40,873 nt of DNA from Candidatus Freyrarchaeum guaymasense (GTDB taxonomy: Archaea > Asgardarchaeota > Jordarchaeia > Jordarchaeales > Freyrarchaeaceae): the NCBI GenBank assembly GCA_030587405.1, contig JAUQZD010000086.1, positions 1-40,873 of the forward strand, written 5' to 3'. The notes under the pieces were generated by a model. It searched no databases, was not told the origin of the DNA, and worked only from the letters and a program-made list of their open reading frames with translations. Below, piece after piece: positions 1-40,873 of the stretch (the first letter of the stretch is position 1; the number at the start of each line of letters is the position of its first letter). The translations under genes and the position numbers were made by a program.

Positions 1-668
1 TAAACAGCGATAAGAACAAGACACTCCCCACCGCAAAGTACTTTGCCGCCAACAACTTCACATGCTTAGCCATAGACCTACCGCTTCACGGGGAGAGAGC
101 AACGCGACCACTAGACTTCGACTCAGACATCGTAGATGTCATGATACAAGCAGTCTTCGACGTTAGGAGAAGCATAGACTTCCTCGAGGAAGAGTGTGGA
201 GTGGAAAAAGTGGCGCTTGTCGGCAGAAGCCTCGGAAGCCTCATAGGCGCCGTCACCCTAGGGGTTGACGGGAGGATAAGCGTCGGAGCACTCATAGCTA
301 CAGGAGGAAACTTAACGTACATCCTCCACAACAGCGAGATATCCAAAGATCAGAACGTGGACAAAATACTGGGCGACAGCAGGGTATGCTACACCGAACC
401 CCTCAACTACATTGGAAACTTTAATGGAAGCTTACAGCTCCACTACGCGAAAAATGACACGGTGATCCCGCCTCAAGCATGCCTCATGCTTAACGAGTCA
501 GCAACCAACTGCAAGAAGAAACAGGTAATAGAACATGAAGGAGGACACAATATACCGGACAAGGAGGTAAACGACCAAGTTCTAGCCCTCCTTCAGTCCG
601 ATCTAACAGCGGCTACAAGAATAACAGTCAGCTTTTCTACACGACACTCGTCATTTGGTGTTCAATAA
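1..668 (+). CDS. alpha/beta hydrolase (3' part; start lies outside the window)
   Basis: The reading frame is open from base 3 upstream of the first ATG (141), so the gene is cut by the window edge rather than starting at 141. Visible hydrolase marks, in order: an oxyanion/HG-type segment DLPLHGER, the nucleophile elbow GRSLGS with the catalytic Ser, a strand ending in Asp (YAKNDTVIP) and a late His (EGGHNIPD), which together give a Ser-Asp-His triad in the expected order. This fits the dienelactone hydrolase/prolyl oligopeptidase-like group of small cytoplasmic esterases or peptidases. The substrate cannot be told. It is on the opposite strand to the long operon that follows and converges on it. 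The stop is TAA. Confidence 0.8.
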   Translation, partial: NSDKNKTLPTAKYFAANNFTCLAIDLPLHGERATRPLDFDSDIVDVMIQAVFDVRRSIDFLEEECGVEKVALVGRSLGSLIGAVTLGVDGRISVGALIATGGNLTYILHNSEISKDQNVDKILGDSRVCYTEPLNYIGNFNGSLQLHYAKNDTVIPPQACLMLNESATNCKKKQVIEHEGGHNIPDKEVNDQVLALLQSDLTAATRITVSFSTRHSSFGVQ

Positions 669-942
669 AGGGTAAAATAAAGGTAAAAGATGGGAACCTA
701 AAATTGAGGAAATTCGAGGTGCTCAACGAGTTAATTCTCCTCAAAGCCGATGGTTTTTCCATCGTCTCGGGCGGTCTGATTTAACGTAGTGTTAATTTAA
801 CTCTCTGGAAAAAGAAATTTGAATTGAGTGCCGTTTAGTGGTTTATGTTTTTTAGAAAGGAATCCACCCTTAAGTTGGAAACACCATTTATTTGATTAAC
901 GATTAAAATTTAACAGCGCGTTTATAGTAGAAGCATACAAGG
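669..942. other. AT-rich intergenic stretch, no gene seen
   Basis: This stretch follows the hydrolase stop. It is AT-rich and carries stops in all frames. A TATA-like TTTATAG at 921-927 lies about 20 bases before the structured element that begins at 943. I see no coding signal. Confidence 0.5.
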
Positions 943-992
943 GCTCCTGTGGCTTAAGCTGGCATGGTTCGCCGGAAATCCTTAAGGGGAGC
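943..992. ncRNA. candidate structured RNA element (nested stem-loop)
   Basis: Three stems nest around one loop. GCTCC (943-947) pairs with GGAGC (988-992). CTTAAG (953-958) pairs with its copy at 981-986. CTGGC (959-963) pairs with GCCGG (971-975), leaving a 7-base loop and a 5-base bulge (976-980). Such nesting in a non-coding gap suggests a folded transcript. On the plus strand it sits about 20 bases after a TATA-like TTTATAG (921-927), so it could be a short independent RNA. On the minus strand it would be a 3' untranslated structure about 85 bases beyond the stop of the last gene of the long operon. I do not recognise an RNA family. Confidence 0.35.
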
Positions 993-1020
993 TTAAACTT
1001 GACGGCGGAAGTTCAACCGT

Positions 1021-1044
1021 TGATGCATGGTTCTTTTAGCATCA
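1021..1044. terminator. hairpin between convergent genes
   Basis: TGATGC (1021-1026) pairs with GCATCA (1039-1044) around a 12-base loop that contains a T-run. It lies between convergent transcription units, 32 bases beyond the stop of the last operon gene. It may help end transcription of the operon. The stem is short, so this is tentative. Confidence 0.3.
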
Positions 1045-1075
1045 TCGCTTTCCATTACCCGACACATATGGCCAA

Positions 1076-2017
1076 TTAAGGGACGTGATCACCGGTTACT
1101 CCGAGTTGCTGAAGTAGATAGTTCACTGCTGGCTTCACGTTGCCTTCCTCCACGTACTTCCTCCACGCTCTCTCAGCCTGCTTAGTTGGGGGTGGAGTCG
1201 GCACGTAGCCCAGTGCTTCTTTAGCTTTCTCCCTGAATTCTTCCTCGCTTACCCCTGAAACTAAGACGTGCACTCTCTGCCCCTCAGCTAACGCGACCAT
1301 AACCGTTCTAGCCGAGCTATCCCAGCTGGCAGCCCCAGCCACCACGTTCCTAGTGAACCTGTAAGGGAACACGTAAGAAGCTTGGAACGTTTCAACGTAA
1401 ACCATACTTTTACCTCTATAAGCGTAAGAATACACTGCTATGACTAGGAAGGCTAACGTGGAAGCTGCGATTGCGGTGATTATGGTAATGGTTTCTGCTG
1501 GCAGCGTCGCCTGCACCGTGCGCACTGCTACCTGTAAGCGTTCGGTGATCATTGGTGTAGTTGCGGTTATGAGTGAGGCTGTAAGCGTGAAGCCAGCCTT
1601 CCACGTTAACCCTTTGAGGAGAAGGTAAACCCCGACACCGGCTAGGGTTGACACTGCAATAGGCAGAGCGACGTGAACACCCCCGTGGATCAGCCATACT
1701 ACGGGTGGGAGGTTGAGCACGCATGTGAAAACGTGCAGCATCCATGCTGCTGCTATAAGCAGCGGTGTTAAGGGGTTCCATAAGTCTACTACCTCTAATC
1801 CGAAACTGTAAGCATGCAGCAGTCCTATTAGCGTAAGTGCAGCTGATAGAGCGGATGCCGACGCCTTCCACCTTCGCCTGGCGAACCTTAATGGAGCAGT
1901 AAGCGCTTGCCATAACAGCAACACTAGGCTGAAAAGGTTAACGTAGAACCCCACCCTCAAAGCTCCCATAATGCAGGAGGATGCAGCCAGTATAAGGAGA
2001 GCTAATAATAGGAGCAT
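1076..2017 (-). CDS. polytopic membrane protein, last gene of the 15-gene operon
   Basis: 313 residues. Hydrophobic segments near residues 2-18, 22-42, 54-74, 82-103, 106-135 and 175-198 give about six membrane spans. A soluble C-terminal domain of about 110 residues follows (200-313), with charged helices near the end. It starts with ATG one base after the stop of the FEN-like nuclease gene, so it is translationally linked to it. I do not recognise the family from sequence alone. A six-span protein in the same operon as a VirB4/HerA-like protein recalls the VirB6/CedA class of DNA-transfer channel proteins, but that is an inference from layout, not from shared motifs. It could equally be an unrelated anchor protein. 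Confidence 0.75.
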   Translation of the reverse strand: MLLLLALLILAASSCIMGALRVGFYVNLFSLVLLLWQALTAPLRFARRRWKASASALSAALTLIGLLHAYSFGLEVVDLWNPLTPLLIAAAWMLHVFTCVLNLPPVVWLIHGGVHVALPIAVSTLAGVGVYLLLKGLTWKAGFTLTASLITATTPMITERLQVAVRTVQATLPAETITIITAIAASTLAFLVIAVYSYAYRGKSMVYVETFQASYVFPYRFTRNVVAGAASWDSSARTVMVALAEGQRVHVLVSGVSEEEFREKAKEALGYVPTPPPTKQAERAWRKYVEEGNVKPAVNYLLQQLGVTGDHVP

Positions 2018-2018
2018 G

Positions 2019-2825
2019 CTACCATCCCAACCTCACTTGTTTAAGTTTTACCCCTGCAAGCCGCCTTACGAAGCGCTCTGCTCCTCTGACGCCGTTCTCC
2101 CTTAGGAACCTTTTAAGGGCATGCCTGTTCGGGGATGTAAAGAAGAATTTTACGTCTGCGACGGCTGGATGAAGAAATACTTTCCTGGCTTCAAGGAAAA
2201 CGCTCTTCGGCATGTTTAACGCTTCAAGCACGTTTTCCAGGCATCCATGCCTTTTCACCAGGGCAACAGCCGTTTTCACCCCCACCCCTTTAACGCCCTT
2301 GTTAAAGTCTGTCCCTGCTAGAACCGCCGCATCTACCAGCTGGGGGAGCGTTAACCCAGCCTTACGAAGCACGCTTCTCAAAGTCGCACCAGCTGCAGCC
2401 TCGACGCCTACACCTCTTACGACTAAGGGAGCCCCGAAAAGGAAGGCATCATAGTCCATGGTGTAAGCTGCGTCAACCACCTTTTTCATAGCCATATGGG
2501 CTGCCTGCGCTTCCGCTTCTCCCGGAGCATGAACGCACGGCACCCCCATGAGCTGCAGCCCTTCCTTCACCCTTTCAACGGCTTCCACCAGTCTGCTGCT
2601 TCCAGCAGTTTTCCCTTTAAGCTTGTGGGGGGCTCCGTCGAAGACGATAACCGGCTTAACCCCTAGTTCAAGAATCCTTAGCACCTTGTAGAGCATGTTG
2701 ACTACTGCGGAGCGTGTCCCTCCAGAGTTTAGTAGTCCAACAAGCACGTTATGCCCGTCCACCGCTAGCCTCCCTGGATGGGGAAGGACGCGCCACTCGA
2801 CGAAGGGCGAGAGGTTTACACCCAT
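2019..2825 (-). CDS. FEN-1/XPG-family nuclease with a shortened helical arch
   Basis: 268 residues, against about 340 for archaeal FEN-1. The N-terminus MGVNL matches the conserved processed FEN start and supports the ATG at 2825, which overlaps the end of the upstream gene. The metal-binding acids are all visible: D23 (AVDGHN), D63 (VFDG), E103 and E105 (PGEAEAQ), D124 and D126 (DYDAF), D173 (GTDFN), followed by the helix-hairpin-helix GVKGVGVKTA. D63 to E103 is 40 residues apart against about 72 in human FEN1, so the helical arch that threads 5' flaps is mostly missing. No C-terminal PCNA-binding QxxLxxFF motif is seen. A structure-specific 5' nuclease or exonuclease working with the RadA and helicase of the same operon is likely. 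It may not be the replicative FEN-1. Confidence 0.9.
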   Translation of the reverse strand: MGVNLSPFVEWRVLPHPGRLAVDGHNVLVGLLNSGGTRSAVVNMLYKVLRILELGVKPVIVFDGAPHKLKGKTAGSSRLVEAVERVKEGLQLMGVPCVHAPGEAEAQAAHMAMKKVVDAAYTMDYDAFLFGAPLVVRGVGVEAAAGATLRSVLRKAGLTLPQLVDAAVLAGTDFNKGVKGVGVKTAVALVKRHGCLENVLEALNMPKSVFLEARKVFLHPAVADVKFFFTSPNRHALKRFLRENGVRGAERFVRRLAGVKLKQVRLGW

Positions 2826-4243
2826 CTGCCTCCACCTCTCAGTGCTTCCTCCCCTTTACGGGTAACGGTGAAAACATGTCTTCCCCTCCTGTCCCTGTAA
2901 GACGCCAGGTATCCTCTGTCTTTGAGCCTTAATGCCAGCTCCCGGGCCATCTCACCCACTTCAGGGAGGCCGCCTACTATCTGGCTGAGCGTAATCTGGG
3001 GGAACTCGTAAACCAGCTGGAGAACCCTCAAAGCGTCTTCAGCCACCGAGCCGAAGTCCACTTGGAGGGGTGTACGACCTTCGACCGTGGGTAGTGGCTC
3101 GGCTTCAACGCTGGGGGCTTTCAAAGCATTGCTGAAAACGACGAGCATGGGTGAGGGAGCATCACTTCTTTGAACTACCGCTTCACCCCACCCTAGGTAC
3201 CTTAGGGCTTCCCTCTGGTATAGGCGCTGTCTCCTGTCGCTTTGAACGCTTGCCGCCTCCTCCCTAAGACCAATCAGGGATCCCGCAAGGAAGGTTTCTG
3301 CTCCATCGCTAAGCTTATGGACGACTCTGTTCTCCAACTTTTTAACAGTGTTTAGGTGGCTTGAAAGGTTCGACGTTAACGCCAGAACTCCAACCCCTTT
3401 CTCCTTTAACTTGTCGAAGACCCATGCTAAAGGCTCAGTGTCCTTGAAGGAGTCCAGCTCCACGACCACCGAGAACCCCCTAAGGCTTGACGTTAAGGCT
3501 TTAGCCATAAGAGATGCTTGTGCCACAGCCGCTAAGATGGGTGAGGGGAGACGTGCAGCCACCGGTTCCCCGGTGAGCCATGCAAGCTTTAGGGGCTGAG
3601 CTGGAGTGAGCTTCTCCACCCCCTTAAGCGAGAGTAGGAGACCTAGAGTTCTGTGCAGCCGCTCAGCCTCCCTTCTCTCAGCCGGACTCCTCAAGTCGCT
3701 CATAGACGCTTCCCTAACCTTCTCCTTCAAATCTATGAGGGAGAGGGCTCCCTCATCATAGCACATGTTCAGGGCGTCCTGCAGTATTTCAGCTTGAACG
3801 TCTGAGAGCCCCAAGGCTGACTGTAGGAGGAGTGCGAGCGTGGAGCCATAGTCCGGTGGGGAGGCGTCTTCCGGGTCTAGAGGGTTTAGGGGGAAGCCGT
3901 CGTAAACCCTTGCGGGGGGGACGAGTGACTTTATCACGTTCACGTTTTCGTTCGTCGCCACCAGGTGGCTCCAGCCGAGCTTGGCTGCTCCTTCAATGAT
4001 CTTTATGGCCGTGTTAAGCCTTTCATTCAAGCTTCCCCCAGCGACGAGAACCCCTCTTGACAGGTTCTCCACGGTGAAGCCGAAAGACGCGTGCGGCTCT
4101 AGGTTCTCTGCTTCAATTATCTTCCCAACGGTGAAGTCCACGGTTAGGGGTGGTGGAGTGAACTCTGCGGGCGGCCTGCTCGGCAACCCAACTCGTAGCA
4201 CGCCTTCAAGCGTCAGGTAGCGGTTGAGCTCGGCTCCCGTCAT
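2816..4243 (-). CDS. HerA/VirB4-like ATPase-fold protein with lost Walker motifs
   Basis: 475 residues. The layout follows HerA/VirB4/FtsK-type translocases: a leader GFTVENLSRGVLVAGG (55-70) where these proteins have GxTGSGKT, then a NPLDP-like strand (120-124), a helical insert, a strand-B region (FSVVVELDSF, 257-266), a region like their ILATQ/ sensor segment (VLALTSNLSSHLNT), a RxVHKLSD segment, and a winged helix at about 405-470. The P-loop lysine and threonine are replaced (SLNERL) and the Walker B acid pair is not present, so ATP hydrolysis is unlikely. It overlaps the two-TM gene upstream by 4 bases (ATGA). I infer a catalytically dead subunit or scaffold of a hexameric DNA pump. The fold assignment rests on motif order and needs a profile search. 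Confidence 0.65.
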   Translation of the reverse strand: MTGAELNRYLTLEGVLRVGLPSRPPAEFTPPPLTVDFTVGKIIEAENLEPHASFGFTVENLSRGVLVAGGSLNERLNTAIKIIEGAAKLGWSHLVATNENVNVIKSLVPPARVYDGFPLNPLDPEDASPPDYGSTLALLLQSALGLSDVQAEILQDALNMCYDEGALSLIDLKEKVREASMSDLRSPAERREAERLHRTLGLLLSLKGVEKLTPAQPLKLAWLTGEPVAARLPSPILAAVAQASLMAKALTSSLRGFSVVVELDSFKDTEPLAWVFDKLKEKGVGVLALTSNLSSHLNTVKKLENRVVHKLSDGAETFLAGSLIGLREEAASVQSDRRQRLYQREALRYLGWGEAVVQRSDAPSPMLVVFSNALKAPSVEAEPLPTVEGRTPLQVDFGSVAEDALRVLQLVYEFPQITLSQIVGGLPEVGEMARELALRLKDRGYLASYRDRRGRHVFTVTRKGEEALRGGGRWV

Positions 4244-4944
4244 AAAAAAGGGATCCCTCCTCCAGTCACAGCGTCGATTAGCCTTTTACCCCTCAGCACG
4301 TCCACTCTGTGGTGTGGGAACGCTGCTTCGAAGCATGACTTAACGTGTTGAACCCTTCTTCGGGCCTCCTCCACGGCCTCCTCCAGCCTATGCTTAGCCC
4401 TAACCATCGTCCCTATTAGGATTGTTGTTTTCCACACGCCTGCCACGGCTGCAGCGTTTTCCTCCTCGACGCCGGCTACTCCAGCGTGGACTGCTTCCTG
4501 CCTTGCGTGATAGAAGAAGGGGGTTTTGCTAAGGTAAAGCATTCTGAGGAACCTTTTCACGTCTCCTTTCACGACTTCCGGGACAAGCGAGACTTGGAGC
4601 ACACCATAGGCGTATGTCCCATCGCTCCTCCGGGCTACCAGTACATCCCTTCCAGCTGACAGGAAAAGTTCTGGGAGCCTAATGGGGGTTACCTTTTCAA
4701 GGCTTGGCTGGTGAAGTTTTAATGCGAACTTAAGAGCTAAGATAGTTAGAGCGATCGCTGAGAATGCGATTAGAGCTAAGAGGATGATGGGTGAAGGAGC
4801 CAAGGCTAGGGTGAGCGAAAGCGTAGCAGCAGCCGCTAGGATCCATGCCAAGCACGTAGAGGGCCTCCTACTCTTAAACCCAGCTTGGCTTAACCCCTCG
4901 CTGAACCCCCCGGTTTTCCCCCCTTCGCCTGCTACGTCACTCAT
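4240..4944 (-). CDS. two-TM protein with a possible VirB4-N-terminal-like domain
   Basis: 234 residues. After a polar 30-residue head, two membrane helices at about 31-49 and 52-75 form a hairpin with both ends in the cytoplasm. The soluble part (about 85-234) contains a basic strand/helix pattern, FLRMLYLSKTPFFYHARQ, a VGT-like TILIGTMVRA strand, and long Arg/Glu helices. This resembles the N-terminal domain of VirB4/TrbE-type conjugation ATPases. The next gene holds the matching, inactive ATPase fold, and the two overlap by 4 bases, so together they look like a split VirB4-like protein. The similarity is by eye. ATG start three bases after the upstream stop. Confidence 0.6.
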   Translation of the reverse strand: MSDVAGEGGKTGGFSEGLSQAGFKSRRPSTCLAWILAAAATLSLTLALAPSPIILLALIAFSAIALTILALKFALKLHQPSLEKVTPIRLPELFLSAGRDVLVARRSDGTYAYGVLQVSLVPEVVKGDVKRFLRMLYLSKTPFFYHARQEAVHAGVAGVEEENAAAVAGVWKTTILIGTMVRAKHRLEEAVEEARRRVQHVKSCFEAAFPHHRVDVLRGKRLIDAVTGGGIPFL

Positions 4945-4947
4945 CGC

Positions 4948-5268
4948 TCAAGCCTCCTGCCCCTCTTTGCTCATTTCTTTCTCGGCTTTCCAGAGAGTGC
5001 TGCATGCTCTCCTTATTCTGGCGGCGGTTTCCTCGGCAACTTCAGGGCTTGAAGCGATAACCGTCGCTTCCACCAAGTCTTCCTTTAGATCTATAACTCT
5101 TACACAGCATTCATCACCGTAAAGATGCCCGCATTTCTCCTCCATTTCAGGCAAGGCCGCTGCAATCATCCATTTCTCAGCTTTCAATCGGATCGTCCTC
5201 CTATGCTTCATTCTTCTCCGCCTAGCTTCAAGCCTTTTAACGTCTAAGGGTAAAATGAAGGGGAGCAC
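4948..5268 (-). CDS. small protein of unknown function in the operon
   Basis: 106 residues with a GTG start one base after the RadA stop. The first 35 residues are strongly basic (RRRRMKHRRTIR), and the rest is a mixed alpha/beta stretch with three cysteines (CGHLYGDECC) and a charged C-terminal helix. No family is recognised. The basic head suits contact with nucleic acid or with the inner membrane face. Its position between RadA and the membrane-ATPase genes suggests an accessory role to one of them. It is very likely a real gene because it is tightly sandwiched with the same codon style and has its own ribosome-site context in the RadA end. Confidence 0.7.
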   Translation of the reverse strand: MLPFILPLDVKRLEARRRRMKHRRTIRLKAEKWMIAAALPEMEEKCGHLYGDECCVRVIDLKEDLVEATVIASSPEVAEETAARIRRACSTLWKAEKEMSKEGQEA

Positions 5269-5269
5269 C

Positions 5270-6274
5270 CTACCACTCCTCCTCGCCTACCGGCTTCCCC
5301 TTCGCAGCCTCCTCCTCGCTTACATCCACCAGCCCCTTCGAAGTTATGGCGAAGAAGGTCGATGAGGGTGGCAGGGCTGGAGCGTCTACGAGGCTTGCAA
5401 CCCTCACGTTGTACTTTTTGGATGTTAATGCCACCCTGTAGGTGACCCCGTGGGCTACGACGTGTCCGCCTGTAGGTGCTTCGCTTTTCCCCCATACGTC
5501 TGGCTGGGCTTGAACCTGGTTCGTCACGACCACCGCCAGGTCGTAGCTTAGCGCTAAGCGGAGCAGGTCGTGTATCAGCCTGTTGATCTTCTGCTGCCTT
5601 AGGGCAAGCGTCTCCCTACCAGTGTACTCAGCCCTGAAGTGCCCTGTGAGGCAGTCTACTACGACGAGTTTGACCCTACTCTGCTTAACCACTTCGTCAA
5701 GGGACCTGACCGTTTGGTGAAGGGCTTCGCTGTTGACAGCGTATGTGTAAAACACGTTGTCGCATGCATCATCCGGGTCCAAGCCGAACCGCTCAGCAAT
5801 CCTGGCCAGGGCGTCATATCTTACCGTTCTCTCGGTGTCTATGTAGAGGGCTCTCCCTTCAAGCCCACCCTTTTCCTTGGGGAGCTGCACCGTGACGCAG
5901 AGCTGATGGCACATCTGGGTTTTTCCAGCCCTAGCCGGACCGTAGAACTCCGTTATGGCGCAGGTTTCAACGCCTCCGCCCAGAATCAGGTCAACCCCTT
6001 TAAGGCCCGTGGTGACGCGTTCAATGCTTTGAAGGATTCTTCTAGCCTCCCTGCCGGGGAGTATTTCGATGAGTTTTCCTCCACGTCCCTGGCCACGCGT
6101 CACAATACCCCTAGCCTCCTGAATTAGCCTTCTAGCCGTCAGCTCCCCTATGCCCGCGTCCGATGCAAGGTCTGAAGGATTAGCGAAAGCTACTGCTTCA
6201 ACCGTGCTGTAGCCTGCATTCATCAGCCTCCTTAGCTTGTCGGGTCCGACACCCTTTATTTCGCGTAGCTCCAT
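5270..6274 (-). CDS. radA: RadA-type recombinase, divergent
   Basis: 334 residues. An N-terminal helix-hairpin-helix domain (REIKGVGPDKLRRL, about 3-60) is followed by a RecA core: Walker A GPARAGKT (112-119), IDTER, Walker B LVVVDCLTGHF, and the loop/strand NQVQAQPDVWG...GGHVVAHG. This is the archaeal RadA/Rad51 layout, which makes a filament on single-stranded DNA and drives strand exchange. Differences from textbook RadA: P-loop GPARAGKT instead of GEFGSGKT, VRYDAL instead of FRPERI, and no evident FxxA polymerisation motif in the linker (about 60-85). ATG start directly after the upstream stop. It sits in the middle of the 15-gene operon, so it may be a specialised paralogue rather than the only RadA of the cell. 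Confidence 0.9.
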   Translation of the reverse strand: MELREIKGVGPDKLRRLMNAGYSTVEAVAFANPSDLASDAGIGELTARRLIQEARGIVTRGQGRGGKLIEILPGREARRILQSIERVTTGLKGVDLILGGGVETCAITEFYGPARAGKTQMCHQLCVTVQLPKEKGGLEGRALYIDTERTVRYDALARIAERFGLDPDDACDNVFYTYAVNSEALHQTVRSLDEVVKQSRVKLVVVDCLTGHFRAEYTGRETLALRQQKINRLIHDLLRLALSYDLAVVVTNQVQAQPDVWGKSEAPTGGHVVAHGVTYRVALTSKKYNVRVASLVDAPALPPSSTFFAITSKGLVDVSEEEAAKGKPVGEEEW

Positions 6275-7219
6275 TCAACCACCTCCAACATGCAGCTTCT
6301 CACATGACACCCTCTTCGGCGAGTGTAAGGCTCGGGTTAGGAAGGATTTGAGGGTGGATGAAGGATACGGGATGAACACGCATTGATGTTCGAAGCTTCT
6401 TCTAACAGCACGCCACCCGCCTCTTCTGCTTGCCTTGATACGTGAAAGAAAGGCAGCCGTCCATCCTTCACCAGACGGCTTAAGGAACAAGCCTGTTTCC
6501 TCCCCGTCTCCGACTGCTGGCGCCAGCGCCTCCCCCCTCCACGATGGCTTGTCCGGGTCTAAGGGGTATATGGGAGCGTACAGGAGTCTTTCAACCTCTA
6601 TCCACCCTTCAACGCGGGTGAACGTGAACCCAGCCGTCTTCAGAGCTTCTTCAAGCCAGCTCATTCTCCTCCTGACCGCTTCCACTGCTCTACTATAGCG
6701 CCTAGCTTCAGCGGTGACGGAAAGAATCACCTCGCCGTTGTATGCTTCAATGGTGAAAGCCAGGTTGTGTTTCCATGCTTCAGCCAGCAGGACTTCTGCG
6801 TCGCCGTGCGACGTAATCTTTAGGAAGGCTATGAGCCTAAAGCGGCTTCCCGTAAAAGCGGCAAACCAGTTTAGCACGGCTGAGGCGGTTAGAGGCGGGA
6901 AAGCTCGTAGTATCGCATAGATTACTGATGACGTGGCCAGAGCTAGAACAGGAATTAAAGGGAGAATGTTTGAAGGGTAGTTAGCCCTTAACGTGAGGGA
7001 AAACGCTAGGCAGGTGTGCCCTAACCCTCCAACCTCGATTAGCCTTGTTTTCCACGAGCCTTGAATGCGGCGGATGACCAAGTACGCTGTGATGTATATT
7101 GCTCCAATGTAGAAAGGGGCTTTGAAGCTTCCTTGGAGGCATGCCTGGGTTGCCTTGAACATGAAGAACGCTATGACAAGTATGAGGGGGGACAGCGCTA
7201 CGAGCAGCCAAGACCTCAC
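6275..7219 (-). CDS. membrane protein with cytoplasmic domain, operon member
   Basis: 314 residues. Hydrophobic segments at about 4-22, 34-52, 66-78 and 84-106 suggest four membrane spans, then a soluble domain from about 125 to the end. That domain has strands and a long charged helix (RYSRAVEAVRRRMSWLEEAL) with the same feel as the soluble part of the two-TM protein encoded at 4240-4944, and it could be a second VirB4-N-terminal-like domain. The GTG start follows the upstream TAG at once, with GGAGG nine bases before it. I do not recognise a named family. Lying between two RecA-family genes, it probably docks DNA-processing enzymes to the membrane. Confidence 0.7.
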   Translation of the reverse strand: MRSWLLVALSPLILVIAFFMFKATQACLQGSFKAPFYIGAIYITAYLVIRRIQGSWKTRLIEVGGLGHTCLAFSLTLRANYPSNILPLIPVLALATSSVIYAILRAFPPLTASAVLNWFAAFTGSRFRLIAFLKITSHGDAEVLLAEAWKHNLAFTIEAYNGEVILSVTAEARRYSRAVEAVRRRMSWLEEALKTAGFTFTRVEGWIEVERLLYAPIYPLDPDKPSWRGEALAPAVGDGEETGLFLKPSGEGWTAAFLSRIKASRRGGWRAVRRSFEHQCVFIPYPSSTLKSFLTRALHSPKRVSCEKLHVGGG

Positions 7220-7780
7220 CTACTTCAACCTCCTTAGCCAGCTGTGCAAGCCTTTAAAGGTAGGGGTGAGGTGTTCTAGGGGTTCCAGCGCTACCCTAGC
7301 AGCCATCCACTTTTCTAGGCGGATCGACTCGTCAGAGTACTTGTCCACTTCCTCCCCCTCCCAGGCTTTAACCTCCCCATTCATTGAAGTTACCTCGTTC
7401 AGCAACAGGACGCATAGCCCTCTCTTCAAGGCAGTCCTTCTCAGCCTTAGGGCGACAAAGGGGAGAAGCCTCAGCCTCCCGGTTTCCCTCAGATTCCTGA
7501 AAAGTCCTGCAACGGAGTCTACAACTATGAGCTTTACTCTCGGAGAAAGAAGACTTTCAACAGTTTCAGGTAGGCTGACGAGGCATTCATCGGATGAAAC
7601 CCTCAGGAAGACCACTCTGTCGCCTTCAAACTTTAGGAAGCCTCTAGGGATGCTTCTTGAAACGTAAATGGTCTGGAAGCCCCTACCTGACAGGGATGAC
7701 GCTACACGTAGCGCGAGGGTGGTCTTGCCGCTGCCCGCTTCACCATACACGTGGACTACTAATCCCCTCACGGCGACCAC
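7220..7780 (-). CDS. small RecA-superfamily ATPase (RadA paralogue, RadB/aRadC/KaiC-like)
   Basis: 186 residues, a bare RecA core with no N-terminal DNA-binding domain. Walker A GEAGSGKTT is at 13-21, and Walker B LIVVDSVAGLFR carries the aspartate. A KRGLCVLLLNEVTS strand then matches the NQV sensor region of RadA. Archaeal RadA paralogues of this size (RadB in Euryarchaeota, aRadC in TACK) help load or control RadA filaments. Having RadA two genes downstream supports that role. The start is GTG at 7780, right after the previous stop; a second GTG three codons later is possible. Subgroup placement needs a tree. Confidence 0.8.
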   Translation of the reverse strand: MVAVRGLVVHVYGEAGSGKTTLALRVASSLSGRGFQTIYVSRSIPRGFLKFEGDRVVFLRVSSDECLVSLPETVESLLSPRVKLIVVDSVAGLFRNLRETGRLRLLPFVALRLRRTALKRGLCVLLLNEVTSMNGEVKAWEGEEVDKYSDESIRLEKWMAARVALEPLEHLTPTFKGLHSWLRRLK

Positions 7781-8266
7781 CTAAACGTCTTTGAACACGA
7801 GCTTCCCGCCAACCTTAACCACCCTTCCCTGAGCCTCTAACCTCTCAATTAAGGGTTCAATCACGTTACGGTCGAAGACGTCGAACAAGTCCTCCTCGGA
7901 GACCACGCCGCCCATCATGCTGACAAAGCTCATAAAGCTCGTCAACCCGTTAGGACGCCGTCCGCGCTCTTCCCCAAGTCTTCCATGCATCCCCAGGATG
8001 CCTATGGTCTCTCGCTGCTTGAACGTGGCTCGTACGGAACAACTAAAATCACTACCCGAACGGGTCCCGCCCGTAGACGTCGGGGCTGCAAATCCTTTTT
8101 CCCCATCTACCCGTTGTGCTTGGAGCAACCTAACCTTCTCCGCCGCCTCCCTGGCGTTCTCCACTTCACACACCTTCTTACCCCACCCTCCACAGCGAGG
8201 GCACTTTGGCCTCTTAGCCTTGGAGGAGAAGTAGGAGTTGCAAACTGTGCACACGCAAACCTTCAT
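7781..8266 (-). CDS. zinc-ribbon plus winged-helix-like protein
   Basis: 161 residues. A rubredoxin-like zinc ribbon opens the protein: CTVC at about 6-9 and CPRC at about 22-25. A helix and a low-complexity Gly/Ser/Thr linker (about 60-75) follow. The C-terminal part has a helix-turn-helix/wing pattern (EEDLFDVFDRNVIEPLIERLEAQ then GRVVKVGGKLVF). This combination is common in archaeal DNA-binding or transcription accessory proteins. It overlaps the helicase gene by 4 bases (ATGA), so the two are co-translated and may act together. The function is not known from sequence. It could be a regulator of the operon or a DNA adaptor of the helicase. Confidence 0.7.
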   Translation of the reverse strand: MKVCVCTVCNSYFSSKAKRPKCPRCGGWGKKVCEVENAREAAEKVRLLQAQRVDGEKGFAAPTSTGGTRSGSDFSCSVRATFKQRETIGILGMHGRLGEERGRRPNGLTSFMSFVSMMGGVVSEEDLFDVFDRNVIEPLIERLEAQGRVVKVGGKLVFKDV

Positions 8267-10089
8267 TTAGCATCCTCCCGCAGCTGGCTCCAGCGTTCAA
8301 CCTCCCCCCTTAGAGTTTGGGATGCGAGCATGGCGTTAACTGCACCTTCAAGGCGGGCTACTTCTCCTATGCAGTAGATCATCCACGGGAGGTCAGCGTT
8401 CTCCTCGTGTGGTTTCCCAAGTTTCCTGCAAGCGCACTCCTCCAGTGCCTCCATTGCTAGGAGTTTAACGTCCCGTTCGCTTCGGCACATTCTTACTCTT
8501 CTCCTTAAAAGGAGGGCGACGTCGCATGTGAGGTAAAGTTTGACCGTTAATGCTCCGAAGGCTGAAAGGAAATACGTTTTACCCGTTGTCTGTTCAAGGA
8601 ATCCTTGCCTGGCGAGACGCTCCAAGACTGGTTTTAACGGGTTGGAAAGGTCTACTCCAACCTCTGACGCTAGGGCTTTAACGTGGGGGCATGGCTGAGG
8701 TAGACTGCAACTGCAGCTGAACCTTAAGGGATCAAAGGATATGATTGCCTTACTTGCCTTGAAGAAGCCTTTGGCCACTTGCCCTTCAACGACGACCTTT
8801 TCAGGCTTAAGCCTTAACTTCTCCCTTATCCTTTGCTTCCACCACAGTGTTCGCTCGAGGAATTCTTGAAGGTCTCTTAGTGATGCTTCCCCTCTCCTAT
8901 AAACCTCAACCAGCACTTGCTCGTCTAAGAAGCGCCCTATCTGGCTTACTGCCGAGGACGTGACTGGAGCTGACCCGTTAAAGTACCTCCTCAGGACTGC
9001 TCCCTTCTCTGCATGCGACTGACATAGTATGAAGGACTCCCCTTTCCCCCCACGCCTGCCAGCCCTCCCAAGAATTTGGTGGAGTACGTTGGCGTCCAGG
9101 TAAGTTGACCTTTCACCGTCGAAAACCCTTAAGTCTCTAACTGCGACAATGCTGGCTGGGATGTTTACCCCGGCGGAAAGCGTAGTGGTTGCCACCAAAA
9201 CTCTAATGACTCCTTGGTCAAACAGTTCTTCGATGGCTGCCCTAGTCTTTCTCGTTAGCCCAGCGTGATGGTATCCTACCCCATACGCGGCTAGCTCGCC
9301 TAACTCGTCTGGAAGACATTTCAGGCTTGAACACGTAAAGTCTAAGCCTATCTTTTTCGCGATGACCTTAGCCAGCGACTCAGCGCTTCTCCTAGTTGAA
9401 ACGAAGACGAGAAGCTGCTTACGCTCATTCACGGCCCGTTCAGCCAGCTCTAAAACTGCGCGGTTCTTGTCTTGGCAAACGATAACCTTTGGTTGCCTAC
9501 GCGCTGGCTTAAGCTTCAGAAGCTTTAACCCGAGCCATTCAGCTATTTCCTCGGCGTTGCCTAGGGTAGCGGTCAAAGCGACTAGCTGAACGTTTGATTC
9601 ACGCATTCTAACCAGTAGTCCTTCTAGGCGGGCACCTCTCCTGCCGTCGCCGATCGTGTGAACCTCGTCGACAACCACCGTGCCGACAGACACCTCACTT
9701 CTCCTAGCAAGAGAGTCAAAGCGCTCAAACGTTGAAACTAGGACGCTCCACTCCTCGCCCAGAGGAAGGTGGTAGTCTCCGGTCGTTAGGGAAACACTTA
9801 ATCCCTTCCTCTTGATCTTATAATAGCACTCGGCCGCGAGGGCTCTTAAGGGTGCCAGGTACGCCGCTTTCTCGCCCATTAACGCCCTGCCAGCTGCAAC
9901 CTCCAAACCGAGCCATGTTTTACCGGAGCCAGGAGGAGCTACTATCAGGACGCTCTCGCCTTTGAACACCCTTGCTTTCTCCGCCATGGAGAGGAGGAGC
10001 TGCCGCTGTGAAAAACGGGCTTTACCGTCCTTCAGGTCGAGGCTGCCCGCCGATGAAGTATCCATCTTACTTTGGGTGTTTGCTAGCAT
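8263..10089 (-). CDS. Ski2/Hel308-like superfamily 2 helicase with SWIM zinc motif
   Basis: 608 residues. Helicase motifs in order: a Q-motif-like FSQRQ, Walker A APPGSGKT (51-58), DEVH box (VVVDEVHTIGDG), ALTATLGN (motif III), VFVSTRRSAE (motif IV), TTTLSAGVNIP (motif V), and QILGRAGRRG (motif VI). The layout is that of archaeal Hel308/Ski2 3'-5' DNA helicases, but the protein is about 100 residues shorter than Hel308. The C-terminal part adds a SWIM motif (CSC, then C and H in PQPCPH), a zinc-binding DNA or protein contact. The ATG at 10089 has GGAGG seven bases before it and overlaps the previous gene by 23 bases. It probably remodels recombination intermediates with RadA from the same operon. 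Confidence 0.88.
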   Translation of the reverse strand: MLANTQSKMDTSSAGSLDLKDGKARFSQRQLLLSMAEKARVFKGESVLIVAPPGSGKTWLGLEVAAGRALMGEKAAYLAPLRALAAECYYKIKRKGLSVSLTTGDYHLPLGEEWSVLVSTFERFDSLARRSEVSVGTVVVDEVHTIGDGRRGARLEGLLVRMRESNVQLVALTATLGNAEEIAEWLGLKLLKLKPARRQPKVIVCQDKNRAVLELAERAVNERKQLLVFVSTRRSAESLAKVIAKKIGLDFTCSSLKCLPDELGELAAYGVGYHHAGLTRKTRAAIEELFDQGVIRVLVATTTLSAGVNIPASIVAVRDLRVFDGERSTYLDANVLHQILGRAGRRGGKGESFILCQSHAEKGAVLRRYFNGSAPVTSSAVSQIGRFLDEQVLVEVYRRGEASLRDLQEFLERTLWWKQRIREKLRLKPEKVVVEGQVAKGFFKASKAIISFDPLRFSCSCSLPQPCPHVKALASEVGVDLSNPLKPVLERLARQGFLEQTTGKTYFLSAFGALTVKLYLTCDVALLLRRRVRMCRSERDVKLLAMEALEECACRKLGKPHEENADLPWMIYCIGEVARLEGAVNAMLASQTLRGEVERWSQLREDAK

Positions 10090-10708
10090 TTGTAACCCTC
10101 CTTAAGGCGTCTAACACCTCGCTTCTCGAGGCTGGAAGACCATGTTCTGACTCTAAGCGTAGCAGTATTACCTGTGCCTCCTCTAGCGAGGAGGTCGCCG
10201 TTTGCAGAGCTTCGCTGAACGCTAACCCGGCCTCCAGCATCTCCCAGACCGCGGATGCCTTGGCTTCAACCACGCTTGTAATTGCTTTAATGACCCTGCT
10301 TAAATCCCGTGTCTTCGAGGCGAAACGTACGGCTTCAAGGAAAAAGGCGAGGGGTTCGGGAGCGTTACTCCATTTTTGAGATGACATGTGATAGACTGGG
10401 ATCGTTGATGGCGGGGTAAGGTTAACTTTTCTGGTGGTGGCAACCCATCCTCCGTCAACGTTGAAGAGTTCAGGCAGGAGCTCGGCTGGAACATTAGGGT
10501 ATATTGGGAGGATTCCCGTGGTGCACTGCAAGTTTAGCAGGGTGCATGCGTCGTCGGCGATGATGGGATCCCTGACGGTGAAGGAGGAGAGGTGGATGAG
10601 GAGGCTGGACTCTATGAAGCCTTCGATAAGCACGTTTCTACCTGCAAATATGAGGCTTCCAAGCCTAGCTAGGTCCTCAGCCGACATGTACACTAGTAGG
10701 GATGCCAC
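10067..10708 (-). CDS. protein of unknown function, operon member
   Basis: 213 residues from the GTG at 10708. I chose this start because TAGGAGG, overlapping the GTPase stop codon, stands seven bases before it, whereas a longer reading from 10798 would overlap the GTPase gene by 79 bases. The N-terminal half is mixed alpha/beta with hydrophobic strands (LLVYMSAEDL, IFAGRNVLIEGFI), and the C-terminal half is helical with coiled-coil-like spacing (SLEEAQVILLRLE). There are no membrane helices. It is not recognised. Its place between the GTPase and the helicase suggests an effector or adaptor that links the GTPase switch to the DNA enzymes. That is inference. Confidence 0.65.
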   Translation of the reverse strand: MASLLVYMSAEDLARLGSLIFAGRNVLIEGFIESSLLIHLSSFTVRDPIIADDACTLLNLQCTTGILPIYPNVPAELLPELFNVDGGWVATTRKVNLTPPSTIPVYHMSSQKWSNAPEPLAFFLEAVRFASKTRDLSRVIKAITSVVEAKASAVWEMLEAGLAFSEALQTATSSLEEAQVILLRLESEHGLPASRSEVLDALRRVTNASKHPK

Positions 10709-10719
10709 GTTCGCGCCTC

Positions 10720-11328
10720 CTAGTATTGGGTTTTCGGCTTCATTTCCCCTATTAGGGATGACCGAACCAGCTCCTTGAACACTTCGTCCACCCCCCATGC
10801 TTCACGCGCTATCGTGGGGTAGACTATGTCTTCGTCAACGTGCAGTATGCTCGCCACGTCCTCGCAGCTTAGCACGCCAGGCAGGTCCTGCTTGTTGGCT
10901 GCAACCAGCACCGGTGGAGGAACTGGGGGTAGAATGGAGGTTAGTTCTTCCCAGCTTCTCTTGTTCTCCTTTATCTGTTCTCCACGTGAGTCGGCGACGA
11001 AGAGGATGGCGTCCGCTCCCCCGACAACGTACTCTCTCGTATGCAGGAAGCGGCGTTGACCGGTAGTAGTGTAGATGTGGAAGGTTACGCTGAGGTGGCG
11101 GTAGCATGCTTGGAGCGCCAGGTAGTCTTCCCAGATGGTTCTACCCTCGCTCGTGGCGAGCTCTATTGGGCCGGCTACGATCATGTGGGGGTAAAGCTTG
11201 GCTATTGCTCTGAGGAACGTTGTCTTACCGCTGAGCCCTGGACCCCAAAGGACAAGCTTAACCTGCATGTCGACTCTGAAGTTTGACGGCGTGTCGTAGC
11301 AGCCTACAAACTTTCCCCTTGTTTTCAT
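10720..11328 (-). CDS. MglA/Arf-like small GTPase
   Basis: 202 residues. G1 P-loop is GPGLSGKTT, switch-like TSEGRTIWEDYL follows, G3 is TTTGQRRFLHTRE (the MglA-type form of the DxxG box, with the GQ kept), then ADAILFVADS, and G4 is NKQDLP. This is the MglA branch of Ras-like GTPases. In bacteria MglA sets cell polarity with the roadblock protein MglB as its activator. Here the roadblock gene is directly upstream with no gap, so the pair is probably an MglA/MglB-like switch. ATG start; a second Met at residue 22, closer to the P-loop, is an alternative. It is cytoplasmic, perhaps membrane-peripheral. Confidence 0.88.
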   Translation of the reverse strand: MKTRGKFVGCYDTPSNFRVDMQVKLVLWGPGLSGKTTFLRAIAKLYPHMIVAGPIELATSEGRTIWEDYLALQACYRHLSVTFHIYTTTGQRRFLHTREYVVGGADAILFVADSRGEQIKENKRSWEELTSILPPVPPPVLVAANKQDLPGVLSCEDVASILHVDEDIVYPTIAREAWGVDEVFKELVRSSLIGEMKPKTQY

Positions 11329-12201
11329 CTAGTATCCACCCGCTGAGAACTTTTCTAGAATTTTCTCTACGTCTTCCTCGGTCACTTTTAGTGTCCTTTT
11401 GGCTTCAACCCTCACCGCCGCTTCGAGATGGCGGGCGTGGCGTGCTAGCTTAACTCTTAGAAGTCCAAGGTTTGCCCTGCTCGATGCAACTGCCAGGAGA
11501 ACTATAAGTCTGCCTTCGGCTTCGCACACTTTAAAGGCGTGGAGCTGGTAGCCGCGATACATGACTGTTGCGTTCTCGAATGGGGCTCCAAGCCTTTCCT
11601 CTCCTGCTTTACCCATCTGGATCAGGGCAGCGCCTAAGGCTGCTAGCTCCCAGAGGAGCCTTGGATGAGTTGACCCCCACCATGCTAGAACCCGTCCGTC
11701 ACTATCACATAGGACCAAGAGGTGGAGGTCGCCTCTTTGGGTTAGAAGCTGATAACTGCTAGCTGCTTCGGACAGAAGCGCCTCCAGCCTCCCTTTCCTC
11801 TTTTCTACCTCGCTTACCACCTTGTCCAGCTTGTAGAACTCGCTTAACGCGCCTAGACGCCCCTTAAGGTTTGCCGCCGCGATCATTGACAGGTCCGACT
11901 CTGACATGGATACGAGGACGCCGAACCTGTCGCTAACCTTGAGAAGGAAGCTTGACGAGTCGTGGAAGAGGCTTCCAGCCTCAAGCCGATCGAACGGTAT
12001 CCCCTTGTACTTGCTTATGACGGAGGCGTCAACCTCGCCTCGCGAAGCCCAAACGTTCATGTCACCATCAACTATGCATATGCTTTTAGGCTTTCTACGT
12101 CCGAGGTTAACCTCGACTGTGTGAAGAAGGGATTCGAGGAGGCCGTCGAGGGAAGCTACACTTTGACTCGGATCAATTTTAACCGTTTTGGCTTCCACCA
12201 C
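11329..12201 (-). CDS. roadblock/LC7-domain protein (MglB-like), possibly two tandem domains
   Basis: 290 residues. The C-terminal half (about 155-265) has the roadblock pattern: a strand pair LLVLCDSDGRVLAWWG, a helix LLWELAALGAALIQMG, a strand with MYRGYQLHAFKV, the strand RLIVLLAVAS, then the closing ANLGLLRVKLARHARHLE helix. The N-terminal half (about 38-130) repeats a similar order (ICIVDGDMNVWAS, then FGVLVSMSESDLSMIAAANLKGRLG), so it may be a second, diverged roadblock fold. A charged helix (130-150) joins them. Roadblock proteins bind and regulate MglA/Gtr-type GTPases, and the next gene encodes one. The fusion of two domains in one chain would mimic the usual MglB dimer. Confidence 0.8.
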   Translation of the reverse strand: MVEAKTVKIDPSQSVASLDGLLESLLHTVEVNLGRRKPKSICIVDGDMNVWASRGEVDASVISKYKGIPFDRLEAGSLFHDSSSFLLKVSDRFGVLVSMSESDLSMIAAANLKGRLGALSEFYKLDKVVSEVEKRKGRLEALLSEAASSYQLLTQRGDLHLLVLCDSDGRVLAWWGSTHPRLLWELAALGAALIQMGKAGEERLGAPFENATVMYRGYQLHAFKVCEAEGRLIVLLAVASSRANLGLLRVKLARHARHLEAAVRVEAKRTLKVTEEDVEKILEKFSAGGY

Positions 12202-12211
12202 GATCCCTCCT

Positions 12212-13747
12212 TTAGAGGCTTCTTTTTCTGGCGGCTACGAGGGTGCCTGCTCCTAGGGCTGCCGCAATGCAGCCTTCAATCCTAACGTAGCCAGCCTCGC
12301 CCACGTTCGACGTAACCGTTAAAGCGGAGAGGAGAAACAGTGAGTGAGTGTTTCCTGAGGATGGGGTTGGAGGGTTGAAGCTTGGAGGCTTGGAGGGTGT
12401 GCCGGGGGCCACCCCGCTTACTCGTATTAACGTAGTCGTCCAATTCTCTGGTCCGTGCTGAGCTTGTATCCATGCTACGACCGTGTAGGTTCCAGGCTCC
12501 GGGTTCCAGCTCAGCGTCGCCCACCCGCTACTGTTGGTTTCAGCCCTCCCGACCTCAGCGTATTCGTAATGGTTGTCCCAGAAGTCAGCTGGCGGCCAGA
12601 CACCGGCTTTGTAGCTGAAGACCACTTCGATGCCTACTTCGGGTTCTCCCTCTACCTCTACTTTTGCCTGAAGAACGTCTTCGCTGCAAGTCAGATTTAC
12701 TATTTTTATCATGGTGTAGTTTACCTGTATGCTGACCGTGGAGGTGTAGGATTCGCGGGTAACCTTCACCGTGTAGTTTCCTCTCTCCAGCGGTTTATGA
12801 ATGGTGAAGGTTAAGTTGCACCCTGACCTGATTTCAGAGTATGCTGTCTCCCCTTTTTCCACGTGGGTTAGGGTTAGGGTGGTTTCACCCGGGGTCTGGA
12901 GCCATTCTACCATGTAATTATCATAGGGTTTTACTGTCACGTTTATCGGTTCTGCCGCCTCGTAAACCGTTTTTGATGAGGATACGATCAGTCTAAGCTT
13001 GGGGGCGCCCCGTGAAAGCCAGTCGACGGCGTTTATAATACTGTGGTATGCTTGCTTTCCCAGCCCACTCACCTTAAGCTTGGTTACGTTGGGGAGTGCC
13101 AGGTGGATGGTTGAACCGTTTAAGCTCATGAAGGCGTACCCGCCAACGTATAAGTCGTAAAGAATCCTCTTCAGACCTGCTTTAACATAGGTGAGCTCCT
13201 CCTCTTCCAAAGGGAGAGGGATGTAGCCGTTGCCGCTGAAGTTAACCCTACTTGGAACGTTGAGGACCTCATGCGACTGGGCTTCTTGGGATCTATATAT
13301 GAAGTGTACCTCGTTGGCTGCGTGGTAGCTGTATGTTTTCACGGTTACCCCGGTGTTGTTGAGGTAGAGGGAGCCTCCTAGCCCTATGGCTAGAACGGGT
13401 TTGCCGGCGGATTCTATGTTGGAGGCTAATTCGGCGTCAACCTTAAGGTTTGCATCTATAATTATTGCATCACACTCCATGTGAGGGTTAAAGTCGGAGT
13501 AGTTAACTCCTACGGTCACGTATCCCTCCTGCGACAAAGTGCTAGCCCAGTCCTCATAGTAGTTAAGAGCCGATGAATTGTACAGGTAGATAAGGGTGCG
13601 CGAAAACTTACCTTGATGGGGGTGGGAGGGGAGGGAGGGGGGAGGGATGAGAAGGATAGAGTTTTGAGGATGAATGTGGGTGGAAAGCAGGGTTAGTGCT
13701 AGTGTTAACGTTAATGCTATAAGAGAAATGGTTGTAAGCTTCTTCAT
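12212..13747 (-). CDS. secreted, C-terminally membrane-anchored protein with Ig-like domains
   Basis: 511 residues. A signal peptide (MKKLTTISLIALTLTLALT, then a polar region) is followed by an alpha/beta domain (about 55-150). Beta-rich, Ig-like stretches run from about 240 to 420 (ending in segments like GTYTVVAWIQAQHGP). Many N-glycosylation sequons (NxS/T) are present. A Pro/Ser linker (about 435-460), a hydrophobic segment and a basic tail (ARKRSL) close it, so the protein is anchored with the bulk outside the cell. ATG start follows the upstream TAA directly. As the only clearly extracellular product of the operon, it may be the surface part of the complex, such as an adhesin, pilus-base or receptor. 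That is an inference. Confidence 0.75.
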   Translation of the reverse strand: MKKLTTISLIALTLTLALTLLSTHIHPQNSILLIPPPSLPSHPHQGKFSRTLIYLYNSSALNYYEDWASTLSQEGYVTVGVNYSDFNPHMECDAIIIDANLKVDAELASNIESAGKPVLAIGLGGSLYLNNTGVTVKTYSYHAANEVHFIYRSQEAQSHEVLNVPSRVNFSGNGYIPLPLEEEELTYVKAGLKRILYDLYVGGYAFMSLNGSTIHLALPNVTKLKVSGLGKQAYHSIINAVDWLSRGAPKLRLIVSSSKTVYEAAEPINVTVKPYDNYMVEWLQTPGETTLTLTHVEKGETAYSEIRSGCNLTFTIHKPLERGNYTVKVTRESYTSTVSIQVNYTMIKIVNLTCSEDVLQAKVEVEGEPEVGIEVVFSYKAGVWPPADFWDNHYEYAEVGRAETNSSGWATLSWNPEPGTYTVVAWIQAQHGPENWTTTLIRVSGVAPGTPSKPPSFNPPTPSSGNTHSLFLLSALTVTSNVGEAGYVRIEGCIAAALGAGTLVAARKRSL

Positions 13748-14722
13748 TTACGCTACCTCCATGAAGGCGTCCAGCTTGCCTTTCCCAGCGCATACCTCAC
13801 CTTTTACCTTCCCACCTTCACCTTTCCTGCTAAGCGTTTTGCCAGAGTATTCTTCAAGTTGGCGTAGAATTCCTCCTACGTCGCATACGCCGCCTTCTCC
13901 GCCACCTTCCTGCTTCGACTGTTGTGAACTTCCTTGAGAGGCGACACCATCTTTCCGCTGAGAGGTGGGCTGTGAGGCTTGTGTTTTAGGCTGCTGGAGG
14001 GGTGGCTTGCTTTTTAACGCTCGGTCGATTGCCTGTAGCACCTGCTGTAAGTCGTCTACATCTGTTTCTACCTGTGTAAACTTGCTCGCATACTCTAGGC
14101 TTCTCAACGCGTAAGTTAGAGCCTCCTCGCTTTTCCCATCCTGAAGTAAGCGTTGGGCCTTTTCATAGCATAGGCTGGCAGCATCCCTATAGTAGTCTTC
14201 TTCGCTTAACTCGTCTTCTTCACCCTCCCCCCCAACGGCTCCTTCTTCGATCACCACCTTCTGGCTTACGATGTGTTTGATGCCGTTATCCGCTAGTTTT
14301 AGCAGGAGTACTGAGGATACTCCCAGGGCTACGGCTACAGCGCCTAGGATAGCTGATAGCGTTGCAGCAGCCACCACGCCTGTTGCTAGAGCTGCCAAGC
14401 TTACCGCTTTCGCAGCTATGATCTTTAGCCGTGCGATCTCCCACTCTTTCCTTTTATGGACGGTTTTTGCCATGTTTACAATCTGGTTTTCTGGTAGGGG
14501 GCTGCCTGACTGGTGAACTACTGGTATGACTGGTTTACCTGATGACGATTTGAGGACTGTTACTCCGGCTACTTTGGCGGTTTCCACTCCTGGAATGGCT
14601 TTAGCTGCTTCCTCGTAGCATGCCGAGCCATTTACATAGAGAACTTTAAAGTCTGATGCGTCTATTAGACGTACGTGGACAGGGACTCCGTTGACCGTTA
14701 GGCTTGCTTCCATCCGGGCCAC
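13748..14722 (-). CDS. membrane-hairpin protein with TPR/MIT-like and Gln/Ser-rich region, first operon gene
   Basis: 324 residues from GTG 14722; an ATG at 14713 (residue 4) is an alternative. An N-terminal alpha/beta domain (1-85) precedes a basic helix. A long hydrophobic Ala/Val/Leu hairpin follows (about 103-145), then an acidic stretch and paired helices (about 175-235; YEKAQRLLQDGKSEEALTYA) of the TPR or MIT type. A Gln/Ser-rich linker runs from about 242 to 272, and a short C-terminal domain ends it. No family is recognised. The layout suits a cytoplasmic scaffold tethered to the membrane. Being first behind the promoter, it defines the head of the operon. Confidence 0.7.
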   Translation of the reverse strand: MARMEASLTVNGVPVHVRLIDASDFKVLYVNGSACYEEAAKAIPGVETAKVAGVTVLKSSSGKPVIPVVHQSGSPLPENQIVNMAKTVHKRKEWEIARLKIIAAKAVSLAALATGVVAAATLSAILGAVAVALGVSSVLLLKLADNGIKHIVSQKVVIEEGAVGGEGEEDELSEEDYYRDAASLCYEKAQRLLQDGKSEEALTYALRSLEYASKFTQVETDVDDLQQVLQAIDRALKSKPPLQQPKTQASQPTSQRKDGVASQGSSQQSKQEGGGEGGVCDVGGILRQLEEYSGKTLSRKGEGGKVKGEVCAGKGKLDAFMEVA

Positions 14723-14755
14723 CGAGCCTTTTTTGTGGAGTTTATAAGGAGAAAT

Positions 14756-14765
14756 AGTTTTATAT
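14756..14765 (-). promoter_or_regulatory. TATA box of the 15-gene operon
   Basis: The minus strand reads ATATAAAACT here, with an A-rich BRE-like stretch (CGAAACC) just upstream. The box is about 34-43 bases before the first start codon. Transcription would start about 25 bases downstream, leaving a short leader. A second TTATAAAC at 14740-14747 is too close to the start codon to be useful. No equally good box is visible inside the operon, so all fifteen genes may share this promoter. Confidence 0.6.
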
Positions 14766-14772
14766 GGGGTTT

Positions 14773-15570
14773 CGGTTATGCGTGAAATAGAAAAGATAAA
14801 TCGTTTATTTTGCTGATTTTTGATGTAAAATGGCTAATTTTGAATTTAAAACTGTTTTATTTCTTTTTTGTCAAAAATTATGTTTTATATTTCTTAGTTT
14901 ATGTTGCTTTTTAAAGATGCTAGTGAAAGAAACGCCACATTTTCGATTTAAAACTGTTTAATTTTTCAGTTACAGCTGAACTGTAGACGTGAAGGGGAAA
15001 TGAAAAATGTAAGAGTAGGGGGTGTTTGGGATGGGGGTGGAGGAGGGTGATTGAATGTTATTTGAAGGCAGTTAAATGAGGTGGGAACAGGTTACGCTGA
15101 CCTTAGCATTATTCCGGTGGGCGTTAACTGAGGTGGAGAAGCATCTTACCTTTGGGTGAAAGAGTCCTCTGAGCTTGCTCATGGATTTGCATTTGCGATT
15201 ATAGGTAGAGTCTTTCACTGGCGGAAATTTTCTCTTTAGGGTTTCCTAGGCGAAGAGGGGTTACGAGTAAAATTAGGTGAACGCCGGCATTCAAGACGTT
15301 ATTAGTATAAATTGGGAATTGTTCTCGTTGTTCATGTCCTTCATGATGAAGACCTTTTAGGGAGGGGTGCGGCGTTTTCATCAAATGAAAAGTGTTCTGA
15401 GGAAGGGGTGGGAAGTGGAAGGGACTTAAGCAACGAGGATTCTTGGCGTGGCGTTAGAGTTAAATATGGAAGGTTGGAGGAGGGCCAAGTTTATTGATGT
15501 TTGCTCGGATGTATGTGTACATGCTGGTTGAAAAATTATATCTTGAAGCTGCTATTTTATAAGGTTTCTT
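14773..15570. other. about 800 bases without a convincing gene
   Basis: The first 200 bases are AT-rich and hold the repeat pair listed next plus a small inverted repeat, CAGTT/AACTG, at 14967-14983. The rest (about 15000-15570) is richer in G and A, with only short frames that have no ribosome site or domain. It could be a degraded gene, a mobile-element scar or a regulatory region of the operon. I cannot tell which. Confidence 0.5.
14844..14965. repeat. direct repeat pair in AT-rich spacer
   Basis: The motif ATTTAAAACTGTTT followed by a T/A-rich run occurs at 14844-14863 and again at 14946-14965, 102 bases apart. It lies upstream of the long operon. It may be a protein-binding pair or a leftover of a duplication. 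Confidence 0.4.
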
Positions 15571-15771
15571 TTATTTTTCTTCATGTTTCTTATTGTCGTT
15601 TTTACTGGTGGAGTTTTTATTCATTTTCCAGTAGCAGTAGAAGAAGAGTTCGGTTGACGCTCCTGAGAAGCAGCATGGGTTAAGTTCAAGGTCTGAGGAG
15701 AACTCTTCAGATGAAAACCCTTCAATCATATTTTTACCTTTCTCGTTTTGACTTTTGCATGTTTTTTCCAT
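15571..15771 (-). CDS. possible small protein, unknown
   Basis: 66 residues, Lys/Glu/Ser/Asn rich, with four Cys. The ATG at 15771 has TTGGAGGA about six bases before it, a strong ribosome site, and lies 32 bases beyond the DUF35 gene, on the same strand. There is no recognisable domain, and the AT content is higher than in neighbouring genes. It could be a real small gene of the thiolase operon or chance. Confidence 0.3.
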   Translation of the reverse strand: MEKTCKSQNEKGKNMIEGFSSEEFSSDLELNPCCFSGASTELFFYCYWKMNKNSTSKNDNKKHEEK

Positions 15772-15802
15772 CGGGGGTCCTCCAAGGGTTAAAAAGGGGG
15801 GA

Positions 15803-16258
15803 TTAAGCTGGGACGAAAACGTAGTAAGGGTTGCCTTCTTCAGGGACTACTGTTTCAACTTTTAGCTTCATTCCGGGCTTGATCTTTTCTTTTAGTTCTG
15901 CTGGGTCCGGCTTTATGCCTTTGAGCCATGCGACGGCTTTTAATCCTTCTTTCAGCATGGCGACTGCTACTATGTAGGTTTCTTCTTTGGCGAATGAGGT
16001 TGGTTTAACCATTATTGCTGTGGCTGTTATCAGTTCTGCCTCCTTGCTGAGTTCGACCCATTCGACTTCTGAGGAGTAGCAGCTTGGGCAGTCTGCCTGT
16101 GGTGGGAAGGTCATCCTGCCGCACTTCTTGCACTTCGTAGCTAGGAGCTTTCCTTCTTTGAGACCCTCCCAGAAGGGCAGGGTTTTGCTTATGGGCAGCC
16201 TGTAGATTAAGGTTAGTGGTCTTGAGAGGATGTGTGGTTTAGGCTCCTTCTTCGACAC
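15803..16258 (-). CDS. DUF35 Zn-ribbon/OB-fold protein, thiolase partner
   Basis: 151 residues. A rubredoxin-type zinc ribbon is formed by CKKC at about residues 43-46 and CPSC at about 57-60, followed by an OB-fold of beta strands (ITATAIMVKP, TYIVAVAMLKEG, GMKLKVETVV). In archaea DUF35 proteins bind thiolases and channel acyl-CoA intermediates, for example in the acetoacetyl-CoA thiolase/HMG-CoA synthase complex. The thiolase gene is directly upstream with a 12-base gap, and an AGGAGG stands nine bases before the GTG start. The pair likely works on acyl-CoA chain cleavage or condensation in the cytoplasm. Confidence 0.88.
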   Translation of the reverse strand: MSKKEPKPHILSRPLTLIYRLPISKTLPFWEGLKEGKLLATKCKKCGRMTFPPQADCPSCYSSEVEWVELSKEAELITATAIMVKPTSFAKEETYIVAVAMLKEGLKAVAWLKGIKPDPAELKEKIKPGMKLKVETVVPEEGNPYYVFVPA

Positions 16259-16270
16259 GTTATCAACCTC

Positions 16271-17431
16271 CTACTTTCTGCTCAGGATGGTTACGTATGC
16301 GTAGTGTCCTGTGCCTCCTACGTTGTGTGCGAGCGCGTACCCGTTCTTGATTGGGGCCTGATTGCTGCTGCCGTATTCCTCCCTTAGCTGCTTGGTGAGG
16401 TTGTATATCATGCTTGTCCCCGTTGCGCCTATGGGGTGTCCCTTAGCTTTTAGGCCGCCGTCCACGTTTATTGGGATCTTGCCTCCTATGTAGGTTTGCC
16501 CTTCTTCGACCAGCTTGTATGCTTCCCCTCTTCCGCAGAAGCCTACGTCCTCCATCGCCATTAGCTCGGCTATGGTGAAGCAGTCGTGGACGTTCGCCAC
16601 GTCTATCTGGTCTGGGGTCAGCTTCGCCCTTTTGAGGGCTCTTTCGGCTGCTACCCTTGCAGCCCTTAACCCCACGAAGTTCTCTCTTTTCGTCAGGTTG
16701 GCTGAGCCGCCGCATCCTTCAATGGCTTCTATCCAGATTGGGGTGTCGGTTAGCTCCTTCGCCTTCTCCTCCGCTGCTATTATCACCGTGGCGGAGCCGT
16801 CGCTTATCGGGCAGCAGTCGAAGAGTTTGAGGGGCCATGCTATGTAGGGTGACTGGAGGGCTTGCTCCACCGTTATCTCTTGCCTGAACTGGGCGTATGG
16901 GTTCATGGACGCATACTTGTGATTTTTCACCGCTACCATTGCGAGGTGCTCCTCCGTGGCGCCGTACTTATTCATGTAAGCTGTCGCGTGTAGTGCGTAG
17001 TATCCTGGAAACGTTAAGCCGAAGTTTTGGAACTCCCAGAAGAAGTACCCTGCTCTCCCTATCAGCTCGACCACGTATGGTGTGTCAAGCTCCGTCATCT
17101 TCTCGCATCCTGTAACCATCGCTAGGTCGAACTTCCCGGACGCAACTACGGTGTAGGCCATTGACAGGGCAGCCGATGATGTCGCACACGCTGCCTCCGT
17201 CCTCAGCAGTTCAGCGTTGTACAGCTCGGCGTAGTCTGCTATTACGACGGCTGGCAGGGTTTCCTCGCAGAACCCTGCGTTTCCAACAATGAAGAGGGGG
17301 ATGTCCTCTGGTGCCACCCCCGCGTCCTCGATGGCGGGCTTGATGGATTCGAAGGCTAACTCTGCAAGGTTAACATCGTCTCTCCTACCAAACTTTGAGT
17401 GTCCAACCCCTACAATAGCCACCTTCCTCAT
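16271..17431 (-). CDS. thiolase (acetyl-CoA C-acyltransferase, SCP2-like)
   Basis: 386 residues, full length for the family. The nucleophilic cysteine is C82 (EAACATSS). The conserved HDCF and GGLKAKGHPIGATG segments each carry a catalytic histidine, and HNVGGTG closes the active site in place of the second cysteine seen in bacterial biosynthetic thiolases. This is typical for SCP2-type and archaeal thiolases. It cleaves 3-ketoacyl-CoA or condenses two acyl-CoA units. ATG start with an AGAGGGA ribosome site a few bases upstream. It is the first gene of a pair with the DUF35 protein. The fatty-acyl-CoA synthetase at 35801 may supply substrates, but they are not linked in an operon. Confidence 0.92.
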   Translation of the reverse strand: MRKVAIVGVGHSKFGRRDDVNLAELAFESIKPAIEDAGVAPEDIPLFIVGNAGFCEETLPAVVIADYAELYNAELLRTEAACATSSAALSMAYTVVASGKFDLAMVTGCEKMTELDTPYVVELIGRAGYFFWEFQNFGLTFPGYYALHATAYMNKYGATEEHLAMVAVKNHKYASMNPYAQFRQEITVEQALQSPYIAWPLKLFDCCPISDGSATVIIAAEEKAKELTDTPIWIEAIEGCGGSANLTKRENFVGLRAARVAAERALKRAKLTPDQIDVANVHDCFTIAELMAMEDVGFCGRGEAYKLVEEGQTYIGGKIPINVDGGLKAKGHPIGATGTSMIYNLTKQLREEYGSSNQAPIKNGYALAHNVGGTGHYAYVTILSRK

Positions 17432-17696
17432 GATAGTCCCTCTACGTAAGTTTTCCAGTGAACATGGATTAAAGATGATAAAAAAATTTCGAGGTTGCGG
17501 TTTGTAACCCTCTGTGAGACGGGTTTCCCAGCAACATAAATATAAGGTGGAAGGGAGGTAACGGTTTGGGTTTGTTACGGCGTAAAGGTGATTTACCTCT
17601 CCCGGGAGGAACCTTGAGGCTGCTTTGGGCTGACTTGTGAAGGGGGATGTTTGAGTTTGTGGTGTGAGAGGACTGATGGTTCCACGTAGCGTGTTT
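17432..17696. other. intergenic region between divergent genes
   Basis: About 265 bases separate the thiolase start (minus) and the deformylase-like gene (plus). A T-rich AAATTTTTTTATC on the minus strand, about 50 bases before the thiolase ATG, is the best candidate for its promoter. I see no gene here. Confidence 0.4.
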
Positions 17697-17707
17697 GGAG
17701 GGTGGTC

Positions 17708-18235
17708 TTGTTGATAGACGAGTTGAAGCGGATGATTTCATTTAGAGTTCTCGAGGAGGTTGTGGTTTCACGTTTTGGTCTGCCTTCGGAAGCAGCCCTC
17801 CCCCTTCTACTATCTCTTGAGTATGGTGGAGACTGGAGTATTAGGTCGGGTGTGAATGCTGTAGCTGTTAAGGATAAGGTGACGTACTATTCTGGCGGGG
17901 AGGGGGTCACCGTTGAAACGATTTATCTGCTCGTCAACCCCGTCATCGTTGAGGAGGAGGGCGTCGTCGCAAGGCTTGAGAAGTGCAGCTTGAAAGGCTA
18001 CATGGAGGCTGTTAGGAGGCCATACAGGGTTACCGTTAAATCGGAGAAGACGGTGCTAGTCCACGTGAACCCGCTCAAGAAAACTATAGAGGTGGAGGAG
18101 GGAGATGAGACGCTAACCTTCAGTGGAGGGTTAGCGTGCAGGCTCCATCACGAAATCGAACATGTATGTGGTGGAGGGGAAGGAAGAGGGGAACCCGTCT
18201 GGACATTTCAGGTTAAGGTGAGGGAGAAAGAGTAA
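17708..18235 (+). CDS. divergent peptide-deformylase-like protein
   Basis: About 176 residues. The segment order matches peptide deformylase: a NPVIV strand, then EKCSL in the place of the EGCLS motif, RRPYRVTV, a beta hairpin, then a helix ACRLHHEIEHVCGG in the place of QHEIDHLNG. The metal ligands would be the Cys and the two His of HHEIEH. The first deformylase motif (GxGxAA) is not seen. Archaea start proteins with unformylated methionine, so a standard role is not expected. A metallohydrolase for another N-acyl substrate is possible. GGAGG at 17697-17701 favours the TTG at 17708 (spacing 6) or 17711 over the GTG at 17702. Confidence 0.6.
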   Translation: MLIDELKRMISFRVLEEVVVSRFGLPSEAALPLLLSLEYGGDWSIRSGVNAVAVKDKVTYYSGGEGVTVETIYLLVNPVIVEEEGVVARLEKCSLKGYMEAVRRPYRVTVKSEKTVLVHVNPLKKTIEVEEGDETLTFSGGLACRLHHEIEHVCGGGEGRGEPVWTFQVKVREKE

Positions 18236-18342
18236 ATACTCCGTCATCGAACTATTACCATGTGAATGTGAAGGCGATTGCCGAGTTCTGGGCGTTGTAG
18301 AGAAAGGTTGCATGTTAGCAGAGACGTTGAAAGCTTAAACTC

Positions 18343-19032
18343 GTGGGGTTGTTTAGCGTGATGCTGGCGGAGGATGTTGAAAGGTTTGTGAGGTACTATG
18401 AGGGAGACCTTGGGAGGAGGGTGCTGGAGGCTGAGGCCGGGCTCGTGAACATGTACATTGATGAGGGGGATTTGGTTCTCGATCTGGGATGCGGCATAGG
18501 CGTTTTCGAGTGGAAGGTTAAGGGGAGAGTCGTCGGGCTAGACCTGTCTAAGCATGCCTTAGGAAAGGCGGCTGAGAAAAATAGGGTGGAGGAGGGGAAG
18601 AGGGACTTCGTGCTGGCAGATGGGGAGGCGATGTGTTTTAGGAGCGGGGTCTTCGACGCTGTCTTCTCCGTTACAGCCGTAGAGTTCGTCGACGAACCGT
18701 TCAGAGCAATCCGGGAGGCGGCTAGAATAAGCAAAAGCAATGGGAAAATCATCGTGTTAGCTCTTAACCCTGATTCGGAATACTTCAAGTCTAAGGTTGC
18801 CAGAGGCAAAACGTACTTTGAAAGGATGAAGCATAAACCGGGCGAGATAAGAGAAATACTAGCAAGGTTCTATGATATATTGGAGGAAAAACTGGTTTTA
18901 GAGGTTAGAAGTGGGAGTGTTTCAGCTGAAGGGAGCAGGCAGCACTCCACCATCCACCTAATCTACGGGGTTAAGAAGGAAAGGGGGACGATGTCTACCC
19001 GGCATAGTTGGGGGTGCGAAGAAGGGTTCTAA
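18343..19032 (+). CDS. class I SAM-dependent methyltransferase
   Basis: 229 residues. Motif I LDLGCGIGVFE binds S-adenosylmethionine, a GLDLS acidic strand end follows, then LADGEAM, and FDAVFSVTAVEFVDEP is the post-motif. The layout is that of the UbiE/COQ5 or Methyltransf_11 group acting on small molecules. The substrate is unknown. The start could be GTG 18343, GTG 18358 or ATG 18361; no ribosome site separates them, and the product may be leaderless. The final 25 residues are polar and not part of the fold. It follows the deformylase-like gene with a 107-base gap on the same strand. Confidence 0.85.
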   Translation: MGLFSVMLAEDVERFVRYYEGDLGRRVLEAEAGLVNMYIDEGDLVLDLGCGIGVFEWKVKGRVVGLDLSKHALGKAAEKNRVEEGKRDFVLADGEAMCFRSGVFDAVFSVTAVEFVDEPFRAIREAARISKSNGKIIVLALNPDSEYFKSKVARGKTYFERMKHKPGEIREILARFYDILEEKLVLEVRSGSVSAEGSRQHSTIHLIYGVKKERGTMSTRHSWGCEEGF

Positions 19033-19141
19033 TGAAGGTTTCTCACGGTTTAGTACTTAATTAGGTGGTGTTTGATTGCTGGGTGCTGACGGCGAGTTTT
19101 GACCGTTTAACTTTCCGTGTTTTTGATGCGACGCCGAAAAA

Positions 19142-19150
19142 TTTTAAGTA
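19142..19150 (+). promoter_or_regulatory. TATA-like box of the AbiE locus
   Basis: TTTTAAGTA lies about 40-48 bases before the AbiEi ATG, directly upstream of the palindrome at 19157-19174. The spacing puts the transcription start on or near the palindrome. Confidence 0.45.
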
Positions 19151-19156
19151 ATTAAG

Positions 19157-19174
19157 GTTACAAAAGATTGTAAC
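19157..19174. promoter_or_regulatory. palindromic operator before the AbiE locus
   Basis: GTTACAA (19157-19163) and TTGTAAC (19168-19174) form a perfect 7-base inverted repeat with a 4-base spacer, 14 bases before the antitoxin start codon and about 10 bases after the TATA-like box. AbiEi-type antitoxins repress their own promoters by binding inverted repeats, so this is a natural operator. Confidence 0.6.
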
Positions 19175-19188
19175 GTTGGTGGAATAAA

Positions 19189-19767
19189 ATGCCGATTGTG
19201 AAGTACGCGTCAGTCCTAGATGAAGTCATGAGGATGCCTGTTTTCACAGCTAAGGATCTCGTGATCAGAGGCGTTCCGAGGAGCTATGTGAGGCGTCTCG
19301 CAAACCTACTGAAGGAAAAGGGAAGAATAAAGATTGTGGAGAGGGGTAAGTATGCTGTGACCGAGGACCCCTTACTCGTAGCCCCATTCCTCACCTTCCC
19401 ATCGTATGTTTCGATGTTTTCCGCGCTTCTAATTAGGGGGGCAATATCCCAGATGCCAATGGGCGTCCAAGTCGTAACAACTAGAAAGCGGAAGAACAAG
19501 GTTGCTACATATAACGATACAAAGATAGAATTCTTTAGGATTAAGAGGAGGCTGTTCTTCGGGTTCGAGTACGTTTGGTATGAAGGCTTCCAGGTGCCCG
19601 TTGCTAAGCCTGAGAAGGCGCTGATTGACATCTACTACTTCGGGTACTCTGTCAGGGGGCTTGAAATAGACTGCTCGAAGTTTAACAGTCGAACCCTCAA
19701 GGAATACTTGGAGGTGGTTGGGAAGAAGAGCGTCTCGAGAAGGGTTCTGGAGGTGATGGAATGCTAA
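19189..19767 (+). CDS. AbiEi-like antitoxin / transcriptional regulator
   Basis: 192 residues. An N-terminal winged helix (FTAKDLVIRGVPRSYVRRLANLL, then GKYAV) is followed by the AbiEi core: a PLLVAPFLTFPSYVS segment, a beta stretch with TRKRKNK, and VAKPEKALIDIYYFG, a hallmark of the family. AbiEi neutralises the AbiEii nucleotidyltransferase toxin and represses the locus. It overlaps the next gene by 7 bases, as usual for these pairs. ATG start behind a palindromic operator. Confidence 0.85.
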   Translation: MPIVKYASVLDEVMRMPVFTAKDLVIRGVPRSYVRRLANLLKEKGRIKIVERGKYAVTEDPLLVAPFLTFPSYVSMFSALLIRGAISQMPMGVQVVTTRKRKNKVATYNDTKIEFFRIKRRLFFGFEYVWYEGFQVPVAKPEKALIDIYYFGYSVRGLEIDCSKFNSRTLKEYLEVVGKKSVSRRVLEVMEC

Positions 19768-20432
19768 CGATGGATGATATAAGGAGGCATGCTTTCAAGC
19801 GAAGGCTGAAAAACATGGAGTTGGTCAGGCTGGATTATCTGCAGGACGTAATCCTTTTCATTCTGTACACGCAGATATCTCCAGGGATCTTGTTTAAGGG
19901 TGGAACCGCTACCTGGAAGCTTATGAAGGGTGAAAGGTTTAGCGAGGACTTAGACTTAGAGTTCGATAAAAAACTATTTTTGGAGGGGAGCTCGCCGAGT
20001 ACCTCATGCTATGGGGGTTTAACGTGGGTATTGTAAAGGGAAAAGATAACTTCAAACGCCTATTATGTGAAAGTTAAAGCTTCTGCTGAAACGTTTAAGA
20101 CTTCAGAGATCTCCATTGAATCAGTGTTTAGGGGAAGGGATGGAATTACTCTACCATTCAATTCCCCACACCCTGATATACCCGTCTTTGACGTTAAAAC
20201 GCTGCCTCCAGACGAGATGGCACGAGAAAAGCTGGAGGCGGTTATGAGCAGGAACAAAGCGAGAGACTTATTCGACCTTTACATTCTCTTGAAAAACTAC
20301 GACGTCACCCTAAAATGCGGCAACCCAAGTGAACTTGAAAAGAAAATTGATGAGAAAAAAGAGGACTGGGACACGTTAGCCCTGTTTGTCACCAGGAAGC
20401 TCCCCCTTTCACCCATGTTAAAGAATTTGTAA
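19761..20432 (+). pseudogene. AbiEii-like nucleotidyltransferase toxin, broken by two frameshifts
   Basis: The start is intact: FKGGTATWKL and RFSEDLDLEFD are the GG(S/T) and DxD-type motifs of the AbiEii nucleotidyltransferase toxin. Frame is lost in the G-run near 19981-19988 (about one base missing), continues in a second frame (GELAEYLMLWGFNVG) and returns near 20050-20060 (about one base extra). The two shifts cancel, and the frame used at 19761 resumes through 20432 (IPVFDVKTLPPDEMAREKLEAV and KARDLFDLYILLKN, typical of the toxin C-terminal half). A stop at 20034 in the original frame would end translation. The toxin is therefore inactive, unless the two shifts are assembly errors in homopolymer runs. 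Confidence 0.75.
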
Positions 20433-20615
20433 TAAGCAGATTGCTCCAAAAGTAAAGTGTAAATGACGGCTGGAAGGCTGCCGAAGACGAAAAACAAGGG
20501 GGGTGAAAGGTTAACAGACGTTGTTTAGGGGGTTTCTTAGAAGGTGCCATTAGGAAAAGACACTTATGGTTAATTGTAGGGTTATGTGTTTCCGGCGTGC
20601 TTCGAGGGGGTTTCC

Positions 20616-21827
20616 ATGGGTGGAAAATGGAGAGTTAGTAAAAAGGAGGCTTTAGCCGTTGTGGTGCTGCTTGTGATGTACGTTTACTTCCGCTTCTTCG
20701 CCGTTAACACGCTGGTTTTTGTCGCCTTATCCTTCGTGGTTGGTACGTGGCTTGCCTTTAGGCCAAGTGAGTGGGCTATTGAGGGGCTCAGCTCGGGGTC
20801 GAAGTACCTTGGCATCGGCGCCTACGCTGCAGGGGTTCTTTCAAGCCTAGCCAGTAACACCCCTGAACTGGTTATAGGAGGGTTGACGGCTTACAGGGGG
20901 GTGGTTACGGGGGACGTGGAGCTCTTGGACGTGGCGGTCATAAGCGTGCTCGCAGCATGCGGGTTCTGCATACTCCTCCTAGGGGTGGTGGCAGTGGTAG
21001 CCGTCAGGCAGAAGGGGGGAAGCGTCGAGGTCCCATACGAGGTTTTGCGCGACGACGTAGAGCTCATGAGGTGGAGTGTGGTAGCGCTACTGTCAATATT
21101 CGCTCTGGGTGTAGGTAAGATACTGCTAGAGTCGATAGAGCTGCTGAGGCTGCAGACGGAGGTTATGATAAGGATGTACGTGACGGGGGAGGCTGGTGTC
21201 AGCGCCTACGAAGCATTCTTCCTCTTCTACCATTTTCACAGTATGGAGAGCTTGGAGCTTCCACGGGTTGCATGCGGAGTAATGCTGGCGTCATACATAG
21301 CATACATAATTTTCATGTTTAAGAGGGAAGGGAGGAAAGGTGCGGCCGAGGGGGAGGCGGAACTGTCTAGAAGGGAGTCGGTGATCATGGCCGTTGCGGG
21401 GTTCACGGGGATATTTCTTGGAGGGGAAATCCTAACTTCAGGGGTCGAGGTCGCCATGAAGGCTCTTCCACTCTCGTCGATTGGCGAGCCGATCCTACTC
21501 GTATCCTTCTTCCTGGGCGCAGCGGGGGCTGTGCCAGAGCACGGCATAGCACTGGTCTCAGCGAGGAGGGGTGAAATAGAGATCTCTCTTGGAAACCTCC
21601 TTGGGGGATCCCTCCAAAGCATCCTCATGATAATAGGGGGGATAGGGGTGTTCGTTCCCATACCCATAAACCTTTACACCCTGTTTCAGTTCGCCGTCGC
21701 GGCCGGAGCAATATGGCTCCTAGCGCGGGCGATAACCGACGACGGGAAAATAGACCTCTACGAGGGCTTCTCGATAATGCTGATACAGTCGTTCGTGTTT
21801 TCCCTGATGTTGGTTGGGGGGATCTGA
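20616..21827 (+). CDS. sodium/calcium exchanger-like membrane protein (CaCA superfamily)
   Basis: 403 residues from ATG 20616, which has GAGGGGG five to six bases upstream; a GTG at 20586 would add ten residues. About ten membrane helices are seen. The two inverted alpha-repeats that form the ion site are visible: SLASNTPELVIGGLTAYRG in the first half, and FFLGAAGAVPEHGIALVSA ... SLGNLLGGSLQSI in the second. Each has the Pro-Glu pair expected for cation/Ca2+ exchangers. It likely swaps Na+ or H+ for Ca2+ across the cell membrane. It has no operon partner. Confidence 0.85.
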   Translation: MGGKWRVSKKEALAVVVLLVMYVYFRFFAVNTLVFVALSFVVGTWLAFRPSEWAIEGLSSGSKYLGIGAYAAGVLSSLASNTPELVIGGLTAYRGVVTGDVELLDVAVISVLAACGFCILLLGVVAVVAVRQKGGSVEVPYEVLRDDVELMRWSVVALLSIFALGVGKILLESIELLRLQTEVMIRMYVTGEAGVSAYEAFFLFYHFHSMESLELPRVACGVMLASYIAYIIFMFKREGRKGAAEGEAELSRRESVIMAVAGFTGIFLGGEILTSGVEVAMKALPLSSIGEPILLVSFFLGAAGAVPEHGIALVSARRGEIEISLGNLLGGSLQSILMIIGGIGVFVPIPINLYTLFQFAVAAGAIWLLARAITDDGKIDLYEGFSIMLIQSFVFSLMLVGGI

Positions 21828-21907
21828 CGAAGCCTTGCGGCACGGATGGGGGGCGGCTCACAGCCGGATGCTGCGTAAGCGCTTGGCCCGGAAAGGCTTT
21901 AAAGGGG

Positions 21908-21923
21908 CCTCCTAAGCGGGAGG
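21908..21923. terminator. hairpin between convergent genes
   Basis: CCTCC (21908-21912) pairs with GGAGG (21919-21923). It lies between the exchanger gene (plus) and the endonuclease IV gene (minus), where both transcripts end. The stem is short and no long T-run follows. Confidence 0.3.
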
Positions 21924-21978
21924 AAGCCATTCTTCAGCGTTTACTCCTTCATCCCGGAGAATGTTGAGCCTTATTTTG

Positions 21979-22812
21979 CTAGCGTTCACGGTAGATTTTT
22001 TTGAGGAGGAGGGCGTCGCCCTCTAGGTTTGGGCTCTCCGATATCACCACGCCTTTAACGTTAAACTCTTTCCATACTTCAACTAGCTCAACATACCTCA
22101 TGTCCGACTCTTCCAGGTTAACGTGGTTTTTCTCTCCCTTCCCCGTGTACTCTATCCCTGAGACGTGGATGTGCATGTTGTCGAGGCACTCCCGTCCCAG
22201 CTCGCTCTCAAGGTAGGATAGGATCTCGGAGAACTCCTCCCGGGAATTGTACTTGCCACCGGTCCTAGCGTGGATGTGGGCGAAGTCGACGCATGGCAGA
22301 ACCATCTCCACTTCCTTGCTGAGCTGAACCAGCTCTTGGAGGCTTCCAAACTGTGACCCCTTACCGGTGGTCTCAGGCCTCACCCACACGCTCACATCCT
22401 CATCCTTAAGGGTTTTAACTATCCTTTCAAGGCATGCCTTCACCCGGTCGTAAACCTTCTCTGGGGGATCCCTCATGTAGGTGGCTGCATGGAACGTTAT
22501 GGAGGATGCCCCGGCGGCGTAGGCCACCCTCGCCGTGTCAAGTATCCTCTTCACGCTAGCCTCCACCTTCTCCTTCTCCCTAGAGTTCAAGTTTATGTAG
22601 TATGGCCCATGGGCGGTTAAAGCGACATCCTTCTCCTCGGCAACCCGCCTAACGCCTGCGGCGGCGTCAACGGACATCCTGACACCATACACGAACTCTA
22701 TCTCCATGGCGTCTAGTCCGAGCTCAGCCACCATCCTTACCCCCTCATCGGTGGTTCTGTTCTTCTTGAGCGCTAGGGGGATTCCAGCGGGGCCAAACCG
22801 TAACCTATCCAT
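21979..22812 (-). CDS. nfo: AP endonuclease family 2 / endonuclease IV-like
   Basis: 277 residues, a normal size. TIM-barrel metal-site motifs appear in order: THGPYYINLNS with the first His, ITFHAATY, RPETTGKG with the Glu, CVDFAHIHARTGG with Asp-His, HIHVSGIEYT, and a final SESP Glu. Endonuclease IV uses three zinc ions to cut DNA 5' of abasic sites in base excision repair. The gene starts with ATG four bases after the aminotransferase stop, so the two share a transcript. This pairing is not functionally obvious. Confidence 0.9.
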   Translation of the reverse strand: MDRLRFGPAGIPLALKKNRTTDEGVRMVAELGLDAMEIEFVYGVRMSVDAAAGVRRVAEEKDVALTAHGPYYINLNSREKEKVEASVKRILDTARVAYAAGASSITFHAATYMRDPPEKVYDRVKACLERIVKTLKDEDVSVWVRPETTGKGSQFGSLQELVQLSKEVEMVLPCVDFAHIHARTGGKYNSREEFSEILSYLESELGRECLDNMHIHVSGIEYTGKGEKNHVNLEESDMRYVELVEVWKEFNVKGVVISESPNLEGDALLLKKIYRER

Positions 22813-22816
22813 AAGG

Positions 22817-23986
22817 CTACCCTCCCCTAATTTCCGAGAGAAGCTCCCCTATCCTCCGGGCTCCCTCAACTATGTCTTCTAGGGACGACGCGTAGCTTAT
22901 CCTGACGTGTCCCTCGCCTCCCGTGCCGAACACCCTGCCGGGGGTGACGCATACACCCTTCTCCCTCAGAAGCCTCTCGGTGAAGGATACGCTGTCCTTA
23001 ACGTACTCTGATAGGTCCGGGAAAACGTAGAATGCACCCTTAGGCGTAGGGCAGTGCACTCCCTCTACCTCGTTCAACGCCTTAACTAGGGTTCTCCGGC
23101 GGCGGTCATACTCTCTCCTCATTTCTTCGACGCAGTCCTGTGGACCCCTGAGGGCTTCCAGCGCAGCCTTCTGGGCGAAGCTTGCAGCGCACGTCGTGGA
23201 GTTCTGCTGGATCCTAGCCATGGCGTTGACTAGTTCTCTGGGGGCTATGGCGTAGCCGACACGCCACCCGGTCATAGCGTACGTTTTGGAGAATCCGTGG
23301 ATGAGGACTGAGAAGTCCCTTGCCTCCTCGAAGCTGAGAATGCTCTCTTGGTTGAACCCGTCGTACGTTAAGGAGTCGTAGATTTCATCTGACAAAATGT
23401 AGAAGCCGTGGTCGAGGGCTAAGTCGACGATTGCCTTTAACTCGTTTTTCTCTAGGACGCCGCCCGTCGGGTTGTTTGGGGAGTTTAAAACGACCATTTT
23501 TGTTTTTGGGGTTATCGCCTCCTTCAGGGCTTCCTCGTCCAGCGAGTACTCCTGGCCGAAGAGGACGTCTACCGGTTTCCCCTCGGCTGCCCTCACAATG
23601 ACCCTGTAAGTTGGCCATGTGGGTGAGGGAACTATGACCTCGTCTCCAGGTTCGATCAGGGCTAGAGCGGCGCAGAAGATGGCGTGTTTAGCTCCCGGGG
23701 TGACTATGACCTCGTCGGGGTCAACGTTACACCCTGCCTTCTCCCCTGTCCTGGCGGCTATCGCCTCCCTCAGCTCACGTATCCCCTTACTCTCGGTGTA
23801 CTTGACGAACCCTTCCTCGAGCGCCTTGAGGGCGGCTGCTTTAATGTGGATTGGAGTGTCGAAGTCGGGCTCCCCAACCTCCAAGTGTATGACGCGGCGT
23901 CCCTCTCTCTCCAAGCTTCGGGCTACCTCAAGCATGTGGATTGTCCCTGAGGGAGGAATTTTCTCCATCCTTCCGGCCAGCTTCAA
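22817..23986 (-). CDS. class I/II aminotransferase (aspartate aminotransferase-like)
   Basis: 389 residues. The PLP-binding lysine lies in HGFSKTYAMTGWRVGY. The N-terminal LEVGEPDFDTP, the NSPNNPTGG loop and the FGTGGEGHVRISY arginine site (binding the substrate carboxylate) are all present. This is subgroup I-gamma, which includes archaeal aspartate and aromatic aminotransferases. The TTG start at 23986 keeps the conserved LAxR...IPPS N-terminus. It is upstream of, and co-transcribed with, the endonuclease IV gene. The exact amino donor is not certain. Confidence 0.9.
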   Translation of the reverse strand: MKLAGRMEKIPPSGTIHMLEVARSLEREGRRVIHLEVGEPDFDTPIHIKAAALKALEEGFVKYTESKGIRELREAIAARTGEKAGCNVDPDEVIVTPGAKHAIFCAALALIEPGDEVIVPSPTWPTYRVIVRAAEGKPVDVLFGQEYSLDEEALKEAITPKTKMVVLNSPNNPTGGVLEKNELKAIVDLALDHGFYILSDEIYDSLTYDGFNQESILSFEEARDFSVLIHGFSKTYAMTGWRVGYAIAPRELVNAMARIQQNSTTCAASFAQKAALEALRGPQDCVEEMRREYDRRRRTLVKALNEVEGVHCPTPKGAFYVFPDLSEYVKDSVSFTERLLREKGVCVTPGRVFGTGGEGHVRISYASSLEDIVEGARRIGELLSEIRGG

Positions 23987-24236
23987 GGGCGTTCACCGCT
24001 CTAAACCTACATCTCCAAGTAAAATAAGATTTTACATTTTTAACGTTAATGCATGGTGGTTTACCCGTAGTTGTTGACGTGAACATGCCTACTTACGCCT
24101 TTCTATTGAGAACTTCTCAAGAAAGCAGCTGAGGAAACGATTTTTAAGTTCTATTTTCTTGCGGAAACAACAATTTCACCATAAGATTAATAATAGATAA
24201 ACAATATCTGTAACTTGAAGGATTGGGGGTGTAGGG

Positions 24237-24530
24237 ATGCAGCCGAGGGACGGCATCTGGAGCGTGGTGAAGGACATCGATAAGGGGGTAGTTAGGGTTA
24301 AAGCTTTAGCATTAAGGAGGGAGCTAGCCAAGTACGGGTTAACCAGCGAGGAGGAGGTTAAAAGAGCTTGGAAGGACGCCCTGAGGCACGTGCAAGGGTT
24401 TAATGGCGGCTTATCCGTAAGGTTGAATGTTAAGTTCCTCAACGTTTACTGTTTAACCGAGATCGAAGTTGCCAGGAAAGCTGAAAGGGGAAATGGTGGA
24501 AAGCGCAGGAAGCCAAGTAAAAATAATTAA
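24237..24530 (+). CDS. small basic protein of unknown function
   Basis: 97 residues, ATG start behind GGGGGTGTAGGG. It has a helical N-terminal half (KDIDKGVVRVKALALRRELAKYG, then EEEVKRAWKDALRHV), a short strand pair and a lysine/arginine-rich tail (KRRKPSKNN). It may bind nucleic acid. I do not recognise it. It stands alone between the aminotransferase (divergent) and the phosphatase gene. Confidence 0.55.
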   Translation: MQPRDGIWSVVKDIDKGVVRVKALALRRELAKYGLTSEEEVKRAWKDALRHVQGFNGGLSVRLNVKFLNVYCLTEIEVARKAERGNGGKRRKPSKNN

Positions 24531-24608
24531 CCAAGTTATAAGTGGGCTTGGAAGGTTGAGGGCTGACCGCGGTCATGCCTCTAATGTTAATGTTAATGTC
24601 AATTGAAG

Positions 24609-24632
24609 GGGTGCCGGGTGCGGCCGGCATCC
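24609..24632 (+). terminator. GC-rich hairpin after the small basic gene
   Basis: GGGTGCCGG (24609-24617) pairs with CCGGCATCC (24624-24632), with one G-T pair, around a 6-base loop. A T-run lies about 18 bases further on. It is in the gap between two plus-strand genes, and a tandem AATGTT-type repeat precedes it. A terminator or mRNA structure is likely. Confidence 0.45.
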
Positions 24633-24680
24633 ACCTTACAGATTAAAGTTTTTTAAGATGGCTGCCTCTAGCTTTTCTGG

Positions 24681-25202
24681 GTGGGCTTTGTGATTAAGCT
24701 TGTTATTTTTGACGCTGACGAAACCCTGTGGAGTGTTAGTGAGGGATATGCTAGCACCTTGGTTTTGCCTCTCAGAAGGGTTGGCGACGACCTTGTCGTG
24801 GACGCTTACGGTGTAAGGGTTAGGCTTTTTAGCGGGGTTAGGGAGCTGCTAGAGGAGCTTAGGCGTAGGGGGGTCATCGTTTCCCTCGTAAGCGCCAACG
24901 ATGAGGAGCCTAACAAGGTTAGGTTGCTCCTTGAAGCTTTCGGGATAGACAGATACTTCGCTTTTCCGCAGGTTAACTGGCGGAGGAAGTCTGAGAACGT
25001 GAGGAGGGTTGTGGAGCTGGTTAGGAGCAGGCTGGGCTTTGAGGTGAGCTTTGACGAGGTGCTGTTTTTAGACGACTCGCCCTTCAACATAGAGGACGTG
25101 CGGAGCCGATGCCCAGGCGTCAAGACCATTCAGGTAGGGTTGGATGTTAGGGACGTAGGGGAGGTACTTGAAAAAATAGACTTTTACCTCTGCCAGCCCT
25201 AA
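24681..25202 (+). CDS. HAD-superfamily phosphatase, MDP-1-like
   Basis: 173 residues. HAD motif I FDADETLW gives the nucleophile Asp and the helper Asp, motif II Ser is in SLVSAND, motif III Lys is in RRKSENV, and motif IV is FLDDSPFN. The TLW and the small size match magnesium-dependent phosphatase-1 (HAD-IIIC). It acts in the cytoplasm on small phosphorylated molecules or on glycated protein. GTG 24681 or GTG 24690 could be the start. It is alone in its unit, 103 bases ahead of the PhoU-like gene. Confidence 0.85.
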   Translation: MGFVIKLVIFDADETLWSVSEGYASTLVLPLRRVGDDLVVDAYGVRVRLFSGVRELLEELRRRGVIVSLVSANDEEPNKVRLLLEAFGIDRYFAFPQVNWRRKSENVRRVVELVRSRLGFEVSFDEVLFLDDSPFNIEDVRSRCPGVKTIQVGLDVRDVGEVLEKIDFYLCQP

Positions 25203-25305
25203 CCGCTTTTACCCGGGCTTCCAGCTTTCATACTTTCGCAATTCTAAAGGTTTTTAAAACAGTAGTTACATTTCACTCCTAAAAGGAGCTGTTGAGGGAG
25301 CCTAG

Positions 25306-25962
25306 TTGAGCAGGATCCTGTGGTCTGAGAGTGAGAGGGCTGTGCTCGAGAAGATCAGAGACCAGGTGGACGAGGTGCTTTCATGCCTTTCTATCTTAGA
25401 GGAGGTTGCCGAAAGCATCGTGTCTGGTGAGGGGAGTATTGACGAAGCCTTAGCTAGGTTCGCCCGGGCTCGGGGGAGAGTGAAGGACGCGCAGAGAAGT
25501 GTGCTCCTCAAGCTATCCGAGTGGGAGTCACGGCTAATCGACAGGGAGAACCTTGTCCACCTTACGAGCAAGATAGACGACGTGGCTGGAAGCGCAAACT
25601 TCGTGGTGAGCAACATTGTGGCCTTGAAGGTTGAGGATATTAGGGCGGTGTTGCAGGGAAGCGCTTTCCTCACCATGCTGGGTAACGCTGTTAGGTGTGC
25701 CAGCGTGCTCAGGGAAGCCGTTGACGGGTTCGTTAAGGGTAGGGACGTGCTCGGCATGGTCGACGAGGTTGACAGGGTGGAGTACTTGGTCGACGAGGAC
25801 CACCTCAGGCTCAGGAGGCAGCTTGAAAGCAAGGATTGCAAGGCTGTCCCCATGCCCGTTGCCATAGGTGTTTCAAGGATAATAGAGGGGGTTGAGGGGG
25901 TGGCCGACAGGTCCGAGGACGCAGCCGAGATACTCAGAATGATAATTACGAAGCTGAGGTGA
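25306..25962 (+). CDS. PhoU-like / DUF47 protein
   Basis: 218 residues, all alpha-helical, with the acidic metal-cluster pattern of DUF47 proteins: two similar three-helix halves, with a helix ending in KIDDVAG and another with DEVDRVEYLVDEDH. Such proteins usually sit next to PiT-type phosphate transporters. Here the neighbour is guaA nine bases downstream, which is unusual. TTG start with GGGAG just upstream. A role in phosphate or metal balance is likely but not proved. Confidence 0.8.
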   Translation: MSRILWSESERAVLEKIRDQVDEVLSCLSILEEVAESIVSGEGSIDEALARFARARGRVKDAQRSVLLKLSEWESRLIDRENLVHLTSKIDDVAGSANFVVSNIVALKVEDIRAVLQGSAFLTMLGNAVRCASVLREAVDGFVKGRDVLGMVDEVDRVEYLVDEDHLRLRRQLESKDCKAVPMPVAIGVSRIIEGVEGVADRSEDAAEILRMIITKLR

Positions 25963-25971
25963 GAGGAGGGC

Positions 25972-27534
25972 TTGCACGACACCATTCTGATTCTCGACTT
26001 CGGAGGACAGTACACGCACCTGATAGCTAGGAGGATAAGGGAGCTGAACGTTTACTCCGAGATAGCCCCCTTCAACGCGCCGGTGGATGAGTTCAAGAGG
26101 AGAAACGTTAAGGGCGTGATCCTGTCGGGTGGTCCGAGAAGCGTGTATGAGGAGGGGAGCCCGAAGGTGGGGAGGGACTTCTTCCGGTGGTGCCGGGAGG
26201 AGGGAGTCCCGGTCCTCGGAATATGCTATGGACACCAGCTCATAGCCCACGTTTTAGGGGGGGAAATAGAGAAAGGAGAGAAGAAGGAGTATGGAAGGAC
26301 GCTTCTTTACGTTGAAGACGAGGACGAAATATTTCGCGGGTTAGATATTGTTGAGACGGTTTGGATGAGTCATGGAGATCAGGTTCTAAGCCTGCCTGAG
26401 GGGTTTAAAGTTATTGGTAGAACGGAGAACACGCCCATAGCGGCGTACGCCAACGTGGAGGAGCAAATATACGGTGTGCAGTTCCACCCGGAGGTGGCTC
26501 ACACCGTTAAGGGAGTGAAGATCCTTGAAAACTTCGCACTGCGCGTTTGCGGCTGCAGGGCGAGCTGGGTGGTCGAAAACTGGATTGAAGAAGCAGTTAA
26601 CGAGGTTAGAAGAAAGGTTGAAGGCGGAGGAAACATTATAATGGCTGTTAGTGGCGGAGTGGACTCAACGGTTGCTGCAACGATAATCCACAGAGCTGTT
26701 GGGGAGAGGCTCCACTGCGTCTTCGTGGATAATGGTTTACTCAGGAAGGGTGAAGCAGACGAGGTTACTAGAACGTTCCGTGAAAGGCTTGGGTTTAAAA
26801 ACTTCCACGTGGTGAACGCAGGAGGACTCTTCCTTCAAAGGCTGCGGGGCGTGGTGGATCCAGAGGAGAAAAGGAGAATTATAGCGCATACCTTCATAGA
26901 GGTGTTCGAGGAGAAGGCGAGGGAGCTCGAGGCAAAGTATGGAAAATTCAGGTTTCTAGGTCAGGGGACGATTTACCCGGACAGGGTTGAGTCGGCTGCT
27001 ACGAGCAGTGCAGCTGCCAGAATAAAGTCTCATCATAACGTGACCCTGCCGGAGGAGATGAAGCTGGAGGTTATTGAGCCATTGGCGTCTCTCTACAAGG
27101 ACGAGGTTAGAAGGCTTGGGGAGAAGCTTGGGATCCCACGTGAGATACTCTGGAGGCATCCCTTCCCAGGCCCAAGCCTGGCAGTCAGGGTTTTAGGCGA
27201 GGTTACAGGGGAGAAGCTTGAAATAGTTAGGGAGGCTGACGCCATAGTGGAGGAGGAGGTTAGAAAAGCGGGGATCTACGATAAGCTATGGCAGGCCTTC
27301 GCCGTCCTCCTCCCCGTCAGAACCGTCGGCGTCATGGGTGATGCAAGGACATACGAGTATGTGATTGCAATACGAGCCGTTGAGAGCCGTGACGCGATGA
27401 CAGCAAACTTCGCAAAGCTGGATTGGGACTTACTGGAAAGAATAGCCTCAAGGATCGTAAATGAGGTTAAGGGAGTTAACCGCGTAGTGTACGATGTAAC
27501 GAATAAGCCGCCCGCGACCGTCGAATGGGAGTAA
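25972..27534 (+). CDS. guaA: GMP synthase (glutamine-hydrolysing)
   Basis: 520 residues, a single chain with both halves. The glutamine amidotransferase domain carries SGGPRSVY, the nucleophilic Cys in LGICYGHQL, and VQFHPEVAHT with the His and Glu. The ATP-pyrophosphatase domain has the P-loop SGGVDSTVAA, and the C-terminal dimerisation domain ends in NKPPATVEWE. It makes GMP from XMP, glutamine and ATP. Many Euryarchaeota split these halves into two genes, so the fused form is informative. The start is TTG at 25972, nine bases after the PhoU-like stop, with AGGAGG very close. Confidence 0.95.
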   Translation: MHDTILILDFGGQYTHLIARRIRELNVYSEIAPFNAPVDEFKRRNVKGVILSGGPRSVYEEGSPKVGRDFFRWCREEGVPVLGICYGHQLIAHVLGGEIEKGEKKEYGRTLLYVEDEDEIFRGLDIVETVWMSHGDQVLSLPEGFKVIGRTENTPIAAYANVEEQIYGVQFHPEVAHTVKGVKILENFALRVCGCRASWVVENWIEEAVNEVRRKVEGGGNIIMAVSGGVDSTVAATIIHRAVGERLHCVFVDNGLLRKGEADEVTRTFRERLGFKNFHVVNAGGLFLQRLRGVVDPEEKRRIIAHTFIEVFEEKARELEAKYGKFRFLGQGTIYPDRVESAATSSAAARIKSHHNVTLPEEMKLEVIEPLASLYKDEVRRLGEKLGIPREILWRHPFPGPSLAVRVLGEVTGEKLEIVREADAIVEEEVRKAGIYDKLWQAFAVLLPVRTVGVMGDARTYEYVIAIRAVESRDAMTANFAKLDWDLLERIASRIVNEVKGVNRVVYDVTNKPPATVEWE

Positions 27535-27777
27535 TGAAGACTCTGCTAAAAATACGTAGTATGAAGATGACTGCAACACGTGAACAGCCAGTTAAACCTA
27601 CCATGACCTTTGCATTACCTTCCTTTCTTCTTTTACGTCGCTCCCCGTTACTACCGCTTGAAGCACCGACCAGTGTTATGCTGCACTTTCAGCGCATCAG
27701 CCATCTTACAATTCAACCTTCACTTTTAAGAGTTCCCTTTAACCCCCTGTTCATGCCTTGACGCCTTTGGTGTTGGG
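27535..27777. other. intergenic region between convergent genes
   Basis: About 240 bases after guaA. An in-frame stretch covers most of it but has no ribosome site and no domain. I see no RNA fold that I would name. Confidence 0.4.
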
Positions 27778-27996
27778 TTAAAAGGGGAGGCCTTGCCTGA
27801 GCTTCTCCAGCTTCTTGGTCTTCTTTAACTCCTTTTTAACCTGCTTGTAGTGCTTCTCACAGAGGTAAACTCTTCTACCAGTCGTCGACAGGGTGAAACC
27901 AACCTTTGAAGACAGCTTGGCGATTTCATTCTGAGGAAAAGACCTGGCAGCAGGATTATTACATCCTTCAACGCTGCACGAGCGACCCTGCTTCAA
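27778..27996 (-). CDS. small zinc-finger protein
   Basis: 72 residues. A zinc site of the form C8-x4-C13 and C47-x2-H50 (CSVEGC, then CEKHYKQ) is followed by a strongly basic C-terminal helix (KKELKKTKKLEKLR). Small proteins with this layout are widespread in TACK archaea and are thought to bind nucleic acid or ribosomes. The function is unknown. TTG start with GGGGGTGG a few bases upstream. Confidence 0.7.
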   Translation of the reverse strand: MKQGRSCSVEGCNNPAARSFPQNEIAKLSSKVGFTLSTTGRRVYLCEKHYKQVKKELKKTKKLEKLRQGLPF

Positions 27997-28029
27997 GAAA
28001 CCACCCCCGCAGATTAAAGTTTAGGTAAT

Positions 28030-28986
28030 TTAGGTTTTAAGGAGGCGTTTAAACAGCTCTAAGTCTTTCCTAACCGTAGGGTTATCCGTCATGCTGGCGA
28101 ACGATTCAAACTCGCCTAGAACCCTCTTAAACTCCTTCATCATTTTAAGTTTATGATACACTAGCAGCGCGTGTTTGAAAGCTGCCAACATGGACTTCGC
28201 GAACTCCGGGTCCTCGCTCCACGCGTGGAAAATACCTTTTAGAAGCTTGAGGAACTCTGAGACCTTACCTACCTGCCCCTCCACGCCGAAGCCGTATATC
28301 GAGTCTGCTAGGGCTTGGGCTAGTAGGAGCTGGGTTTCCCTTGCCTTAGGGTAGCGTGAAGCCTGCTCTATTAAAGCCGACAGGAGGGGTTCTGAAACGT
28401 CTAGGCGCCTGGCGGGGTTAGCTGCAACGATCACGTTGAAAAGACCGTGGGAGACCGTAAGCTGCACACGTGACCCCTCCCACATGCGTCCCAGCTCTAA
28501 CAGTTCAAGTGTAAGCCTCTTAACCTCCTGCCAGGCTCCAGCCTTAGCGTACTGGTATATGGCATTAGAGAGCCCTGCTCCAAGGGAAAATGCGAAGTCA
28601 AACATTTCCGGGTTTGACTTGTAAGCTTCCCTCAGAATAGACAGGTAACCTGGGATGGTAGCGGTCTTCTCCCCTTTTGCCAGTAAAGCTATAGCCGTGA
28701 CCGCGCCGTTAAGGCGCTCCAGGGTGACGCCAACGTTGCTGTAGGGGGTGGTTGCCTCTAAAAGTTCCTCAAAAACGTTCTCGGCTTCTCCAAGCCTGCC
28801 TTTAGACGCAAGAATAGTTAACGCTGCAACAAGCGCTTTGGCTCTTATCCTAGCTATGCGTGCGTTACCAGGATAAGATAGGCTGAGGCGCTTTAACCGG
28901 GGGAGGGCGTGGTGAACCGCTATCTGACCTGATCTAAGCTCCCTAAGAATCTCCTCGGCTTCCAAGACTGCATCCTCAACCTTCAT
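28030..28986 (-). CDS. alpha-helical repeat (TPR/solenoid) protein
   Basis: 318 residues from ATG 28986. I chose this start because a TATA box at 29011-29022 puts the transcription start a few bases before it (leaderless). The longer reading from 29055 would begin upstream of the promoter. The protein is almost entirely amphipathic helices of about 35-40 residues per repeat unit (segments like LGEAENVFEELLEA, AWQEVKRLTLELLEL, VGKVSEFLKLLKGIF), a TPR-like or other alpha-solenoid. Such proteins act as adaptors. No partner is evident from the context, as its neighbours are unrelated. Confidence 0.75.
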   Translation of the reverse strand: MKVEDAVLEAEEILRELRSGQIAVHHALPRLKRLSLSYPGNARIARIRAKALVAALTILASKGRLGEAENVFEELLEATTPYSNVGVTLERLNGAVTAIALLAKGEKTATIPGYLSILREAYKSNPEMFDFAFSLGAGLSNAIYQYAKAGAWQEVKRLTLELLELGRMWEGSRVQLTVSHGLFNVIVAANPARRLDVSEPLLSALIEQASRYPKARETQLLLAQALADSIYGFGVEGQVGKVSEFLKLLKGIFHAWSEDPEFAKSMLAAFKHALLVYHKLKMMKEFKRVLGEFESFASMTDNPTVRKDLELFKRLLKT

Positions 28987-29010
28987 AAGGGGAAAGGAAG
29001 GATGGAAGGG

Positions 29011-29022
29011 AAATATATAATT
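29011..29022 (-). promoter_or_regulatory. TATA box of the helical-repeat gene
   Basis: The minus strand reads AATTATATATTT, about 25-36 bases before the ATG at 28986. The distance implies a leaderless or near-leaderless transcript. Confidence 0.6.
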
Positions 29023-29179
29023 TAAGCTTTTAAGGGTAACAGCTATCTTCAGCAACCGGCGTCCGCGTTAGTAACTTGTATCCTGCAGCGTGGCGAATTT
29101 AACGTTTCCCAGAAGCGAGGCAAGGGTTCAGATGCTCACAGGTAGGCGGCTGAGGAATCTTAAGGTGCGGTTAAAGGCG

Positions 29180-30748
29180 CTACTGGTCTTCTTCACTGGG
29201 AGATATGTAGAAGGAGTGGTCTGACAGGTTTTTAGGGTCTAAGGCTGCCTTTATTTTTCGCATCCATTTATGGTAGTTGCACATGAGGGGGCCGTACATG
29301 TCATGGGTCTCCGCACCCTCTGTGAGGGCCTCTAAGCCGAAGCCGAGACGCTCCTCTATCGCCGTGTTTACGCATGCCTGAAGGTACTCTCTGGCACCAT
29401 CCTTAGATGCGGGATCCCTGGGATCGTAGAGGAATAGCTCTTCTAGGTGTCCAAAGTATCCGTGCTCGTAGATGCCTCCCCACGCGTTGTCGCCTCCATC
29501 ATCTGTTAGGGCGCCAGCTTCGATGAAGCGCTTTTTCAGCGCCTCCCCGATCTTAGCTCCTCTAACCGCGGAGTCCCATGACTCAAGCGAGCCAAGGGAC
29601 GTGTGGAAGCTGCCGGACGCCTTGAACACGCCTCTAGCATTGTAGCAGCACTTGATCATCGCTAGGAAAAGCTGCCTTTGAGTAAACTCGTCCTCTGCAA
29701 GTGGGTGGTTGCGTCCGCCGGTCTTCTCGAGAATGGCCCTTAAAACTTTTTCCTCGTATTCAACCTGCCTCTTCGACCCACCCAACACTATCACAAAGTT
29801 AAACCTTGCATCCTTAAGGGCTCCGCTCTCCCACAGCGAGTAAAAATCCTTCACCGAAGGGGAAAGAGCCATGCCGATCAGGAATGGTGCATTTCTACAC
29901 ATAACCATGCCTATTTCAGCTTCGCCAACCATGTAGGCGGCGTCCGCGAAGCTCTTCCAGTCGGGGAACACGGGAACATACACTCTGAAGTTTTCCGGCA
30001 CCTCGACTTCGTAGAAGGGCGTTGCCCCCTTAGCCTCAAGGGAAGGAGGACCCGGCCACTCGTAAAGCTTAACCGCGCACTTGGTGAAAACGCCTAGCCC
30101 GCCCAAGGTGCCCGCCCACCCTCTCATCGCCCCTCTAAGGCTTGGCCCGGGTCCATCCCCGCAGAACCACCCGGATCCGCATCCAAGAGATCCTAGCCTT
30201 AATATTTCCCCTGTTGGGAGAACCCATTCAACTGCCAGCACGTTTCTACCGCTATGACTCATTTTTATCCCGGTCCACCCATAGCCGCACATGGACGTGC
30301 AGCTCGCCAGAACAGACGCGTTGGCCCCAGCCCCTATGATGTGGCATGTAAGCCCCTTCTTCATGGCTTCTACTTGAAGCTGCGCGAACGTTACGTATGG
30401 CTCAACAACCGCGTACATGTTGTCCTCGTCAATCATTACTATCCTGTTCATTCTTCTAAGGTCTAGCAGAATGACGCCTTCTCTCCCAACCCCGCTCCAC
30501 ACCCCCCACCCTGTGCTATGAGCCTTAAACTTTATGTTAAAGCGATTGCAGATCTTCACGACAGCCTGAACCTCCTCGGTGCTCCCCGGGAGGACGACGG
30601 CAGCCGGCCTTGGAAGCCACTTGGCTCCCCCCTCCTGAAGCTCAGCAAGGTACTGGAACGAGTAGGAGTCAAGTATGACCGGGTCGTCGGACACGTTTTC
30701 CTCCCCAACAACCTCCTCAATCATCCTGTAGGCGAGCTTAGGTATCAT
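29180..30748 (-). CDS. FAD-linked oxidase, GlcD/VAO-type
   Basis: 522 residues. The FAD-binding domain of the vanillyl-alcohol oxidase family is visible: LPGSTEEVQAVVKIC, HSTGWGVWSG, VILLDLRRMNRI, YAVVEPYVTFAQLQ, and GTLGGLGVFTKCAVKL as the flavin-binding turn. A C-terminal substrate cap and FAD-linked oxidase domain follow. The family includes glycolate, D-lactate and 4-cresol dehydrogenases. It overlaps the Fe-S gene upstream by 4 bases (ATGA). It probably passes electrons from a hydroxy-acid or similar substrate to the Fe-S protein. The substrate is not readable. Confidence 0.85.
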   Translation of the reverse strand: MIPKLAYRMIEEVVGEENVSDDPVILDSYSFQYLAELQEGGAKWLPRPAAVVLPGSTEEVQAVVKICNRFNIKFKAHSTGWGVWSGVGREGVILLDLRRMNRIVMIDEDNMYAVVEPYVTFAQLQVEAMKKGLTCHIIGAGANASVLASCTSMCGYGWTGIKMSHSGRNVLAVEWVLPTGEILRLGSLGCGSGWFCGDGPGPSLRGAMRGWAGTLGGLGVFTKCAVKLYEWPGPPSLEAKGATPFYEVEVPENFRVYVPVFPDWKSFADAAYMVGEAEIGMVMCRNAPFLIGMALSPSVKDFYSLWESGALKDARFNFVIVLGGSKRQVEYEEKVLRAILEKTGGRNHPLAEDEFTQRQLFLAMIKCCYNARGVFKASGSFHTSLGSLESWDSAVRGAKIGEALKKRFIEAGALTDDGGDNAWGGIYEHGYFGHLEELFLYDPRDPASKDGAREYLQACVNTAIEERLGFGLEALTEGAETHDMYGPLMCNYHKWMRKIKAALDPKNLSDHSFYISPSEEDQ

Positions 30749-32025
30749 TCACCCACCTCCAACGATTTAGCAACCAGGCTGGTTAGATCGTAGACCTTAA
30801 GGCTTCCGTCGCCGTTAAGGGCGTCTGAAAGGTTTATTTCGCAGAACGGGCAGCATGTGACTATCGCCTGTGCACCGGTCGACTTGGCCTCCTCCACCCG
30901 CTCCCTTGCACCCCAGAGGGCGAAGTCCGGGAAGGCTGCCTTAACCCCTCCTCCAGCGTTGCAACAGTAAGCGTACTCCCTTATCCGCTCCATCTCGACG
31001 AGTTCGACTCCTGGAATACTTTTGAGGACGTTTCTGGGCGGGTCGTAGACGCCTCCTCCCCCGCGCCTGACGGGCTTAGGTGGATCCGTTAGTATGAGGT
31101 GGCCTAGCACCTTCTTTTCGACGCCGCTCCAGGGTGTTCTGGGCTCACCGAGGCGGCCGAGATGGCAGGGATCGTGGTACGTCACCTTCAACGGCACTTT
31201 ACCGGTGAGCTTTAAAGAGGAATCTCTTATCAGCTTCTCCAGTAGCTGGGATGTGTGGAGGACCTCAAACCCTAGCTCAGCGACCGTCGGATACTCGACC
31301 TTAAACATCCTGTAGCATCCAGCGCACGATGTGACTAGTGTCTCAACGTTCAGCTTGTTTACGAGCTCAACGTTTCTCCTAGCATGCTTCTCGAAGACGT
31401 CCCTGGCGCCGATCTTGTAGGCTGTACTTGCGCAGCACGGCTCCTCGCTTCCAAGTATTCCAAAGTCCACGCCGGCAGCCTTCAATATCTTAACGGTGTT
31501 CACCGCGACCTCTGGACGTCTTAAAGCCGCCGTGCACCCTACGAAGTATAGTACGTCGGCCTTTTCCTTATTCAAATCCTTAACCTTCAGGTTTTTAGCC
31601 CAGGCAGCCTTCTTCTCCTTGACTTCCCCGTAGGGGTTACCGTGCCTCAACGTGTTCTCTATTATCTCCCTGTGCTTAGGGAGCACAGCCCCCTCCTCGT
31701 ATAGTTGAACCCTGAAGGCGTGCAGCGTCTCGTAGACCTCTATGTCGGAGTTATGCTTGCATGACACGTCGCACGCCCCACACATGCTACACCTGTAAAC
31801 CAGGTCGACGAGGGACTTCGTGAGGCCTATCCTCCCTTGCAGGTACGCGTACGCCACTATCAGCCGTCCCCCGCCGGAGTACGCGTGAAAGTTATATCTT
31901 TGAATGCTGGGGCAGATGTTGGAAAACCTCCAGCTTTTAACCTGAGCGAGAGGAGGCCACTTGCAAAGGCTACATCTGAAGCACATTTCCATGTACCTTT
32001 CATAGTCCTCCAGCATGGCGGACAC
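30745..32025 (-). CDS. GlcF/HdrD-like Fe-S electron-transfer subunit with CCG domains
   Basis: 426 residues. N-terminal iron-sulphur clusters: an unusual first site CFRCSLC followed only about 18 residues later by the fourth Cys (ICPS), and a normal second site CSMCGACDVSCK. Two CCG domains follow, with CCAST, SCAGCY, CCNAGGG and CCPFCE; in HdrD-like proteins they hold a non-cubane cluster or pass electrons to a carrier. GTG start one base after the upstream stop. With the flanking FAD oxidases it forms a glycolate- or lactate-dehydrogenase-like complex on the inner membrane face. Confidence 0.85.
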   Translation of the reverse strand: MSAMLEDYERYMEMCFRCSLCKWPPLAQVKSWRFSNICPSIQRYNFHAYSGGGRLIVAYAYLQGRIGLTKSLVDLVYRCSMCGACDVSCKHNSDIEVYETLHAFRVQLYEEGAVLPKHREIIENTLRHGNPYGEVKEKKAAWAKNLKVKDLNKEKADVLYFVGCTAALRRPEVAVNTVKILKAAGVDFGILGSEEPCCASTAYKIGARDVFEKHARRNVELVNKLNVETLVTSCAGCYRMFKVEYPTVAELGFEVLHTSQLLEKLIRDSSLKLTGKVPLKVTYHDPCHLGRLGEPRTPWSGVEKKVLGHLILTDPPKPVRRGGGGVYDPPRNVLKSIPGVELVEMERIREYAYCCNAGGGVKAAFPDFALWGARERVEEAKSTGAQAIVTCCPFCEINLSDALNGDGSLKVYDLTSLVAKSLEVGE

Positions 32026-32026
32026 C

Positions 32027-33487
32027 TCAGAAGCAGAGTTTTCCAGGGTTGAAGATCCCGTTCGGGTCGAATATCCCTTTAAGTTTCCTGAGAACGGACG
32101 TTGTCTCCGCGTCTCCGCCGTAGGCGATCTCAGCCCACAGCCCGTAGGGCCTGCTGTAGAATGCTCCTAGCCTGAACATGGCTCGGCTGGCATCCTGGAA
32201 GAACACCCTCACTAGCTCCTCCTCAGCTTCAGGGTCGTACGGGAGGGTAAACTCCAAGTGTGCGGCGCATCCCTGTATTATTGGTTGAATGTAAACGCCG
32301 ACGTCCCTTTCTGGGTACCCTTTCAGCCGAGACAACTCCATGAATTCCTTCCAGAACATGGGGGTCATGTTAAGGGTGGTCAGGAAGAATATGTCCTGGC
32401 AGCCACCCTTATACCTAAGCTTCCAGTAGGGTTCCTTAGACGGGGACTGGAGAACACCTAGTATCGTGGAGGAGTCAACCCCGTCTAGCTCGTCGGTCAA
32501 CTCGAGTTTAAGCGATTTCGCCGCTTCTTTCACCTCGCCGAGCTGGTACTCTACTCGCTCTTCCGGGAAGAAGGTGTATCCTGCAAGAACCGTGATGAGA
32601 ACCCATGCTGGAAGCGAGGCTGCCTCTCCCTCATCCGGATGGCGCCCTAGGAGGTATGCAAGGTATGAGTTGTTAAGGATTAGGAGTTCCTCTCCTATCC
32701 TGCGTCGTAGAAGCCTGTATGCTAACGGGATAAGCTTCTTAAGGGAGTCCGACTTGGCGACGACGAGCTGCTGAAGGGAGGGTTTAATCCTGCACCTCAC
32801 GGTGGCCCATGTGACAATCCCCATCGTCCCCTGTGCTCCATGGAAAAACCTGACGAAGTCGGCTTGGGCCGGGCCTAGAGGGTTCGCCAACCCCTGCCCC
32901 ACGCTGACCAGCTCATCTATTTCTCCCGGTCCAGCAGCTGACCCTGTTCTTAGCACGTCCCCGGTGCCCAAGATCGCCTCTGTGCATAGGAGGGGGTCAA
33001 GGGACTCCCAGTGATACTTTGGAGTGGTTATAGGCTCTCTTTCGAGGTAGCTTGCCAAAGCCGACTTTCTAAGCTTGGGGTGAAGAGGCATTAACGGGAG
33101 TAAGCCATGCTTCTCAAGCTCGTCTTTAAGCTGCTTAAATGTTACGCCTGGCTGGATCATTGCAATCCTGTTACGCCTGTCAACGCTTAAGACCTTGTTC
33201 ATCCTAGTTAAATCAACTACGACTCCCCCCATCGATGGGACGGTGTCGCCTTTAAACCTTGGGGGACCAGAGCTCACGGGGATAAGGGGCATTCCCTGCC
33301 TCGAGGCTAACACTACTATTTCTCTAACCTCCTCGGGTGAGGACGGATACACGACGAAGAATGGCTTCCTTGAGGGCGTGAAGCTGTTATCCTTCGAATA
33401 CTCCTCAAGCGTCGCCGGATCGTCGGCGACGTTTTCATCTCCAACTATCTTAGCCAATTCCTCCCTCCTAATACCAGCTTCCCCCAA
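32027..33487 (-). CDS. second FAD-linked oxidase, GlcD/VAO-type
   Basis: 486 residues. PSSPEEVREIVVLASRQG, VSSGPPRF, GVVVDLTRMNKV, MIQPGVTFKQL and GAQGTMGIVTWATV are the FAD-binding segments, and FDPNGIFNPGKL is the family's C-terminal signature. It is a paralogue of the product encoded at 29180-30748, and the two flank one Fe-S subunit. It is first in the operon. Start: TTG 33487 may be leaderless behind a CTTTTAAG box at about 33520, but an AGGAGG six bases before TTG 33457 allows a shorter protein. The pair may oxidise two related substrates or form a heterodimer like GlcD/GlcE. Confidence 0.85.
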   Translation of the reverse strand: MGEAGIRREELAKIVGDENVADDPATLEEYSKDNSFTPSRKPFFVVYPSSPEEVREIVVLASRQGMPLIPVSSGPPRFKGDTVPSMGGVVVDLTRMNKVLSVDRRNRIAMIQPGVTFKQLKDELEKHGLLPLMPLHPKLRKSALASYLEREPITTPKYHWESLDPLLCTEAILGTGDVLRTGSAAGPGEIDELVSVGQGLANPLGPAQADFVRFFHGAQGTMGIVTWATVRCRIKPSLQQLVVAKSDSLKKLIPLAYRLLRRRIGEELLILNNSYLAYLLGRHPDEGEAASLPAWVLITVLAGYTFFPEERVEYQLGEVKEAAKSLKLELTDELDGVDSSTILGVLQSPSKEPYWKLRYKGGCQDIFFLTTLNMTPMFWKEFMELSRLKGYPERDVGVYIQPIIQGCAAHLEFTLPYDPEAEEELVRVFFQDASRAMFRLGAFYSRPYGLWAEIAYGGDAETTSVLRKLKGIFDPNGIFNPGKLCF

Positions 33488-33556
33488 TTCGGTGTTAAGA
33501 ACTTAAAGCAGAAAAGTGGCTTAAAAGCTTTGTTAAAATGAGGTTAATGGGTTTAC

Positions 33557-34537
33557 TTATGGCTTACCTGAAATTCTGTCATACTTAAAGTTGAATACTT
33601 CAACTTCGCTTCTCCCGTTGGCTATGATGAGCTTTCCAGCAGAAATCACTTCACCTATTATCGAGACCGCTACACCCTTACTTCTAAATAGTTTAATGCA
33701 TTCCTCCGCCTTGCTTGCCTTCGCCGTTAAAACCACCCCGAAACCGGGGTATGAGCAAAGCCACTTCTCCATGCTCACGTTAGGCGGTTTAGGTATGTGT
33801 TCAACGTTCACTATTCCCCCCACGCCGCTTGCTTCTAGGAGCATGCCGAGCGTGCCGAGGATGCCTGGGTTGCTCACGTCCTTCGCCGCGGTTGCCAGCC
33901 CGGCTTCAGCAACACTCCACATAGAGCTAAGCTTGAGCTTAACTTCTTCAGGAGGCTTCCACGACGTTGAATCCCACGCATAGGGAAACCGTTCATGGAA
34001 GCGGCCATCTAAGTCTACGGCTAGCAGGATCCTATCTCCCGGGGAGGCTGTGTCACTAAACACGACGTTCTCCTTCTTAACCGTCCCTATGACCATCACG
34101 GAAAGCGACGCTACGGGAGCGTCTGGGTGAAGGTGTCCGCCGACGACAGGAACAGAAAACTTTTTGCACCCGAAAACCATTCCTTTAATGACCTTGGAAG
34201 CGTCATCCCAGTTTGCAACGCTTAGAGAGTCTAAGAGAGCTATAGGAGTTCCACCTTTAGCAACCACGTCGTTGACGTTGACGAGGACCGAGCAGTAGCC
34301 TGCGAAGAATGGGTCAGAGTCTAGGAGAAGGTGCCACATGCTGTCAACAGCCACTAAGAGGTAGTTTTCCCATCCGACGTCCAGGACTGCTGCGTCCTCC
34401 CCGAAGGAGCGCACGGCAACGCCGGACAAGCCGAGGGTTTCCTTTAGAAGAGAGGTAACCCTGTGAATCTCCCTTTTACGGTTAACGCCCTTAAAGCTCC
34501 TGACAGCTGAAGCTAGGGACTCGACGTCCAAATGCAA
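33557..34537 (-). CDS. AIR-synthase/SelD/ThiL-superfamily ATP-binding protein
   Basis: 326 residues. The PurM-like fold is shown by FGEDAAVLDV, VAVDSMW, VNVNDVVAKGGTP, VVGGHLHPDAP and DVSNPGILGTLGMLLEASGVGG, the metal and nucleotide residues of the PurM/SelD/ThiL/HypE group. Its style is closest to the AIR-synthase-related proteins that include methanogenesis marker 2 and the sll0787 group. It lacks the N-terminal Cys/Sec-Gly-x-Lys loop that selenophosphate synthetase uses, so I do not call it selD, even though a tRNA-Sec lies about 160 bases upstream. TTG start (34537). Confidence 0.75.
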   Translation of the reverse strand: MHLDVESLASAVRSFKGVNRKREIHRVTSLLKETLGLSGVAVRSFGEDAAVLDVGWENYLLVAVDSMWHLLLDSDPFFAGYCSVLVNVNDVVAKGGTPIALLDSLSVANWDDASKVIKGMVFGCKKFSVPVVGGHLHPDAPVASLSVMVIGTVKKENVVFSDTASPGDRILLAVDLDGRFHERFPYAWDSTSWKPPEEVKLKLSSMWSVAEAGLATAAKDVSNPGILGTLGMLLEASGVGGIVNVEHIPKPPNVSMEKWLCSYPGFGVVLTAKASKAEECIKLFRSKGVAVSIIGEVISAGKLIIANGRSEVEVFNFKYDRISGKP

Positions 34538-34593
34538 CCCCCATCAAAAGTCTGAGGGAAAGAAGATAAGGATGTCGGTGCAAGGGTCAGAGG

Positions 34594-34613
34594 CGGCTTA
34601 AGGCTTTAAGCCG
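34594..34613. terminator. perfect 8-bp hairpin
   Basis: CGGCTTAA (34594-34601) pairs with TTAAGCCG (34606-34613) around a GGCT loop. It lies between the tRNA gene and the AIR-synthase-like gene on the minus strand. It may end the tRNA transcript or fold in the leader of the next gene. Confidence 0.4.
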
Positions 34614-34717
34614 GCGTCGATGAAGGCTGAGGTTAGAGCTGGGAGGAGGCGTGCATCCGAAGAAGCGGCTGGACTCTTCCGGATTCCCGTTTTATGGTTT
34701 GGCGGCGGGCTGGGGGA

Positions 34718-34735
34718 TTTCCGCCCATGAGGGGT
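34718..34735 (-). other. predicted T-loop intron of the tRNA-Sec (18 bases, position 59/60)
   Basis: A clean BHB: outer helix GGGG/CCCC (T stem), 4-bp helix TTCG/CGGA, 3-base bulges ATA and AAT, inner stem CCC/GGG. Splicing restores a 7-base T loop TTCGATT. Introns at 59/60 are known from Thermoproteota tRNAs. The unspliced sequence mimics a second T arm (GGGGTTCGATACCCC). Confidence 0.75.
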
Positions 34736-34769
34736 ATCGAACCCCGAACCCTTACCGGGTTCCTCGGAT

Positions 34770-34793
34770 TTCCTCCCTTCAGTCAGGGAGTGT
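34770..34793 (-). other. predicted anticodon-loop intron of the tRNA-Sec (24 bases, canonical 37/38)
   Basis: The 4-bp helix CTTC/GAGG and two AAA bulges fit the BHB rule at the classical 37/38 position and restore the loop CTTCAAA. The inner helix is weak. An alternative CTCCC/GGGAG stem inside the intron competes with it, so the exact fold is less sure than for the other two introns. Confidence 0.65.
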
Positions 34794-34813
34794 TTGAAGT
34801 CCGAGGCAGGGGA

Positions 34814-34830
34814 CTGGGCAGCCACGGCTT
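34814..34830 (-). other. predicted D-loop intron of the tRNA-Sec (17 bases)
   Basis: A near-perfect BHB motif. The 4-bp central helix is GGGT (34833-34836) with GCCC (34816-34819). The 3-base bulges are GGA and AGT. The inner stem is AGC/GCT with a CGTG loop. Cutting after the second bulge base on each side rejoins the D loop as TGGT. The outer helix (CAGCGG/CCCCTG) has one C-C mismatch. Confidence 0.75.
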
Positions 34831-34876
34831 CCACCCCCGCTGCAGCCCGCCACTCGACTTTAACATTTTAGAGGGA

Positions 34877-34886
34877 GCTTATAAAA
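34877..34886 (-). promoter_or_regulatory. TATA box of the tRNA-Sec gene
   Basis: The minus strand reads TTTTATAAGC about 26-35 bases before the tRNA 5' end, the normal archaeal spacing, so the transcript would start almost at the tRNA. Confidence 0.65.
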
Positions 34887-34935
34887 TTACTTTTAACCTT
34901 AAGCCTGGCTGGTTGTTGTCCGTGGCTTTAAGCGT

Positions 34936-35673
34936 TCATCTGCTGCTTCCTAGCGCCTTCGCTTCCTGTTTGATCCGCTTCTCTTCCTCCCCTAGGCTGC
35001 CTTGACGTCCTCCTTCAACCCTGCCGGGTTTCCTTCCTGGTCTCGGTATGAACATCGGGACCTTCCTCCTGTACTCCTCGTACTCTTCTCCGAATTCCCT
35101 GATCAGCTCCTTTTCCTCCTTCCACGAGTACAGGTAGATTATTGCGATTATTAGGGGGGTGGAGAGGATGGAGTACCATGCGGACAGGAGGATGGATATT
35201 CCTATGTGGGATAGGAGGCCTCCGAGATATTGGGGGTGCCTTACTATCGAGTAGACGCCGTCTGTAACTATTCTCTCCGTCCTGTGCCTTTCAGCTACTT
35301 TTAAAGTTACGGCCTGCACCCCCTTTATTCCAAGCCATGCGCCGGAGGCTACGAAGGGGATGGATACCGCCACGTGGAGAATCGGGATGGTGAAGTTGAT
35401 GATGGGGATCGTGACTGACAGGTTTGGCCCTGGAAGCGTGAAGCGGGGTTGAGGCGAGAGCCAGACGCCCATCCAGAAGATGTAGAACAGCCATCCCTGA
35501 GCCATCCCTATGGTTTCCCCGATCCTGATCCCCCTTTCCCTCCCGTATTTCTCTTGGAGCTTCACGTGTTCAAGCGATAGGAAGTGGAATGGGATCGTTG
35601 CTATCATGCCTGCAATGCAGACCAAAAAATAGATAGACATAACGATCACCCTACTGAATACGTCATTATCCAT
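34936..35673 (-). CDS. membrane methyltransferase, isoprenylcysteine/phospholipid methyltransferase-like
   Basis: 245 residues. Several membrane helices (near residues 10-30, 50-70, 85-125 and 160-185) enclose the family signature GVYSIVRHPQYLGG. A later helical hairpin and a WKEEKELIREFGEEYEEYRRKVP segment complete the SAM-binding site of ICMT/PEMT proteins. The basic tail (about 215-245) is extra. It methylates a lipid or a lipidated cysteine at the membrane. ATG start. It is not in an operon with the tRNA, which lies just downstream on the same strand. Confidence 0.85.
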   Translation of the reverse strand: MDNDVFSRVIVMSIYFLVCIAGMIATIPFHFLSLEHVKLQEKYGRERGIRIGETIGMAQGWLFYIFWMGVWLSPQPRFTLPGPNLSVTIPIINFTIPILHVAVSIPFVASGAWLGIKGVQAVTLKVAERHRTERIVTDGVYSIVRHPQYLGGLLSHIGISILLSAWYSILSTPLIIAIIYLYSWKEEKELIREFGEEYEEYRRKVPMFIPRPGRKPGRVEGGRQGSLGEEEKRIKQEAKALGSSR

Positions 35674-35800
35674 CCTTTTATATTGTGACGGATAACGGTG
35701 TGAAGAATCCTTAAGTAATTAACAGGTTAAGGGTTTTAAGGCGGATGACGTTAAAAAAGTGGTATAAAAAGGATGGGTTTATTTTCCGTTAGGGTTTTCC

Positions 35801-37654
35801 TTAGAGTTTTCCTGCGGCTTCGTCGAGCGTCTTCTTCCAGAGCTCACCGACGAACCCCTTATACCTTTCCTCCTCTTGCCTGTAGATGTCTTCGACCGGC
35901 TTCCCTTCCATCTTCCTCTTCTCTTCCTCTGCTAGAAGCCTCCTCCAAGCCTTGCCAACGTAGGTTTTCGGTATGGTGTCTCTGAACTCAACGATTCTCG
36001 GGTATTTATGGGCTGCAAGCCGCTTCCTGCACCATTCTATTATGTCTTTCTCGGTGTACTTTTCCTTGTACTCTGGGCGGAGAACCACGTAAGCCTTCAC
36101 CATCTCTCCTACCCTAGGGTCTGGGACTCCTACGACAACCGCCTCTAAGACGCCCGGGTGCTGGTAGAGGACCTCCTCCACCTCCCTCGGGAATACCTGG
36201 TATCCCTTGTACTTTATCATGTCCTTCTTTCTATCCACGATGTAGAAGTAGCCGTCCTCGTCCATCTTGGCAATGTCTCCTGTCCTAAGCCACCTTATCC
36301 CGTTGAACGTGAAGAAGGCGTTCCTGTTCTCCTTAGGCCTGTTCCAGTACCCTTTCATCACCTGTGGTCCTGCCACGACGAGTTCGCCCACCTCGCCTGC
36401 CGGTAGGAGCCTGTCCTCGTCCGGGTCGGCTATTGCGGCGAGGGTTCCGGGGAGGGGTACGCCTATCGAGCCGAGCTTTCTGAGGCCTCTCGGCGGCGGA
36501 ATGTTGACGTGGGTTACAGGGCACGTCTCGGTCAGCCCGTACCCTTCCAGTATGGGTACGCCCGTTATGCTCTCGAACTTCTTTGCAACTTCTAGGGGGA
36601 GCGCGAAGGCGCCGCTCGTCACGAACCTGAGGGAGGAAAGATCGTACTTCTCGACGTCCGGGTGCTCCACCATGTTAAGGAATATTAAGGGTACGCCCGG
36701 GAAAACGTTCACCTTGTACTTTTCTATCGCGTTGAGGACTTCTTTGGTTTCAGGTGCGGGGAGGATTACTATGGTTGCGCCGCCGAGCAGTGGCAGGTTC
36801 ATCCCTGTGGTCTGGCCGTAAATGTGGAACCATGGTATTATCGCTGCCGTAACCATCTTGGCTCCGCGCATGAAGGAGCTTCGCAGCCACTCCTCCAGCT
36901 GCCTGCACTGGGAGACGATGTTGAAGTGGGTTAGCATCGCACCCTTCGGGGTCCCCGTCGTCCCCCCAGTGTACTGGAGGACCGCCACGTCCTCCTTCGG
37001 GTTTATCTCCACCTCTGGAAGCTTAACCGGCCCCCCGGCGAGGACGTCTATGTTCAGCAGGTCCATGAAGCCGTACCTGTTGGGTGCGCTTGGAACACGG
37101 ACCGACGGGATCCGTCCTATGATCTTGCCCAGCGACCTTATGGGGCCTTGGAGCATGTCCCCTATGTTGGTTACCACCTCGAACTTCAGGTTCACCTTGT
37201 CTCGTATTGGGAGGACTCTCTCGACGAATAGGACGTCCATAGCGATTATAGCTGATGCACCCGAGTCGTTAAGTTCGAACTCGATCTCGCTCGGCGTCAG
37301 GAGGGGGCTTAGGGGGACCACCACGCCGCCTACCGCCAGGATTGCGTAGTAGCTTATGACGAACTGGGGTGAGTTCGGCATGAGCAGCGCTACCCGGTCG
37401 CCCTTTTCTATTCCGAGGAAGTGGAGGGCTGAGGCAAACCTTTCAACGTACTCCCCAAGCTCCCCATACGTTATCTTGCGCGTTATGAATATTAGAGCGT
37501 CTCTTTCGGAGAAGTCCTCGCAGCTCCGCCTGAACATCTCGTATAGTGAGACGCCCTTGGCACGCATGGTTAACAGTGGATCCATTGGAATCGTCTCGTC
37601 CGCGTAGTAGTCGACCCACGGCATGTTCTTGACGTAGTCTGGAAGCTTATCCAA
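35801..37654 (-). CDS. AMP-forming fatty-acyl-CoA synthetase
   Basis: 617 residues, complete. The AMP-binding P-loop YTGGTTGTPKGAMLTH, the EGYGLTET motif, the hinge/GDIAKMDEDGYFYIVDRKKDMIKYKGYQ region (with the adenylate contacts), and the C-terminal catalytic lysine in PKTYVGKAWRR are all present. It activates a carboxylic acid, probably a medium or long fatty acid or an aromatic acid, to its CoA thioester. GGAGGTG stands seven bases before the TTG start. A small membrane protein is 72 bases upstream. The thiolase at 16271 and the FAD/Fe-S operon could belong to the same breakdown route. Confidence 0.92.
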   Translation of the reverse strand: MDKLPDYVKNMPWVDYYADETIPMDPLLTMRAKGVSLYEMFRRSCEDFSERDALIFITRKITYGELGEYVERFASALHFLGIEKGDRVALLMPNSPQFVISYYAILAVGGVVVPLSPLLTPSEIEFELNDSGASAIIAMDVLFVERVLPIRDKVNLKFEVVTNIGDMLQGPIRSLGKIIGRIPSVRVPSAPNRYGFMDLLNIDVLAGGPVKLPEVEINPKEDVAVLQYTGGTTGTPKGAMLTHFNIVSQCRQLEEWLRSSFMRGAKMVTAAIIPWFHIYGQTTGMNLPLLGGATIVILPAPETKEVLNAIEKYKVNVFPGVPLIFLNMVEHPDVEKYDLSSLRFVTSGAFALPLEVAKKFESITGVPILEGYGLTETCPVTHVNIPPPRGLRKLGSIGVPLPGTLAAIADPDEDRLLPAGEVGELVVAGPQVMKGYWNRPKENRNAFFTFNGIRWLRTGDIAKMDEDGYFYIVDRKKDMIKYKGYQVFPREVEEVLYQHPGVLEAVVVGVPDPRVGEMVKAYVVLRPEYKEKYTEKDIIEWCRKRLAAHKYPRIVEFRDTIPKTYVGKAWRRLLAEEEKRKMEGKPVEDIYRQEEERYKGFVGELWKKTLDEAAGKL

Positions 37655-37726
37655 ACCCTAACACCTCCCAACACGCCAACCTAATCATCATCATTCTCAA
37701 TGCCTCCTTTAAACTTTTAAACCCTT

Positions 37727-38032
37727 TTACCCGCTTTTCTCCTGTACTTGTTCTTCCGGCTTCGCCTCCCTTCTCGGGCGGATTTTCCCTCTTAACCTGA
37801 AGAGCCTGAAGCTTCCGTACCACTCGATCGCTATCCCCAACGCAAGTAGGGCTATGATGGCTGCGTTCATCATCATCCCGCTCCCTGTGAGGAGCTCGTA
37901 CATGGTACTCCATATGGTGGGCCATATGAAGAAGCGGTATACTGCAATGGCTATCACTACGATGATCCAGATCCAGCCTATTACTCTAAATCCCATATAG
38001 TAGCGGAGTAAAGTTGCATCCCTCCTAGACAA
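37727..38032 (-). CDS. small membrane protein upstream of the acyl-CoA synthetase
   Basis: 101 residues. Two clear membrane helices (about 14-34 and 54-70), the first followed by an amphipathic stretch, and a charged Arg/Lys/Glu tail that lies in the cytoplasm. TTG start with GGAGGTG about ten bases upstream. No family is recognised. Its position before the synthetase gene, on the same strand, suggests a membrane anchor or partner for the enzyme. Confidence 0.65.
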   Translation of the reverse strand: MSRRDATLLRYYMGFRVIGWIWIIVVIAIAVYRFFIWPTIWSTMYELLTGSGMMMNAAIIALLALGIAIEWYGSFRLFRLRGKIRPRREAKPEEQVQEKSG

Positions 38033-38145
38033 CAGTAATCACACCTCCATCCTCCAGCTAAATCCTCCAGCTAAACAAAGGATAGAAAGCCCAAAAAAGT
38101 GGGTGTTTGTTTAGTTTTTCACCTGCTTGGTGCTCCCTGCGTTGC

Positions 38146-40873
38146 TCAGCCTCTCCGGACTCTGATGCGTGGAACCCGGAAGCGCCTCCTAGAAGTTGAC
38201 CTGACCCTGTCGAGCCATGCCTTAACCCTGATTGGAAGCGCCCTTATGATCTTCATCCTCTGGCGTGCTAGGAAGAGCTCTATGCTGGCCATCTTATTGG
38301 CTGGGATGCTCCAGACCCTGTAGAATCCCTCGCCGACCCTTGATGCCGCAGCACGCGTTTTTGCCCTAACGGTTGAAGACAGCCGTCTTCTAGCCTTGGA
38401 GAGGTATGTCCTGCTCCTGTAGTAAACCATGTAGGCGCGGGTTTCCGGTGCAAAGTACCTCTTCTGGATTCTTCTGGCTCCTCTCCCAGCTGCGATGGCT
38501 ACGGGTGGAACTATCACCCTTGCAACGACTAGTCCAACCAAGGCTAGCGTGGCTATTAGTGGCGTGGTGATGGCTATCGAGAGCGATGGCAAGGGTAGCA
38601 GGCCTGTAGAGGTCACAGCCGAGGACGATGAAAGGGATACTATTGAGCCTAGGTTCATCGAGGGGGCATTGAAGGCGTTTAGCATCCCTGTTATCTGGGT
38701 TGAACCTGATATGATGACGCCGTTCTGAGCGACGGTCATGTCACCGTCCACCCTTACTGACCCGTAGATTAGTGACTGAGCCATCATCACCTGCCCGAGG
38801 GTCAGCATTGGGTTCGTCAGCATGGACGTTAGGAGAGACGGGTTTAGGAGGATCTGCATCAGCCCCCTGACGAGCGTGCTGCCGAGGGTTAAGGTTGGAG
38901 CTACTATGAAGGTGGCGCCGTTCATCTCGACGTTGCTCAGGGTGAGGATCCCAGTCGAGCTAATGTCTCCTGATATCTTAACACTGCACGATATCTCTGT
39001 TCCCTTATCTGTAACCTTCAGGACTCCGTCCACCACCTCAACTTTCCCGTCACGTATGACTGTTACCCCGTCCATCACCATGCGGTCTGCCCTGAGCTGG
39101 ACGGTTCCAGACATCAGGTTGTTCGTGTTCACGCTTCCAGACATTTCAACGCTGCCCGTTATGGCCGATGAGCCACGCATCTCGACCACGCCGCCCTCCA
39201 TAGTCACGTCTCCCTTGATAGTGAGGGAGCCGTTAACGGTCAGGCCTCCATCAACGCTCACGTCTCCCGATATGAATATCCCTGAAGCGTTTATGTCGGT
39301 GGCGCTGGAGCTCATGGAAAGGGACCCGTTGATGAGCTGGGAGCCCTCAACCTCCACCGTTCCCTTGGCGCTCATGGTGGCGTTCCTCAGTATGCTCACC
39401 CCGTTAATGTCGGAGTCACCGGTCGATGTGAGGGAGCCGTCAATCACGTTCTTGCCGCTGATATTGACCAAGCCGTTTATCACGTTTGACTCGCCAGCCA
39501 TGCTGACTCCGTCATCCGAGATGGAGGCGTATCCAGAGGACAAGGTTATGGATCCCTTAACGTTCATCGACGTGAACGGTGAAACACCGATTTCGATGTC
39601 TCCCTCCATCGACAGGTCGCCGGTAACCGTGAGGACACCGCTGACTTCTAAGCTACCCGAGATCACCGTGTCACCCGTCACGAAGATTCCGGAAGCGTTA
39701 ACGAGCATTCCACCCGAAGACATGCTCAGAGAGCCGTTAACACTCTGCGACCCCTCCAGCTCAACCCTCCCAACAGCCTCCATGGTGGCGTTCCTCAGTA
39801 TGTTCACCCCGTTAATGTCGGAGTCGCCGGTCGATGTGAGGGAGCCCACCATCACCAGCCTACCATCAATGAAAACCTCACCGCTAATCACCGAGTCACC
39901 ACTTAAGTTAACCAAGTCAGCTGAGATGTAGGACTGGCCCGATGGCATACTGATCGAACCATTCACCATGAAAGTCGACTTAACGGCTCCGTAATCCCTG
40001 CTAAGCACGAGAGAGCCGGTAAGCATTAGACCATTAATAACTACGATGGTCGGCAGGGGGATAAGCTGAGAGCCCTCCACGCTGAGGAGGGCGCCCTCAC
40101 CCACTTCCTGACATTCACTAGAGATCTCAGCGTTGCTTATGAATACACGTTTCGCCCCACGAATCCACATGTAACTATCGCTACCCCAAGAATCAGCAAA
40201 AAGGCTTAAGGCCTCAATGTGAACCAAGGGGCTACCAGCGCCACTAGAACCATTAACCTTAAGCCCAACCGGAACACCAGCTGAGCCACCAGAAAAGGTC
40301 ATCATGACACTCGAGTTGGACTCAAGCACAAACTCGCTGTTGTTAAGGAGCACCACGCTTCCATCAGACAGAGCCATAGGGTTAATTCCTGGACCAGTCC
40401 AAGCCTCCCAGACAGTACCAGACCCCCACTCCATCGAAATAACATCTATGTAATGGTTGTTTTCCGTCGCCTTCAACGCAATGAGGTCGTCCAAGTCTAA
40501 TGTTTGAACCGGGATTATTGTTGCCCAAAAACGTATTGTTGGGAGCTTTCTATCTTCAGCAAGTTTACTAAAATTAGCAACCCCACCGTAACTAGTAAGG
40601 TCAACATAGTTTACGTCAGCCACCCACTCCTCGGATATTAAATCCCCTGGTACATCGATATCAAATGTTACGTGTGTGCTGTTAATTCTAATTATTACGT
40701 TGGCTGTAGCTCCTATCTGGATGTTTAGTAACTCAAGTGCCGAACTGTACTCCTGAGTATAGATGGTTAATGTTCCCTGAGTCACTTTTATAGCGGTTCT
40801 AGTGTCCGACTTAATAATTCTGTTAAAACCTAATGGGTCGCCTATGTAGCCGCCTGCGTTGCTGGCTGAAGAG
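38146..40873 (-). CDS. large beta-helix surface protein with basic cytoplasmic tail (start lies outside the window)
   Basis: The frame is open from the GTG at 40785 to the window edge, so the N-terminus is missing. About 700 residues are built of short Gly/Ser/Asn/Val repeats with a hydrophobic face (units like GSLTVTGDLSMEGD), which form a right-handed beta-helix. Many NxS/T sequons show it is outside the cell and probably glycosylated. A membrane helix (LIATLALVGLVVARVIV) follows, then about 130 strongly basic cytoplasmic residues (RRRFRVPRIRVRRG at the end). Repeats suggest an adhesin or cell-wall/S-layer component. The basic tail is unusual. It could bind lipid head groups, nucleic acid or a partner. 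Confidence 0.75.
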   Translation of the reverse strand, partial: SSASNAGGYIGDPLGFNRIIKSDTRTAIKVTQGTLTIYTQEYSSALELLNIQIGATANVIIRINSTHVTFDIDVPGDLISEEWVADVNYVDLTSYGGVANFSKLAEDRKLPTIRFWATIIPVQTLDLDDLIALKATENNHYIDVISMEWGSGTVWEAWTGPGINPMALSDGSVVLLNNSEFVLESNSSVMMTFSGGSAGVPVGLKVNGSSGAGSPLVHIEALSLFADSWGSDSYMWIRGAKRVFISNAEISSECQEVGEGALLSVEGSQLIPLPTIVVINGLMLTGSLVLSRDYGAVKSTFMVNGSISMPSGQSYISADLVNLSGDSVISGEVFIDGRLVMVGSLTSTGDSDINGVNILRNATMEAVGRVELEGSQSVNGSLSMSSGGMLVNASGIFVTGDTVISGSLEVSGVLTVTGDLSMEGDIEIGVSPFTSMNVKGSITLSSGYASISDDGVSMAGESNVINGLVNISGKNVIDGSLTSTGDSDINGVSILRNATMSAKGTVEVEGSQLINGSLSMSSSATDINASGIFISGDVSVDGGLTVNGSLTIKGDVTMEGGVVEMRGSSAITGSVEMSGSVNTNNLMSGTVQLRADRMVMDGVTVIRDGKVEVVDGVLKVTDKGTEISCSVKISGDISSTGILTLSNVEMNGATFIVAPTLTLGSTLVRGLMQILLNPSLLTSMLTNPMLTLGQVMMAQSLIYGSVRVDGDMTVAQNGVIISGSTQITGMLNAFNAPSMNLGSIVSLSSSSAVTSTGLLPLPSLSIAITTPLIATLALVGLVVARVIVPPVAIAAGRGARRIQKRYFAPETRAYMVYYRSRTYLSKARRRLSSTVRAKTRAAASRVGEGFYRVWSIPANKMASIELFLARQRMKIIRALPIRVKAWLDRVRSTSRRRFRVPRIRVRRG
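39373..39846 (-). repeat. near-identical 66-base repeat inside the beta-helix gene
   Basis: Bases 39373-39438 and 39781-39846 differ at two positions only. They are 408 bases (136 codons) apart and encode TSTGDSDINGV(S/N)ILRNATM. This nucleotide-level likeness points to recent duplication or gene conversion in the repeat protein. Confidence 0.8.

Follow-up and report, generated by a model that had tools for sequence, protein, structure and literature searches.

A selenocysteine tRNA gene with three predicted introns in a likely Jordarchaeia-type Asgard archaeon

Introduction

Can a gene that is interrupted in the D, anticodon, and T loops encode a selenocysteine tRNA (tRNA-Sec)? The question is raised by the window, that is, the entire stretch of 40,873 nucleotides analyzed here, for which a first-pass annotation had proposed a three-intron tRNA-Sec gene at positions 34700..34851. 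The annotation expected such a gene to extend the range of selenocysteine, and it saw no obvious relationship between the genes of the window and the known archaeal users, among them some Asgard archaea. The signature of an archaeal tRNA-Sec has been described as a 9/4 acceptor/T-stem fold, a 7-bp D stem, and a 4-nt D loop (PMC5330540, accessible text). We find that the segment is very probably a tRNA-Sec gene of a likely Jordarchaeia-type Asgard archaeon, with a transcript that is predicted to be cut at three motifs of the bulge-helix-bulge (BHB) type and ligated to a 90-nt tRNA plus CCA, which would carry selenocysteine to UGA.

Results

Gene structure

The gene was indeed found at 34700..34851, on the minus strand. 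It comprises 152 nt and runs from position 34851 (G1) to position 34700 (last A of CCA). The exons, the predicted introns, and the flanking features are as follows:

34879..34886, minus strand: TATA-box-like element TTTTATAA, ending 27 nt upstream of G1
34831..34851, minus strand: exon 1; acceptor 5' strand (9 nt), 2 nt, D-stem 5' strand (7 nt), D-loop UGG
34814..34830, minus strand: predicted intron 1, 17 nt, D loop; central helix GGGU/GCCC, bulges GG^A and AG^U
34794..34813, minus strand: exon 2; last D-loop U, D-stem 3' strand, anticodon-stem 5' strand, CUUCAA including the UCA anticodon
34770..34793, minus strand: predicted intron 2, 24 nt, anticodon loop 37/38; 4-bp central helix CUUC/GAGG, bulges AA^A and AA^A
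34736..34769, minus strand: exon 3; anticodon-stem 3' strand, variable arm (6 bp + 5 nt), T-stem 5' strand, UUCGAU
34718..34735, minus strand: predicted intron 3, 18 nt, T loop 59/60; 4-bp central helix UUCG/CGGA, bulges AU^A and AA^U
34700..34717, minus strand: exon 4; U60, T-stem 3' strand, acceptor 3' strand, G73, encoded CCA
33557..34537, minus strand: AIR-synthase-like gene directly 3' of the tRNA-Sec gene; 363.8 bits with TIGR03267 (cut-off, 365)

The D-to-T pattern, the match of which begins at GTGG two bases upstream of the gene, was found a single time in the window; 100 shuffles yielded no match. ARAGORN detected no tRNA gene in the raw window, and Rfam returned no match at the gathering score. 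At a lax threshold, the raw gene reached 22.2 bits with RF01852 (cut-off, 47), with a misaligned acceptor. A score below the gathering value is expected because the introns interrupt the sequence.

Removal of the three inserts leaves 93 nt (90 nt plus the encoded CCA). The minimum-energy structure of the spliced RNA is the archaeal tRNA-Sec cloverleaf, with −59.8 kcal/mol and standard pairs throughout the stems. It contains an acceptor stem of 9 bp and a T stem of 4 bp (9/4 fold), a D stem of 7 bp (GCGGGGG/CCCCTGC) with the 4-nt loop UGGU, an anticodon stem of 6 bp with the 7-nt loop CUUCAAA and its UCA anticodon, a variable arm with a 6-bp stem and a 5-nt loop, the T loop UUCGAUU, and G73 followed by CCA. 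This exact fold of the joined exons supports the three introns that had been predicted from the first reading. The tRNA-Sec marks listed at that time, namely, the acceptor and T stems, the UGGU and CUUCAAA loops with UCA, the long variable arm, G73, and CCA, are all present, except that the D stem has 7 bp rather than 6 bp. The predicted D and T loops, UGGU and UUCGAUU, match 28 of 30 intron-free Asgard tRNA-Sec genes that were fetched.

Two intron-free tRNA-Sec genes, L019 (G086) and L022 (G085), depart from the UGGU D loop, carry the T loop UUCGACU instead of UUCGAUU, and possibly have a D stem of 6 bp.

Source lineage and the gene in relatives

The RadA protein encoded in the window is 85% identical to that of Candidatus Jordarchaeum sp. 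LHC_1308 (G001; class Jordarchaeia, kingdom Promethearchaeati), and the next best match is at 62%. Judged from the RadA identity, the gene order, and the taxonomy of the named genus, the DNA likely belongs to a Jordarchaeia-type Asgard archaeon. Selenocysteine in a new, unrelated lineage was rejected as a reading, and the range of selenocysteine is not extended by the gene, because Jordarchaeia have already been reported as users (PMC9723677, main text).

The tRNA-Sec gene was matched in five of eight Jordarchaeia genomes (G001, G074, G075, G077, and G079). The pattern gave no match in G073, G076, and G078, and no tRNA-Sec was found on the contigs fetched from these three genomes around the AIR-synthase-like gene or SelB. 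As the G078 contig stops 2.8 kb past SelB, the absence from this genome may reflect incompleteness. G001, G074, and G075 have introns at the same three bonds as the window, with D/anticodon/T lengths of 16/13/17, 18/15/17, and 20/12/18 nt, respectively. Only the D and T introns occur in G079 (28/34 nt) and G077 (28/33 nt); both lack intron 2, and their CUUCAAA is uninterrupted. All six class genes (the window and the five relatives) splice to a 93-nt product. The mature fold is exact for the window, G001, G074, and G075. In G077 and G079, a single C-U mismatch interrupts the anticodon stem, of which the predicted minimum-energy structure retains four of six pairs.

When the window was compared with G001, G074, and G075, the exons were identical at 91–92 of 93 positions, with no difference at all in exon 1, whereas the introns shared just 9–13 identical positions in alignments of 17–24. 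TTTATAA boxes also precede the gene in G074 (26 nt upstream) and G075 (28 nt upstream). At 24 nt in G001 and 20 nt in G079, the box is weaker or shifted, and no clear TATA-type box was seen upstream of the G077 gene. These data bear on the idea that the segment is a tRNA-Sec gene in decay, a pseudogene into which three insertions fell at random, which would agree with the failure of ARAGORN and the Rfam cut-off to recognize the raw gene. We consider such decay highly improbable, since the window shares its three insertion bonds with three other genomes, the exons were kept while the introns diverged, and a TTTATAA-type box lies 26–28 nt upstream in three of these four genomes.

The surroundings are conserved as well. 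In G001, G074, and G075, an acyl-CoA synthetase gene (85–87% identical) is located on one side of the tRNA-Sec gene and the AIR-synthase-like gene on the other. Orthologues of the latter (L060, L061, L062, L063, and L064/L156) adjoin tRNA-Sec in G001, G074, G075, G077, and G079, the G001 copy being split over two contig ends. The encoded protein belongs to the SelD/PurM superfamily and is close to methanogenesis marker 2. It was rejected as a SelD because its score, 49.3 bits, falls below the SelD cut-off of 125 and because the relatives have a separate SelD. Viral contigs carrying the AIR-synthase-like protein proved to be an unproductive lead.

Splice motifs

The BHB test followed the canonical geometry and looked for pairing between the four exon bases that end two positions before the 5' cut and the four intron bases placed likewise before the 3' cut. 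A 4-bp central helix was present at the predicted register in 15 of the 16 introns of the six class genes (D loop, 6/6; anticodon loop, 4/4; T loop, 5/6). The T intron of G075 has only three of the four central pairs. All three introns of the window combine the 4-bp helix with flanking 3-nt bulges. A D-loop register 5 nt away also gave 4 bp in five of six genes, which is the mature D stem itself; otherwise, a few slid registers reached 4 bp in one to three genes, including the T-loop register −4 in three of six. The inner helix of intron 2 is nearly missing (0–1 bp in the strict test), and intron 2 is, as modeled, mostly a bulge-helix-loop.

When the D arm was folded alone, each of the six class sequences favored a structure that retains the D stem over the canonical BHB (−17.9 vs. 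−7.2 kcal/mol for the window), and this favored fold pairs UGG with CCA in five of them. Because this fold is not the canonical BHB, intron 1 may use a relaxed motif. According to the accessible texts of PMC12397907 and PMC4033280, some archaeal endonucleases accept relaxed BHB motifs as substrates. The same energies weaken the notion that the 7-bp D stem can form only once intron 1 has been removed.

The stability of the unspliced D arm, together with its UGG-CCA pairing, would also suit a tRNA-Sec that retains the D-loop insert as an enlarged D arm, in which case not all three inserts would be removed. This is unlikely, though somewhat less so than pseudogene decay. Across the six class genes, the insert differs in sequence and measures anywhere between 16 and 28 nt; its removal yields exactly UGGU, the plain loop of the 28 intron-free Asgard genes mentioned above; and the 4-bp central helix occurs in all eight D-loop introns identified among Asgard archaea (see below). 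We thus prefer the predicted excision of all three introns.

Introns in tRNA-Sec genes of Asgard archaea

Of the 227 Asgard genomes, 71 have an RF01852 match over the cut-off. One of these matches, in G055, represents a tRNA of the Ser type that has UGA as its anticodon. The best 30 of the 71 matches were fetched as loci and are all intron-free tRNA-Sec genes, and the rest were judged from match length alone. The T-loop intron pattern was found in 35 of the 227 genomes (reversed control, 1). None of these 35 is among the 71 that pass the RF01852 cut-off, and surveys resting on RF01852-type models are therefore likely to miss selenocysteine users in the group closest to eukaryotes.

A D-stem intron accompanies the T-loop intron in 22 of the 35 genomes. 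In 21 of them (L169–L189), introns are confined to the D stem and the T loop, with the D-stem intron located after the sixth base of the 5' strand; G081 has an anticodon intron in addition. The window type, with D-loop, anticodon, and T introns, occurs in G001, G074, and G075, and the combination of D-loop and T introns in G077 and G079. G002 (L160/L197) and G166 (L191) carry D-loop and T introns plus a predicted 23-nt variable-arm intron with the same motif in both. Two further three-intron layouts thus exist besides that of the window: D stem, anticodon, and T; and D loop, T, and, as predicted, variable arm. Anticodon and T introns were found in G154, and the T intron only in G096, G176, G177, and G178; the T-intron tRNA-Sec gene of G099 is cut by a contig end. 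An anticodon-loop intron alone is present in G161, G083, and G097, which score over the Rfam cut-off, and in G094, which scores below it. Adding these four to the 35 gives a minimum of 39 Asgard genomes, out of 227, with tRNA-Sec introns, which number up to three per gene and occupy several positions. The count covers these patterns, and introns at other sites would escape it. The D-loop intron pattern matched 45 of the 227 genomes. The reversed control matched 25 genomes as well; on reading, the only D-loop-intron tRNA-Sec genes in the list are those of G001, G002, G074, G075, G077, G079, and G166, all of which the T-loop intron pattern had already identified.

In the 35 genes that were spliced in silico (the window and one each from 34 genomes), pairing holds for 902 of the 910 stem cells, a figure that is partly imposed by the parser, which demanded 8/9 acceptor, 5/7 D, and 5/6 anticodon pairs. 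Left out of the count were G099, whose contig ends before the D side, and duplicate loci fetched from G081, G002, and G099. Changes on both sides that keep the pairing were seen in 18 of 26 stem pairs (with the same parser demands), which likewise speaks against a pseudogene. The T stem, in which 140 of 140 cells are paired, and the helices of the D and T introns were not conditioned by the parser. The central helix of the T intron has 4 bp in 24 of the 35 genes and 3 bp in 11, and slid registers gave 4 bp in at most five of 35. A 4-bp central helix was found in 30 of 30 D introns, including the eight in D loops, and in six of six anticodon introns; the latter figure is partly imposed, as three of four central pairs were demanded for these introns.

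Selenocysteine machinery

PSTK was matched in seven of the eight Jordarchaeia genomes, in each case below the family cut-off; G074 gave no match. SelB scored over the cut-off in five of eight; G001 has a further copy that is cut by a contig end, and no SelB over the cut-off was found in G073 and G074. SelD was over the cut-off in seven of eight genomes, and SepSecS is present in G001, the one genome searched. FlpD genes with one or two in-frame TGA codons occur in all eight. The retention of selD and of such FlpD genes in the relatives is a further argument against decay of the tRNA-Sec gene. In G077, G079, and G075, the genes for tRNA-Sec, SelB, and PSTK lie on one contig, within about 8, 15, and 40 kb, respectively.

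G73 and a long variable arm also fit a tRNA-Ser. The product might consequently be another UGA-reading tRNA, such as a Ser- or Trp-like suppressor with a UCA anticodon. This assignment is highly improbable, given that the full archaeal tRNA-Sec signature is present (9/4 fold, 7-bp D stem, 4-nt D loop) and that SelB and PSTK are encoded near the tRNA gene on the same contigs of the three genomes just named. For the tRNA-Sec, the archaeal splicing endonuclease would cut the transcript at the three predicted BHB-type bonds, and ligation of the exons would give the 90-nt tRNA plus CCA. Provided that the organism of the window has the same machinery as its relatives, the mature tRNA would be charged with serine, after which PSTK would phosphorylate and SepSecS convert it, and the charged tRNA would carry selenocysteine to UGA codons.

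A putative selD intron and the splicing endonuclease

In the selD genes of the class, the active site includes a selenocysteine codon (HGUxCK). An insert of 30–34 nt, which brings an in-frame TAA or a frameshift, separates NDVY from A(I/K)G. The insert forms a conserved BHB-type motif in all seven readable copies (L113–L119; G001 and G074–G079); G073, represented only by a C-terminal piece, was left out. The central helix, GTGT/GCAT or GCAC, has 4 bp, and the bulges are A(C/T)^A and AA^G. The inner helix of 8–10 bp is made of quite different sequences among the copies. Without the insert, the G074 SelD aligns across the site to human SEPHS1 without a gap and scores 335 bits with PRK14105 (cut-off, 291). 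SelD matches were obtained in 126 of the 227 Asgard genomes. Outside the class, none of the matches listed contained a TAA, and nearly all had one TGA only; a frame-shifting selD intron could escape this TAA-based reading.

The splicing endonuclease EndA is encoded in all eight Jordarchaeia genomes, with two paralogues in six of these relatives of the window. EndA copy 1 of G075 aligns with the catalytic subunit of Aeropyrum pernix and has kept the His. Copy 2 has a Val at the position of the catalytic His of M. jannaschii, and this His is also missing from its relatives L131–L133. From these sequences, we infer an (alpha beta)2 EndA for Jordarchaeia, a type that goes with non-canonical introns (PMC4090602, accessible text).

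Both the selD mRNA and tRNA-Sec are thus predicted to need the splicing endonuclease. The chances appear about even that, in Jordarchaeia, tRNA-Sec loses three introns and the mRNA of the selenoprotein SelD loses a BHB intron, which would make EndA a shared maturation gate for selenocysteine and selD a further splicing-dependent archaeal protein gene. If real, the selD intron would extend the cases to a protein-coding gene and link RNA splicing with the metabolism of selenium.

Other genes in the window

Two FAD-linked oxidase-like genes flank an HdrD/GlcF-like iron-sulfur gene at 29180–33487; the gene at 32027 was named from sequence only and the other two by profile matches. The arrangement resembles the Dld-HdrD clusters described for Jordarchaeia (PMC9723677, main text). 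A FEN1-like gene, which matches the later part of the FEN1 profile only, RadA, and a small RecA/KaiC-like ATPase are grouped at 2019–8266. A long repeat-rich protein with a basic C-terminal tail is encoded at 38146–40785, and its relatives are found near tRNA-Sec in G001, G074, and G075, in more than one stretch.

Discussion

A three-intron tRNA-Sec was not found in the main texts searched; the supplements of PMC11291895 may list one. Within this scope, three introns in one tRNA-Sec appear to be unreported. Likewise, the literature searched contained no selenophosphate synthetase paired with a BHB motif. The closest comparison for the selD intron is the intron of the cbf5 pre-mRNA of Crenarchaeota, which resides in another gene and another lineage (PMC2738675, accessible text).

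The selenocysteine machinery together with tRNA-Sec has been reported for Ca. Jordarchaeum LHC_bin_1308 (PMC9723677). This MAG bears the same name as G001, the gene of which shows the three introns of the window, and the word "intron" is absent from the main text of that report, as it is from the main text of PMC11227280. According to the accessible text of PMC11291895, 92–95% of the tRNA genes in Freyarchaeia (= Jordarchaeia) and Atabeyarchaeia have introns, over half have several, often at non-canonical sites, and a Sec tRNA is reported in these groups.

Multiple introns are known from other tRNAs. As in the window, three introns occur in one tRNA in Thermoproteales, and the tRNA-Ile(UAU) of Cyanidioschyzon is interrupted in the same D, anticodon, and T arms, but neither case concerns a tRNA-Sec (PMC4033280 and PMC9602550, respectively, accessible texts). 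Among the closest known systems is the tRNA-Sec of Lokiarchaeota, the T-arm intron of which is given as the only archaeal tRNA-Sec case in the accessible text of a 2022 review (PMC9499178). Like the gene of the window, it comes from Asgard archaea and combines a 7-bp D stem with an intron in the T arm (PMC5330540; PMC9499178). The Lokiarchaeota gene, however, contains this one intron (31 nt), whereas that of the window is predicted to have three, with introns in the D loop and the anticodon loop added.
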